From Cantharellus purpuraceus (taxonomy: Eukaryota > Basidiomycota > Agaricomycetes > Cantharellales > Hydnaceae), in the NCBI GenBank assembly GCA_025174535.1, contig JALBUN010000035.1, forward strand, positions 1 through 64,000: a stretch of 64,000 nucleotides of DNA. The letters are read 5' to 3'. Positions 1-64,000 of this stretch are shown piece after piece (positions within the stretch are counted from its first letter, which is position 1; every line of letters begins with the position of its first letter). The notes under the pieces were generated by a model. It was not told the DNA's origin. It saw only the letters and a list, made by a program, of their open reading frames with translations, and did no database searches. The position numbers and the translations under genes were made by a program.

Positions 1-642
1 ACATTGACGAGATGTTCATCACGGGGTTCGGATGCACAGACACTACGACGGAGCGGTGGCATCGGTTTGTGCAGGAGAATGTAAAGGACTGGAATGGCAC
101 GAACTTGGTGGCGACTGTGCTAATTAGCATGGCCGTGGCGTTTTTAGCGGTCCCGGGGATTGATAATGTCTGCAGGTGTTTGGGGCTAATATCTGTCTTG
201 GTCGCTGTGGCGAGCATTATCACGGGCTTGTTGAATGTGTGGCAGCATCAACACGAAACCTAATCAACCCCCGAGTTAACTATTATTGTGCGTGATTTAT
301 TCTCGATAGAGTTTATTTTGATTCAAACTTTTGTATGGTAGATGGATTTTTTCAGCAAGCAGAGTGGGGTGTACATAACTTCAACCTTCTTGCAACCCTT
401 CTATCTCTCCCCTTGGTGCTCCTCATATGGTCAACCGTGACCTTTGCTGTCGGCATCATGACATTTTCTTGGAGGGGAATAGACCTGACTACTCTGGATG
501 CCAGTGGTGGAGTTGGTAACAGTAACTCGCAACCTCTGGACCTGAACATGTTCCTATTTGGCTTGCCAACTGCATGGGTAACTACGGGCATATTCCTTGG
601 GCTGATTGTGGCTGTTCTTTCGTCATTCATGTTCTTCTGGCA
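1..642 (+). pseudogene. 3' part of a multi-pass membrane protein gene, cut by a retroelement
   Basis: The gene enters from the left edge. The first exon frame reads through to about 235-263 and encodes two hydrophobic segments (LVATVLISMAVAFLAVPGI and LGLISVLVAVASIITGLL) after a Trp-rich HRFVQENVKDW stretch. An acceptor (tatggtag) ends at 341 and the next exon, 342-642, encodes two more membrane segments (LLATLLSLPLVLLIWSTVTF and WVTTGIFLGLIVAVLSSFMF). A donor gtaaac follows at 643, but retroelement sequence starts at about 700, so downstream exons are missing. The layout resembles the large families of basidiomycete orphan membrane proteins, and I do not recognise a specific function. The donor of the first intron is uncertain. 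Confidence 0.5.
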
Positions 643-699
643 GGTAAACCTTCATTCTTCCTTCATGTCTTCGCCATTGATCATTGTGATATGGCAGGT

Positions 700-1800
700 G
701 TGGACGAGAAGTATTCCAAGTTCTTGTGGTTGGTTATGACATCCACCGGATCGGAGGGGCCTTCAAGGTAGTGTCTCCATATCCGGAAGGCTTCATATAT
801 GGCAAGGAGCTCTTTGTCATGGATGTCATAGTTCAGTTCGGGGGGTGTAAATGTACATGAGTGAAAAGCAATCGGGTGGACTTGTCCGTCGTCCGGAGAG
901 ATGATGGACAGGATCGCGGCAAGTGCATAGTTGGAGGCGTTGGTCTCTAATAGGATGGGAACGTCTGGAACCCAATGAGTCAGTATTGGAGTGGAAGTAA
1001 AGGCCTTTTTCAAGGTCTCAAAACTCTGTCTACATTTGTCAGTGAAATTCCATTGGATACCCTTCCTAGTGAGTCGGGTGAGCAGAACAGTGATATCAGA
1101 GTAGCCGTGAATAAAGTGGCGGTAGAAGTGAAGTTGGCGAACCCGAGGAAGGACTGTACATCCTTGACTTTCCAGGGTTCTGGCCATTGCTGTATGGCTT
1201 TGATTTTGTCATCAGACATTGTCAATCCTGCCGGGGAGAGGATATAGCCTAGGTATTTGACCGAGTCAGAGTGGAATTCACATTTGTCAGCGCGGGCGAA
1301 GAGGCCATGTTTTCGGAGACGTCAGAGTACCTCTCGGACATGTGTCCAATGTTCTTCTTCATTGTCCGAATATACCAGAATGTCGTCCAAGTAAACGAGG
1401 ACAGTCACATCAAGGAGGTTGGCGAAGGTATCATTCATGAACCTCTGGAAAGCGGCCAGAGCATTGGTTAGTCCAAAGGGCATGATGCACCACTCGAAAG
1501 ATCCATATCGTGTGTGGAAGGTCGTTTTCCATTCGTTGCCTTCTCGGATACAGACTAGATGGTAGGCATGTCGGAGATCTATTTTGGAGTAGATCTTAGC
1601 CTTTCAAGGACTCTCAAGTAGGTCCGCAGTGCAGGGTATGGGGTATTGGTCTTTCTTGGTGATCTTGTTGAGTCCACGGAAGTTGACGCATAGACGGAGT
1701 GATCCGTCTTTTTTGCAGACAAATAGGACCGGAGCTCCATGAGGAGATAGGGATGGGTGGATGAAGCCTGTGGCCAAGTTCTTGTCTATGAATGTTCAGA
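700..1800 (-). pseudogene. G2a pol remnant: reverse transcriptase and RNase H
   Basis: Translates on the minus strand to QSFETLKKAFTSTPILTHW, LLETNASNYALAAILS and ELNYDIHDKELLAIYEAF, the RT thumb/RNase H region of chromoviruses. The first RNase H Asp of the usual TDAS motif is replaced (TNAS), consistent with decay. Upstream RT sequence, including the [17 protein letters not shown] region, lies at about 1300-1600 in shifted frames. Not functional. Confidence 0.85.
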
Positions 1801-1993
1801 GAGCCAGTAGCTCTTTTTGGGATAGCAAGTAGATAGGGCCAAGCGGAGGGGTGGAGTTGTCATCCAGTTTGATCTTGAGATCGTATGGTTGGTGTTCTGC
1901 TAGGGAGTCGGCTTTAGACTTGCTGAACACGTCAGCGAACTCATGATACTCCTTGGGAACCATAGAGAGGTCTGGTGGAGTGGATCAGGCGGA

Positions 1994-2356
1994 TCAAGTG
2001 GCGAGGAATATCGGATCAGAGAGGTGGACCTGGAATGTGTGAGAACCGTCCAGCTTGCTTAGTCTGGCGAAGACCATAGCGTCCACCATTGATATGAATG
2101 GAGGGGTAGACGGTGTATCTATCAGAGCAGAGTCAGCAGAGGCAGAAGATAATTTTGCACCTATAGTTGCTGGTGACGTCAGGGATGACACAGCCTGTGC
2201 TGGAGAACGGAATGTGATATGGCCCAATGCCCAGTCAATCAACGGATTGTAGCGGGTGAGCCAGTTATGTCCGAGAACCACAGAACAGCTGGAGTCAAGC
2301 GGAGTAACATAGAATGTAAGGTTCTGGATTTCTCCGACAGAAAAATGGATAGACAA
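1994..2356 (-). pseudogene. G2a retropepsin-region remnant
   Basis: Minus-strand ORF with [19 protein letters not shown] followed by [16 protein letters not shown], the C-terminal half of a gypsy aspartic protease domain (the ILG.dWL-like segment). The catalytic DSGA segment is upstream and not intact. The near-identical block at 7124-7567 confirms family membership. Confidence 0.8.
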
Positions 2357-2489
2357 ATCTATAGCTCGTGAAATAACAGCATTAGTAGTGCCGTCAAATA
2401 ATCGGAGTGGTATTGGAGTTATGGTTTATGTATGGAGTTTATGTAAATCAGAAAAAGAGGAATTGAGGAAACAGTGAGTAGAACCGGAG

Positions 2490-3060
2490 TCAATTAATGC
2501 TTTGAATAGTGGTATCGGGAATGGAGTTGGAGTGGACAAGGAGGGTAAGGGAGTCGGAGTGGAAAAGAGCGGATGTGTTCAGGCGGACCTCATTTGTCAT
2601 ATGGGGAGTACCAACGCAGCCCTCAGCCCATACGGAGGCTATAGGACTGCTTACTATTTTTTTTGGTCTGTCGTGGCATTGGCGGCGTGGCCCTTTGCCT
2701 TTGCTGCAGACGAGGTTGCCTTGTCGCAATCCTTGGCTTGGTGACCAGGCTTTCCGCAGAACAGACAGAGGTTGTTGTCCATGCAGCACTGGTGTTCCTG
2801 CTGGGTAAGTTTCCCATCCTTTCCCAGCTTGGTGGAGAGGTCTGGAGTACTCTTGCAAGCTCTGGAGTTATTGCTGGTACTGGAGTTATTCTGACCAGAA
2901 CCGGAAGCGGCAGCGTTACCAGTGTTTGACTTCTGGCCTGAGTTGGTGGTGGCCCGCTTATTGGACCCCTTGTTGGACTTTGGGGTCTTGTCCAATGATT
3001 TGTCCGATTTGTTGTTGGCTGAATTTTCGCAGGAGACCTCGGATTGACATTCCCAATTAG
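2490..3060 (-). pseudogene. G2a gag C-terminus with zinc knuckle
   Basis: Minus strand encodes a Ser/Asn/Lys-rich linker followed by CLFCGKPGHQAKDC, a CX2CX4HX4C retroviral-type zinc knuckle used for RNA packaging. Frames shift around it. The gag N-terminus is missing because a G1 LTR fragment joins at about 3060. Confidence 0.85.
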
Positions 3061-3213
3061 GCAAGTTCTTTATACTAGATGATGCAAGGAATAGGGGAAC
3101 CAAGATAGGGGAACAATAGGGGAGAGATAGGAGAGTGCACCCTAACAGGCTGTGCTGATAGGGGCGATAAGAAAGGTGCTAAAAATAGAAACTGAGTCAT
3201 ATGAACCCTGACA
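3061..3213 (-). mobile_element. G1 LTR fragment (minus orientation)
   Basis: Reverse complement starts TGTCAGGGTTCATATGACTC and runs through the pyrimidine-rich U3 to the TATA-like stretch, matching the first part of the G1 LTRs at 25531 and 41369. It is truncated on the gag side. Confidence 0.85.
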
Positions 3214-3449
3214 ACCTCCCAACCAGGCTCCTCATTGTCCTCCAGTCACAGAGCATGATCTACCATCTTGACTGTCCTTTTTGCTCCCCATCATCCTCCA
3301 ACCACAGAGCACTATTACACTTACCCATTACTCAGTGCTACCCCTACCCCTCAACCTGACTGTTCTTTGGCATGTTGAACAACTGCATTACATACTATCT
3401 GTTTGCTAGGACCATTGCACACAGGCTTATAGGGTCTACTCCATAAGCA
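3214..3449. other. Unassigned spacer
   Basis: No convincing coding frame, LTR ends or inverted repeats. The short direct repeat around cacagagca (about 3247 and 3304) is the only structure noticed. Confidence 0.4.
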
Positions 3450-3727
3450 AACCAACAGTGTATGAATAGATACGCATCAGGCTGACGGGTATACCCAAGA
3501 TGGCATTTGCGACTGTCTTGGGGACATTTGTCAGTCAAGTCATGCAGCAAGGGGACAAAGTGGATGAGGATACTTCAACCATGTCAGGGATGACTGAGAG
3601 CCATCCCCCTCCGGAACCATATGAACAAGACAGCCATATGGACACCAACTCATCAGAGCAGCTTCACAAGGAGCTGTATAATTATGAAGTACTGAATGAG
3701 ATCATGTTTTATTCAAAAAGGGGAGGG
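3450..3727 (+). pseudogene. P-family gypsy remnant: RT fragment joined to pol end and PPT
   Basis: The + strand encodes KMAFATVLGTFVSQVMQQGD, the gypsy RT stretch after the palm Asp (the usual form is K.AF.T..G.F...VM..G). It then switches to unrelated acidic sequence and ends FYSKRGGC over a purine run, aaaaaggggaggg (about 3715-3727). That run directly precedes an LTR and is read as the polypurine tract. An internal deletion has removed most of pol. The hairpin-rich style fits the P family. Confidence 0.6.
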
Positions 3728-3996
3728 TGTAAGTACCCAAGGTACTTACTTACTATAGTATATAAGTATAATTGATATATGCAGCATTCCCTTAAGGAAT
3801 GTTGTCTTCTTGGTAGATATATGCACCCATAGGGTGCATATGTATAGTTATTATGTAAGCCAGTGGACCCAGTACACATGTGGGTCCACTTATAGTAGAT
3901 AGACCTCAGTAAACAACCACACTGTACAGCACATCGCACAACCAATATACTTGGTTGAGTTCTTTGTAACAGTGTAAACTAAGACACCCATTTACA
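3728..3996 (+). mobile_element. P-family LTR (3' LTR of a remnant)
   Basis: Starts TGTAAG and ends TTTACA. A second copy at 47999-48273 has perfect TGTAAG..CTTACA ends. Both contain the hairpins cattcccttaaggaatg and gcacccatagggtgc-like, and a tggaccca...tgggtcca inverted pair. A purine tract lies immediately upstream. No target duplication is visible because the right side joins a truncated G2 element. Confidence 0.8.
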
Positions 3997-4335
3997 AGCA
4001 ACCACTTTGAATCAGAAGGGTCATCCAAGTGTTTAACTGCAACAGGATTGGATCAGAGTGATGAGCAGATGTCAGATCAGAGTTGGTCAATGTCCATGAT
4101 GGTGACAGCTCAGAGGGTGGGAGTCATGAGGGTAGATGCTCATAGGGACAATGCCAGCTGCTTGTTAGTGAACACAGGGTGAAAGTTGTGTGGATTTACA
4201 GTGGCATAGTCACTACTCCCTTCTTTAGGGTACACGTCCCAGCATCTAGTTAACATGTCAGGCTTTGCTCCAAGTTGACCAGGATGCAAGCAAATAACAA
4301 GGTTGAACTGAGACAGGTATTTGGACCACTGGACT
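3997..4335 (-). pseudogene. G2b pol remnant: RNase H/integrase linker
   Basis: Colinear with the reverse complement of about 51.1-51.33 kb and 52.09-52.19 kb of the provirus at 48.9 kb. Here the sequence is continuous where that provirus is split by a C2 solo LTR, so this copy shows the empty site. Stops are abundant. Confidence 0.75.
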
Positions 4336-5087
4336 TGTTGTTCCAGCTGCTGGACATCTAGCTGATGGACTTCTGGGGAGAAAGGAGAAGAGAGGGGGAT
4401 TAGAGGGGACAGGGGAGGGACGGGAGCATATAGGAGGCTCAGGAGGTTTGGAGGGGCAAAGGGGCAAAGGGGGTAAAGGAGGACGGTTACAGGAATGGAA
4501 TAGGGAACAGGAGAAGCCCCTGTGAGTTCCAGAACTTCCTGGACATTATTTCGCTTTTATTTTCATCATTTCATCATCATGGACACTTCCCCCCCTCATC
4601 ATCTCATCATCCATCCCATCGTCGACTCAGGACATTCACGAATGACTTCATTCATTCATAGGACTTAGTATCATATATAAATTTTTCAAGATAGAGTAAT
4701 TATCTCTCACCTATTCTGTCTGTGTGTCTGAATCTATTCATATCTGGAATAGCTCCAGAATGAACACATATTTCTATTAGCTTTTGCATATTCTATTAGA
4801 ATATTGCATATCCCACTTGAATATCAAATTATGAAGCCATACAATCACTGGCTACATTTTTATTAAGCATTTACTTGAAATTGTTGCACCTACTCCTGCT
4901 ATCTGCTGAATTAGCTTGTATCCAGACTAGGACTTATCCAAATCACTCCAAACTTCACACAAAGATACTATTCAAGCTTGTCTCTCACATGACTGTGCAT
5001 ACATTGTGTTCCCATCACTGCTCCATTTTCTATTCCACCTCTGCTCATCACTACACCCCAACAAGGCAATTATTCACATCAATAACA
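4336..5087 (+). mobile_element. C2-family LTR nested in G2b
   Basis: Begins TGTTGTTCCAGCTG and ends CAATAACA, 752 bp. It matches the reverse complement of 51329-52092 over its whole length. A TATA-like atatataaat occurs in the middle. G2b pol sequence lies on both sides, so it is an insertion, but no clean 5-bp duplication is visible. Confidence 0.75.
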
Positions 5088-5779
5088 TGGGTGAGGAGTT
5101 TTATCATGGAGAAGTATTCCAAGTTCTTGTGGTCCATTATGATGTCAACTGGATTGGAGGGACCTTCAAGGTAGTGTCTCCATATCCAGAAAGCTTCATA
5201 TATGGCAAGGAGCTCTTTGTCATGGACATCATAGTTCAGCTCAGGGGGTGTAAATGTATGTAGTGAAAAGCAATCAGATGGACTTGTCCTTCATCTGGAG
5301 AGATGATGGACAGATTGTGGTGAATGCATAGTCAGAGGCATTGGTCTCTAATAGGATAGGAATGTCTGGAACCCAATGAGTCAGTATCAGAGTGAAGGTA
5401 AAGGCCTTTTTCAAAGTCTCAAAGCTCTGTCTACATTCATCAGTGAAATTCCATTCAATACCCTTCCTAGTAAGCTGGGTGAGCAGAACAGTAATATTGG
5501 AGTAGTTGTGGATAAAGCGTTGGTAGAAGTTGGCAAACCCTAGGAATGACTGTACATCTTTGCCCTTCCACAGTTCTGGCCATTCCTGTATGGCTTTGAT
5601 TTTGTCATTGGACATTGTTAGTCCTGCAGGGGAGAGGATATATAGCCTAGATACTTGACAGAGTTGGAGTGGAATTTGCACTTGTCAGTGCAGGCAAAGA
5701 GGCCATGTTGGCAGAGATGTTGGAGTACCTCTTGGATATGTGTCCGATGTTCATCTTCATTATCTGAATATACCAAAAT
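5088..5779 (-). pseudogene. G2b pol remnant: RT thumb and RNase H
   Basis: Minus strand encodes LGFANFYQRFIHNYSNITVL, LLETNASDYAFTTI and, further 5', a LVYSDNEDEHRTHIQEVLQH palm/thumb stretch. It is interrupted at 5780 by a solo LTR, and the reading continues beyond 6520. Confidence 0.8.
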
Positions 5780-6515
5780 TGTTATTTGGAAAACCAGACT
5801 TCTGGGGAGAAAAAAGAGAGGGGGGAACAGAGGGGATAGGAGGGATAGCAGCACATAGGAGGCTCAGGAGCTCAGGAGGGGATAAGGAAACGAGGGGAAA
5901 GGAGGAGCCCCTGTAAGCTCCACAATCATCTGAACATTCACCCTAATTTTTCTTTTGATTTATTTTGTCATTTTTTCCCTATTTGACATCACCCCCATTT
6001 TGTTTTTATCATAAATAACTTTCCCTTTATTCATATGACACAGAACTTTTATCACGAGTCATTAGCATGCATATCTTGTATAAAACATGCCTAGCTAGAT
6101 ATATAATGGACTAGAGAATTAACTCTCACTATTTCTTTGTGTCTTGTGTCTGAATTATTTGTATCTGGAATAGCTCCAGAACGAACACGTCTTTCTGCAA
6201 TCTTTTGCATATTCTACTAGATATTGCAATATCTATTCGAATCCCAGTTTGCGAAGCTTAAGCTCCACTGGTTGATTTTATATTAAGCATTTACTTGATT
6301 TCGAAGCATCAGTCCCTGCTGCATACGTAAATTGTCAATATCTAGACGAGGACCACACCAAACCTTTTCAGATTTTGTAGGAAGATACTAATCAAGTATA
6401 TCTTTCATTCGACTGTGCATACACCCAGTCCACATCACTTCCCCACTCCCTATTCAAATTCTACTTCACATGGAACACTCTCAGCAAGGCACCGTCACAA
6501 ATTTATTTCTCAACA
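5780..6515 (+). mobile_element. Solo LTR, C family, TSD AAAAT
   Basis: Begins TGTTATTTGG and ends TTCTCAACA, 736 bp, flanked by the exact 5-bp duplication aaaat (5775-5779 and 6516-6520). Removing it restores continuous G2 RT sequence. Internal landmarks shared with other C LTRs are tgtataaaacatgc and the gaatagctccagaacgaac stretch. Confidence 0.92.
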
Positions 6516-6520
6516 AAAAT

Positions 6521-7000
6521 GTCATCTAAGTAAACAAGGATGGTAACATCAAGGAGATTGGTGAAGGTGTTGTTCATGAACTGTTGGAAGGCAGCTGGAG
6601 CATTGGCCAGTCCAAAAGGCATGACACACCATTTGAAGGATCCATATCAAGTGTGAAAAGTTGTTTTCCACTTGTTACCTTCTCAGATACAGACTAGATG
6701 ATAGGCATGTTGGAGATATATTTTGGAATAGATCTTGGCCTTGTGTGGACTCTCAAGCAGGTCCACAGTATGAGGTATTGGGTATTGATCTTTCTTGGTG
6801 ATTTTTTTGAGTCCTTGGAAATCAACACATAAATGGAGTGATCCATCTTTCTTGTGGTCAAATAGAACCAGGGCTCCATGGGGGGATAGGGATGGGCAGA
6901 TGAAGCCTGTGGCCAAGTTTTTGTCTATGAATGCTTGGAGAGCCAGTAGCTCTTTTTAGGATAGCGAATAGATAGGGCCAAGTGAAGGGGTGGAGTTGTC
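6521..7000 (-). pseudogene. G2b pol remnant: RT fingers and palm
   Basis: Minus strand encodes [38 protein letters not shown] and [17 protein letters not shown], the RT fingers plus the first catalytic-Asp region; the expected D of F.kiDL is lost (SKIYL). The segment nearest 6521 carries the [20 protein letters not shown] motif. Confidence 0.8.
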
Positions 7001-7123
7001 ATCCAACTCAATTTTGAGATCATACAGTCAGTGTTCCACTAGAGAGTCAGCTTTGGACTTGCTGAACATGTTGGCGAATTTGTGATACTCCTTAGGAACC
7101 ATAGATAGGTCCAGCAGAGCTGA

Positions 7124-7567
7124 TCAAGTAGAGTGGGCAGCAAGAAGAATTGGATCAGAGAGGTGAACCTGGAATGTTTGTGATCTGTCCAGTTTGCTTA
7201 GTCTGGTGAAGACCATAGCATCCACCATCAATATAGACAGAGGTGTAGATGGAGTATCTATTGGAGTGGAGTCAGTGGAGGCAGAAGATAATTTCACACC
7301 TATAGTTGCTGGTGATGTCAGGGATGATACAGCCTGTACTGGAGAACAGAATGTGATATGGCCCAATGCCCAGTCAATCAATGGATTGTAGCAGGTGAGC
7401 CAATTATGTCCAAGAACCACAGAACAGCTGGAGTCAAGTGGAGTAACATAGAATGTAATGTTCTGGATTTCTCCAATAGAAAAATGGATAGACAAATCTA
7501 TAGCTTGTGAAATCATAGCATTAGTAGTGCCATACAAAAGAGACAGAGGTTCTGTTCGATATGACAC
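7124..7567 (-). pseudogene. G2b retropepsin-region remnant
   Basis: Minus-strand ORF encoding [19 protein letters not shown] and [16 protein letters not shown]. Parallel to 1994-2356. The N-terminal catalytic segment precedes it in a disrupted frame. Confidence 0.8.
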
Positions 7568-8543
7568 TGTCGTTCCTGTGGAGTAAGTTTACCATCTTTA
7601 CCTAGCTTGATAGAGAGGTTGGGGGTCTGCTTTGGAGTTCTGAAGGTAGAGGCTGTAGGGGGTTGGACCTGGGGTTACCAGATTTACTGGAGTTGGACTG
7701 CTTCTTGTTGTCACTGCCCTGGGTGTTGGAGGAAGAAGTGGACTTGCCCTTGTCGTGGGACTTGTCCTGGTTCTTGCCCAAGGAAATCTCTCAAGCTACT
7801 TCAGAGTGTCATTCCCAATATTGAGCATTGATGGACTGTACTAAAGTCCTGAGTTCAGATGGGGTGACTGGTTTGCTTACTCTGGCAACCTTGTCCTTAA
7901 TTTGGGATGGAAGGCCATTGTATAACTGGCATCGAAGTGCAGTGTTACCCCATTGGAAACGAGCAGCTAGTCAATTGAACTCAACTAGATACTTAGTGAT
8001 CTGCTGGTTATCATGCATATGGAGATTCTCCAGTTTGGCCTCAGCTTTGGCCTCTGGGTCATGAGGTCCAAAATTGGTCTTTAATTCAGACACAAACTTG
8101 GAGTAGTCATCTAGCCAAGAGGCTTTAGAATTGGAGGTTAGGGTGGGTTTGAACCAATCAAGTGCAGTTCCCTTTAAATAAGATAGAGCATAAGTAACTT
8201 TAGCACTACCATTGGAGAACGCACCAGGACGGTCATGGAAGTTGAGGGTGCATTGCATAAGGAAGGGTTGGAGTTTGTGGGAATTGGATCTGTTGAAGGT
8301 ATCTGGTTCTCAGACCTTGGTCCAAGCAGAGGACTTCTTTGGAGATGATATGGAGTTGGCCAATATACTGAGGGCTTCCACAAGGTTAGGGATTGGGATG
8401 GATGAGGGATTGGCTGGAGGAGTGCCTTCCTGGAGCTCGGCAACAGGCTCCTGATCGGATACTGGAGCTTCTCCAGGGACTTCCTCAATGGTGGCAGGTG
8501 GTACTCCCACTTGGATGGAGGTTTGTGTGCTTTGGGGGGGCAT
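7568..8543 (-). pseudogene. G2b gag remnant
   Basis: Minus strand. The N-terminal part (8310-8543) is a Pro/Glu-rich leader ending NSISSPKKSSAWTKV. The central part (7971-8258) has FHDRPGAFSNGSAKVTYALS, KGTALDWFKPTL and FVSELKTNFGPHDPEAKAE, the retrotransposon gag (Retrotrans_gag) fold. The C-terminal zinc-knuckle part near 7570-7760 is frameshifted. Confidence 0.8.
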
Positions 8544-8559
8544 GATGATTGAGGGTAGT

Positions 8560-9041
8560 TGTTACGCACTAGGTCTGGTTGGGTTGGAGGTTGGGTTGGA
8601 GGTTGGGTTGGAGTCAGAGAGGGAATTGAGGTATGTCGTGGCTTCAGCTTATGTGCTGCGCCCTTACTAATACCGGTGTCCAAGATTTCAGAGACGGAGT
8701 GCAACTTAGATAGTTAGGATTGGACTTAGGAACTAGGCGTGATTTGATATTCGAACTGGGGATGAAGTCCCCAGTTAGACGGCTTAAATACATATTCGAA
8801 ATCTAATAATAATTACTCTGGTGATGGGTCTCCAAGGCCAATGGCCTTACATGAGTATGTCTGAGTCCAACAGGGACGGATGTCCAGGTTCCTATGGTGA
8901 TGCTGATGCATCAATTGGAACCGGACATGGATGGGCGAGATTCAGTGGTGACAATTGGACAGATGAATGGAGATGTGACAGTTTCCAAATGGAGTACAGA
9001 CTTCATATGCACGGGGATCTGAGTGGATCAGATGGGGATCT
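8560..9041 (-). mobile_element. 5' LTR of G2b (minus), truncated
   Basis: On the plus strand it begins tgttacgcactaggt, the complement of the G2 LTR 3' end (GTGCGTAACA). It continues through a ggttgggttgga tandem stretch (8576-8616) that corresponds to the gacc-rich 3' part of other G2 LTRs. It is cut at 9041 before the TGTTATGACTATATTC end by a copia LTR. Confidence 0.85.
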
Positions 9042-9191
9042 TGTTGGAATACCAGATACAGGATCCTACCATAACAACGCATCAACACAGGTTGTCACAA
9101 TATGGGACATTACTCATTCAATCCACATGACAACACTCCACCATATTTAAATCTATTTATTCCACTAGTACTTACTTCACAGCTGCGATGG

Positions 9192-9201
9192 TATATATAA
9201 A
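9192..9201 (+). promoter_or_regulatory. TATA box of the D1 copia LTR
   Basis: tatatataaa lies 25-35 nt upstream of the ccctcagttg segment that begins the duplicated leader, a normal distance for a pol II start at the R region. Confidence 0.65.
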
Positions 9202-9254
9202 GGAGTCGCAGCTGTCTCCCTTCCCTCAGTTGTGTTTAATACACACACACTGAG

Positions 9255-9309
9255 GTAGGGAGTTGCTTTGTTATCCCTAAATACTATGTTCACTTATTTC
9301 TCATTACAG
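9255..9309 (+). other. Intron-like GT..AG segment (55 nt) in the D1 LTR
   Basis: Starts gtaggg, has a ccctaaatac branch-like motif and a pyrimidine-rich stretch, and ends cattacag. The flanking E1 and E2 reappear precisely joined at 9338-9379, as splicing would produce. E1 copies differ only at two adjacent positions (TG versus CA), the signature of a decayed CpG. Confidence 0.6.
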
Positions 9310-9386
9310 TTTATCTGTCAAGGTATTTAGATTGTAGTCAGTCATGTTTAATACACACACACTGAGTTTATCTGTCAAGTATTTCA

Positions 9387-9402
9387 ATAGGTTATGGGCC
9401 CC
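9387..9402 (+). other. Primer-binding site resembling a half initiator-tRNA site
   Basis: ataggttatgggcccc follows the LTR end. From known biology, copia and Ty5 prime from an anticodon-cleaved initiator tRNA-Met, whose complement reads GGTTATGAGCCC. The site here agrees with that apart from one internal base. Confidence 0.55.
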
Positions 9403-9450
9403 ATGCTCATGCTTTAAGACCAACTCAATTTATTACACAGAATAGTCAAT

Positions 9451-9672
9451 ATGACCAACATAAGACTCACAGAAAAAATGGTTGGAAAACTCACTGTTGG
9501 CACCTGGCCACAATGGGCCAGGAAATGCAAAGCTGTCCTCTGATCCAATGGAGTGTGGTCACACATCGAGAGTCATAAGCAGAAACCCCCAATGGAGAAA
9601 GCTGAACTCCGAGTATGGGAGGAAACAAATGATCGTATTGTTGGCGCTTTATGCCAGGTTGTGGAGGACTCT
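9451..9672 (+). pseudogene. Copia gag N-terminus (broken)
   Basis: ATG at 9451 opens MTNIRLTEKMVGKLTVGTWP, then QWARKCKAVL, an in-frame TGA (probably from CGA), and continues ...EKAELRVWEETNDRIVGALCQ. The pattern L..gtW..W......L...gvw and E...W...N.r..gal is that of the copia gag N-terminal domain. It is cut at 9673 by a C LTR. Confidence 0.65.
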
Positions 9673-10400
9673 TGTTATTTGAAAGACCAGACTTCTAGGG
9701 AGAAAAAGGAGAGGGGGGAACAGAGGGGATAGGAGGGATAGGAGCATATAGGAGGCTCAGGAGCTTAGGAGGGGATAAGGAGACGAGGGGAAATGACTGA
9801 GAGGGGAAAGGAGGAGCCCCTGTAAGCTCCACAATGATCTGAACATTCACCCTAATCTTTCTTTTGATTTATTTCGTCATTATTCCCTATTTGACATCAC
9901 CCCCCCATTTTGTTTTTATCATAAATCACTTTCCCTTTATGCACATGACACAGAACTTTTATCACAAGTTATTAGCATGCATATCTTGTATAAAACATGC
10001 CTGGCTAGATATGCAATGGACTAGAGAATTTGCTCTCACCTGTTTTTGTTGACTGTGTCTGAACTATTCGTTTCTGGAATAACTCCAGAACGAACGCGTA
10101 TTTCTATATTCTTCCAGAGTATTGCAACATATATTCGAATCCCAGTTTGCGAAGCCTAAGCTCCACTGGTTGATTTTCTATTAAGCATATACTCTTGTTC
10201 GAGTCATCTGCTCCTGATCCCTGCTCAAATTGTCAATATCTAGATGAAGATCACACCAAACTTCATCAAACTTCATAGGAAGATACTAATCAAGTATATC
10301 TTCAATTCGACTATGCATACACCCAGTTCCCATCACTCCCTTTGTCCCTGTTCAAAATCTATTCTCAACACACCCCTAGCAAGGCGAAATTTTTTCAACA
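9673..10400 (+). mobile_element. C-family LTR
   Basis: Begins TGTTATTTGAAAGACC and ends TTTTTCAACA, 728 bp. It carries gtataaaacatgc near the middle and the clamp-like sequence tctggaataactccagaacg. Flanks differ (copia gag on the left, G2 3' region on the right) and no TSD is visible, so it sits at a rearranged junction. Confidence 0.85.
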
Positions 10401-11605
10401 CCTACACCTCCTTTCCAACCCCGACAACGATCGCAGGACCGAAGGCAGTGAGTTGGGCCAGTAGGCCACATGCACTCCACGCCCGCATCACGACACAAGT
10501 CGCAAGTTACGCTGGGTCTGCCAAATGGCTCCGTTGGAGCCAGAGCCTTGGGTGGTCCATCCATTCTTGCTGTGGCCTCCAAGTGTTCCCTCTCCTCCTC
10601 CTTGTCCTGCTGTTCTGCCGCCACCTTCTCCATCTCGCGCTTGCAAAGCTGGATCGCCAACCTCACAACATGCAGCTCCTTCTTACAGGTCGCCAACACA
10701 CGACTCTCTGCCTTGCACCATATGACCCTCCGATCCGCCTCCTGCTTCTCCGTATCAGCACTCGGGTAGGCCTTCAATGAAAAGACCGCAACGTCGAGAT
10801 TCTTCTTGGTGGTAGTGGCATAGAGCTCTGCTCTTTTGCGAGCCTCAACCATGGCTACCCAAGCCATCTCCTTGTAAGAATTTGAAGTTGGATCCGGCTC
10901 CACATCCGTCCCAACATCCACACCTGCCTCGGGCTCCGCATTTGCGTCGAGCTCCATATTGGCATTGGGATCCACCTCCACCTCTGCCCTCTCTGCCTCC
11001 ACCGCATCATCTTCCTCAGCCACACCCAACCCAAATAATGGCCGTGCCTGCAGATGCAACGGTGAGTCCTCCGCAGTGACAGTTTTCGGACGAGTTGTCT
11101 CTGTCCGTGTAATGGAGATGATGGCAACTTCAGGGGTCCCTGTCCGTATCAGCACACTCGGACTTCCTGGACTGGTTGCTCCTGCCCCGGTCACCTCCTC
11201 CTCTACCTCCATGGCAGCTTCTAGCTCGTGCACCTGCTCCTCCACTTCCTTCAGTCTCATGGCCTCCATCGCTGCCGCAAGTTCCTTGACCCTGCGGGCT
11301 CTCTCGGCCTTCACTTCCTCCTCTTTCCTTCTCCATTCCATCTTCACCGCCTCTTTCCGCCTCTGCTCTTCCTCCCTTCTGTCTCCATTCCGCCTCTTCC
11401 TCCTCCTTCCGTCTCCGTTCCGCCTCCTCCTCCTTCCATCTCCATTCCACCTCCTCCTCCTCCTTCCATCTCCATTCTGCCTCCTCCTCCTCTTTCTGTT
11501 TCCGCTCCTCTTCCTCTTCCTTCCATCAGGCCAAGAGCAACTGCTCAAGCTCAGCCACAATCATGCTTGCCAAAGGGTTTGACATCATTGAGGATGAAAC
11601 CTCAA
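10401..11605 (-). pseudogene. Antisense coiled-coil/Zn2Cys6 gene of G2c, truncated and frameshifted
   Basis: Minus-strand counterpart of the antisense gene at 53685-55322. The N-terminal frame (about 11587 down) reads MMSNPLASMIVAELEQLLL and meets a TGA. The Arg/Glu-rich repeat region shifts frame, then an open frame gives KELAAAMEAMRLKEVEEQVH, an Asp/Glu/Met-rich middle, AELYATTTKKNLDVAVFSL and CDLCRDAGVECMW...CLRSCDRC. The C-terminal ~150 residues are lost at the C LTR. Divergence from the 53.7 kb copy is spread over the whole length, so both descend from an older gene. Confidence 0.7.
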
Positions 11606-11615
11606 TCATGCCCCA

Positions 11616-11626
11616 CCTTTTATATG
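11616..11626 (-). promoter_or_regulatory. TATA box for the antisense gene (G2c)
   Basis: Minus strand reads catataaaagg, about 30 nt upstream of the antisense ATG. The same box is at 55346-55356. Confidence 0.55.
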
Positions 11627-11726
11627 TCTCCAGACCCCCAGTATAACTCTGACCGCGCCCAACTGTCTCACCTATTCAATTCATGGACATGAGGCCTCAG
11701 GGGCTCAGCCTTAAATGGAGAGATAC

Positions 11727-12242
11727 TGTTATGACTATATTCATTAACGACCAGATCCCTGTCCAATCCACTCAGATCCCCACGCATATGAAATCTATAC
11801 TCCATTTGGAAACTGTCATGTCTCCATTTATCTGTCAGATTGTCACCGCTGAATCTCGCCCATCCGTCTCCAGTTCCAATTGATGCATCAGCATCACTAT
11901 AGGAACCCAGACATCCGTCCCCATTGGACTCGGACATACTCACGTAAGGCCGTCAGCCTCAGAGACCCATCACCGGAGTAATTATTACTAGATTTCAAAT
12001 ATGTATTTAAGCTGTCTGACTGGGGACTTCATCCCCAGTTCAAATATTGAATCACGCCTAGTTTCTAAGTCCGATCCTAACTATCTAAGTCATACTCCGT
12101 CTCCGAAATCTCAGACACCGGTATTAGTAAGGGTGCAGCACATAAGCTGAAGCCAAGTCTGTTCTGACCCCCATGACATACCCCAATTCCCTCTCCGACT
12201 CTGACCCAACCTCTGACCCCCATTCAGACCTAGTGCGTAACA
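11727..12242 (+). mobile_element. 3' LTR of G2c
   Basis: TGTTATGACTATATTC to GTGCGTAACA, 516 bp, preceded by the purine-rich aaatggagagatac as in the 48.9 kb provirus. The right flank enters a P-family gag at cctcgccttt. Confidence 0.9.
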
Positions 12243-12527
12243 CCTCGCCTTTAAGGCGAGTGCCTAAGTACAATAGCTGAAACTTTGTACTTGATGGCCC
12301 TAGAAGATTATTCATCCCCAGCCATTGTAGCATACCTGCTACAAAGATCTCAAACTCCACCTCCTGTGTATTGCTCAGGAGGCAATACTTTAATCCCCAC
12401 CTTGGCAAGTACAGACTTCTCTGGGTCTGTGTCTCTATTATTGACTATGGCTACTTGCACCATGCAAGTAATGCCATTGATAGGATCAATTGTGTCCAAT
12501 TGATCTGGTATGCCTTGACCTTCTAGG
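12243..12527 (-). pseudogene. P-family gag N-terminal remnant
   Basis: Minus strand matches the gag region at 30.45-30.75 kb and 57.7-58.68 kb (FQLLYLGT.LKG, EFEIFVAGML). It contains hairpins such as cctcgcctttaaggcgag and ctcctgtgtattgctcaggag. It is interrupted by an M element at 12528. Confidence 0.75.
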
Positions 12528-13050
12528 ACACTTGTTCAGAAATACATCAAATATGTATATAATGTATATACAACCCATTTCCTCAAATTTTATATTAAAA
12601 CATATTTTGATATTTTGACATGATTCCCAAAAATAATTCTTTTTTTTTCATTTACCGGTGGCAACTGCTTCAAGGGAATATTCTACTCCTGCTACACTTA
12701 ATTTCTTTCACTCATTATTTCTTGTACTATACTGGTCAAATAATCTAATGTACCTTGAATCCTCACCTGGTATTTGTATATCTAAATATTCTATATTATA
12801 CCAATAATATTAATATATATTACTGTTATATTCATATAAATAATTATGTTCATCCATAACAAACATCTTATCTTTTAAAGTTTATTAAAATATGAAATAT
12901 ATATTTATATTTATAAAAATTTAAGATATCCAGATTGTAACTCCCTATTTTTATGATCATTATTAAAATTCTGATGTATATCTCATATATTCTGATGTAC
13001 ATCTTGTATACATCAGAATATTGTATAACAGCATCCTTCCGAACAAGCAT
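12528..13050. mobile_element. MITE-like element M, copy 1, TSD CTAGG
   Basis: Left end acacttgttcagaa and right end ttccgaacaagcat form imperfect inverted repeats. It is flanked by ctagg at 12523-12527 and 13051-13055. AT-rich, with no credible coding region. Sequence beyond the right duplication is not the P gag expected there, so a deletion may abut the element. Confidence 0.7.
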
Positions 13051-13173
13051 CTAGGGAGATCATTTTAAAAATCATCACCTTATACCATTGACAAGCTTCT
13101 TTCTGCATAGATTTAGACATGCCATTACAAATTCTTATCTTCATTGGTATGTCTGTAGTGATCCCAAGCATGA

Positions 13174-13653
13174 TCACCCATGTCTGGACACTGTCCAACA
13201 CAACAAAGCAAATAGTATACTAAGACAAGTTATGTAGACCATGTGCACTGTACGGCCAAGATATAGTTTTTGCCTATTTATATCTGGACCTGGCTGTCTA
13301 ACAAATGCCTGATTTACATGTGTGGTTATAATGTGTGCATATCCAGAGGTTGGATCAGAACCACTTACAAATCTGTTGCTTTTATTCAGAAACCCTGCAA
13401 ATTCTGCTACAAAAATAGGATCACTTTCATTATAGCCTATTTTATTGGGTTGTAGACCAAGGAAGACATATTTGATATGAGGATACTTTGAAAGCTGGAA
13501 CACTTCACCTTCAGCATATGAATGGTCCAGATATTGTCCAAAGGGGTACCAGTCACATGTTGTACAATTAGCTAGCTGGTGTGGATTGCTATGAAAAGGC
13601 TTTTGGTAAAACTGTTGATTGAAATGCTGTTTCAGCAATGGATCAGTCTCCAT
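13174..13653 (-). CDS. Hypothetical protein (159 aa) in AT-rich island
   Basis: ATG-initiated minus-strand ORF starting METDPLLKQHFNQQFYQ. It contains CTTCDWYPFGQYLDHSYAEG and SGYAHIITTHVNQAFVRQ. A possible acceptor (atacttatag) sits just before the ATG, so an upstream exon is possible. A second frame (13013-13201) overlaps its end and may be a further exon. It lies immediately downstream of the transposase on the same strand and may be a second protein of that transposon. Function not recognised. Confidence 0.4.
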   Translation of the reverse strand: METDPLLKQHFNQQFYQKPFHSNPHQLANCTTCDWYPFGQYLDHSYAEGEVFQLSKYPHIKYVFLGLQPNKIGYNESDPIFVAEFAGFLNKSNRFVSGSDPTSGYAHIITTHVNQAFVRQPGPDINRQKLYLGRTVHMVYITCLSILFALLCWTVSRHG

Positions 13654-13742
13654 AAATACCTATAAGTATAAAAAATATAATAATTCAATTTTATTCTAGG
13701 AATAATTTTTTTCTATAAAATGTAAGGTATATAATAATATTA

Positions 13743-15189
13743 TTATGGTTTGCCTTTCCAATACTCCTCAGCACATTCTGTAGATTTAAAGCTTGACCAA
13801 GATTCCCAAGTTGGATCTTGGTAACCTTTCCAAGTAACTAAGTATTCTAGTCTCCTTCCTATAACTCGATGTTGTGTTATTTCCTCTACCTCAAAAACCT
13901 CTTCATTCATCTCCACATCAGATTCATCCTCACATCTTTCTAATAGTCGTCGTTGATACATAGATATCTTCTCATTATCATCTTTTTCTTCCTGTGGTGT
14001 TTTGAGTTTTGGTGGCTCAATGTCTAGGTCACCTGGCTGAGGATAATCAAACTGAATTTCACACCATTTTATGATAAGGTTGTGTTGGAATTTTACGTAG
14101 TTCTACAAACTTCTTAATATTCCATAATAAACATGCTACCTTTAGTTCCAGGTTAAAGACAGCAGCATTTGTAGTTCTAATAGGCCTCTTATTATTAAAT
14201 TTTTCAAATAATTGTCCAAATCCTCCAAAAAATGCTTCTATTATTGAGCAAAAGCTACCAAACCTCTTATTCTCTTTTTTGTCTTCAGGTGAAAGTTCAA
14301 CACGTTGTTTCTTCCGAGTGGGATGAGTGAAATTCTCAGCATCTAAGTTACTTCCACTTATTACTGTTAAAATAGCACTATTATAGGCTCCATCAAGACC
14401 CATCTGATCAGTTGCATCCATTATATCCCATATAGCCATGTCTTCAAGCATTAGCCCATCAGGATTATCTTTACATGGCATGGAATCTGATGTGCATAGA
14501 ACCATTTGATTAACATCAATGCATACTTGAGTACAAAATGCTGCCTTTCCATGTTTAAATGAATAAAACTCTTTAGATGCTGATCCAATTACAATTCCTC
14601 TTGTATCATGACCATCAAGAAGTAATGTCACTGTTTTTAGTTCTGGAGGATTATTTATAAGAGATGATAATATCCTTATTCTTGTGTTTAAGAACATTCA
14701 AAGCAGTAAATCATTAACTTGTTTATCTAGATCAATGTTGAAATCATGTTCACGACCATAAAAGCCCTTATGAACATCATTAAAACTACTTGGTGGCATG
14801 AAGTCTCCCATTTCAGCATAAGTAACACCTTTGACTATGTGGTATAGGCATAATAAGCCTAGTTCTATATTTCTACAAGGTCCTTTATAGTCTTTGAATG
14901 GAAACAATACCACAAGAAAGAAAAATACTGGTATTGGTCCAAGCTTTTCAAGTAGTACTTTTCTGACATGATCTATTTTTTTTACATCTTTTAATGCTGA
15001 CCTATGATGGTTTTGTTTTATGACAGGCCAACCTATATAAAGAAACCCCCAATGCTTGTTCATCAACTTATAATATGCTCTGTCTCTTTGATTCTTCCAC
15101 ATGTTAAGCTGCTGAAGCTCTTTTTCTTCTTTCTCTTTTTGCTCTTTCTCTTTTTGCTCCTTTGTGCGTTTTTGCTGGTCTGAGGGCAT
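13743..15189 (-). pseudogene. DDE transposase with C-terminal chromodomain (one stop, one frameshift)
   Basis: Minus strand. N-terminal part (15189-14701): a highly charged Lys/Glu stretch (QKEKEQKEKEEKELQQL), then a helical domain ending DFMPPSSFNDVHKGFYGREH. A single in-frame TGA (14700-14698) is followed by 14697-14059: TVTLLLDGHDTRGIVIGS (first Asp), MGLDGAYNSAI (second Asp) and CSIIEAFFGGFGQLF (Glu). This is the D-D-E order of the Harbinger/IS5-like DDE superfamily. A one-base shift at ataaaatgg (about 14060) leads into WCEIQFDYPQPGDLDIEPP and a chromodomain at 13961-13743 (FEVEEITQHRVIGRRLEYL, then VTWKGYQDPTWESW). Without the two lesions the protein would be about 480 residues. Confidence 0.7.
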
Positions 15190-15285
15190 TTTGACTAAGA
15201 TACTCTTATATTACAATAAAACAAAAATATGTTCATTTTTTTGATAATTGAATTTTAAATTAAATAATATTTATTCTATGAAGCC

Positions 15286-15935
15286 ATGTTGTCTGTCTCT
15301 AAGCAAGTTGTTTGTAAAATATCTACTGTCTTTGTTAGAAAAGAACCAGAGGATGATGAAAATCCTTTGTATATAGACTCTGACACCATCTACATAAAAT
15401 TCAGATTAAGAAATCCCCCAATGACTTCTTTCCAGCTGGATTGGTTTCTCAGGAAAGAGATAAAACACCAGAAGCACTGTACAATAAGATGATTGAAAAG
15501 GGCAATGAAATAAGTAATTCAACCTGGATTCAACAAAATCATTGTATGTCAAGTTTGCAAACCATGCAACAGAATAATCTGCCTAGTTGTAATATTTCTA
15601 TTGCTAGAGAAACTGGCAAGAAGTGTGATATTTCTATTGCTGGGGAAACTTATAAGAACTGTGATGTGTATAACAATTTGGTTATGTCAATGGTTGTTGC
15701 ATTGAAACAACAGCAGAGAGTTTTCAAGAAAAGTAAAATCACAATCTATGGTGTGATCATAACTAAGGATGGTAGGTTAAAATTATATGAAACCACCAAT
15801 AACAATCAGGGTGTTTCAATTGTTGTATATCCTTCCTCTGGATACAGCATAGAAGCTCAGTTTGAAGAGTGTTCTAATGCTATTGACATTGTATTCCAAA
15901 GTATAAGAAATCAGATGTTCAAAGAATCCTCATAA
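15286..15935 (+). CDS. Hypothetical protein, divergent from the transposase
   Basis: Two overlapping frames: 15286-15492 (MLSVSKQVVCKISTVFVRKE...) and 15441-15935 (SQERDKTPEALYNKMIEKGN... ending VFQSIRNQMFKESS). A short intron or a frameshift near 15430-15450 would join them. The second half has an internal repeat (NISIARETGKKCD / DISIAGETYKNCD) and a beta-rich C-terminal block, SKITIYGVIITKDGRLKLYE. It is transcribed away from the transposase across a ~95-bp AT-rich gap, as in two-gene DNA transposons. No family recognised. Confidence 0.4.
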
Positions 15936-16049
15936 GGAGTTGATTTAAAAGGCCTAGTTTCTACACTCACAACATTTCTCATCTATATTCACTTGGATAA
16001 TTTCAAGATTTGAACTTTTGTTCACACAATAATTGTTAAGATAAGATAT

Positions 16050-16700
16050 GGAGGGGTGTTGTGGGTGAGTGTAAGATGAAGGTAAGGGATGGTGGCGAAG
16101 TAGATTTTGAATAGGGGAGCAATTATTGCAAGGATTCAGATATATGCGGGGTCTATGGAAAGGTGTTGTTTAGTAGAGTAATGTTACCAAATATCAGAAT
16201 ATTTGGTTAAGAACTGGGACTTCCGCAAAATATTTGAGCAGAAATGGGAATAGCAACACTTCGAAAAGGTGTTTGCTTAATAGAAATGGATGTAATAATC
16301 CAAATCATTCGTAATTTGAGATAGAAATAGTTGATGCAATATACTAATGGGATATGCAAAAGATTTCAAATCGAATAGGTTGTTTAGGAGTTATTCCAGG
16401 AACGACAGAAAGTTGACACAAGCTGTTTGTTTGCAGCTTGGAAGGGATTGAGAATAGTGAATCTCCTTATTGATACTCGTACACAGTTGTAGTTAATATA
16501 CAATTTGACAATCACATGATAAAAAAAGCCTTTTAGTAAGATTGAAACATATGGTAAAAGAAATGATGTGGATACTGATAATATGTGATGTCATGGGGAA
16601 AAACTTTTTATAGAGAAAGGGGTTTTTACCCATTTGACTTGAGGTTTATGACAAATGAAAACCATCATAATACCTCCCTTTTTGAGTATAGCCACCCCCG
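16050..16700 (-). mobile_element. Highly degenerate C-type LTR
   Basis: Contains, in order, gtagattttgaatag, a tgcttaatagaaat stretch, gggatatgcaaaag, and ggagttattccaggaacgac, which appear in the same order in the minus-oriented C LTRs at 27015 and 51329. Ends cannot be fixed, and similarity is much lower than among other copies, so this is an old insertion. Confidence 0.5.
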
Positions 16701-16748
16701 TAGAACGAAAGGATGGCTCACAAAATAAAATCGAAAATCACCTCCTCC

Positions 16749-17006
16749 TCATCCCTTAATCAAAAAATTCCCAAACTTTTCACAACTTTTCCTTATCATA
16801 AAACTCCCCCTTCTTGCTCCAATAGATTGTAATATTACTTGAATAAATTCTTGACAATAATAAGTGCCGTTAGTATCATGATGAGTATTTTTTGAATGTT
16901 TAGAGCTCTTAGGACATTTAATATCCTTACAATCTGTAACCACAGATGTAGTGGTTATATGATTGCACTTCCAAGTAATTTGAATTTTTTCACTATCACC
17001 ACACAT
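16749..17006 (-). CDS. Small Cys/His-rich protein, hypothetical
   Basis: MCGDSEKIQITWKCNHITTT, then DCKDIKCPKSSKHSKNTHH and TYYCQEF. Spacing of Cys and His (C-H...C-C...H..H...C) suggests metal binding and resembles small Agaricomycete proteins of unknown role that begin with a CxH pair. 85 aa. It shares its strand with the Crinkler-like ORF upstream. Confidence 0.4.
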   Translation of the reverse strand: MCGDSEKIQITWKCNHITTTSVVTDCKDIKCPKSSKHSKNTHHDTNGTYYCQEFIQVILQSIGARRGSFMIRKSCEKFGNFLIKG

Positions 17007-17057
17007 GCCTTCATTTGGGTGAATAAAAATATTGTATATTCACTTATCTGATTTATC

Positions 17058-17268
17058 TTATACTTGTTGTAGTGCATGTAGTGGTAGCTGAATCTCATTG
17101 TCATCATAAGTAACAGTTATTAGCAAAGTGTCATCTGACAAAGTGCCAGTTACTAATGTAACAATACCTGTCACTGTCATTTGTGTTCTTGCATTGATAA
17201 ATGATACCTTATCACCAATCTCAGGTATATTTAATATGGTGTCTCTGGTTATTATATATTAATTTTAA
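17058..17268 (-). CDS. Short ORF or exon, hypothetical
   Basis: Minus-strand open frame without an obvious ATG at its start: IPEIGDKVSFINARTQMTVT, then GIVTLVTGTLSDDTLLITVT and YDDNEIQLPLHALQQV, stop at 17058-17060. It looks like a beta-rich small domain. It could be a final exon of the ORF at 17276-18046 or a separate protein starting at the internal Met. Confidence 0.3.
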
Positions 17269-17275
17269 AAACTCA

Positions 17276-18046
17276 TTATTTCTCATCTAATTTCCTATCA
17301 AGTATATCTACAAACTTCTTAAATGCTTCAAAACACTGTAGAACATTCTTTCTACTATTAATATGTTTCATACCTGTTACTGTTACAGGGAAACAACACC
17401 TTACATTTGTTATCACTTCTGAAAACAACCCTTCTGTGATAGCATGATCAAGCTCTCTTGTAACAGTTACTAGGTAAAACTGGGGGACTTTTCTCAATGT
17501 TTGAATGCAAGGTATTGTCATTTCTTCTAAAGCACTTTTTCCCTTATTCTTCCTAATCTTGTTATTCAATTGAAAAACCACTATAGCTCTTGCTATCATC
17601 TGCGGTTCTGGATTTATCTGATTTGTGTTCTCATGTGTAAAAAACAGTATCTCATTATCATTTTTTATAACACACATCTCTATAACATTTCTTGTTATAT
17701 TTCCCCTCACATTCATAGGGATTTTATTATGAGTGATGATTAATCTTTCATCCTTGTCATATTTCATGAGAAAGAGCACTTCTCTGGTAAAATCATTAAC
17801 CAATGTAGATCCTTCCCTGACTCTAGTAGATCTATCTAAGTATGTAAAAAATTTTCTTGAAGACTCCTTTAAACATTTCACATCATCTTTTTTGTAATCA
17901 AAACTGAGGATCTCATCATCAATATCTAAAGTAATATCTCTAAAATTTGTCTCAAAAAACTGTTTAGTCCATTGTGTGTCAACCATTATACCATAATCCC
18001 AAAGATCACGAGAACTCCAATCATTGCACTTCTTATCTTTACCCAT
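17276..18046 (-). CDS. Crinkler-like/PD-(D/E)XK-type protein of fungal CRN family
   Basis: 256-aa ORF from ATG at 18046. The C-terminal half has ENTNQINPEPQMIARAIVVF, QLNNKIRKNKGKSALEEM, TIPCIQTLRKVPQFYLVTVT and CFEAFKKFVDIL. From known families, the order ..E.....PEPQ.IA.AI..F..NN..R....L..M..P.I...g..P.FY...VT is that of a nuclease-fold family common in Agaricomycetes and related to Crinkler C-terminal domains. Upstream are VNDFTREVLFLMKYD and NVRGNITRNVIEMCVI. No signal peptide. It may be cargo of the AT-rich island. Enzymatic activity is not shown by the sequence alone. Confidence 0.5.
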   Translation of the reverse strand: MGKDKKCNDWSSRDLWDYGIMVDTQWTKQFFETNFRDITLDIDDEILSFDYKKDDVKCLKESSRKFFTYLDRSTRVREGSTLVNDFTREVLFLMKYDKDERLIITHNKIPMNVRGNITRNVIEMCVIKNDNEILFFTHENTNQINPEPQMIARAIVVFQLNNKIRKNKGKSALEEMTIPCIQTLRKVPQFYLVTVTRELDHAITEGLFSEVITNVRCCFPVTVTGMKHINSRKNVLQCFEAFKKFVDILDRKLDEK

Positions 18047-18489
18047 GACGTCAATAAAGAAGGATATATAAAATTTATTTCATTTTTTACTAGATATGTG
18101 CATAGTTCTGAAGAGCAGAATAGTGAATCATCCATATTTTTATCTAATATTTATAAATTGAATTATATATATTTTCTAAAGTTGTCAATAGCCAGATGCA
18201 TGCACTCATTCTGAATACTACAACAAAGTCCCATACAGAATCCCCTGTCCTTTCATCTATCATTCTTCTACCAATTCCTTGTTTCCTATCTTGCCAGTCT
18301 TTCGTTCCAAATTCTTTGCTGCATAGCTAAATAGGTGTACTAGCTGATTGGATATTATTATGTCATGGTAATGACATCGGATGGGAGGTCACCTTGTCAG
18401 GAGCAGTTTGATCACATTATCAAAGGACAGCCTTTTGGCTGTGAGGGTTGATAATGATGCACTCACTGAGCAGCGGCATGGTGTACCAG
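18047..18489. other. Non-coding spacer
   Basis: No supported gene. Contains short imperfect inverted repeats (about 18350-18385, tatgtcatggtaatgacat). It ends at the G2 LTR starting 18490. Confidence 0.4.
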
Positions 18490-19029
18490 TGTTATGACTA
18501 TATTCATTAATGCCCAGATCCCCATCCGATCCCCTCAGATCCCCACGCATATGAAATCTATACTCCATTTGGAAACTGCTACGTCTCCATTTACCTGTCC
18601 AATTGTCACCGCCGATTCCGCCCATCCGTCTCTGGTTCCGATTGATGCATCAGCATCACCATAGGAACCCAGACATCCGTCCCCATTGGACTCAGACATA
18701 CTCACGTAAGGCCGTCAGCCTCAGAGACCCATCACCGGAGTAATTATTATTAGATTTCAAATATGTATTTAAGTTGCCCAACTGGGGACTTCATTCCCCA
18801 GTTCGAATATTGAATCACGCCTAGCTCCTAAGTCCGATCCTAACTCTCTAAGTCATACTCTGTCTCCGAAATCTCAGACACTGGTATCAGTGAGGGTGCA
18901 GCACATAAGCTGAAGCCAAGTCCATTCCGACCCCCACGATGTACTCCGACCCCGACCCAACCTCAGACCCTAACTCCGACCCGACCTCTGATCCAATCTC
19001 CGACCCCCAATTGGACCTAGTGCGTAACA
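18490..19029 (+). mobile_element. 5' LTR of a G2 element (G2d)
   Basis: TGTTATGACTATATTC to GTGCGTAACA, 540 bp, followed directly by gag as in the provirus at 48853. Confidence 0.9.
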
Positions 19030-19770
19030 GTATATTCGAACTGCCATACTCACTCCTACCAATGCCACGATCCACCGCCAATTCCGAACGCACACGAATC
19101 GTCAAGGTACCCGCCCCCAGCATCGACACCATCCCTGAGGTCGTCGAGGAACCGACGGACCACATAGAGGCCGTCAATGAAGAAGACGACACCCCGCCCT
19201 CTCCAAATCTGGCACGAGCCTGCTCGCTAGCAGCATCCGTAACCCACAAGCCCCTAAGTCCCAGACCAAGGTCCAAGAACTCAACCCATTCGATGGCTCC
19301 AATCCGCACAAACTCCAGCCGTTCTTGGTGCAATGCCGGTTGAATTTCCATGGCCACCCCGACGCATTCACATCCGATCGGGCGAAGGTCACCTTCGCCA
19401 TGTCCTATCTCAAGGGCACCGCACTGGACTACTTCGAGCCAGCGCTCATGGACGACTCCGATGACCCGATATGGTCAGAGGACTACTCCGACTTCATCTC
19501 CGAACTTCAGACCAATTTCGGTCCTTACAACCCCGAGGCCAATGCCAAGAATGAACTTGATCGACTTGAGATGAAGGAAAATCACAAAATCACAAAATAC
19601 ATTGTGAGTTTCCAGCAGCTAGCTCCAAAAGTCCAATGGGGCAACACCGCACTCTGACACCAATTTTATGTTGGACTCCCATCCCGCATCAAGGGCGAGA
19701 TATCACGTGTTGGTAAGCCAGATACTTTGGCTACCCTCTGCAAGCTTGCCCAATCCATCAACACCCGTCA
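19030..19770 (+). pseudogene. G2d gag, truncated
   Basis: Leader IDTIPEVVEEPTDHIEAVNE, then after a frameshift near 19240 the gag core: FHGHPDAFTSDRAKVTFAMS, LKGTALDYFEPALMDD, FISELQTNFGPYNPEANAKN and KITKYIVSFQQL. CpG content is relatively high, so this is a less decayed copy than G2a/b. It is cut near 19770 by the 5' end of the decayed G1 copy. Confidence 0.85.
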
Positions 19771-19879
19771 AGTGTATAGACTGAGGATATCTGCTGTACC
19801 AGCTGGCATTATCTCTTATCAGCTCTCATCTATTGAGTATCTTGTTGTTGTGGCCTCATCATTCAGCGTAGCCCACACA
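19771..19879 (+). mobile_element. 5' LTR fragment of G1b
   Basis: Starts within the LTR at agtgtatagactgagg and ends GCCCACACA, matching the last third of the G1 LTR. The 5' two thirds are replaced by G2d gag. Confidence 0.85.
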
Positions 19880-19946
19880 GAAGATCATGCTCATAAGATA
19901 ACCCCACACTTTATAAACACTTTCCCTATTACCTTCTACACCAATC

Positions 19947-21054
19947 ATGGCCAATCAACTTCCTGAGGCATATTGGGGCACTCTGGGTGAAAGTGGTGCC
20001 TTCTTGCGAGCCTTGCTCAACAGCCAAGTGCAGCAGCTCCAACAGCTGCAACTCCAGAACCAGCACCTCCAAGGCCAGTTTGCCAATGTCCAGAACAACC
20101 TTGCTGTCGCTGCAGCACAAACCATCTCCCCTCCAACATCTCCTCCTGTATCATCATCTGCTCATCCCATAAAGGCAGCTGAACTGGAGAAATTTAGTGG
20201 AGACCGTATGGAGACAGATGGGTTCATTCATGCTATCAGGCTTGCCATTGCAATCCAGCCTGCATCTTTCCCAGATGAGCGGACCAAGATCCTGTATGCC
20301 CTCTCTTTCATGACAGCAGGTTCTGCTGAAGTATGGGCCCACAATGAGACCCAAGCAGTCATTGATGGGACTTCATCACTCTCCACTCTTGAAGAGTTCA
20401 TTAGACAAGTGGAGAATGTCTTTGGAGACCCTGATCGCTCTTGAACAGCAGGAACAAGGTTACATGATCTCAAGATGACAGCTGGCATGTCAGCAGATGA
20501 ATACACAACACAGTTTGAGACACTGGCAGGAAGAACAGGGTTTAACAATGTGGCACTCAAAGATGCCTACACACGAGGGCTCCCTGCAATGATTCTCTAA
20601 GAGATCTATGCACAGCCAGTACTTCCATTAGGTCTCAAGGCCTGGAAGGAAGCAGCCTGTCAAATTGACCACAACTACCATCGCCTCGTAGAAGTGAAAT
20701 GGGCACAGGCTCCCCACACCTCCTCTTGCTCTACTCCATCTTGAGCTCCCAACACTCCTGCCATCTCTGCACCCACCACTCCTGCACCATTTAGTGGTGC
20801 TGTACCCATGGACATTGACTCCAGCCATTGTTGTATTGAAACTCGAATGTGCTATAATTGTGGCAAGTGGGGCCATATCTCCCCAGCATGCACTGAACCA
20901 CGCAGAGAACGTATTCGAGCTGATCTGACAAAATCAGCCATTGACAGTATGGTCTCTGAATCAGTCGCAGCTGCAATGGATGCCAAAGAAACAGCACAGA
21001 AGGCATCCACCCCAGCACAAGAGGAAAAGCAGGGTTTTCAGGCCAGTCAGTGGT
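19947..21054 (+). pseudogene. G1b gag
   Basis: Starts MANQLPEAYWGTLGESGAFL with a Gln/Leu-rich coiled coil, then the gag core (TKILYALSFMTAGSAEVWAH) and the zinc knuckle CYNCGKWGHISPAC, which retains all four ligands. Stops at 20443 and about 20598 from CGA/GAC-type changes break the frame. Compare 41799-42941. Confidence 0.88.
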
Positions 21055-21728
21055 GAAGAGCATGCCCTGCTTGACAAATCAGTTTTCAGTTCTTGAATCA
21101 TGTACAATAGGGCTCACAAGCAATATGCTACACTCATATCCCCCCCGTGATCAGACTGAAACCAAAACAGCCATGCCTAAAACTTCTTCTCAACTCCTAA
21201 CTGAACATGATGACTCTCCCCACATTTATGTTTGATCTGCAGACATCCATCGATGTACAAGAATTCCTCTGAAAATCCACTCTGTAGACACTGGATACCC
21301 TCTAGCAGTGGACACACTTCTTGACAGTGGAGCTACAGGGATGTTCATTGATGTAGAATACGTCAAGGCAGAAAAACTTTGAACACATCCCCTGCAATGT
21401 GCCATACCTGTTTATAACATTAATAAAACCCCCAACGAAACCGGTCCAATCAAGGAAGAAGTTCATCTGCACATATGGGACCCATACAGAATGTGCCACA
21501 TTCTCTGTTACAAGCTTGGGAAGCCTAGGTATCATCACACTTGGCTCATAAAACACAATCCAGAGGTGAACTGGTGCACAGGAGAGATAAAGATGACTCG
21601 TTGCCCCTGATTCATGTGGAGAAGTACCAGAAAACAGAGAGCCCTTAACTGGAACCACTCTGTTGAATGGCAAGAACCCACACAGGCAACCCCTACTCAA
21701 GGAGGGAGACTGAACCTTTGTCATCTTT
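21055..21728 (+). pseudogene. G1b protease region
   Basis: Retropepsin motif LLDSGATGMFID is recognisable at about 21310-21350 and the following flap region is present. Frames are broken by TGA codons and small indels. Confidence 0.8.
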
Positions 21729-24700
21729 GTGGAAGAAGACTTGGAGAAGATCTGTGCAGGCTCAACAGTCTCACAACAGCTTGCACAGAAGGCTGCAGAA
21801 TCTGCTCCTGTCAAACTCCTTGAAGATATCGTCCCAAAAGCATGTTGGGGATTTAAGGATGTTTTCTCAAAGGAGTCATTTGATCAGCTTCCACCTTGGA
21901 AACCATGGGACCATGCCATTGAACCCACTCCAGGAGCCCAACCTTTCAGCATGAAGATTTATCCAATGTCCCCAAACAAGCAGAAGGAGTTAAATGCCTT
22001 CCTTGAGGAGAACCTGCGGAATCACCATGTACACCCTTCCAAGTCACTGATGGCATCCCCTGTTTTCTTCATGAAGAAGGATGGCAACCTTTGGTTTGTG
22101 CAGGACTACCACAAACTGAATGACATCACAATTAAGAATGCCTATCCTCTATCCCTGGTACCTGATATCATGAACAAAATTGCTGCCGCCAACGCCAAGT
22201 GCTTCACCAAGCTTGACATCTGATGGGGATATAACAATGTGCATATTAAAGAGGGTGATGAGTGGAAGGCAGCCTTTCAGACCAACCATGGCTTATATGA
22301 ACCCCTAGTCATATTCTTTGGTCTCACAAACAGCCCAGCAACTTTCCAGACTATGATGAATGACATTTTCAATGAGCTCATTGATGATGGCATCATGGTC
22401 GTCTTCATGGATGACATTCTCATCTTCACTGAATCCTTAGAACAACACCACAGGATTGTGCAATCCATACTAGAAACCCTTTGGACCAACCACTTGTACC
22501 TCAAACCAGAGAAATGCCTCTTCACACAACAGAAGGTAGATTATCTTGGACTTATTCTCTCACAGGGGCAGGTCGCTATGGACCCGGTCAAGGTAACTGG
22601 AGTTCAAGACTGGCCTACACCCCACAATGTCACCAAAGTCAAATCCTTCCTGGGCTTCATCAACTTCTACCGTCATTTCATTGAGGACTTCTCACACATT
22701 GCAAAACCCCTGAACCTATTAACAAAGGCAAATTTACAATGGTCCTGGACATCCAATGGCCCAGAACAAGAAGCCTTTGAGGAACTCAAGCGACTTGTCA
22801 TGTCAACTCCAATCCTTGTCCTCCCTGATCAAACCAAGCAATTCTGACTTGAGACAGATGCTTCAGCATATGCAACAGGTGCTGTTCTATCTCAGCTCTG
22901 TGATGATGGGAAATGGAGACCCATAGGATTTGTATCCAAGAGTCTTTCAGATGCAGAGTGCAACTATGCCATCCATGATAAGGAATTGCTCTCTGTCATA
23001 TGTGGATTAGGAATGGCGCCACATCCTGGAAGAAACCAAACACAAGATCAAGATCCTCAATGACCATCAAAACCTCACGTATTTCCATACAGCTCAGAAC
23101 CTTAATCACCGACAAGCTTGCTGGTCACTCTACCTCTCTTGCTTTGATTTTGAACTGATCCATTGTCCTGGACATCATTCAGCTAAACCTGATGCCCTCT
23201 CATGACATGTAGATCATAAACAGGGGGAGGAAGATAATCAAAATCAGATTCTCCTTGGCCCTGAGCTGTTTCACATTAACACAACATCCACCTATACAGG
23301 ACCAGGAGCTCAAATGGTCACAGGAGAAGAGGACATATTTCTGGATCATGTGCAGAACTGCAACAACAGAGATGAAAAGGTTGTGAAAGCTCTCAAGGAA
23401 CTTGGTTCTTCTGGAAACCTATGAGGACAGGAATGGACTGAAGAATGGACTTGTTCTCTATTGTGGCAAGGTGTATGTTCCCCTTGACTCAAAGCTGCAC
23501 CATGATATTGTAAGGGCACACCATGATACTTGCATCACAGGTCACCCTGGTCACTGGAGGACAACAGAGCTTGTATCATGCAGCTACTGGTGGCCTGAAA
23601 TTGGACAATATATTGCAAAGTACATAAAGGGCTGTGATCTTTGTAATCGGACCAAAACCTTCCCAGCTGCTCCTATGGGTAAACTCCTACCTAATCATGT
23701 CCCAGACCAAAGATGGCAAGTGATATCCATTGACTTAATTGTGGAGTTACCCACTAGCCATGGCTATGATGCACCTCTTGTTGTTGTGGACTGACTCTCC
23801 AAATGAGTACATGTGATCCCTACCACCTCTGACATTAATTCCATAGGGATTGCATGACTCTTCTGTGACTATGTGTGGAAACACCATGGCCTCCCTGAAG
23901 AAGTCATCAGTGACTGTGGCACCCAATTCGTCTCCCAATTTATGTGCAAGCTCAATAAGCTCTTGGGAATCAAGGTTGCAGCATCTACAGCATATCACCT
24001 ACAATCCAATGGTCAGACAGAACAGGTCAACCAAGAGATTGAACAGTATCTGAGGCTCTTTGTTAATCAGCGCCAAGATGACTGGGTTGAGTGGGTTGCC
24101 TTTGCTGAATTTACATACAACAACTGCATCCACTCTTCCACACAATCAACCCCCTTTATGCTCAACACAGGTCAACACCCAAGGCTAGGGTTAGAGCCAG
24201 TCTGAGAGACATGGCTTGAAGCACTGGAGGAATTCACTGAATGCATGGAGATGGCCACAAGTGAGGCTCATTCAGCCCTGGAAAAGGCAGCAGATGACAT
24301 GGCATGATTCTATGATGCCCATCATCAAGCAGCACCAGTGTATAAGGTTGGTGACAAGGTCTGGCTCAATGTACAAAATATTGCAACAACCTGTCCAACC
24401 AAGAAGCTAGATCACAAGTGGCTAGGGCCTTACATGATTAACAAGGTGGTCTCTCAGAATGCCTACAGTCTGCAACTTCCTCCACTCTTTGGTCACACTC
24501 ATCCAGTATTCTCTGTTGTTCTCCTGCGTCCCTATGAAGAGGATCCTATCCCTGAACACCATTCATTTCCCCCACCACCTCCTATCATTCAAGATGGAGT
24601 CCAGGAATATAAGGTTGAGAAAATCCTTGATAGCAGGGTTTTCTGAGGAAAACTGGAGTACTTGGTGTGTTGGAAGGGCTATGGAGCTGCTGATGACCTT

Positions 24701-24900
24701 TGGATACCAGCCAAGGATGCCAGCAGAGCTAGAAAGCATATTTCAGACTTCCACAAGGAGAATCCTGAAGCTCCAAGGCATATTTCAGCTGCCACCCATG
24801 CAACTCTTCCTTTCTGACCCCTCGAAAACTTTACAGAACCTCCCAAATGAGTCCTCTTTGATTGGACAGTAGGGAGGACCCCAGCACATGGTAATGGACA
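21729..24900 (+). pseudogene. G1b pol: RT, RNase H, integrase, chromodomain
   Basis: Open blocks give PVFFMKKDGNLWFVQDYHKL, VVFMDDILIFTES (RT active site FMDD intact), LGFINFYRHFIEDFSHIA, an HHCC zinc-binding region (AHHDTCITGHPGHW ... CDLCNRTK), integrase core pieces and a chromodomain ending near 24790. The PR-RT junction is in one frame here (21729-22223), unlike in the young copy, which makes this decayed copy useful for inferring the ancestral frame. Confidence 0.88.
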
Positions 24901-24976
24901 TGGTTCAAAGTCACAGAATAGGCACAGTTAAGCTTAGCACTCACCAACCCTATCCATATCGATGCCTCACCAACCA

Positions 24977-24984
24977 TATATAAA
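24977..24984 (+). promoter_or_regulatory. TATA box before third ORF (G1b)
   Basis: tatataaa about 65 nt upstream of the third-ORF ATG (25050). Same position as 46879-46886 in the young copy. Confidence 0.5.
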
Positions 24985-25049
24985 TCCAGTCAACCGCTTC
25001 CTCTCTTCCTCAGTAAACCCACTGTCGTTCACTATCCATATTCTCACCA

Positions 25050-25480
25050 TGCCCTACCAGCCTGACACTATCCTCCTACACCCAATTCCCTCTTCCCCAT
25101 CATCCAACTGGACCATTGATTCAAGGGATACTGCACATGCCATAGAGTATTACAACCTCCCATCCCCACCCCCACCAGCTTGATTCCGCCTTTGGCATGA
25201 AGGCGCATCCTCAAGGTGCCAAACATACTACATTGGGGACCCCATATTCATCAATGGCTCCAATATACCATACATGTTCCAAGGGCTTGCTGGCAGGGTC
25301 ACCTATAGGGCAGGAGAGATGGTGCTAGGAGCAGTCTTTAAGGCAGATGAATCCGAGTTTACCATCCCACTTTATCTCAGGGAAGAGAATAACCAGTGTC
25401 AAGACTCTTCATGGACTTGACTCTGGCAGAAAGTGAGGGAGCACCTTGTAGAGTGCTTTGCGGTATGTCTCTGCTGAGAT
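25050..25480 (+). pseudogene. G1b third ORF
   Basis: Starts MPYQPDTILLHPIPSSPSSN, with WTIDSRDTAHAIEYYNLPS, a TGA where the young copy is open, then QTYYIGDPIFINGSNIPYMF and QGLAGRVTYRAGEMVLGAVF. Clear homologue of 46946-47383. The position between pol and the 3' LTR is the same. Confidence 0.8.
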
Positions 25481-25530
25481 GGATAGGACGATGATGCATA
25501 TCGAGATGACATGCATTGAGAGGGGGGTGA

Positions 25531-25864
25531 TGTCAGGGTTCATATGACTCAGTTTCTATTTTTTCTTATCGCCCCTATCAGCACAGCCTGTTAGGGTGCA
25601 CTCTCCTATCTCTCCCCTATTGTTCCCCTATCTTGGTTCCCCTATTCCTTATATCATCTAGTATAAAGAACTTGCCTGATGCAGCACGGTTTCCTCAGCT
25701 TGATCTCTGAGGGTATCCGCTGTACCAGGTGAGTCCCATGTATTTATCAGTGACAAGTGTATAGACTGAGGATATCTGCTGTACCAGCTGGCATTATCTC
25801 TTATCAGCTCTCATCTATTGAGTATCTTGTTGTTGTGGCCTCATCATTCAGCATAGCCCTCACA
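25531..25864 (+). mobile_element. 3' LTR of G1b
   Basis: TGTCAGGGTTCATATGAC to AGCCCTCACA, preceded by the purine tract gagaggggggtga. It keeps the 22-bp repeat pair and the intervening GT..AG-like segment (gtgagtccc...). Confidence 0.9.
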
Positions 25865-25924
25865 GAGGTACATGAAGGCTGGTTTCAGGAGATGCGATCT
25901 CTCTGTGGAGGAGGGAAATCTGAT

Positions 25925-26393
25925 TGTTGAACCAAGGTGCTTTACCTCAGTGTAGAGCTGATGGATTGTGATGTAGAGCATAGACTTAGAGCATGGACTT
26001 TGACCTTAGAGCATTGGCTGAAAACTTGTTGATTGATCCAAAAGGTGAAAACTAGCGCTCTTTTATATACAAATTCCCAGGGCACAATGACACAATATGA
26101 GGAGCAAATGATGTGATATGATGCAAGAAATGCTGACCAAGCCAGCTGACAAAGTGTGTGAAGTTGAACTACTAATGGGGAAATCATGGAGAAATGAAGC
26201 GACAGATAGGGGTAATCTTTGTAAGAATAGGAGGTGATAAGTAATAAAAGAACCAAAAATATGAATTAAAAGATGAAACAGGGGTGAGTCATATAAAAGA
26301 ACAATAGAAACATCCACCAATACCATCTTCCCTACGGCTCTGAAGGTAAGTTGACCCTGAGTCACATGAGGACTTCAGTCAGCATCCACAACA
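25925..26393 (-). mobile_element. G3 LTR (3' LTR, minus orientation)
   Basis: On the minus strand begins TGTTGTGGATGC and ends GGTTCAACA, 469 bp, with a TATA box (gtatataaaa, plus 26061-26070). It begins 9 bp past the stop of the G3 third ORF, the expected position of a 3' LTR. Ends were inferred from TG..CA with TGTTG/CAACA symmetry only. Confidence 0.55.
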
Positions 26394-26401
26394 AATACTC
26401 C

Positions 26402-26806
26402 TTATTGTCTTAGTGATCCATCTCCATATGGTATCCTGTTCCAAGGGTATTCAGTCCTGACACAATGTAACCTGAGTCGGATTGAAGTGGGAGGATAGGT
26501 CAGCAATGGTGACTGAAACTCTACCTCACATTTGACTCTTCTATCTGTGTTACGATATAGAGGTGAAATGCCGAGGAATGTATATGGTTCAATGGAATCA
26601 TGAAAGAATACGGGATCTCCAATGGCATAAGAGAGACAAGGTGGGGATCTTGGATGTTGAAAGAGTTTTGGAAGTATTTTGACACATGGAGGTGGCTTAA
26701 CATGCCCGTAGAGCTCAGCATGTTTTTGATAGTCCTCCATGTCCAGAGACCAGTGTGATGTATTATTAGAAGAGATGTTGGAGAGAGGAATAGAATTGGA
26801 AGCCAT
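26402..26806 (-). CDS. Third ORF of a G3 gypsy element, homologue of the G1 third ORF
   Basis: 134-aa ORF: HWSLDMEDYQKHAELYGHVK, then SYAIGDPVFFHDSIEPYTF and VKCEVEFQSP. It shares with the G1 third ORF the order W.-D..D....e.Y......PPP ... IGDP.F......PY.F.G. There are no hydrophobic segments or signal peptide. It lies immediately before an LTR, the place an envelope gene would occupy, but nothing in it suggests an envelope. Function unknown. Confidence 0.55.
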   Translation of the reverse strand: MASNSIPLSNISSNNTSHWSLDMEDYQKHAELYGHVKPPPCVKILPKLFQHPRSPPCLSYAIGDPVFFHDSIEPYTFLGISPLYRNTDRRVKCEVEFQSPLLTYPPTSIRLRLHCVRTEYPWNRIPYGDGSLRQ

Positions 26807-27014
26807 GTGAATGATGATGAAAGGATCAGTGTGAATAGAAGGCTGTTAATGATCGATGGTGATAAAACACAAGTGACAATTGATGGTTAGAAATAGAGAC
26901 TGAGGTGAAGAGGGAGTTGTGGCACTATTTAAAAGCTTGATATGAAAAGATGCTGGCAGAGTTGGACTGTCAAAGTGGTTTGATATATGTCCTCAATGCG
27001 TCCTGGCTCATCAA
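26807..27014 (-). other. Leader of the G3 third ORF, joined to P pol
   Basis: No supported ORF. The minus strand has aagcttttaaatagtgcc, TATA-like, ~130 nt upstream of the ATG. The junction with P-family RT lies near the C solo LTR insertion site. Confidence 0.35.
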
Positions 27015-27723
27015 TGTTGAAAATGTCGCCTTGCTGAGGGGGTGTGGAGAGTAGATTTTGAATAGTGACAGAGAGAGTGATGGAAACTGGGTGTATGTGT
27101 AGTCAAATTGAAGATATATTTTGGGAGTATCTTCGTATGAGGTTTTATGAGATTTGGTGTAGTCCTCGTCTAGATATTGACAGTTTGAGCAGGGATCAGG
27201 AGCAGATGACTCATATGTGAGTAAATGCTTAATAGAAAATCAACCAGTGGAGCTTAGGTTTCGCAAACTGGGATTCGAATATATGTTGCAATACCCTAAA
27301 AGAGTATGAAAAGGTTTGACGAATTCTGATTTCGTTCTGGAGTTATTCCAGAAACAACTAGTTCAGACACAGACAACAAAAAAAAGTGAGAGGAAATTCT
27401 CTGGTCCATTTCATATCTAGCTAGGCTGTTTTATACAAGATATGGGTCCTAAGAACATGTGATAAAAGTCCTGAATCATTTGAATCATGGGAAAGAAACT
27501 TGTGATAAAAATGAAATGGGGGTGGAGCCAATAGGGGAGAAATGACGAAATAAAATATAAAAGAAATATAGGAGAATAATCTGATGGGTGTGGAGCTTAC
27601 AGGGGCTGCTCCTCTTCCCTCCTAACCATTTCCCCTCGCTTTCCTACCTCCCCCTCAACCTCCTGAGCCTCCTATGTGCTCGTGTTCCCCCTCTCTCCTA
27701 ACCCCTTTCTCCCATAATCAACA
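27015..27723 (-). mobile_element. Solo LTR, C family, TSD ATCAA
   Basis: 709 bp with TGTTGA and TCAACA ends and exact duplication atcaa (27010-27014, 27724-27728). It is the same length as the solo LTR at 57894-58602, in the opposite orientation. Confidence 0.93.
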
Positions 27724-27759
27724 ATCAATGCCTCAGACATATTGAGTTTAGATTGATAT

Positions 27760-28200
27760 GTACAGCAGGCAACATCATGTCTGATGTTGTCCTGATCAGG
27801 GGGGGGGTGTTACATCCTTCACCATATTATCATTCTGTTCACACAAGTCAAACACAGTGCGGAGCTTCCCATTTTTCTTGGGAATGCATAGCATTGGTAC
27901 AGCCTGTCAGGCTGTAGTTGATACCCACCATTTAGCAGTGGTGTATTGCAGAACTTTCTTTGAAAGTTCTGCATGGTAGTGTTCTGGGCACTTAGGAAAG
28001 CAATAATGCATTTGCTTGTCAGGATCCACAAGATTAATCTCATGGTTAACTTCCCTAAATGGGGGAAGTTCTAAGGGTATGCTGCTGAATAGGTCAGCAT
28101 ACTTTTCTTTCCATTTATCCCTCAACTGAGGGATCTCATCAGCCATGTAGGTGGTTGATCCTCCATGAGATGAAGCTATTTGCCTCATGCTCTTATTGGA
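27760..28200 (-). pseudogene. P pol: RT N-terminus
   Basis: Minus strand gives IPLELPPFREVNHEINLVDP, the characteristic pre-RT segment, then (frameshifted) VPMLCIPKKNGKLRTVFDLC and VKDVTPPPDQDNIRHDVACC, TYQSKLNMSEA. These are RT fingers up to the first catalytic region (S.LNMSEA in place of s.lDls.A). It ends at the G3 junction. Confidence 0.75.
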
Positions 28201-28441
28201 TCCTCCATTGGAGGGTCCTTTACTGAGTCTAGTCCTTCTTTTGGGAAGGACTGCATTGTGGGTAGCTTGTGTTTAGAGTTACCCCCTTGGTGTCATTTAT
28301 TCACACCAATACTCCTTCTTTGTATTGAGTTTATACCCCATGATGGGGTATGAAGAGCATCAGTATTATGCGCTTCATTGGTGGGGACTTCATCAGTTCC
28401 CATCATGATTCAGCCTGGGCCATTAAAGTCCAGGCATATTC

Positions 28442-28885
28442 CTAGCTTTTGTAGGAATGGAGTATTACATTGTAATACTCAACGTTGGTGACATTGAAGT
28501 ATTCTTCAATGTCTTGACTACCAAACTTTATGGTAGTGTGAGTACCATAATTTATGGTACTCCTGCTCCCAACGCATGCTAATTGCAGTGTGATGGGTTG
28601 CTCTAGCATGAAGGTTTTCATACCTGTTGCATGCATGAATTCAGGGGATATCATTATCCCCTCACTCCCACTGTCTAATAGACAGTGAGCAAGTGTTCCA
28701 TCAATCTCCCAATACCCAGAGATTGTTTTATTATTTATGCATGGCCTATTGGGTTGTGCTGTCGACTTCTGTTGGCTCCTATGATTATACATGGGTTTGG
28801 CTGATCTGTCAATGCTGACAGCAGCTATATGCAGCTGTTGTGATTCCCTGCTTGTTGGGAATCTTGTTGCACTATAGAAACACAC
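28442..28885 (-). pseudogene. P retropepsin domain
   Basis: ISGYWEIDGTLAHCLLDSGS followed by EGIMISPEFMHATGMKTFML; the LLDSGS motif holds the catalytic Asp. It is open over 147 aa but isolated from pol by frameshifts. Contains at least seven perfect hairpins within 440 bp. Confidence 0.8.
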
Positions 28886-28927
28886 TGCATAGGTGTGTTT
28901 TGGTGGAATTCGATCATTGGGTCAAAT

Positions 28928-29640
28928 TCATATCGCATTAGAGTGATACATTGGCATAGCCTCCTCTTTAGGGGCATCATCTTGGTCATCCCATTTGTAT
29001 GGGGCAACCTCCTCATCCCATTTGTCAGCTACTTCTATAGCTGGTGTTTTTTCCTCTAGATGGTCCTTGAGATCATCCATTGCTTCTTCATATTCTCCCT
29101 CTATTGGGGAGAATCTGTCTACATTGTCCTCCACTATGTGTGAGGACACATCCTTTTGGACTGCAGCTGACCTTATGTTGCCTTTTAGTTTGGGGCAGCT
29201 GGGTCACATGTGACCTGTCTGGCTGCATTTGTAGCACACAATGTTACTAGCAATGTTGTTCAATTGATCACCACTCACATGTGCTGGTGGCTTTGATTGA
29301 TAATTACCCTTAAAGGAGTAATTGTTGGAATTGAAGCCAGAGCCCCCACTATGGGGTTCCAGCCTTGATGCACTTGCTTGTCATGAGTGTGTGTTGGAAG
29401 CCATATACACACGTCCATGAGGCATGGGTTGACTCCCTGTATTCATCATACCAGTAGTTCTATTGACTACTGGTCTATGGGTTGAGGAGGACGTGTTAGT
29501 CACATTCTCCAGGCATTGCATACTGTGGTGGTATTGCGTCACTTCCTCTATCATTCAAGCAGTTTCATACAACTGCTTGATACTGCTAAACTCAGCATTG
29601 AAGCCCTTCTTGAGGACTTCTTGTCTCAGAGGTTTGCACA
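28928..29640 (-). pseudogene. P gag C-terminus with zinc knuckle
   Basis: CYKCSQTGHM-stop-PSCP around 29195-29240 is a CX2CX4HX4C knuckle with one TGA inside. Downstream is an acidic stretch (DDLKDHLEEKTPAIEVADKW). Interrupted at 29644 by an M element. Confidence 0.7.
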
Positions 29641-29643
29641 TTG

Positions 29644-30206
29644 ACGCTTGTTCAGAAATACAACAAATACGTATATACAACCTATTTTCCTCAAATTTTA
29701 CACAATACACTTAGATTAAAACTTATTTTCATATTTCAATGTGATTCTCAAATTTTACACAATATACTAGATTAAAACATATTGTGATATTTTGGCATAA
29801 TTCTCAAAAATAACTGTTTTTTCCCCATTTAGTGGTGGCAACTCTCTTGAGGGAACATCCAAATATCATTGATTCTTTCTTATACAATACTTGTAACATA
29901 ATTTGAACTATCTTTAATCCCCACCTGGTATTTGTATATCTAAATACCCTATATAATACCAATTATATTAATCCAGACATTCCTATTATATCCATGTAAA
30001 TGATTATGTTCATCTCAACCAAATATCTCATCTTTTAAAGTTTATTAAAATATAGAATATATGTTTATATTTATGAAAATTTCACACATCTGAAATCTTT
30101 TAAGATATCCAAATTGTAACTCCCTGGCTTTATGTATCATTGAAATTCTGATGTATATCTCATATACATCAGAATATTGTATACTGACATGATTCTGAAC
30201 AAGCGT
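29644..30206. mobile_element. MITE-like element M, copy 2, TSD CATTG
   Basis: 563 bp. Ends acgcttgttcagaa and ttctgaacaagcgt are perfect 14-bp inverted repeats. Flanked by cattg (29639-29643 and 30207-30211). Removing it rejoins P gag. No coding capacity. Confidence 0.9.
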
Positions 30207-30900
30207 CATTGCAGTTATGAACCTCTTCCTGTATGTGTATGCATCCGGTGGCATTATCATGTGGCCCACATACTTATCTAGGTCGTTCATTATTTCATGA
30301 ACGGTCCTTTGACCCTGTGTTACAGAGTCAAATTTATTTGATGCATGATGATGTGTCAGGGTGTGTAGGAATCTATGCTGCAATCCTTGGATTGCAGTTT
30401 CCAGGGTCCAGTCTTGGACTGCCCTGTCATAGTGTTCTACATTCCTGTAGAACCATTCCTGGGCCTCGTTTTTAAGGTGAGTGCCTAAGTACTATAGCTG
30501 AAACTTTGTACTTGATAGTCCTAGGAGATTGTTCATCTTCAGCCATTATAGCATACCTGCTACAAAGATCTCAAACTCTTTGAGATCCACACCTCCATAT
30601 TGCTCAGGAGGCAATACTTTAGCCTGCCTTGGCAAGTACAGACTTCTCTGGGTCTGTATCTCTATTATCAACTATGGCTACTTGCACCATGCGAGTAATG
30701 CCGTTGATAGGATCAATTGTGTCCAATTGATCTGGTATGCCTTGACCTTCTAGGGTCAATGGTGCTGATTGTTCCCTGTTATGGGGAACATCTTCTTGAG
30801 GTACCCATTGGGTATCTCGTTGCTCATGGTGGGTGTCTTCTGAATGGCCCACCACTCATATGCGCTGGTAACCATTATATTCAGATTCTCATTGAGAATC
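30207..30900 (-). pseudogene. P gag N-terminal and core region
   Basis: Minus strand gives the N-terminal leader ...TQWVPQEDVPHNREQSAPL and DQLDTIDPINGITRMVQVAI, then the gag core (FDSVTQGQRTVHEIMNDLDK, YVGHMIMPPDAYTYRKRFIT). Frames are broken. Hairpins include 30378-30397 and tgttccctgttatggggaaca near 30769-30789. Confidence 0.7.
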
Positions 30901-30929
30901 TGCTCGTTTGAGAACACATCAAAATGAAT

Positions 30930-31070
30930 CAAATAGTTTTTAACTATTTACCAACTCACAAGATGCCAGCCAATGTGCTTACAAAGTCAGTGGCAGGACT
31001 GAAACTGACATATTTTCGAAAAATCATGGGTATATCTGATGGTGTACAGACTCAATAGATTGAGGGGGAG
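30930..31070 (+). pseudogene. Copia pol C-terminus and polypurine tract
   Basis: Plus strand KMPANVLTKSVAGLKLTYFR, then KIMGISDGV, a stop, and attgagggggag before TGTTGAAATC (31071). This is the RNase H tail (aD.lTK.l) and PPT/LTR junction typical of copia. Only the first ~30 bp of the LTR remain before another LTR takes over. Confidence 0.65.
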
Positions 31071-31099
31071 TGTTGAAATCAATCATAGTGAGAGAGAGA

Positions 31100-31488
31100 T
31101 GTTAGAAAATAATTTCGCCTTGCTGGGGGTGTGTGGAGAGTAGATTTTGAATAGGGACAGAGGGAGTGATGGGAACTGGGTGTATGCATAGTCGAATTGA
31201 AGATATACTTGAGTAATATCTTCCTACGAAGTTTGATGAAATTTGGTGTGATCTTGTCTAGATATTGACAATTTGAGCAGGGATCAGGAGCAGATGACTC
31301 AAATGAGAGTAAATGCTCAATAGAAAATCAACCAGTGGAGCTTAGGCTTCGCAAACTGGGATTCGAATATATGTTGCAATACTCTGGAAGAGTATGCAAA
31401 GGATTGTAGAAATACATATTCGTTCTGGAGTTATTCCAGAAACAAATAGTTCAGACACAGTCAACAAAAAACAAGTGAGAGTAAATTC
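31100..31488 (-). mobile_element. C-family LTR fragment (minus orientation)
   Basis: Starts TGTTAGAAAATAATTTCGCC and follows the minus-oriented C LTR (27015) to gagtaaattc, then stops abruptly, losing the U3 half. It adjoins minus-strand copia integrase. Confidence 0.8.
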
Positions 31489-33516
31489 GCCAACAACGAC
31501 ATCAGTAATAATCGGAAATCCCATTGTGTTCTGGAGTGTACGGTGAGGTAGTCTCATGTGTTATTCCTAGCTCACCGCATAACTCCTGAAATTCATGTCC
31601 AGTGTACTCGCCACCATTGTCGGCCCTTATTTTCTTAACATGTACACTTTTCTGCCTCATAATCCATGCCAGAAAGCATTTGAATGAATCGGTGATGGTC
31701 CTACACTCTTTGTTCTTCAGAAACTTGATGCTGACATATCTGGTTTTGAGGTCAATCCATGTTACGAAGTATCTGTATCCTCCAATGGATAATTTGAAAG
31801 GGCCACAGAGATCAGAGACAATCGTATCACCAATGTCCTTGGGAATTTCTTTGACATTTTTGAATGGTGTGCACACTTGTTTCCCATATGGACAGTTTGT
31901 ACATTGACTGATTGATCAAAGCTGATTTTTGTGGGTAGTCCAATGACTGTATTGGATTTCATCATTTTATCAATCATGGAGTAACTTGCATGTGCAAGTT
32001 GGTGATGCCAAAGAGTCACATCTGATGTCTGATTCAAGTAGTGAACTTGGTCATTTGTGTAGTTGGCTCGAATATTGGTGGGTTCAATTGTGGCTTGAAA
32101 TGCAAATAGATTGTTGACTTTTGAACCCTGCATGATGATAGTGTTATCTATCGACAAAAATGAATAATCTTTGGTGAAAGATACATCCATGTTCGCATTT
32201 GTGACACATCCGACTGATAATAAATTCACATTGAGCTTTGGTACATATATGATGTCCTTCAATGTGATTGGTATGTCGTCCATACCGTCTGAGTGAAGCA
32301 TAATATTGATGGTGCCTTGTTTATTTGCGGTGAAAGATTCTCCACTTGCAGTTTCAATTGTGAGGATAGGAACCATGTACATCATATCAAAGATGCTCTT
32401 GTTTCCACATATGTGGCTGGAAGCGGCCGAATCCATGAACCAGAGGTGAGAAGTTTCTTCCATCGATGAGAATGCAGTCGTGCTTGTTGATACATGTACC
32501 TTGGCCTCTTCAGCTTTGGTTTTGGATATGTAAGCCATAAGAATGATGTTTGGCTTTGTCTCTTCTGCAAATTTGACTGATTTTGTAGGCTTCGGTATGG
32601 TAGGGGGAGTTGGATGATTTCTGAATGGGGAGGCTGATGGTGAGTTTCTGTTTGAAGTAACATGTGACTCAGATTGGTTGCTCCATGGTGCTCTGCCCTC
32701 CATACTGCCTCCTTGTGCATAACACTTGATAATAGTGTGGCCTTGTCTACCACAATTCGTGCAATGAAAGTTTGATATTGGATTTGCTGGACATGAAGCT
32801 GTAAAATTTGAAATAGGTTGCTGATTGGAAGGGAATGTGGGATTGACTTGGCCCTGAGGTGAGAGCTTCGCAGAAAATGCAGTGGAAGTTTGGCTTGATA
32901 GATCCCTGGCACTCATGTTGGCCTCGTATGCTTTCAGCTTCTGTTCGATCTCATTAAGGTCCGTATACATAAGTTGAATGGTCAGCGCTATTGATTTCCA
33001 TGACTCCAGTATGTGACGCAGTATGGTGGCAGCGTGAGTTGAGTCTGGAATAGCTTCTCCCATCTGATAAAGCTGATTTCTGTATTCCCTCATCATCATC
33101 AGATAAGAATTGATGGATTGTCCTTCGAGCATGTGGTAGTGTTTGTATCTCATCCGAATGATGCTAATCTTGCTTGGGTCTCTAGATTTGAACTTGTTCC
33201 TGAGGATCGCCCATGCTGCTGCCGCCAAATCTGTCATGTTGATAGCAGTTTGGTATTCAGATGAGATTGTTAGGAGGATTTGGTTGTATGATGAGTTATT
33301 TCGGTCATGCCATTCCTCGATCACCTGAGGGAGAGGAATTCCTCGAACCAGTTGTACACCATCATCCATAGTAGTGGTAATGTTCCGAGCAGTAGGGAGT
33401 ACATCCATTCCCAAGATGGTAGCATACAATCCTCTGTCGCATGCGGTTGCAAGTAGCTCTCATTTCCAAGATACCCAATTGTCTTGACTCAACTTTGGTC
33501 TAATGTCTCGAACTTG
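31489..33516 (-). mobile_element. Ty1/copia element internal region, truncated in integrase
   Basis: Minus strand: gag, zinc knuckle, protease, integrase zinc domain and part of the integrase core. RT and RNase H are missing. Both ends join C-family LTR pieces whose arrangement is not that of an intact element. Confidence 0.85.
31502..33516 (-). pseudogene. Copia gag-pol polyprotein, broken
   Basis: The upstream frame (RDIRPKLSQDNWVSWK) meets a TGA near 33460 before the long open frame from 33429. Gag core: FKSRDPSKISIIRMRYKHYH, MLEGQSINSYLMMMREYRNQ. Knuckle CTNCGRQGHTIIKC. Protease WFMDSAASSHICGN (catalytic DSAA in place of DSGA). GAG_pre-integrase: LWHHQLAHASYSMIDKMM. After a frameshift near 31880, CPYGKQVCTPFKNV and the integrase core VSDLCGPF (first Asp), IRADNGGEYTGHEF (second Asp) and SPYTPEHNGI, where the catalytic Glu should follow; it ends at 31502. 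Strongly CpG-poor. Confidence 0.88.
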
Positions 33517-33818
33517 TGAATATATACTTGAGTAATATCTTCCTATGAAGTTTGATGAAATTTGGTGTGATCTTCATCTAGATATTGACAATTTAAGCAT
33601 TTACTCTTGTTCGGGTCATCTGCTCCTGATCCCTGCTCAAATTGTCAATATCTAGACAAAGATCACACCAAATTGTTCAAACTTCGTAGGAAGATATTAC
33701 TCAAGTATATCTTCAATTCGATTATGCATACACCCAGTTCCCATCACTCCCTCTGTCCCTATTTGAAATCTACTCTCCACACACCCCCAGCAAGGTGAAA
33801 TTATTTTTCAACAAGAGA
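33517..33818. mobile_element. Two C-family LTR pieces in head-to-head inverted arrangement
   Basis: 33517-33600 follows the minus-oriented C LTR (tcttcctatgaagtttgatg ... tagatattgacaattt). At about 33597 the sequence turns and 33600-33818 is plus-oriented (catttactcttgttcgggtc ... TTTTTCAACA). The turn makes a foldback around taagcatttac. Confidence 0.75.
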
Positions 33819-33836
33819 CACGTGCACGTAGTCACG

Positions 33837-34024
33837 TGATTACAAAGGATAAGGAATGTTTCGGTGGAGTTTTTTAGCCCTCAGTTGTCTATCTAACAAC
33901 TGAGGTGAGCATCAATCACTCTTAATAGTTTTTGTATCATTACTTACAATCAAATGTAGCCTGACATAGTACAGGTAATATAAGTTTAGTTGTCTATCTA
34001 ACAACTGAGCCTGACATAGTACAG
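33837..34024 (+). mobile_element. Copia-type LTR piece (family D2) with an intron-like segment
   Basis: E1 (33883-33904, agttgtctatctaacaactg ag), a 55-nt GT..AG segment (33905-33959, gtgagc...aatgtag), E2 (33960-33974, cctgacatagtacag), a gtaatataagttt spacer, then a perfect second E1 (33988-34009) joined directly to a perfect E2 (34010-34024). Same architecture as 9226-9379 with unrelated sequence. The LTR start is not determined. Confidence 0.6.
33905..33959 (+). other. Intron-like GT..AG segment (55 nt) in the D2 LTR
   Basis: Donor gtgagc, branch-like cttacaat/ttactta region, acceptor aatgtag. The exact joined product of its flanks is present at 33988-34024. Confidence 0.6.
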
Positions 34025-34025
34025 A

Positions 34026-35515
34026 TCTCAAAAGGGCCTATTTCTTTGACTGATGCTTGAACACAAGCCTCATGGTATGTGATGCACACAAGGACAGTCT
34101 CCAAATGCCTGGTGGCACTCATTCTGACCAAGAAAGGACGGGCACTCTTCAAAGTTGAACAGAAGTATCCAGGCCTCATGGTAATTGCATGTCACTTACC
34201 ATCCAATGTTCATGACTGAATAATTGGATGGTCCTGTAACACATATGATGGCTGATCTGGCCCTCAACTCTGTGAGTTACTTAAGGAGAGTGACTTGGTA
34301 GTTTGAGCAGATGGTGCGAACACTGTTCCACTGGCTGAGCACCATATGTGATGATTCCCACTACACTCCCACTACACTCTTTGAGGAGACTGATGTCCAT
34401 TTGTAGCCACATTTCATGCCATGATCAACATTCAACAACTGTAGTACTAACAGGGTGGTACTCTGGTTAACTGCACAGATTGGATGGGATGCAGGGCTTT
34501 CAGAGTCCTATGGCTACAGACAACAGGATGATGGCCTTGAGTAGTTGTATTATCTGAGGAAAAACATCATCAGATCATAGAGCTACTCAAGGCCAGTGAT
34601 TCAGATGTCTGATCTACTGGCAAAAGTGCAGTGAGCAACTTGGCTGAGCACTGTATGTAATGGTGCCCACCATGCTCCTTGGGGAGACTGATGTTTATTT
34701 CCAGCTGCATTCCATGAGATGATCAGGGGTGCTGTTCCCAACATCATTCAACTCCTCCAGGACAGCATATCAGATGCCTTTGGACAGTTCCAGGGCCTCC
34801 ATTCAGATGTCCAATTGGGTGGTGCAAGAGCCATCATTGAAGGAGTAAGATAGAAGTTGCTTGTATATATGGTTGTTCAGTACCTGTCCTTATATATACA
34901 ATTTTTAAGTCTATATTTAATGTTATAACACATGATACTTAGAAATCTCATATTGCTGGATCCCTTCGTTAAAGCACACAACAGGTATGTCTATCCCTTG
35001 ATTCTGATGCTGTTCAACAACAAGAGCATTGAACAACCTGGCCAAGTACCGTATGGAATGTGCTCACTGTGCTCTCTGATGAGACTGACGTCCATTTATA
35101 GCCATTTCATGACGTGATCAGGGGTGCTGTCCCTCACATCGTTGAACTGCTAAAGAGCAGTCACTTGTTTGCCTCATTGGCTAGTGCAAGAGCATTGAGC
35201 AACCTCGCTGAGTACCGTATGTATCGTATGTGATAGTGCTCACCTGACAAAACTGATGTATATTCTAGCCGCATTCCATGATTCAACGGTCCAATCAGCT
35301 GGTGCAAGTGCATTCAGCAACTTGGCTGAGCACCGTATGTGATGATGCTCACAACAGCCTTTGAGGAGACTGATGTCCCTTCTAGCTGCATTGCATCAGG
35401 TGATTAGGGGTGCTATTCCTCAGATCATCGACCTGCCCCATAATAGCGATCTAGATGTCCAAGTAGCTGGTGCAAGTACATTTGGCAACCTGGCCAAGTA
35501 CAAATCAAGGCTGGG
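34026..35515 (+). pseudogene. Decayed paralogue of the DUF6535/ARM gene region
   Basis: 34026-34245 matches 60334-60560. At atggctgatct the similarity jumps to 62600 (ggccctcaactctgtgagtt) and continues through ARM-exon/intron modules in the same order as 62.6-63.6 kb. So the entire DUF6535 body is deleted. Modules carry stops, lost splice sites (e.g. ccatatgtg for ccgtatgtg) and two insertions (about 34437-34565 and 34849-35020). CG dinucleotides are largely TG/CA. Confidence 0.7.
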
Positions 35516-36827
35516 GTAACCTGTTACTTTGGGTGCATCCAAAGAGGTGGGTCTACATTAGATCATGCAATGCTGGTCTATTGTGGTTTCGGTCGTGATA
35601 AGTGCCTCAAACGAATAGTGCAACGGTTTGTTCAAAACAAAATTACACGAATTGAATCTGAGGCCGGCGAGGCTGCTCGTCGCCCGTGGTTCCACCCTCT
35701 AAATCTCGATTGCTCTCCTTGTGCTTTATGACTTTGCTCTTCTTACCGTCGCTGTGCGGACGGAGCAGCATAGTCTATTGAATCTCGGTGCTGAAAATGG
35801 CATCGGTGCATTGGTAATTTGAATTGATGCTCACATCGTACTGACGTTTCCGAAAGGGACTTGACCTTATCTACGGCGACTGCAGAAGAGAGGCTAAAAT
35901 ACGAATTGGCATTCAGACAAAAATTGCATGGGTAACAATACAGGTTATATGGACAGCATATGGTACGGATCATTCATACAGAGGGCCCCCGAGAAAATCA
36001 TCAAACTCTGGAATTAGGAACGTGTTCAGCTGATGCAAGGCTTTCGTCGCTTGCACATCCTCGCAAAAGGTGCGGATACCACTGAAAGTGGAGTGAGGTG
36101 TTGTTGTAGAGATACAATTATGATTGCACATCTTACCGCTTTCTTTTTCGTAACGCAAGTGCAAGTAAAATTCTTGCATTTGGAACAGCGAGGGCGCAAG
36201 ACGGAGGGCATAATGATATCTGCTTGAGGCTAGGACATCTGCATTTATGCATGTAACAACAACTCATTCAAGTTGGTTGGAGATGATACGTATGGATGGT
36301 TTGGAATCAAACTTGGCTCGGACCGGTATACAGTTTAGATGTCTTGGTCTTATAGCCTCACTAGAACGGTTGTCCCTAGGCGCCAGGTCGTGCCAGCCTG
36401 GGAATAAATCGATGCGATATGCTATCTGTGATTCAAAAGATCAATACCGGTCAGCAAATATGCGACAATATGGTGACAATCAATTCAGATGAAAGTTATG
36501 AACTGAATCACTTCTCTCAGTTACTTATCACGGCCCACCGAAAAAGCTGACATGCAACTGTTTGATTCTTCAGCAGGACAGGCTTATGACAGGTAGGTAT
36601 GGATGTATGGATGTATCTGACTCTTTTCAATAGTTTCAAACTCAGTAGCGTTAACATTGTACTCTGCAGAACTTGAAATCGACGAGCGCGACATTTGGCC
36701 ATCGTGTATTCCGGTATAATGAACAACCTGCAAACTTACCAATAAGCATTAGCCCAATGATCAGCTCAATGCAGACACGCCGGCGGCAGCATGCCTTGGT
36801 TTCGTTCTTTCCTCCTGCGAGATCTCG
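35516..36827. other. Low-copy sequence without a supported gene
   Basis: CpG-rich compared with the TE regions, so probably host sequence. Several short open frames on both strands (for example 35743-35973 and 36026-36227) have no recognisable domain and no conserved context. No repeats were noticed. Confidence 0.35.
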
Positions 36828-37583
36828 ATGTCATCGACCACTGTAACTATTCTTCGTGGAGGCAAAGAAAAGGGACGTCAAGCCGTTTTCGCTATCTCCC
36901 GCACTTGGGTCGTGCGTATATTCGAATTGCTTGATGGGTATCGAAATCCAGCGTCTCTGGTAGCAGAGACGCTTGAAGCTCTGCGGGAAGTGGCTCCCGT
37001 TGAGTCCATCCTGTATCACGGGTGCTTTCCACCCACACCTTTTCACTATACAGTGACTGCCTTCGTGCCTGGACAACCCCTTACTCATGAACACAGCAAA
37101 GATCCCATAATTCGGGCACAAGTTGCAGATCTCATTAAAGCTATTCGCTCGCTTCCAGCGCCGCAGGGTTCCACAGTTCTGAGCCACATGCAGCCTCGGC
37201 TTGCCAAGCTGCAGTCGTTACTCGATGCCGAACCTGTTTCGAAACGCCAACGGGTCGGTCAGTTATGCACTGCTGTAGCTGAGTATCAGAACTTCAAAAT
37301 GGTTGTTAGCCACCGCGATCTGGCACTTGAGAACATCCTGATCCGTGGTCGGTCGATTGCAGAAATCATAGATTGGGAGTTCATGGCGTACGAGCCGGAA
37401 TTTGTCGACGCTCTCAACTTCTCGATGCCGGCGAACCAGGCGATCTGGGCTTTGAAGGCTATGCAGAGCGGCTACTCTGGACCGAGCATCTGTGCTTCTT
37501 GGCTGAGGAGTACGAGGCTGAATTTGGCGAGATGCTGGAGGCTGCGTTACGACATGGCGGCAAGTGAGATCTCCATAGTGTAA
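36828..37583 (+). CDS. Aminoglycoside-phosphotransferase-fold (APH/kinase-like) protein
   Basis: 251-aa frame with VVSHRDLALENILIRG, the HxDxxxxN catalytic loop, followed by IAEIIDWEFMAYEPEFVDAL holding the metal-binding DW. Upstream, ILYHGCFPPTPFHYTVTAFV and PGQPLTHEH are the hinge region. A classic APH N-lobe Lys is not obvious. After residue ~205 the +1 frame (DLGFEGYAERLLWTEHLCFL, then AEEYEAEFGEMLEAALRHGG, stop at 37565-37567) looks like the genuine tail, suggesting a one-base indel near 37440 or a sequence error. Such genes are numerous in Agaricomycetes; the natural substrate is unknown. Confidence 0.65.
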   Translation: MSSTTVTILRGGKEKGRQAVFAISRTWVVRIFELLDGYRNPASLVAETLEALREVAPVESILYHGCFPPTPFHYTVTAFVPGQPLTHEHSKDPIIRAQVADLIKAIRSLPAPQGSTVLSHMQPRLAKLQSLLDAEPVSKRQRVGQLCTAVAEYQNFKMVVSHRDLALENILIRGRSIAEIIDWEFMAYEPEFVDALNFSMPANQAIWALKAMQSGYSGPSICASWLRSTRLNLARCWRLRYDMAASEISIV

Positions 37584-37586
37584 TAG

Positions 37587-37856
37587 TCAAAATGTGGGTC
37601 GACAGACGGGATCCTGTGAGGGCAAGCGTCGACCCTGATGTAGATCACAGAACGTACTAATTATATGAGGGCAAAGGGGGCACGATGCTAGCTTACCAGG
37701 AGCCACTAACACATTGCATTCGGTGCGCTCGGTTAAGTTCATTGCATCCTTGATAAGCATGCGGACGGTGGCATTGGCGGTGAGTGGCAGCACTCCGACG
37801 GGCAGCACGCGTTCTCCACCCGTAGCCAAGTCTTCGTCATTAGACCGACACCCCAT
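37587..37856 (-). CDS. ORF or exon interrupted by a solo LTR, hypothetical
   Basis: Minus-strand open frame MGCRSNDEDLATGGERVLPV, then GVLPLTANATVRMLIKDAMN and LTERTECNVLVAPG, followed by a gtaagc donor at about 37699-37694. CpG-rich host-like sequence. The F solo LTR sits at its 5' side, and the reading could continue into 38240-38300 when the LTR is removed. Not recognised. Confidence 0.3.
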   Translation of the reverse strand: MGCRSNDEDLATGGERVLPVGVLPLTANATVRMLIKDAMNLTERTECNVLVAPGKLASCPLCPHIISTFCDLHQGRRLPSQDPVCRPTF

Positions 37857-37859
37857 AAC

Positions 37860-38234
37860 TGTTGAGAAATGTACTCACCTGCTGATCACTCAACTCAGGC
37901 TCCATACCACCGGATCATATCAATAGACATCTTGAACTCGATATTGCCGGACCATATCCGAACATCTCACGAGATGCAGTCATGTTACTGTCGTCCACAC
38001 GAACATCCATCCGTATTTGTGTATATATAATTCTGACGTCATGTTCATGATCCGGACGCCAAGGTCATTCTCATATGTATAAGTATGCTTTCTACCAATA
38101 CGCAGTTCTCCAGTCAATCAGAGTTGTACTTTTCTCTCCGACTCACCGCTTTCTATCTCTAAGATTCCAATTATATATTGGAATTCTACGCTCTTATTCT
38201 ACTGTTTGCTATCCGTCTACTTAATCTTACAACA
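37860..38234 (+). mobile_element. Solo LTR, family F, TSD ATAAC
   Basis: 375 bp, TGTTGAGAAATG to CTTACAACA, flanked by exact ataac (37855-37859, 38235-38239). Contains gattccaattatatattgga, a strong hairpin, and gtgtatatataat as TATA candidate. The second copy is the split LTR at 48723-56725. Confidence 0.92.
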
Positions 38235-38348
38235 ATAACGTCATCTTGCCAAACCGGTCTTCTATCGTCAAAAATGCACCCAATCGCAGATATTCGTTTC
38301 CGTATTCCGTCGAGCGGTGTCCCCCTGCCTACCCAACTCCACTATCAC

Positions 38349-38578
38349 GACTCCCGTGCAAAGCGAGGTGCATTTCATCGTCGCGGCACACAACACATAT
38401 TCTGGTTGCCTGCCATCCGTGACTTGAAGCCACGATCAGGGACCACTCATCTCGGGATTAGGACCTTTGCATCAGCGTCTAATTACCGAGTCTCACGGTG
38501 CATGGAGGGTCCGCCGTCTCCGTGGAAAGGCAGAGCACTCCGCTTGGAAGACAATAGCACACCATCCTACCACTCGCG
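38349..38578 (+). repeat. Direct repeat, left copy (~230 bp)
   Basis: About 90% identical to 40059-40285 in the same orientation (gcaaagcgaggtgcatttca ... agacaatagcacaccatcct). The pair brackets the secreted-protein gene. Both copies have an open + frame but no recognisable product. Confidence 0.85.
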
Positions 38579-38847
38579 TTAGTGACACACCTCGATCATC
38601 GAAGTAGACGGAAAAACGTGATCAACATGTAACAATCCACAAACTCAGACTTGGTCAATCCTTGCACAAAGGGTTCCAAACCGTGCATGTCGTCGCATCA
38701 GTATGAAGAGTTTATGCCATCTTGTGGAGGCGTATTTCCTGACCGCAAATGCGTAACAGTCGCAGAAGCAAAAAACAACCCTCGCTGGTTTCCCCAACGC
38801 TATATTGTACGCTGATGACAGTATCCAAACGCCCCTTTCCAACCACC

Positions 38848-39845
38848 TCAGTCACAAAAGGTAATCACGAGGTTGACCTACGTAACATCCCTCACATGAC
38901 AATCACTTACTGCAGGACAACCAGGACGACTCACGTTGTCTGATTGACAGGCCACCTGCACCTGGGTATCATTCGGATCAAAGAATGCGGTGGGGCAGTT
39001 CGGGTTCGTGCCTGCGTCAATGGCACAGTTAACGCTGTCATTTTGACACGCGCCTCCCACTCACAGTCTGCCCCGGCGCCGTCGCACCCGTTGAAGTACC
39101 TAAATCCCAGCGATGAAAATTAGACGATTATCCTTGCGTGCGGGCGACGTAGGGAGAGTTGCATACCCAAATCCACTTGTTACGGAAAACCGATGCCTGG
39201 AAAAGGTGAGAACGACACATCAATTAACTCGACATATACATGCACTCACGGCGGAATAAGCGACACATCCGTGCTCGACCCACTTCCTGGCCTCGACGGG
39301 TCCGGGTTTATCAGCGTCGTTTCTATGAGCGTACAGCCCTCGCCGTTATCACCACAACCGCCTGCGAATCGACTCCGTCAACTCAAGACGTTGATTTGTC
39401 ACCTAACGGATGTAGGTGTGTGGTGCTCACGAACCCGTTTGAAGAAACCTGAACGCCGTGGGAAAGGTGAAGGGTGAGGACGTCAAATGCCTATCACGAA
39501 AGGCTTGGGGGGACATACGCTATAGCAGAGACCAAGGGCCCGTTTGATGTCAAAGGTTCACCAGTGGAAAGCGTCTGGCCGTTTGCTTTGAGGATGGGCT
39601 ATATGATACAAAGTCATCACAGGGTGTCCGCAAGCGAGAAGACAAGCGTGCTGCTCACCGTTCCGAACCCGCATCTGTGAAAATGAAACGAAGGTGAGCC
39701 TCGTGTCTCTTGCCGCGCGAGCCTGGGGGTTGGGTGCTGATGGTGCGCACCTGTTGTCAAATACAATCGTATGCGATTCCGCCCTCGTCCAGGACACGAC
39801 TGATGCCAGTACGAAAGCGGTCATCATGTATTTGGAAAAGGCCAT
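38848..39845 (-). CDS. Secreted Cys protein of the basidiomycete glycopeptide-like family (9 exons, 162 aa)
   Basis: Splicing was traced on the minus strand. Exons: 39845-39751, 39674-39659 (16 nt), 39598-39519, 39448-39435 (14 nt), 39361-39250, 39196-39167, 39099-39065, 39011-38935, 38877-38848; all introns GT..AG, 57-84 nt for most. Spliced length 489 nt, in frame to TGA. Product: signal peptide (MAFSKYMMTAFVLASVVSWT RA), mature start ESHTIVFDNRCGFGT, then TSNGPLVSAIAFLQTGGC, CTLIETTLINPDP, SGSSTDVSLIPPHRFSV, GYFNGCDGAGADC and a NVNLVITFCD end. From known families this pattern is that of small secreted Agaricomycete proteins annotated as glycopeptide. All paired Cys positions seem kept. The frame survives eight splices and CpG is high, so the gene looks functional. 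Confidence 0.88.
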
Positions 39846-39925
39846 GTTTTCAATGAGTGGTCGCTGTTGGCTTGGAGAACACGCGTTGGTGGGATGGGGT
39901 GCTCACTGCTGGAGAGGGTTGGGGC

Positions 39926-39935
39926 CTTTTATATG
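39926..39935 (-). promoter_or_regulatory. TATA box of the secreted-protein gene
   Basis: Minus strand catataaaag, 81-90 nt upstream of the ATG at 39845. Confidence 0.6.
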
Positions 39936-40058
39936 GTTCATGAACGCTGGGTGACACAAACGAAGGGGCTCGGATTACGTGCGTGACTAGAGAGGCTGAC
40001 ACATGACGGTGATCGCTGTAATGCACTACGTGTGATTGAAATCTCAACCACTATCAGG

Positions 40059-40285
40059 ACTCCCGCGCAAAGCGAGGTGCATTTCATCGACGTGGCGCAC
40101 AACACATATTCTGGTCCCCCACCATCCGTGACTTGAAGCCACGATCAGGGACCACTCATCTCGGGATTAGGACCTTTGCACCAGCGTCTAATTACCGAGT
40201 CCCACGGTGCATGGAGGTTCCACCATCTCCGTGGAAAGGCAGAGAGTCCCGCTTGAAAGACAATGACACACCATCCTACTGTCGA
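40059..40285 (+). repeat. Direct repeat, right copy (~230 bp)
   Basis: Partner of 38349-38578. Located upstream (5') of the minus-strand secreted-protein gene, just beyond its likely promoter. Confidence 0.85.
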
Positions 40286-40360
40286 CGGAGTTGGCTTCCG
40301 AATGCTATTCTGAGCGAGCCGGTTTCTTGGTGTTGATGTGGTATTATAAAGAGCGGGGAG

Positions 40361-40616
40361 TGTTAATTCGGCGCTGCGTCAAAGGGATAAGGGGACTAGT
40401 TTTGAGACAAAAGAATGAAGGGGATAGGGGGATTGACAATAGGATTGTATTTTTTCTCTAAAGACTTGTATATAAGACTTTGGCTTCAGTCATTGTTGTA
40501 CAAGGGATCACATGTGATTCCCCTCTACTCTTCACCTTCAATCTATAGAGAGTTGGGAGGAGAATGAATCTTGTTGTCTTGAACTATCATTGTCTAAGAG
40601 GAATTCCTTTTCTACA
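40361..40616 (+). mobile_element. Probable LTR (unclassified)
   Basis: TGTTAATTCGGCG to TTTTCTACA with a purine run before it and a TATA box (tgtatataagac, about 40467-40478). The following tggtgatgagagtggg could be a primer-binding site. No second copy in the window and no TSD, so the call rests on structure alone. Confidence 0.45.
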
Positions 40617-41136
40617 TGGTGATGAGAGTGGGATACCTACACATGTAAGACCCCTGAATTTGTGTTATTCCCACCTTCTGATATTTGGTCTGTTGTTCTA
40701 GAGAACCTCACTGATGTGGGACAGCAGAATCTACAAGTGGAAGGATGCCACTCAACTCCTAGGATAGGAGTGCAAACATTTTTTGTTACCTGGTTAGAGA
40801 GGGTGATTGCTCCATGAATGCACTCCACCTCATGCATCAAGAGCCCTGTTCCAATATAACACAACCTCAGGTGGCTATTACTTGGTGTGAATTGACTTTG
40901 CAATATCACCACTCAAAGACATACTGTAAGCTTCTTCCTTGTGCTGTGCTTTGACCTAAGCATATGAAGATAGGAAGCTTTAGATAATGCTGCTTTGTTT
41001 TAGAATCTTTGCCTGAGCTTGCTGACTTTGCAAACTTGAAGTGGGAAAACTGGTCTATTCTATCTATCTGTACATTTATTTTATAGCTTTCTTATTGGGC
41101 CACTTGTCTAACGTTGTAGAATTTGAAAGAATAGAG
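40617..41136. other. Unassigned sequence, possibly element interior
   Basis: No supported gene. A minus-strand open frame 40637-40912 has no recognisable domain. Confidence 0.3.
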
Positions 41137-41137
41137 A

Positions 41138-41250
41138 GATGAGTGTGGAATGTAAAGAAGTGGAATGATGTGTGGAAGATAAAGAGGTGGAGTGGTGTGT
41201 GGAAGATAATGAAGTGGAGTGGTGTGGAAAATAAAGAAGTGAACAAATTA
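41138..41250 (+). repeat. Minisatellite, ~29-bp unit, about four copies
   Basis: Imperfect tandem units of the form gtgtggaagataaagaagtg gagtg. Purine-rich on the + strand. Translated frames on the minus strand (Phe/His/Thr repeats) are a by-product of the array. Confidence 0.75.
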
Positions 41251-41528
41251 CATACTGATGGAATGGCAGAGTGGCAAGTGCAGACATGTGACAAACAAAT
41301 TGGCCAGATTCTCTTTGTAAGGAGCATAGCTCCATTACAATATAGCATCTGATCTGACCACAGGTCACTGTCAGGGTTCAAATAAGTCATATTCTATTTT
41401 TAGTATTTTCTCTTGACACCCCTATCAGCGCAGCCTGTCAGGGTGCGTCTCCCCTATTTCATTGCCCCTATCACTTCCCCTATCTTTCCTCCCCTATCTT
41501 GGTTCTCCTATCCGTCTCCATCATTTAG

Positions 41529-41534
41529 TATAAA
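41529..41534 (+). promoter_or_regulatory. TATA box of the G1 LTR
   Basis: tataaa in atttagtataaagact. Transcription should start ~30 nt downstream, just before the duplicated leader segment. Confidence 0.65.
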
Positions 41535-41595
41535 GACTCGCCTTGGTGCAGTGTGATCCCCTCAGCTTGATCTCTGAGGATATCCGCTGTACCAG

Positions 41596-41654
41596 GTAAG
41601 TCCCATGTATTTATCAGAAACAGCTGTATAGACTGAGGATATCCGCTGTACCAG
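41596..41654 (+). other. Intron-equivalent 59-nt segment in the G1 LTR
   Basis: Begins gtaagt and ends ccag. Its removal joins 41595 to 41655 and gives exactly the sequence of the 303-bp solo LTR at 55761-56063. Because a 22-bp direct repeat spans it, splicing and repeat-mediated deletion give the same product. Confidence 0.5.
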
Positions 41655-41798
41655 CTGGCATTATTTCTTATCGGCTCTCACTTATTGAGTATCTTGTTGT
41701 TGTGGCCTCGTCATCAGCGTTGCCCTCACAGAAGATCAAGCTCATAAGACGACCCCACACCTCATAACACTTTCCCTATTAACTACTTCACCGATACC

Positions 41799-42941
41799 AT
41801 GACTGATCAGCTCCCTGAAGCCTATTGGGACACTCTAGGTGAAAGTGGTGGCTTTCTGCGAGCGTTGTTCAACACCCAGGCGCAGCAGCTCCAGCAGCTG
41901 CAACTCCAGAACCAGCACCTCCAAAGCCAGTTCGCCAATGTCCAGAACAACCTAGCAGATGCTGCCACTGCTGCTGCCATCGCTGCAGCACAGACCATCT
42001 CTCAGACCACCTCATTTCCCACACCTTCTCCTACATCGTCATCCGTTCGCCCAATAAGGGCAGCTGAACCAGCCAAATTCAATGGAGATCGTGCAGAGAC
42101 AGAAGGTTTCATTCGCTCTATCAGGCTTGCCATTGCAGTCCAGCCTACATCTTTCCCAGATGAGCGGACCAAGATCCTCTATGCCCTCTCTTTTATGACA
42201 GGAGGTTCTGCTGAAGTATGGGCGCACAATGAGACACAGGCAGTCATTGACAGGACCTCACCGCTCTCCACCTTGGAGGAATTCATTAAGCAAGTGGAGA
42301 ACGCTTTTGGGGACCCTGACCGCTCTCGAACAGCACGAACAAAGCTACACGATCTTAGGATGACACCTGGCATGTCAGCGGATGAATACACGGCACAGTT
42401 TGAGATACTAGCAGGAAGGACTGGGTTTAATGATGCAGCACTGGAAGATGCCTATGCCCGAGGGCTCCCTGCAATGATTCTTGACAAGATCCATGCACAG
42501 CCATCCCTCCCATCCAATCTCAAGGCATGGAAGGAAGCGGCCTGTCAAATTGACCGCAACCACCGTCGTCTTCTAGAAGTGAGACGTGCTCAGACTTCCC
42601 TCACTCCTGCCCGCTCTACCCCATCCCGCCCTCACAGCACTCCGGTCATCTCTGTACCAACTACCTTGGCAACCTCTAATGGTGCTGCACCTATGGATAT
42701 TGACTCCAACCGCCATTGCATTGAGACTCGGACGTGCTATAACTGTGGAAAGCGTGGCCATATATCCCCAGCATGCCCTGAACCACGCAAGGAACGTATC
42801 CGAGCTGATCTCACACAAACAGCAATTGCAGGCATGATATCAGAGTCAGTAGCAGCTGCACTGAAGGCCAAGGAAGAAGCGCAGAAGGCAGTAATTCCAA
42901 AGCAAGAGGAGAAGCAGGATTTTCAGGCCAGTCAGCAGTGA
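41799..42941 (+). CDS. gag: G1a Gag
   Basis: 380 aa, ATG start in good context. Residues ~28-45 are a Gln/Leu coiled coil (QAQQLQQLQLQNQHLQSQF), followed by an Ala-rich linker and the Retrotrans_gag core (TKILYALSFMTGGSAEVWAH, LEEFIKQVENAFGDPDRS). A Pro/Ser linker precedes the zinc knuckle CYNCGKRGHISPAC near residue 310; the C-terminal helix is charged. It forms the virus-like particle and packages RNA. Its stop overlaps the next frame (gtga at 42938-42941), so protease is in the -1 frame, which suggests -1 frameshifting or reinitiation for Gag-Pol. Confidence 0.93.
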   Translation: MTDQLPEAYWDTLGESGGFLRALFNTQAQQLQQLQLQNQHLQSQFANVQNNLADAATAAAIAAAQTISQTTSFPTPSPTSSSVRPIRAAEPAKFNGDRAETEGFIRSIRLAIAVQPTSFPDERTKILYALSFMTGGSAEVWAHNETQAVIDRTSPLSTLEEFIKQVENAFGDPDRSRTARTKLHDLRMTPGMSADEYTAQFEILAGRTGFNDAALEDAYARGLPAMILDKIHAQPSLPSNLKAWKEAACQIDRNHRRLLEVRRAQTSLTPARSTPSRPHSTPVISVPTTLATSNGAAPMDIDSNRHCIETRTCYNCGKRGHISPACPEPRKERIRADLTQTAIAGMISESVAAALKAKEEAQKAVIPKQEEKQDFQASQQ

Positions 42942-43969
42942 AGAGCATGCCCTGCCTGACAAACCGGTTTTCAGTTCTTGAATCATGTACTGTAGGGCTC
43001 ACAAGCGATATGTTACACGCACACTCCCTTGTCCATCAGACTGAAACCAAAACAGCCATGCCTGAAAACCCTTCTCAACTTTCAGCTAAACATGATGACC
43101 CTCCTCGTCTCTACCTTCGATCTGCAGACATCCGTCGATGTACAAGAATTCCCATGAAAATCCACTCGGTAGACACTGGATACCCTCTAGCTGTGGATGC
43201 ACTCCTCGATAGTGGTGCTACAGGAATGTTCATTGATGCAGAATATGTCAAAGCAGAGAAACTTCGAACACGCCCTCTACCACGTGCCATACCTGTTTAT
43301 AACATTGATGGGACCCCAAATGAAGCAGGTTCAATCAAGGAAGAAGTCGATCTCATCTGCACATATGGGACCCATACTGAACGTGCCACATTTTCAGTCA
43401 CAAGCCTGGGAACCTTTGGCATAATTGTTGGGCACACCTGGCTTGTGAAGCACAACCCAGAGGTAGACTGGCGTACAGGAAAGGTACAGATGACTCGCTG
43501 CCCTGATTCATGTGGAGAAGTACCAGAACACAAAGAGCATTCGCTTGGTACAACTCCTTCAAATGGCAAGAACTCACACGGGCAACCCCAATACGAGGGA
43601 GACCGAACATTTGTTATCTTTGTAGAAGAAGACTTGGAGAATATCTATGCTGGTTCAACAGTTTCTCAACAGCTCGCACAGAAGGCTGCAGAATCCACTC
43701 CAGTCAAAACCTTTGAGGAGATTGTCCCAAAGGCGTACTGGGGATTTAAGGATGTTTTTGCAAAGGAGTCCTTTGACCAACTTCCACCTCGAAAACTGTG
43801 GGACCACGCTATTGAACTCACTCCAGGAGCACAACCCTTCAGCACAAAGGTCTATCCAATGTCCCCAAATGAGCAGAAGGAGTTGGACGCATTCCTTGAG
43901 GAGAACCTACGGAATCATCGTGATACGCCCTTCCAAGTCACCCATGGCATCCCCTGTCTTTTTTTGTGA
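42938..43969 (+). CDS. G1a protease region
   Basis: 343-codon frame. Retropepsin motif ALLDSGATGMFID near residue 90 holds the catalytic Asp, and FGIIVGHTWLVKHNPEVDW is the C-terminal protease segment. The rest (FEEIVPKAYWGFKDVFAKES, ELTPGAQPFSTKVYPMSPNE) is the protease/RT connector. The frame is lost after ENLRNHR, where an extra base near 43922 appears relative to the older copy at 22030, so the true continuation lies in another frame. Confidence 0.88.
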   Translation: MKSMPCLTNRFSVLESCTVGLTSDMLHAHSLVHQTETKTAMPENPSQLSAKHDDPPRLYLRSADIRRCTRIPMKIHSVDTGYPLAVDALLDSGATGMFIDAEYVKAEKLRTRPLPRAIPVYNIDGTPNEAGSIKEEVDLICTYGTHTERATFSVTSLGTFGIIVGHTWLVKHNPEVDWRTGKVQMTRCPDSCGEVPEHKEHSLGTTPSNGKNSHGQPQYEGDRTFVIFVEEDLENIYAGSTVSQQLAQKAAESTPVKTFEEIVPKAYWGFKDVFAKESFDQLPPRKLWDHAIELTPGAQPFSTKVYPMSPNEQKELDAFLEENLRNHRDTPFQVTHGIPCLFL

Positions 43970-46839
43970 AGAAGAAGGACGGTAATCTTCGTTTTGTGCA
44001 AGACTACCGCAAGCTGAATGATATCACAATCAAGAACGCCTACCCACTACCCCTGGTACCAGACATCATGAATAAAATTGCCGCAGCCAATGCCAAGTAC
44101 TTTACCAAGCTTGACATCCGATGGGGATATAACAATGTGCGTATTAAAGAGGGCGATGAGTGGAAGGCAGCCTTTCGAACCAATCGTGGTCTATTTGAAC
44201 CCCTGGTCATGTTCTTTGGTCTCACAAACAGCCCAGCAACCTTCCAGACGATGATGAATGGCATTTTCAAGGAGCTCATTGACGATGGCACTATGGTAGT
44301 GTTCATGGACGACATCCTCATTTTCACTGAATCCCTAGAACAACACCACACGATCGTGCAATCTGTCCTTGAAATTCTTCAGGCCAACCACCTGTACCTC
44401 AAACCAGAGAAATGCCTTTTCTCGCAACAGAAGGTAGATTATCTTGGATTGATTCTCTCACAGGGACAGGTAGCTATGGACCCAGTTAAGGTGGCTGGAG
44501 TCAGGGACTGGCCCACACCGCGCAATGTGACAGAAGTCAAATCCTTCCTGGGTTTCATCAATTTCTATCGTCGCTTCATTGAGGACTTCTCACATATCGC
44601 AAAGCCTCTGAATCGGTTAACAAAGGCAGATACACAGTGGTCTTGGATACCTGATGGCCCAGAACAAGAAGCCTTTGATAAACTCAAGCAGCTTGTCACG
44701 TCAACTCCAATCCTTGTCCTCCCAGATCAAACCAAGCATTTTCGACTAGAGACAGATGCTTCAGCATATGCAACAGGTGCTGTTCTATCTCAACTCTGTG
44801 ACGATGAGAAATGGAGGCCGGTAGGTTTTGTATCCAAGAGCCTTTCAGATGCAGAGCGCAACTATGCCATCCATGATAAGGAATTGCTCTCAGTCATCCG
44901 TGGACTAGAAGAATGGCGCCACATCTTGGAAGGGACCAAATACAAGATTGAAATCCTTAACGACCATCAAAACCTCACATATTTCCGTACAGCTCAAAAT
45001 CTCAATCGTCGACAAGCTCGCTGGTCACTATACCTTTCTCGTTTTGACTTTGAACTGATCCACCGTCCTGGACGACATTCAGCCAAACCTGATGCCCTCT
45101 CACGACGTGTAGATCATAAGCGGGGGGAGGAAGATAACCAGAACCAGATTCTTCTTGGCCCTGAGCTGTTCCACATCGATGCGACATCCACCTATCCAGG
45201 GCCAGAAGCTCAAATGATCACAGGAGAAGGAGACATATTCCTGGAACGTGTGCGGAATTGCACCAACAGAGATGAAAAGGTTGTAAAGGCTCTTAAGGAA
45301 CTTGGCCCCTCTCGGAATTTACGAGGACAGGAATGGACCGAGGAGAATGGACTCGTCCTCTATCGTGGCAAGGTATATGTCCCTCTTGACCCAAAATTGC
45401 GCCATGACATTGTAAGGGCACACCACGATACTCACATTACAGGTCACCCTGGTCGCTGGAGAACAACAGAACTTGTATCCCGCAGCTACTGGTGGCCTGG
45501 ATTTGGACGATACATTGCCAAATACGTCAAGGGATGTGACCTCTGCAATCGGACAAAAACTTTCCCTGCTCCTCCTATGGGTAAACTCCTGCCTAATCGT
45601 GTCCCAGATCGGAGGTGGCAAGTGATATCTGTTGACCTTATTGTAGAACTACCCATCAGCCATGGCTATGATGCACTCCTTGTCGTTGTGGACCGTCTTT
45701 CCAAACGAGCACATGTTATCCCTACCACCTCTGACATCAACTCCATAGGAGTTGCACGACTTTTCCGAGACCATGTGTGGAAACACCACGGCCTTCCTGA
45801 GGAGATCATCAGTGACCGTGGCACCCAGTTTGTCTCTCAATTTATGCGTGAGCTCAATAAGCTTTTGGGGATCAAGGTTGCAGCATCCACAGCATATCAT
45901 CCACAAACCGATGGTCAGACGGAAAGGGTCAATCAAGAAATTGAACAATACTTGAGGCTTTTCGTCAATCAGCGCCAGGATGACTGGATTGAGTGGGTTC
46001 CTCTTGCCGAATTCACATACAACAACCGCATCCACTCCTCCACGCAATCAACCCCCTTCATGCTTGATACAGGCCAACACCCAAGGCTTGGGTTAGAGCC
46101 AATCCGAGAGACACGACTTGAAGCACTGGAAGAATTCACTGAGCGTATGGAGACAGCCACCACTGAGGCTCGCTCCGCCCTGGAAAAGGCAGCAGATGAT
46201 ATGGCACAATTCTATGACGCCCATCGGCAAGCAGCCCCAGTATACAAACTTGGTGACAAGGTCTGGCTCAATGCACAAAATATCACCACCACCCGTCCAA
46301 CCAAGAAACTTGATCACAAATGGTTAGGACCGTATGTGATTAATAAAGTGGTCTCACGAAATGCCTATGGCCTACGACTTCCCCCAATCTTTGGCCGCAC
46401 TCATCCAGTGTTCTCTGTTGTCTTACTCCGTCCTTATGAAAAGGATCCCATCCCTGAACGCCAGTCATCTCCTCCACCACCTCCAGTCATTCGAGATGGA
46501 GTACAGGAATATGAAGTTGAGAAGATCCTTGACAGCAGAGTTTTCCGAGGAAGACTGGAATACCTGGTGCGTTGGAAGGGCTATGGAGCTGCTGACGACC
46601 TCTGGATCCCAGCTAAGGATGCCAGTGGGGCTAGAAGGCGCATTGCAGACTTCCATCAGGAAAATCCTGAAGCCCCAAGGCGTATTTCGGCAGCCACCTA
46701 TGCGGCTCTTCCCTTCAGACGCTTTGAGAACTTCACAGAACCTCCCAAACAGGTCCTCTTTGATTGGACAGCTGGCAGGAACCCAACACGTGGTATTGGA
46801 CACATTTCAGAGCTGCAGAATAGGCACAGTGAAGCTTAG
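43966..46839 (+). CDS. pol: G1a Pol: RT, RNase H, integrase, chromodomain
   Basis: 957-codon frame. RT: NLRFVQDYRKLNDITIKNAY, YFTKLDIRWGYNNVRI (first Asp) and VVFMDDILIFTES (FMDD). RNase H: RLETDASAYATGAVLSQ and AIHDKELLSVIRGLEEWRHI. Integrase zinc finger: HHDTHITGHPGRW ... CDLCNRTK. Core: ISVDLIVELP (D), IISDRGTQFVSQF (D), TDGQTERVNQEIEQYLR (E). C-terminus: a GPY/F-type segment (KWLGPYVINKVVS) and chromodomain YEVEKILDSRVFRGRLEYLV RWKGYG. All catalytic residues are present. The frame begins just after a T7 run (43959-43965) that seems to hold one extra base. The chromodomain probably targets integration to heterochromatin. Confidence 0.93.
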   Translation: MKKKDGNLRFVQDYRKLNDITIKNAYPLPLVPDIMNKIAAANAKYFTKLDIRWGYNNVRIKEGDEWKAAFRTNRGLFEPLVMFFGLTNSPATFQTMMNGIFKELIDDGTMVVFMDDILIFTESLEQHHTIVQSVLEILQANHLYLKPEKCLFSQQKVDYLGLILSQGQVAMDPVKVAGVRDWPTPRNVTEVKSFLGFINFYRRFIEDFSHIAKPLNRLTKADTQWSWIPDGPEQEAFDKLKQLVTSTPILVLPDQTKHFRLETDASAYATGAVLSQLCDDEKWRPVGFVSKSLSDAERNYAIHDKELLSVIRGLEEWRHILEGTKYKIEILNDHQNLTYFRTAQNLNRRQARWSLYLSRFDFELIHRPGRHSAKPDALSRRVDHKRGEEDNQNQILLGPELFHIDATSTYPGPEAQMITGEGDIFLERVRNCTNRDEKVVKALKELGPSRNLRGQEWTEENGLVLYRGKVYVPLDPKLRHDIVRAHHDTHITGHPGRWRTTELVSRSYWWPGFGRYIAKYVKGCDLCNRTKTFPAPPMGKLLPNRVPDRRWQVISVDLIVELPISHGYDALLVVVDRLSKRAHVIPTTSDINSIGVARLFRDHVWKHHGLPEEIISDRGTQFVSQFMRELNKLLGIKVAASTAYHPQTDGQTERVNQEIEQYLRLFVNQRQDDWIEWVPLAEFTYNNRIHSSTQSTPFMLDTGQHPRLGLEPIRETRLEALEEFTERMETATTEARSALEKAADDMAQFYDAHRQAAPVYKLGDKVWLNAQNITTTRPTKKLDHKWLGPYVINKVVSRNAYGLRLPPIFGRTHPVFSVVLLRPYEKDPIPERQSSPPPPPVIRDGVQEYEVEKILDSRVFRGRLEYLVRWKGYGAADDLWIPAKDASGARRRIADFHQENPEAPRRISAATYAALPFRRFENFTEPPKQVLFDWTAGRNPTRGIGHISELQNRHSEA

Positions 46840-46878
46840 CGCTCACCAAATTCATCCATGCCGAAATTCCACTAACTG

Positions 46879-46886
46879 TATATAAG
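46879..46886 (+). promoter_or_regulatory. Internal TATA box before the third ORF
   Basis: tatataag in ctgtatataagccag, 60 nt upstream of the ATG. The same element is kept in the decayed copy (24977-24984). Confidence 0.55.
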
Positions 46887-46945
46887 CCAGTGAATCCACT
46901 TCCCCTTCCTCAGTAAAACCATCATCGTTCACTACCCAACCCACC

Positions 46946-47383
46946 ATGCCTTACCAGTCTGAATCCACCCCTCTACGCTCACTCCGTTCCTACCCCTCAA
47001 TCACTTGGTCAGTTGACTCAAGGGATACTGCACGTGCTGTAGAGGATTATAACCTCCCATCTCCACCTCCACAAGTTCATTTCCCCTTCTGGCATCGTAA
47101 TCCATCCAGACGCCAGACATACTACATCGGGGACCCTCTATTCATCGGCAACTATGACATACCATATGCCTTCCAAGGGCTCGCCGGTAAAGTCACCTAT
47201 GAGGGAGGGGAGATGATACTTGGGGCAGTTTTCAGCACGAACAATCCCATATCCCCTGGAGAGTTCACCATCCCACTTTACCCCAAGGCAGAGAAGAGTC
47301 ACCATCAACACTCGTCATGGGCTCTACTTTGGCAGAGAGTGAGAAGGGACCTTGCAGAGTGCTTCAGGGTGTGTCTCTCTTGA
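46946..47383 (+). CDS. G1a third ORF, unknown function (145 aa)
   Basis: ATG in ccaccATGcc context. MPYQSESTPLRSLRSYPSIT, then WSVDSRDTARAVEDYNLPSP, RQTYYIGDPLFIGNYDIPYA and FQGLAGKVTYEGGEMILGAV, ending WALLWQRVRRDLAECFRVCL. No signal peptide, no membrane helix, no known domain; predicted as a small globular mixed alpha/beta protein. It has homologues at 25050-25480 (same family, decayed) and 26402-26806 (different family), so it is a conserved accessory gene and not chance open frame. It sits where env genes sit in errantiviruses, but nothing supports that role. Confidence 0.75.
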   Translation: MPYQSESTPLRSLRSYPSITWSVDSRDTARAVEDYNLPSPPPQVHFPFWHRNPSRRQTYYIGDPLFIGNYDIPYAFQGLAGKVTYEGGEMILGAVFSTNNPISPGEFTIPLYPKAEKSHHQHSSWALLWQRVRRDLAECFRVCLS

Positions 47384-47419
47384 GATGGATGGGACGATAG
47401 TGCATATCGAGACGACATG

Positions 47420-47436
47420 CATTAAGAGGGAGGTGA
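47420..47436 (+). other. Polypurine tract of G1a
   Basis: attaagagggaggtga immediately before the 3' LTR. This is the expected plus-strand primer. Confidence 0.7.
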
Positions 47437-47798
47437 TGTCAGGGTTCAAATAAGTCATATTCTATTTTTAGTATTTTCTCTTGACACCCCTATCAGCGCA
47501 GCCTGTCAGGGTGCGTCTCCCCTATTTCATTGCCCCTATCACTTCCCCTATCTTTCCTCCCCTATCTTGGTTCTCCTATCCGTCTCCATCATTTAGTATA
47601 AAGACTCGCCTTGGTGCAGTGTGATCCCCTCAGCTTGATCTCTGAGGATATCCGCTGTACCAGGTAAGTCCCATGTATTTATCAGAAACAGCTGTATAGA
47701 CTGAGGATATCCGCTGTACCAGCTGGCATTATTTCTTATCGGCTCTCACTTATTGAGTATCTTGTTGTTGTGGCCTCGTCATCAGCGTTGCCCTCACA
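47437..47798 (+). mobile_element. 3' LTR of G1a
   Basis: 362 bp, reads as identical to 41369-41730 when compared by eye. Confidence 0.95.
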
Positions 47799-47998
47799 GT
47801 CACATGGATTATCTTTACAAGAATGGGTGCCATTGGCTTTTGTGGTATATAACAGTCAAGGACACTGAGGCAGTTGAAAACTTGACAAGCCAACCTGGCA
47901 CAGAATGCAGGAACCATGTCTGAGGCACAGGGTCAGTACCAAGTGCAGAACATGGTCAAGGAGGACATCAGTTTGACTGGGTTATTGACAGAGGACAG
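47799..47998. other. Target-site flank of G1a, unassigned
   Basis: Continues the sequence interrupted by G1a (ctgaccacaggtcac / gtcacatggattatc). No gene recognised. It ends at the P LTR. Confidence 0.4.
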
Positions 47999-48273
47999 TG
48001 TAAGTACCCTAGGTATTATGGTAGAATATTATGAATATGCATATGTATTTGTATCTACAGCATTCCCTTAAGGAATGCTGCTTTCTTGGTAGCTATATGC
48101 ACCCATTGGGTGCATATATACAGTTATTATATAATCAGTGGACCCAAGTATACATGTGGATCCATGTGTAGTTAGAACAGAACTTAGATTTTAATCACAC
48201 CATATTGCATATAGCACAACCAATAAATTTGGTTGAGTTCTGTGTCAGTGTGAACTAAGTCACAATTCTTACA
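47999..48273 (+). mobile_element. 5' LTR of a P-family element
   Basis: 275 bp, TGTAAG to CTTACA. Hairpins at 48060-48078 (gcattcccttaaggaatgc) and 48109-48123 (gcacccattgggtgc). Homologous to 3728-3996. Confidence 0.82.
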
Positions 48274-48722
48274 TATTTTTGAACTTCCATAGGAAGAATC
48301 AGTTGATTCCCCCTCTTTATTGAAGCTTTCTAGCCAGTGCTAGAAAACTGGCTGTTGCTGGTGTACAGATGTATACCAACTCCTCCAATTACTCACACAA
48401 GTGAGTAACTAGTAGACTAACTTAGTTAGTCTACAGAAGCAGAAGAGAAAGAGTCATTATAATGATGACTTGAAGTAGAGCAAGTCATACTGGCAGTGCC
48501 CAGGACATCATAAATGATGAATAGTGGTGTGTAGCCAGCAGTAGAAGCTCCCATGAAGGGGAGCTAGATCCTAGAGAAGTCATAGGGACTTATCATAAGG
48601 AAGACTCTAGGAGAGAGTTGTCACATTCACAGACCACACAGACAATCATACAATAGATTATCTGTCAAACAAGAACCCCTCATCAAGTGGTTCTTTGATA
48701 AGAAAAGAAAGAAGGAGACAGT
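48274..48722 (+). other. P-element leader, hairpin-dense
   Basis: No ORF. Successive perfect or near-perfect short inverted repeats, for example ttactcacacaagtgagtaa (about 48393-48412) and gtcattataatgatgac (about 48451-48467). It joins, after removal of the F solo LTR, to 56726 onwards. Confidence 0.65.
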
Positions 48723-48852
48723 CGTTGTGAGATTAAGTAGATGAGTAGTAGACAGTAAAGTGAGAGCATAGAATTCCAATATATAATTGGAATTTTAGTG
48801 TTAAAAGCAGTGAGTCAGAGAGAAAAGTACAACTCTGATTGACTAGAGAATT

Positions 48853-49377
48853 TGTTATGACTATATTCATTAACGTCCAGATCCCCGTCCGATCCACTCA
48901 GATCCCCACACATATGAAATCTATACTCCATTTGGAAACTGCCGTCTCCATCTACCTGTCTGATTGTCACCGCTGATTCCGCCCATCCATCTCCAGTTCC
49001 AATTGATGCATCAGTATCACCATAGGAACCCAGACACCTGTCCCCATTGGACTCGGACATACTCATGTAAGGCCGTCAGCCTCGGAGACCCATCACCGGA
49101 GTAATTATTATTAGATTTCAAAATATGTATTTAAGTTGCCTGACTGGGACTTCATTCCCCAGTTTGAATATTGAATCATGCCTAGTTCCTAAGTCCGATC
49201 CTAACTCTCTAAGCCGTACTCTGTCTCCGAAATCTTGGACACTGGTATTAGTGAGGGCGCAGCACATAAGCTGAAGCCAAGTCCATCCTGACCCCCACGA
49301 TGTGCTCCGACTCTGACCTGACCTCCGACCCGAACTCCAACCCAATCTCCGACCCCAATTGGACCTAGTGCGTAACA
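48853..49377 (+). mobile_element. 5' LTR of G2e
   Basis: 525 bp, TGTTATGACTATATTC to GTGCGTAACA. Contains a ccgacc/cgaactcc tandem tract near its 3' end (about 49300-49360). Confidence 0.92.
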
Positions 49378-49742
49378 GTATATTCGAACTGCCATACTCA
49401 CTCCTACCAATGCCACAATCCACTGCCAATTCCAAATGCACACAAACCGTCAAGGTGCCCCCTCCCAGCATCGACACCATCCCTGAGGTCGTCGAAGAAC
49501 CAACAGACCGCATAGAGGCCATCAATGAAGAAGACGACACCCTGCCCTCTCCAAATCTGGCGCAAGCCATCTCCCTGCTTGCCAGCAGCATCCGTAACCC
49601 ACAAGCCCCTAAGTCCCAGACCAAGGTCTGAGAACCCAACCCCTTTGATGGCTCCGATCCACGAAAGCTCCAGCCATTCTTGGTGCAATGCCGGTTGAAT
49701 TTCCGTGACCGCCCCGATGCATTCACATCCGATCAGGCGAAG
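49378..49742 (+). pseudogene. G2e gag, N-terminal part
   Basis: PSIDTIPEVVEEPTDRIEAI and LAQAISLLASSIRNPQAPKS, then a TGA (49629-49631) and EPNPFDGSDPRKLQPFLVQC, RLNFRDRPDAFTSDQAK up to the M element. N-terminus of gypsy Gag before the core domain. Confidence 0.8.
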
Positions 49743-50306
49743 ACGCTTGTTCGGAATCATGTCAGTATACAATATTCTGATGTATAGGAGATATACATCA
49801 GGATTTCAATGATACATAAAGCCAGGGAGTTACAATTTGGATATCTTAAAAGATTTCGGATGTGTGAAATTTTCATAAATATAAACATATATTCTATATT
49901 TTAATAAACTTTAAAAGATAAGATATTTGGTTGAGATGAACATAATTATTTACATGGATATAATAGGAATGTATATATGAATATAATTGGTATTATATAG
50001 GGTATTTAGATATACAAATACCAGGTGGGGATTAAAGATAGTTCAAATTATGTTACAAGTATTGTATAAGAAAGAATCAATGATATTTGGATGTTCCCTC
50101 AAGAGAGTTGCCACCACTAAATCAGGAAAAAAAGAATTATTTTTGAGAATTATGCCAAAATATCAAAATATGTTTTAATCTAGTATATTGTGTAAAATTT
50201 GAGAATCATGTTGAAATATGAAAATAAGTTTGAATTGAAGTGTATTGTATAAAATTTGAGGAAAATAGGTTGTACATACGTATTTGTTGTATTTCTGAAT
50301 AAGCGT
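49743..50306. mobile_element. MITE-like element M, copy 3, without TSD
   Basis: 564 bp, ends acgcttgttcggaa and ttctgaataagcgt, reverse orientation relative to copy 2. Left flank is G2 gag and right flank is G2 RT, with no matching duplication, so roughly 1.6 kb or more of G2 was lost at this site. Confidence 0.85.
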
Positions 50307-51328
50307 CTAACCAATGCTCCAGCTGCCTTCTAGAGGTTCATGAATGATACCTTCGCCGACCTCCTCAATGTGACTGTCCTCGTTTACTTAGATGACATTT
50401 TGGTATATTTGGACAACGAAGAAGAACATCGGACACATGTCCGATCTGTACTCCAATGTCTCTGAAAACATGGCCTCTTCGCCCATGCTGACAAATTTGA
50501 ATTCCACTCCGACTCGGTCAAATACCTAGGCTATATCCTCTCCCCGGCAGGACTGACAATGTCCGATGACAAAATCAAAGCTATACAGGAATGGCTGGAA
50601 CCCTGAAAAGTCAAGGACGTACAGTCCTTCCTAGGGTTCGCCAACTTCTACTGCTGCTTCATTCATGGCTACTCCAATATCACCGTTCCGCTCACCCAAC
50701 TCACTAGGAAGGGTATCCAATGGAATTTCACTGATGAATGTAGACAGAGCTTTGAGACCTTGAAAAAGGCCTTTACTTCCGCTCCGATACTGACTCATTG
50801 GGTTCCAGACGTTCCTATCCTATTAGAGACCGACACCTCCAACTATGCACTTGCCGCGATCCTGTCCATCATCTCTCTGGATGGCAGACAAGTCCACCCG
50901 ATCGCTTTTCACTCGTGTACATTTACGCCCCCCGAACTGAACTATGATGTCCATGACAAAGAGCTCCTTGCCATATATGAAGCCTTCCAGATATGGAGAC
51001 ACTACCTTGAAGGCCCCTCCGATCCAGTGGACGTCATAACTGACCACAAGAACTTGGAATACTTCTCCACAATGAAACTGCTCACCTGGAGACAAGTCTG
51101 ATGGTCTGAATACCTATCTCAGTTCAATCTCATCATCCGTTTCCGCCCAGGTCGACTCAGAGCACTTTAACTAGACGATGGGATGTCTACCCTAAAGAGG
51201 GGAATAGCGACTATGCCACTGTAAACCCTCACAACTTTCGCCCTGTGTTTACTAACAAGCAGCTGGCATCGTCCCTACAAGCATCCACCCTCATGACTCC
51301 CACCCTCCGAGCTGTCACCATTATGGAC
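50307..51328 (+). pseudogene. G2e pol: RT (from palm) and RNase H
   Basis: [20 protein letters not shown] holds the RT active site YLDD. It continues with YLGYILSPAGLTMSDDKIKA, LGFANFYCCFIHGYSNITVP and RNase H (LLETDTSNYALAAILS, ELNYDVHDKELLAIYEAFQI). Several TGA stops (e.g. 50464, 50605) come from CGA/TGG. Interrupted at 51329. Confidence 0.88.
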
Positions 51329-52092
51329 TGTTATTTGAATAATGTGAATAATTGCCTTGCTGGGGTGTAGTGACGAGCAGAAGTCAGATAGAAAATGGAG
51401 CAGTGGTGTGAACACAATGTATGTGCAGTTGAATTTGAGATATATCTTGGGAGTATCCTCGTATGAAGTTTGATGGGATTTGGTGTAGTCTTCGTCTAGA
51501 TATTGACAATTTGAGCAGGGATGAGGAGCAGATGACTCAAATGAGAGTATATGCTTAATAAAAAAGTAGCCAGCAATTTTATGGCTTCGTAATTCGAGAT
51601 TCGAGTGGGATATGCAATATTCTAATAGAATATGCAAAAGCTAATAGAAATACGTGCTCGTTCTGGAGATATTCCAGATACGAATAGATTCAGACACACA
51701 GACAGAATAAGTGAGAGATAATTGCTCTATCTGTTCAAGTGCATTACAGACATGATTTATATATGATACTGAGTCCTATGAATGAATGAAGTCATTCGTG
51801 AATGTCCTGAGTCAATGATGGGATGGATGATGAGATGATGATGGGGAATATGTCCATGATGATGAAATGATGAAAATAAAAGCGAAATAATGTCCAGGAA
51901 GTTCTGGAACTCACAGGGGCTTCTCCTGTTCCCTATTCCATTCCTATAACCGTCCTCCTTTACCCCCTTCGCCCCTCCAAACCTCCTGAGCCTCCTATAT
52001 GCTCCTTTTCTTCCCCTGTCCCCTCTAATCCCCCTCTCCTCTCCTTGCTCCCCAGAAGTCCAGCAGCTAGATGTCCAGCAGCCGGAACAACA
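51329..52092 (-). mobile_element. Solo LTR, C2 family, TSD TGGAC
   Basis: 764 bp. TGTTATTTGAATAATG at the left and GGAACAACA at the right; exact duplication tggac (51324-51328, 52093-52097). The empty site is seen in G2b near 4090. Confidence 0.92.
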
Positions 52093-52097
52093 TGGAC

Positions 52098-53541
52098 ATC
52101 GACCAACTCCACTCCAACATCCGCTCATCACTCCAATCCGATCCTGTTGCAGTTAAACACTTGGACAACCCTTCTGATCCAAAATGGTCACTTGACCCCG
52201 AAGGACACCTCTGACACAACAACCAGATATATGTCCCCGACGCCAACGGTCTCCGACTCTGAGTTTTGCAGTATTATCATGATCACCCGATCTCAGGCCA
52301 TTTCGGGCAAAATCACACACAAGGATTAATCCGACGGGACTATGTATGGCCAAAAATGCAAGAATACATTCAACACTACTGTAACTCCTGCACCACATGT
52401 ATGCACTCAAAATCACAAAGGCACAAACCCTACGGAATGCTTAAGCAACTTCCAGTCCCAGAGCAACCATGGAACTCCATCTCCATGGATTTCATAGAGA
52501 AGCTCCCCCCATCGCTCGGATATGATACCATACTTGTGATTGTCGACAGGTTCACCAAACAGTCACTATTCATTCCAATGCATGACACCATCACCTCCGC
52601 CTTGCTAGCTAAATTGTTCATTCTCCATGTATTCTCTAAACACGGAGTCCCATTGCATGTCACGTCCAATTTTCTTCCGCACATTAGGAAAGGCTCTCAA
52701 CATGAAGCTTCATTTCACCTCCGGATACCACCCTGAAGGAGACGGACAAACAGAATGAATGAATCAGTCCCTGGAACAATACCTCTGAAACTATTGTAAC
52801 TATCAACAAGACAACTGGGCTGACCTACTTCCAATAGCAGAGTTTGCCTACAACAATGCGCTGAATGTGACTACTGGCATCTCTCCGTTCTTTGCTAATA
52901 AAGGCTACCATCCGAACATCTCCGTCCACCCTGAGAAAGAACTTGCCTCCACCAAAGCCTGTCAATTTGTAACCAACCTCGATCAACTACACCAACATCT
53001 CCGAGAAACCATCTCCGATGCCCAGAAACAATATCAAGTCCCCGCTGACCGATGCCACATTCTGGCTCCGGACCTGCAAATCGGAGACAAAGTATTCGTT
53101 AAGGCCGAACACTTCTGGACCACCCATCCATTGAAGAAACTCTCTGAGAAATACTTAGGTCCTTATGAGGTCATTGCTCGCGCAGGCAGCAGGTCCTTCA
53201 CCCTCTGCCTCCCAGACCACTTCCGAGCAGTTCATCCGGTTTTCCATATATCAATGCTTGAACCCGCTACTACAAATGAGATCTCTGGTTGCATGCAACC
53301 TCCACCTCCCCCGATCACCATCGAAGGAGACAATGAATATGAGATCTCTGAGATCCTGGACTCGAAGATCAACCACCGATACAAGTGCAAGCTCCAGTAC
53401 TTAGTCAAATGGACTGGATACGAAGGCACTGATGAAGAGTCCTCATGGATCTCTGCATCCGAACTCGATCACAAATCCAAATCCGTCTCTGACTTTCACT
53501 CCACTTATCCAGACAAACCTGGCCCCCTTATGAATCTTTAA
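52098..53541 (+). pseudogene. G2e pol: integrase and chromodomain
   Basis: Zinc domain: YYHDHPISGHFGQNHTQGLI and YCNSCTTCMHSKSQRHKPYG. Core: ISMDFIEKLPPSLGYDTILV (first Asp). The second catalytic Asp region is altered (VTSNF for the usual sDrg..F) and a frameshift lies at about 52680-52740. The C-terminal frame 52867-53541 is fully open: AYNNALNVTTGISPFFANKG, KKLSEKYLGPYEVIARAGSR (GPY/F module) and the chromodomain YEISEILDSKINHRYKCKLQ YLVKWTGYEG. Confidence 0.9.
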
Positions 53542-53684
53542 ATTCAATTACTAATGCTAATTCTATTATTTTGCATCATCATTTTATTACAAGTCAAGGG
53601 AAATTACAAGCCTGCCCAAAAAGCTCCCAAGGAATCACTCCGCCTCATTTTTCTCCGCTCCGAAATTTATAATCATAATCATTT

Positions 53685-55322
53685 TTATTTTATACATCGC
53701 ATTTCCTTATCTACCTCAGGCTCTGTCTCCAACGCCGTCTCTGACTCATCATCACTCTCTACATCCGACACCCAATCTTTCTCATCCCCCATGTCCGAAT
53801 CCTTGTCCAAAGAGGCCATGAACTTCCACAACCGACGTAACTCAGCTGTCCGCCGACCCTCCAGAACCTCCTTCCGTTTCATCATCTTCACCAAGTCCAC
53901 TAGCAACCCCTCTGTCCACCGGAGGTGCTCCAACTGCAGGTTAACCAGCTGGATAAGCTGGCCCACGGTACTATTTGGCACAGAGACGTGCCCTGTACCT
54001 GCACCAGTTGTTGCCCCTTCCGATCCGACACCGCTACCTCCAGCTGCCACAGCACCTGTCTCCATCTGCCGCTTTTTGGTTGGACGACCTTCCGACTCTT
54101 TCTCTGCCCCTCCTTGTACCACTAGTCGGGGCTTGACGCTCCGACTCCAGGGATCAAACTTTCCATCAATCCTACACCCTCCTTTCCAACCCCAACAACG
54201 ATCACAGGACCGAAGGTGACAAGTTGGGCCGGTAGGCCACACACACTCCACGCCCGCATCACGACACAAGTCGCAAGTTACGCCAGGCCCGCCGAATGGC
54301 TCCATTGGAGCCAGAGCCTTGGGTGGTCTGCCCCTTCTCGCTGCAGCCTCCAAATGTTCCCTCTCGTCCTGCTGTTCCGCTGCTGCCTTCTCCATCTTGT
54401 GCTTGCGAAGCTGGATCGCCAATCTAGCGACATGCAGCTCCTTCTTACGGGTCGCCAACACGCAACTCTCCGCCTTGCACCATATGACCCTCCGGTCCAC
54501 CTCCCACTTCTCCGTATCAGCACTCGGGTATGCCTTCAATGAAAAGACCACAACGTCAAGATTCTTCTTGGTGGTAGCAGCATAGAGCTCCGCTCTTTTG
54601 TGAGCCTCGACCGCGGCTACCCAAGCCATCTCCTCGTAACGATTTGAAGTTGGATCCAGCTCCACATCCATCCCGACATCCATACCCACCTCAGGCTCCG
54701 CATTTGCGTTGAGCTCCATATTGGCCTCCGGACCCACCTCCACCTCCGCTCTCTCTGCCTCTGCTGCTTCATCTTCCTCAGCCGCACCCAACCCAAATAA
54801 TGGCCGTACCTGCGGATGTAACGGCAAGTCAACCGCAGTGACAGTTGTCGGGCAAGTTGTCTCTGTCCACGTAATGGAGATGATGGCGACCTCAGGGGTC
54901 CCTGTCTGTATTGGCACACTCAGACTTCCTGGGTGGCTGGTTCCCTCTGCCCCGGTCACCTCCTCCTCTACCTCCATAGCAGCCTCTAGCTCGTGCACCT
55001 GCTCCTCCACTTCCTTCAGTCTCGCGGCCTCCATCGTGGCCGCAAGTTCCTTTACCCTGCAAGCTCTCTCAGCCTTTGCCTCCTCCTCCTTCTGTCTCCA
55101 TTCCATCTCCACTGCCTCTTTCCGCCTCTGCTCCTCCGCCTTCCATCTCCATTCCGCCTCCTCCTCCTCCTTCCGTCTCCGTTCCGCCTCCTCCTCCTTC
55201 CATCTCCATTCCGCTTCCTCCTCCTCTTTCCGTTTCCGCTCCTCTTCCTCTTCCTTCCGTCGGGCCAAGAGCAACTGCTCAAGCTTGGCCATGCTCATGC
55301 TTGCCAAAGGGTTTGACATCAT
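53685..55322 (-). CDS. Antisense accessory gene of G2: coiled coil plus Zn2Cys6 cluster
   Basis: Open over ~545 codons on the strand opposite pol. ATG at 55322. N-terminal MMSNPLASMSMAKLEQLLLA, then ~75 residues of Glu/Arg/Lys repeats (KEEEEAEWRWKEEEAERRR) forming a coiled coil or single alpha-helix, then VKELAATMEAARLKEVEEQV, an acidic middle, and AELYAATTKKNLDVVVFSLK. About residue 350 there is CDLCRDAGVECVW ... SCDRCWGWKGGC, matching CX2CX6CX12CX2CX6C, the fungal Zn(II)2Cys6 spacing. The tail is acidic (DSDMGDEKDWVSDVESDDES). Its ends fall between the pol stop (53541) and the 3' LTR. A homologue lies at 10401-11605. Likely nuclear DNA-binding or regulatory protein by inference only. Confidence 0.75.
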   Translation of the reverse strand: MMSNPLASMSMAKLEQLLLARRKEEEEERKRKEEEEAEWRWKEEEAERRRKEEEEAEWRWKAEEQRRKEAVEMEWRQKEEEAKAERACRVKELAATMEAARLKEVEEQVHELEAAMEVEEEVTGAEGTSHPGSLSVPIQTGTPEVAIISITWTETTCPTTVTAVDLPLHPQVRPLFGLGAAEEDEAAEAERAEVEVGPEANMELNANAEPEVGMDVGMDVELDPTSNRYEEMAWVAAVEAHKRAELYAATTKKNLDVVVFSLKAYPSADTEKWEVDRRVIWCKAESCVLATRKKELHVARLAIQLRKHKMEKAAAEQQDEREHLEAAARRGRPPKALAPMEPFGGPGVTCDLCRDAGVECVWPTGPTCHLRSCDRCWGWKGGCRIDGKFDPWSRSVKPRLVVQGGAEKESEGRPTKKRQMETGAVAAGGSGVGSEGATTGAGTGHVSVPNSTVGQLIQLVNLQLEHLRWTEGLLVDLVKMMKRKEVLEGRRTAELRRLWKFMASLDKDSDMGDEKDWVSDVESDDESETALETEPEVDKEMRCIK

Positions 55323-55345
55323 TGAGGATAAGACCTCATGCCCCA

Positions 55346-55356
55346 CCTTTTATATG
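55346..55356 (-). promoter_or_regulatory. TATA box for the antisense gene (G2e)
   Basis: Minus strand catataaaagg, 24-34 nt before the antisense ATG. Conserved at 11616-11626. The short spacing implies a very short 5' UTR or a slightly later start. Confidence 0.55.
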
Positions 55357-55456
55357 TCTCCAGACCCCCAGTATAACTCCGACTGCGCCCAACCGTCTCA
55401 CCTATTCAATCCACGGACATGAGGCCTCAGGGGCTCAGCCTTAAATGGGGAGATAC

Positions 55457-56290
55457 TGTTATGACTATATTCATTAACGTCCAGATCCCTGTCCGATCCA
55501 CTCAGATCCCCACACATATGAAATCTATACTCCATTTGGAAACTGCCGTCTCCATCTACCTGTCTGATTGTCACTGCCAATTCCGCCCATCCATCTCCGG
55601 TTCTGATTGATGCATCAGTATCATCATAGGAACCCGGACACCCATCCCCGTTGGACTCAGACATACTCATGTAAGGCTGTCGGCCTCGGAGACCCATCAC
55701 CGGAGTAATTATTATTAGATTTCAAAATATGTATTTAAGTTGCCTGACTAGGGACTTCATTGTGAGGGTGACGCTGATGACGAGGCCACAACAACAAGAT
55801 ACTCAATAAGTGAGAGCCGATAAGAAATAATGCCAGCTGGTACAGCGGATATCCTCAGAGATCAAGCTGAGGGGATCACACTGCACCAAGGTGAGTCTTT
55901 ATACTAAATGATGGAGACGGATAGGAGAACCAAGATAGGGGAGGAAGGATAGGGGAAGTGATAGGGGCAATGAAATAGGGGAGACGCACCCTGACAGGCT
56001 GCGCTGATAGGGGTGTCAAGAGAAAATACTAAAAATAGAATATGACTTATTTGAACCCTGACATTCATTCCCCAGTTTGAATATTGAATCACGCCTAGTT
56101 CCTAAGTCCGATCCTAACTCTCTAAGTCATACTCTGTCTCCAAAATCTCGGACACTGGTATTAGTGAGGGTGCAGCACATAAGCTGAAGCCAAGTCCGTC
56201 CTGACCCCCACAATGTGCTCTGACTCCGACCCGACCTCCAACCCGAACTCCAACCCAATCTCCAACCCCAATCGGACCTAGTGCGTAACA
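55457..56290 (+). mobile_element. 3' LTR of G2e, carrying a nested solo G1 LTR
   Basis: TGTTATGACTATATTC to GTGCGTAACA. 834 bp in total; subtracting the 303-bp solo LTR and 5-bp TSD leaves 526 bp. Preceded by aaatggggagatac. Confidence 0.92.
55761..56063 (-). mobile_element. Solo G1 LTR lacking a 59-bp segment, TSD TTCAT
   Basis: 303 bp, reverse complement of the G1 LTR with TGTCAGGG/CCTCACA ends and exact flanks ttcat (55756-55760, 56064-56068). It is exactly 59 bp shorter than the 362-bp LTR, lacking the gtaagt...ccag segment. Confidence 0.92.
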
Positions 56291-56725
56291 GAATTGCATA
56301 TTGGCAGTACGCATACTTATACATCTGAGAACAGACTTGATGTCTGGAATACATGAGTTATGAGAGACACATGAACAAAAGATAGAACAGAAAATAGACC
56401 ATGTTTGTAAGTGAATGGAGATGTACAAATGTGATAGGAATTGGATATGAGGGTCAGGTGTTTTACAAGTAACCTGAAGATAAAACTTGGCATATGTATT
56501 TATTACTCCTAAAAGTATGTGATGAGTTGGTTATGTGGACAGATGTTCATCTGTGTGACAGTAACATGATTGTGTCTTGTGATGAGTGATTGGATGGAAC
56601 TTGGTGAGCGAATTGTAAAGTGTAATCTTATGGGTATTGATGATTGACATGATCCAGAGATTGGATATGATCCAGAAGTATGGAGCCTAGGTTGAGTGAT
56701 CAGCAGGTGAGTACATTTCTCAACA

Positions 56726-57893
56726 ACAGTTGATAACTGCCTCTAATGTTCCTAAAGGGAAGGAATGTGCACAAGAAATGAGTGCAAGTAGAGGTAGTAT
56801 TACCTCTACTAGGGCATTGCACAGCATGGAGCAACATGAAACCCACCAGTCAATTGCAAGATTGACTGAGCAACTCATGTGCAATCAGCATGAGATGAAG
56901 AGCATTAGTGATGCTAGTGCTCAGACAGCCAAAATAATTGCTATAGCAGAATGTGCTGCTGCCACTATAGGACAAAAAATCACAGAGCTGGGAGTAATAT
57001 TAAAATCACTCCAAGAAGGTTCTGAGCAATGCAGGTCATGTTGCTGATGATCAGGTTCTCAATGAGAATCAGAGAATCTAGGTCTAACTGAGTGATTGAT
57101 TGGATAGAAGAAACAAGATCCCCTCATTGGAGGGAATCAGAAATCCAGTAATCCCTGTAAGGCAAGGATTACTGATACAGATTGAGGGGAAAACTCCCCA
57201 ATCTAGGTCAAGAGAGCTTGATCAAGAGATTGAGCTATGGAAACAGCAAGAAGCTGAGGCTTCTTACAAGCATAGATTAGCCCTCAAATGGAAGGCTAAA
57301 CACACAGAACAAGAGCTCAGCCAACTCTATAGAGAGCAGCAGCCCCAACAGGAGCTCAATGTTGCTGTCAATTTAAATCAATAGTTGCAAAATGCACTGA
57401 ATAGTTATCAGCACCTATGAGCAACAGGTCTCAGGGGACACCTGCCATGAGCAGCAAGATACCCAATGGGTACCTCAAGAGGACACTCCCTATCACTGGG
57501 AGCAATCTGCATCATTGACCTTAGAAGCCAAGGTTGCTGTCAATTTAAATCAATAGTTGCAAAATGCACTGAATAGTTATCAGCACCTATGAGCAACAGG
57601 TCTCAGGGGACACCTGCCATGAGCAGCAAGATACCCAATGGGTACCTCAAGAGGACACTCCCTATCACTGGGAGCAATCTGCATCATTGACCTTAGAAGC
57701 CAAGGTATCTCAGATCAATTGGATACAATTGATCCTATTGATGGTATTATTCACATGGTATGAGTAGCCATAGTTGAGAGAAGTCTGTACTTGCAAAAGC
57801 TGGCATAAAAGTATTGCCCTCTGAGCAATACCCAGGAGGCACAGATCTTGAAGAGTTTGGGATCTTTGTAGCAGGAATACTATGATGGCTGAA
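56726..57893 (+). pseudogene. P gag, N-terminal part, with internal duplication
   Basis: Begins at the duplicated acagt after the F LTR. The open frame 56730-57047 (ITASNVPKGKECAQEMSASR ... EQLMCNQHEMKSISDASAQT) is helical; a second frame at 57100-57384 (RSRELDQEIELWKQQEAEAS, YKHRLALKWKAKHTEQELSQ) is coiled coil. It then has a perfect 172-bp tandem duplication and the leader shared with 30.6-30.8 kb. Hairpins: 56788-56809 (gtagaggta/tacctctac) and others. Confidence 0.65.
57363..57706 (+). repeat. Perfect tandem duplication, 2 x 172 bp
   Basis: 57363-57534 and 57535-57706 are identical by eye (tgctgtcaatttaaatcaat ... agccaaggt). It lies in P gag and adds an in-frame-breaking stop-containing unit. 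Confidence 0.9.
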
Positions 57894-58602
57894 TGTTGAT
57901 TATGGGAGAAAGGGGTTAGGAGATAGGGGGAACAGGAGCACATAGGAGGCTCAGGAGGTTGAGGGGAGGTAGGAAAGCGAGGGGAAATGGTTAGGAGGGA
58001 AGAGGAGAAGCCCCTGTAAGTTCCACACCCATCAGATTATTCTCCTATATTTCTTTTATATTTTATTTCGTCATTTTTCCCCTATTGGCTCCACCCCCAT
58101 TTCGTTTTTATCACAAGTTTCCTTCCCATGTTTCAAATGATTCAGGACTTTTATCACATGTTCTAAAGACACATATCTTGTATAAAACACGCTTAGCTAG
58201 ATATGAAATAGATTAGAGAATTTACTCTCACTTGTTTTCATTGACTGTGTCTGAACTACTCGTTTCTGGAATAACTCCAGAACGAACTCGAATTTCTTCA
58301 AGCCTTTGCATACTCTTCTAAAGTATTGCACCATCTATTCGAATCCCAGTTTGCGAAGCCTAAGCTCCACTGGTTGATTTTCTATTAAGCATTTACTCTC
58401 GTTCGAGTCATCTGCTCCTGATCCCTGCTCAAATTGTCAATATCTAGACGAGGACTACACCAAATCTCATCAAACTTCGTACGAGGATACTCCCAAGATA
58501 TATCTTCAATTCGACTACGCATACACCCAGTTCCCATCACTCCCTCTGTCATTATTCGAAATCTACTCTCTACACCTCCCCAGCAAGGCGAAATTTTCAA
58601 CA
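57894..58602 (+). mobile_element. Solo LTR, C family, TSD CTGAA
   Basis: 709 bp, TGTTGATTATGGG to TTTTCAACA; exact duplication ctgaa (57889-57893, 58603-58607). TATA tataaaac at 58181-58188. Its removal restores P gag (atggctgaagatgaataatc). Confidence 0.93.
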
Positions 58603-58835
58603 CTGAAGATGAATAATCTTCTCAGGCCATCAAGTACAAAGTTTCAACTGTTGTACTTAGGCACTTGCCTTAAAGGCAAGGCCCAGGAATGGTTCTATAG
58701 AAATGTAGAACACTATGACAGGGCAGTCTAAGACTGGACCCTGGAACTGCAATCCTTGGATTGCAGCATAGATTCCTACATATGCTGGTGCATGATGATG
58801 CATCAAATAAGTTTGACTCTGTAATGCAGTGTTAA
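58603..58835 (+). pseudogene. P gag core fragment
   Basis: FQLLYLGTCLKGKAQEWFYR, NVEHYDRAV, then a stop and DWTLELQSLDCSIDSYI; homologous on the opposite strand to 30.25-30.55 kb. Hairpin ctgcaatccttggattgcag at about 58746-58765. Confidence 0.75.
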
Positions 58836-59181
58836 GGGCTGATACTAGAGGTTCAATGGAGTAACCAGAGTTTGGATGCTAGTGATGAAGGGGAGAGGAC
58901 TTTACTGTTCCAGTTCAACCAGAGACAGAGAGGGGCAATAACTATTGAGTCAGATCAAGTGGACTTGGCTTCAACTTGTGTGTTGCATCCCCTCAGATTG
59001 TCGGTCTAATATTTTGGAGTTCAGGGTATGGAGTTGGATCAAGGATCTGGAGTTTGACTCGTCAAGAAAGTACTTGTCAAGAAGCTGGTAACCAAGAAGT
59101 TGATGGGGCAAATCTTAGTTGATATATCAACTACTATAACAGACACAGAGTAGCTTGTATCAGTATGTGGAGAATTGAATG
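58836..59181. other. Unassigned spacer
   Basis: No supported gene. Contains gttgatatatcaac hairpin near 59119. It is the target of the solo G2 LTR that follows. Confidence 0.35.
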
Positions 59182-59701
59182 TGTTATGACTATATTCATT
59201 AATGCCCAGATCCCTGTCCGATCCACTCAGATCCCCATGCATATGAAATCTATACGGAAACTGCCATGTCTCCATTTACCTGTCCAATTGTCACCGCCGA
59301 TTCCGCCCATCTGTCTCCAGTTCCGATTGATGCATCAGCATCACCATAGGAACCTGGACATCCACCCCCATTGGACTTGGACATACTCATGTAAGGCCAT
59401 CGGCCTCGGAGACCCATCACTGGAGTAATTATTATTAGATTTCAAATATGTATTTAAGTTGTCTGACTGGGGACTTCATTCCCCAGTTCGAATATCAAAT
59501 CATGCCTAGTTCCTAAGTCCGATCCTAACTCTCTAAGTCATACTCTGTCTCCAAAATCTCAGACACCAGTATTAGTGAGGGTGCAGCATATAAGCTGAAG
59601 CCAAGTCTGTTCCGACCCCCACAACGTACCCAACTCCTTCTCCGACTCTGACCAAGACTCCGACCAAACCTCCGACCCTCAATTGGACCTAGTGCATAAC
59701 A
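59182..59701 (+). mobile_element. Solo G2 LTR, TSD GAATG
   Basis: 520 bp, TGTTATGACTATATTC to GTGCATAACA; flanks gaatg at 59177-59181 and 59702-59706. Confidence 0.93.
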
Positions 59702-59862
59702 GAATGATAAAACTAGAAGTGATAAGACAATAAGATGGATATGGAGTACAGCATGGAAAGGAGTTTGGAGTTTGGACCCAAGTCCAAACTAATACTAAGC
59801 AATATAAAAGAATAAGGTTTGTTGTAACCCATAAGAAGAAACCACTTATAAGGAGAATAATA

Positions 59863-60120
59863 ATGGAGTTTGGGGTTGATAGAGATGGAGTTGATGGAGA
59901 TGGAGTTATTGGAGATGAAGTTGATGGAGATGGAATTGATGGAGATGGAGTTGATGGAGATGGAGTTGATGGAGATGGAGTTGATGGAGATGGAGTTGAT
60001 GGAGATGGAGATCCAGATATTGGACTTGGTGTTACAGGATGTAACAGTATCTCCCTTCTAGATCAAGCCCATGAGATCTTATTCAGCATCATGGGAAAAT
60101 TGTTGGTATATGCATTTTGA
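59863..60120 (+). repeat. 15-bp minisatellite inside an open frame
   Basis: About nine tandem copies of gatggagatggagtt between 59880 and 60012. In one frame they encode GVDGD repeats, in another MELME. Both frames stay open only because the unit is a multiple of three and lacks stops, so coding is not supported by itself. Confidence 0.7.
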
Positions 60121-60153
60121 ATTGGCACATGAGGCTGGGCCAATTTATTAAAT

Positions 60154-60348
60154 GTGTGTTGCTTCTCTCTTTATCTCTTACCACCATCTGCTATTCCCTC
60201 TGCTGAAGAACTTCACCAGCAATTCACTGACTTGGATAAGTCAATTGCAGAGGCAGATGCTGCAGAGAAAAAGAAGGCAGAAGAGGAGAAGAGGATCATG
60301 AGGGAGGAAGCACTGTGGGAGTTGGCATTAGGCGGTCTCTTTGACTGA
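60154..60348 (+). pseudogene. Exon-like ORF with coiled coil, fragment
   Basis: SAEELHQQFTDLDKSIAEAD followed by AAEKKKAEEEKRIMREEALW and ELALGGLFD. Charged heptad-like helix. No family recognised. The following 60334-60560 is duplicated at 34026-34245, which suggests that it was part of a duplicated host region. Confidence 0.35.
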
Positions 60349-60830
60349 CGCTTGAACACAAGCCTCATGGTATGTGATGCACACGAGGACTGTCTCCGAA
60401 TGCCTGGCGGCACGGATTCTGACCGAGAAAGGATGGGTACTCTTCGAAGTTTTAACATAAGCGTCCGGGCCTCATGGTAATCGCGTGTCACTTACCATCC
60501 AACATCTATGTCTGAACAAGTGGAAGTATGTAGTCCTGTAGTACATACCATGGCTGATACTCATTGGCATTGGTCACTAGCCTCCGCCTGACTTGCCAGA
60601 GGCTGAAGCCCAGAAACATAACACTCAAGGTCGGTGCCGATCATGGTTCCATGCCCTGAGGTCAGGCATCGTGTCTGAGCAACAGAAGGTCTGTCTGCGT
60701 ATCCCTGCTGTACACATACGATAGCCCATGCTCAGTCGTGTTAGGTTGAACGCCAGAAACATAACCGTGAAGGTCCGTCCCGATCTTGGTTCCAACACTT
60801 TACGTTGTCGTTAAATTCCCCGTGTTTAGA
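60340..60830 (+). other. Upstream region of the DUF6535 gene with a ~50-bp direct repeat
   Basis: The segments around 60608-60655 and 60749-60800 (gccCagaaacataac..aaggtc.gt.ccgatc.tggttccA) are similar direct repeats. May contain earlier exons of the gene; splice sites could not be assigned with confidence. Confidence 0.35.
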
Positions 60831-63800
60831 CACCCTCAGTCCTGATAAACCCCCTCCCCACGTCGTTATTACAACCACCTCAGAGTCTGATCCCGCCGAA
60901 ATCAGCGACAGCCCGTATGCCTCACATTATCGCCCCGATGCACCCATCTGGTCGCTCTACTTAAAGGAAACAGAGGCTGAGGACAAAGAATTAGTGACGC
61001 GATGGCAGAGTGGTCTTGACACTCTTTTGGTATTTGTGAGTCCAGATTTTTCATCGGCACAAGATCAAAGTCTGACGTGCTCAGGCCGGTCTGTTCGCTG
61101 GAATTCTGACTGCCTTCCTTATCGAAAGCCGGAAAGGATTGCAGGCGGATCCACAAAGCATGTTGCTGCAAGAAATCCTTTCTACTCTTCGGAACGATTT
61201 GAACGTGTCCGCATCTTCGTTTACTCCATCCACGCTGTCCTTGCATGTGAATTATCTATGGTTTACCAGCCTGACGTTTATCCTGATCGGTGCGCTGGCC
61301 GGAGTGCTCGCCAAAGGGTGGCTCACAAAGTACGCACCGGCATCTCCAGGAGTGTCTTCAAGCGATGCATGTGAGCGCCATCTTCGCGCTATTGAGGACT
61401 ACAAGTGGCATTTCGGTGCAGTCATCAGTGGCATCCCGTTCCTGACTCAGCTTTCCCTCTTCCTGTTCTTCGCAGGACTTGTTCTATTTATCTTAGACGG
61501 CAGCAGTGGAATTGGCTACACCGTTCTCGGCTTGGTCGTCATCACTGCGGCTATCTATCTCTTGGGAACAGTCTTACCGTGGTTCTCCCCAGGATGCCCA
61601 CTTCAGACAACAATGTCTGATTTTATACCGGGGATGGCAGCACTCTCACGATACAGGAAAGACCGTACTTTTTCTTACGGTATGGGAAAGCTCGACTCTA
61701 GTAAGCGTTTGTCGTTCTGGGACACGCTTGCGAATCTGCATCACAAGCCATGGCAAACGGAACTTGAAGCGGCTATCCTTACATGGGTTATCGCAAGCTC
61801 TGCTGTGGAGGAGAACATTGAAGAGGCTGTCCGGGTTGTCGCAGGCATGCCTTCGACACATTTCGACGCATGGGGAAATGTGGTGGTCAAGTCGGGTGCT
61901 GTGTCAGTACTATGCGACAGGTTCTCTCGATGCTTCAAGTGGTCTCCGGATCTCAGAATGACTACAGATAATGTCAATCAAGTCGAGGCTTATCTATATG
62001 CTCTGCTCCAAGTTGCGAAGACAGACCCCAAGCCATGCCTTAAATTATTCGGGCTGGGACAACCGTTGCATCGGTGGGATAATTTGCAGCCCTGCCTGCA
62101 CTCACTCGCGTTTTGTGTGCGTACAGAGATCCTCCTGGCGGTGAAGAAAGATGATCACCAAGAGGGCTGGGAGACAACCAAGAGAAGCTTACGGTCTATG
62201 TGTCGAACAGGGTCACCTCCAAATTTACTGAAGCAGTTGATGGATGCGGCCATTGGCAGTGTCGAAAGAGGAGGAGATTGCTTACAAAGGACGGGGGCAA
62301 TTTTGCTCTCTTTACTCGTAAAAACTGGCGGGTCCCCGCAGCAATTTGGATCATTGGTGACTGGAAGCAGCGGAGCCAACCTGGACGAGAATGTAGAATC
62401 ATCAACAAAGAGTACACGGGATGCAACAATAAAAAGGCTTTTTGCGCTGTTGAAAGACCAGGATGCTGACATCCGTGACGCAGCTTTGCTCGGACTTACG
62501 AAACTGGCCCATTTTGGTGGGTGATAGAAATCATGTGGAAGGAGTGAACAATGAAGAATAGCATAAATCAGGTGTATTCCAAGATGCGATCAAGAGTGCT
62601 GGCCCTCAACTCTGTGAATGGCTTAAGGAGAGTGACTTGGTAGTTCGAGCGGCTGGTGCGAACACTGTTGTCAAACTTGCTGAGCACCGTATGTGATGGC
62701 TCCCACTCCGCTCTTTGAGACTGATGTCCATTTGCAGCCGCATTTCATGCCGTAATCAACGTCGCTTGTCCTCACATCATAGAGCTACTCAAGGCCAGCG
62801 ATTCAGATGTCCAATCTGCTGGCGCGAGTGCAGTGAGCAACTTGGCTGAGCACCGTATGTAATGGTGCTTATCACGCTCCATGAGAAGACTGATTTTATT
62901 TCTAGCCGCATTTCATGAGACGATCAGGGCTGCTGTTCCACACATCATTGAACTGCTCCAAGATAGCACATCAGATGCCATTGAACAGCTCCAGGGCCAC
63001 CATTCAGATGTCCAATCGGCTGGTGCAAGAGCATTGAACAACCTGGTTAAGTACCGTATGGAATGTGCTCACTGTGCTCTCTGACGAGACTGATGTCCAT
63101 TTATAGCCGCATTTCATGACGTGATTAGGGGTGCTGTTCCTCACATCGTCGAACTGCTAAAGAGCAGCCACTTGTTTGCCCCATCGGCTAGTGCAAGAGC
63201 ATTGAGCAACCTGGCTGAGTACCGTATGTGATGGTGCTCACCACGCTCTCTGACACGACTGATGTACATTCTAGCCGCATTCCATGAGGCGATCAAGGGT
63301 GCTGTTCCATGCATCATTGAAATGCTCCAGGACAGGCATGATTCATCTGTCCGATCGGCTTCTGCAACTGTGCTGGGCAACCTCGCTAAGTACCGTATGT
63401 GATAGTGCTTACCGTGCTCTTTGACCAACTGACGTCCATTCCTAGCCGCATTTCATGACGCAATCAGGGATACTGTGCCTCACACCATTGAGATGATCCT
63501 GGAAATCGATTCAACGGTCCAATCAGCTGGTGCAAGTGTGTTGGGAAACCTGGCTGAGCACCGTATGTGATGGTGCTCACAACAGTTTTTGAGGAGGCTA
63601 ATGTCCCTTCTCCCTTCTAGCTGTGTTCCATGATGCGATCAGGGGTGCTTTGCCCCAGATCATCGAACTGCTCCAGCAGAGCGATCGAAGACTCCGATCA
63701 GCTGGTGCAAGAGCAATAGACAACCTGCCTATGAACTGTATGTGATGGTGCTCACAGTGCTCTTGAGGAGACTGATGTTCCTTTTAGCTGCATTTCATGA

Positions 63801-64000
63801 GGCGGTCCGAGGTGCTGTCCCATACGTCATTGAGCTGCTCAAGGACAATGACTGGTATGTCCGATCGGCTGGTGCAGAAGCATTGAGCAACCTCGCTAAG
63901 CACCGTATGTCATGGTGCTTACCATGCTCCATGAGGAGACTTATGTTTATTTCTAGCTGCATTTCATGAGGCGATCAGGGGTGCTGTTCCATACATCATT
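60830..64000 (+). CDS. DUF6535 membrane protein with C-terminal armadillo repeats (3' end beyond window)
   Basis: Coding traced as 60830?-61035, 61085-62516, 62572-62688, 62738-62854, 62906-63055, 63107-63223, 63275-63394, 63446-63562, 63621-63737, 63788-63904, 63957-. N-terminal IWSLYLKETEAEDKELVTRW, then the membrane domain: LFAGILTAFLIES, LTFILIGALAGVLAKGWL, LFLFFAGLVLFILDG and YTVLGLVVITAAIYLLGTVL, as in Agaricomycete DUF6535 proteins. A soluble helical region follows, then ARM repeats of 39 residues (AFHAVINVACPHIIELLKAS ... SAGASAVSNLAEH). The true start codon is not visible: the frame is open to 60805 without ATG, and an acceptor tttag precedes 60830. Function unknown; probably a membrane-anchored scaffold. 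Confidence 0.75.
62572..64000 (+). repeat. Tandem array of ARM-repeat exon/intron modules
   Basis: At least nine modules. Exons are 117, 117, 150, 117, 120, 117, 117, 117 nt and a ninth cut by the edge; introns 49-58 nt, all gtatg..ag and similar in sequence (gtatgtgatggtgctcac ... atgtccatttctag). Each exon starts CC or CT before GCA TTT CAT and ends in CACC or TACC, so all junctions have the same phase. Confidence 0.88.

Follow-up and report, generated by a model that had tools for sequence, protein, structure and literature searches.

A Ty1/copia long terminal repeat of Cantharellus purpuraceus that appears to hold an intron-containing leader beside a stored spliced copy

Families of LTR retrotransposons in the basidiomycete Cantharellus purpuraceus seem to keep an intron in their leader by storing a spliced copy beside it. 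Judging from sequence comparison, we consider it quite probable that the LTR of these elements holds a pre-mRNA leader (E1-intron 1-E2) together with its stored spliced form (E1'E2'), and that the two are joined in one replication cycle. Introns are normally erased when RNA is copied back to DNA, which is why an intron-marked Ty1 was a classic proof of an RNA stage. More tentatively, we propose that the terminal redundancy for minus-strand transfer is made by splicing: the stored spliced copy would act as the landing site, be spliced out of the next RNA and be rewritten each generation, and the intron would thereby be inherited through reverse transcription.

Results

The window, i.e. the whole stretch of DNA analysed (64,000 nt; positions 1 to 64,000 of the forward strand of contig JALBUN010000035.1, assembly GCA_025174535.1), contains an LTR with the order U3 - TATA - E1 - intron 1 - E2 - spacer - E1' - E2' - TATTTCAATA - PBS (Table 1). 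Direct reading upheld the layout claimed by an earlier sequence-only reading, with its boundaries: the 29-nt E1 (9226-9254) recurs as E1' (9338-9366) with 93% identity and two adjacent differences (TG/CA), the 55 nt between E1 and E2 are exactly absent at the E1'/E2' join, the 13-nt E2 is identical to E2', and a 15-nt spacer (9323-9337) lies between E2 and E1'. A TATA box and a PBS-like sequence are likewise present where the same reading had placed a TATA box (just upstream of this block) and a half-tRNA PBS (just downstream). The LTR borders were set by alignment of genome copies, in which the match spans 9042 to 9387, and by the terminal CAATA before the PBS, which moves the end to 9389. 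When the TG/CA difference was checked against 14 other tandem copies of the family, CG was found at that place in both E1 and E1' in seven, in one of them in four and in neither in three, and the difference looks like two decay products of one CpG.

Table 1. Features of the two LTR leaders in the window
Feature	Position	Strand	Basis
5' LTR, Ty1/copia element, tandem (T) type, 348 bp, TGTTGGAAT...TTTCAATA	9042..9389	+	genome-copy alignment; solo copies with 5-bp target duplications
TATA box TATATATAA	9192..9200	+	TATA-to-A spacing across copies
Predicted cap site A, Inr-like CTCAGT	9228	+	TATA-to-A spacing
E1, cap-proximal hairpin exon	9228..9254	+	direct reading; hairpin in 21/21 representatives
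Predicted intron 1, GTAGGG...TTACAG, 55 nt	9255..9309	+	GT..AG in 75/81 tandem leaders
E2, short exon, AG at end	9310..9322	+	direct reading; leader comparison
Proposed intron 2 (spacer+E1'+E2'), GTATTT...GTCAAG, 57 nt	9323..9379	+	GT..AG in 70/81
Junction bases, TC in this copy, hypervariable among copies	9338..9339	+	copy comparison
E1', E1 copy without intron behind	9340..9366	+	direct reading
E2', E2 copy	9367..9379	+	direct reading
PBS-like GGTTATGGGCCC	9390..9401	+	genome motif count
Truncated internal remnant: gag-like frame start, ATG 9451, stop after 30 codons	9402..9671	+	direct reading
Second LTR leader, like architecture, different sequence type	33883..34024	+	repeat-order finder; comparison
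Second leader, E1	33883..33904	+	finder and reading
Second leader, intron	33905..33959	+	finder and reading
Second leader, E2	33960..33974	+	finder and reading
Second leader, spacer	33975..33987	+	finder and reading
Second leader, E1'	33988..34009	+	finder and reading
Second leader, E2'	34010..34024	+	finder and reading

The element is a Ty1/copia LTR retrotransposon by its TG..CA-like LTR ends, the 5-bp target duplications of solo copies and integrase upstream of RVT_2, the domains being read in L083 and L107, which are relatives of other families. L083 carries Retrotran_gag_2, gag_pre-integrs, rve and then RVT_2, the copia order, in three ORF pieces; its rve match (31.6 bits) lies just under the cut-off of 32.6, and that of L107 scores 59 bits. 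The best 120 of 6672 scored relatives of the L083 reverse transcriptase piece are mostly unnamed metagenome proteins, and a named relative among the matches listed comes from the fungus Hericium alpestre (55%). Perfect 5-bp target duplications flank solo LTRs of the tandem (T; L014), single-unspliced (U; L028 and L077) and single-spliced (S; L031 and L042) classes described below; none was found at the LTR ends of the window copy, because this copy is truncated, another repeat following its internal remnant from about 9672. The PBS motif MWAYAGGTTATGGGCCC, which is of the AGGTTATGGGCCC type, occurs at 127 genome sites versus 0 for a reversed control, and the PBS-like sequence of the window, which resembles the copia PBS, may be of the half initiator-tRNA type of Drosophila copia. 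Elsewhere in the window, an LTR-like pair of 363 bp with 100% identity (41369-47799) suggests a recent insertion of another element.

A chance origin of the repeat order was rejected with a finder that required only this order and an AG ending E1. It gave no match in 10 dinucleotide-shuffled windows (both strands) and two, neither with GT..AG, in 29 viral-contig loci that carry the PBS pattern (227,732 bases in all) and served as negative control only. Viral contigs held no useful relative (one 29% match). Matches with GT..AG occurred in 73 of the 134 fetched LTR loci; in the real window the finder also picked up the second LTR, at 33889, plus nine rows without GT..AG.

The genome to which the element belongs, 40.15 Mb in 50 contigs, was searched using seven leader queries and the second window LTR, and we read the leaders of 134 fetched loci and the window as well as 70 distinct PBS-anchored leaders from the 127 PBS sites; the counts are lower bounds and the sample is biased towards relatives. 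The T order (E1-intron-E2-spacer-E1'-E2') recurs in about 21 E1/E2 sequence types, including that of the second window leader, some of them closely related (H82/H92, F30/F34, J71/J128), and introns and spacers differ among the types while the order stays common to all. The tabulation of related LTRs by their E1-E2 copies, which the sequence-only reading had suggested as a check, yielded tandem and both single forms: an automatic classification of the 134 loci and the window, from which segmental duplicates (L009, L025, L044, L046, L082) and loci covered by longer ones (L035, L036, L038, L039) were left out, gave 79 T, 20 U, 24 S, 15 other and one doubtful leader. Inspection by eye traced 13 of the 24 S rows to the E1' of T copies, so that 11 S LTRs, belonging to 10 elements, remain; among the 20 U rows, four (L024, L051, L090, L117) are T copies that have been damaged, and 16 U LTRs remain; and the doubtful L070 is a T leader whose E2 starts with GT. 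The full element L083 has T leaders in both LTRs, alike at 100% over 296 bases. The form E1-E2-spacer-E1'-E2', in which intron 1 alone would be gone, was absent from the 134 classified loci and the window.

Other arrangements were seen as well. Many of the 70 PBS-anchored leaders read, out of 127 sites, belong, by eye, to copia elements without the E1 hairpin, for example the family beginning TGTTGGAATGCACTGAAGG, and several copia lineages combine the same PBS with no hairpin leader. At L043 and L044 the match of the 3' LTR stops at the 3' end of intron 1 and other sequence follows. L045 and L046 (C22:40000-45500 and C16:364000-369500), apparently a segmental duplication, have single spliced leaders in both LTRs.

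Intron 1 has GT..AG ends in 75 of 81 tandem leaders, is 38-63 nt long and differs between families in interior and length. Such a length is typical of fungal introns, and with its splice-site ends and diverging interior the segment fits a spliceosomal intron that would be spliced from the leader. The stretch made of spacer, E1' and E2' looks like a second GT-AG intron (GT..AG in 70/81, 48-58 nt): the spacer starts with GT in 19 of the 21 sequence types (all but F30 and J71, each represented by a single copy), and every one of the 21 includes at least one copy in which E2 or E2' has AG at its end. If intron 2 is removed, the spliced leader E1-E2-u5-PBS is exactly the unit stored as E1'E2'; without its removal, every cycle should either lengthen the leader by one unit or lose intron 1, and the classified loci showed neither of these.

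All 21 representatives of E1, prefixed with CTC, give a hairpin on folding (z between -3.8 and -7.6 versus mononucleotide shuffles), and the hairpin is kept although the stem sequence differs among them; the RNA stem begins at the predicted cap site A(+1). TATA and A(+1) are 31-36 nt apart in nearly all copies with a TATA match, and no match of that form was found in D55, E67, I102, J71 and J128. An Rfam search returned one match, far under the gathering score.

E1 and E1', as well as E2 and E2', evolve in concert, as judged from family comparisons. Of 14 families, 9 have the same majority sequence in E1 and E1', and 12 in E2 and E2'; the own-family E1 is (jointly) nearest to E1' in 13 of 14. 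Distances between families average 0.30 in E1, 0.37 in E2 and 0.40 in intron 1, with minima of 0.04, 0.00 and 0.19, respectively. The majority E1 and E1' differ by CpG-type changes in F30, B38 and G133 (one to three copies each), by three other transitions in D55 (one copy) and by an inverted hairpin loop in J128. Within copies, E1 and E1' differ at 115 of 2136 sites, 52 of them non-CpG, a count that includes inverted and misaligned copies. Subfamily changes occur in both units: L109-L112 have ATTGTCC for ATTATCC in E2 as well as E2', and the H92 group has an extra A in E1 as well as E1'. This calls for repeated copying from one unit to the other. Such copying would not be invariable: L126 and L127 (J128) have an upstream E1 whose hairpin loop is inverted beside a normal E1' (AGAAG versus CTTCT), which means that a strict rewriting of E1' from E1 does not take place in each cycle; in L124 the two loops have like orientation.

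The join between spacer and E1' is hypervariable. The base before the AG of E1' (position -1) is C in 26, T in 26, A in 19 and G in 6 of 77 copies, versus C in 74, T in 2 and G in 1 of 77 before E1 (Fisher p 2.4e-17); this count leaves out segmental duplicates, the second LTRs of L083 and L107 and any row that lacks AG at either start. Position -1 is the most variable column of spacer+E1'+E2' in families A, C54 and H82 and ranks within the top three in G73; all its variation in A (C/T) and G73 (A/G) is by transition, strong transversions being confined to C54 and H82, and in family A the preceding base also takes T, C or G. On trees built from U3 to spacer with the join left out, -1 changes like shuffled labels in A, C54 and H82/H92 (178, 141 and 196 of 300 shuffles, respectively, no greater than observed); in G73 (33 of 300) the junction base leans towards inheritance. 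Both LTRs of one element share their -1 base in the two T-type pairs of the sample (C in L083, G in L107). Taken across families, the junction base looks untemplated. E1' begins at the predicted cap site or no more than a few bases away from it; a match between E1 and E1' reaches 2-5 nt further upstream of A(+1) in some copies of J71, J128, E67, G133 and B38 and in 6 of 15 family-A copies, so either start sites vary or those bases are templated.

Among the S and U copies, E1 is preceded by C in 27 of 27 listed out of 33, a filter for CT, TTC or CCC context having been applied. For this reason an origin of S and U LTRs by extra-base transfer onto E1 was rejected and we read them as direct-repeat deletions; cDNA ends with extra bases would thus be seen at the E1' join and not at E1.

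Discussion

On the basis of these comparisons, we propose the following cycle. Transcription would start at A(+1) of E1, and both intron 1 and intron 2 (spacer+E1'+E2') would leave the 5' leader to give E1-E2-u5-PBS. Minus-strand strong-stop cDNA of this spliced leader would reach the cap, gain one or two untemplated bases and be joined, directly downstream of the spacer, to the 3' LTR. On this unspliced 3' LTR, synthesis would then continue across spacer, E2, intron 1, E1 and U3 and, with intron 1 copied from there, each new LTR would keep the intron and a freshly written E1'E2'. The role of the stored copy would be to keep the intron through RNA-based copying.

The landing step may most likely proceed by annealing to the existing E1'E2' along some 40 nt, a reading that we offer tentatively and that is favoured by the nearly constant junction length (17 nt in 14 of 15 family-A copies, 13 nt in 11 of 11 C54 copies). 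We regard it as rather unlikely that the strong-stop cDNA instead jumps to the very 3' end of the RNA, with the poly(A) site at the spacer end and E1'E2' a by-product removed by intron 2. The join indeed consists of two template ends with one or two additional bases between them, each family has a constant spacer end, and L094 (H92), where E1' is shortened and four A in a row stand at its join with the spacer, looks as a poly(A) trace would; yet the adjoining 40-nt match would go unused, and the constancy of junction length speaks against such a jump. A variable base exactly at the join could also come from misreading during reverse transcription through a branched (2'-5') joint between RNA 5' end and 3' LTR, akin to a proposal made for Ty1 in the part of PMC1266399 available to us, but the branch would need to sit at the spacer end in every family, and we consider this very improbable.

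Improbable, though less so than the branched joint, is a history without regular rewriting, in which the spliced leader was retro-duplicated once, long ago, and later homogenised by ordinary template switching, E1 with E1' and E2 with E2'. Spacers alike across several families indicate that the leader order is old, single-unit LTRs resembling direct-repeat deletions exist (11 S and 16 U), and the E1/E1' mismatch in J128 would fit. Left unexplained, however, are a base that is hypervariable only at the join and has no tree signal in three of four families, and the GT at the spacer start of 19 of 21 sequence types. A tandem duplication of E1E2 followed by insertion of a 55-bp element into the first unit, the case that the sequence-only reading had named as counter to its own, agrees with the arrangement in general form only. 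We rejected it, its probability being negligible: the segment has GT..AG ends in 75 of 81 leaders, differs between families and sits at a like place in about 21 sequence types.

Regular rewriting by strand transfer is the reading that we retain. The sequence-only reading had proposed that spliced leader cDNA was set beside the unspliced form by a strand-transfer slip. The transfer gains support, at the level of sequence, from concerted evolution, from a hypervariable base at the join that is absent before E1 and from the start of E1' near the predicted cap; the one-off slip does not stand, since about 21 types share the order and the join appears to be repeatedly remade. If the cycle is true, it would add a way of minus-strand transfer and link splicing to retroelement replication, the junction base would be a natural mark of the transfer event, and why such elements need a leader intron would become testable.

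The novelty of the stored spliced leader is provisional. No paper found in the open-licence literature, outside which subscription journals largely lie, describes in its title or abstract start an LTR that contains an intron beside a stored spliced copy. PMC5445492, on fungal Copia elements, makes no mention of intron, splic, tandem, R region, leader or basidiomycete, and in PMC3601003, on LTR structure, "splic" is absent and "intron" occurs in a reference only.

Among known systems, the branched-RNA model of Ty1 minus-strand transfer also links spliceosome-like chemistry with strand transfer, and the part of its description available to us has no LTR intron (PMC1266399). RNA of the plant elements BARE, EVADE and Ogre is spliced as well, according to the available parts of PMC3735527 and PMC12786077, and there yields subgenomic RNA; the introns proposed here, in contrast, belong to the LTR leader upstream of the PBS, and it is the spliced form that would be the template for cDNA. 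In the intron-marked Ty1 reporter, as presented in the available part of PMC12786077, an intron passes through the RNA stage too and is lost in new copies, whereas the present intron is kept. With Ty1/copia elements (Pseudoviridae) at large, the elements of C. purpuraceus share LTR ends, 5-bp target duplications, gag, integrase before RVT_2 and a PBS that may be of the copia type; what sets them apart is the LTR leader, with its GT-AG intron and, beside it, a stored spliced form that is apparently rewritten during replication.
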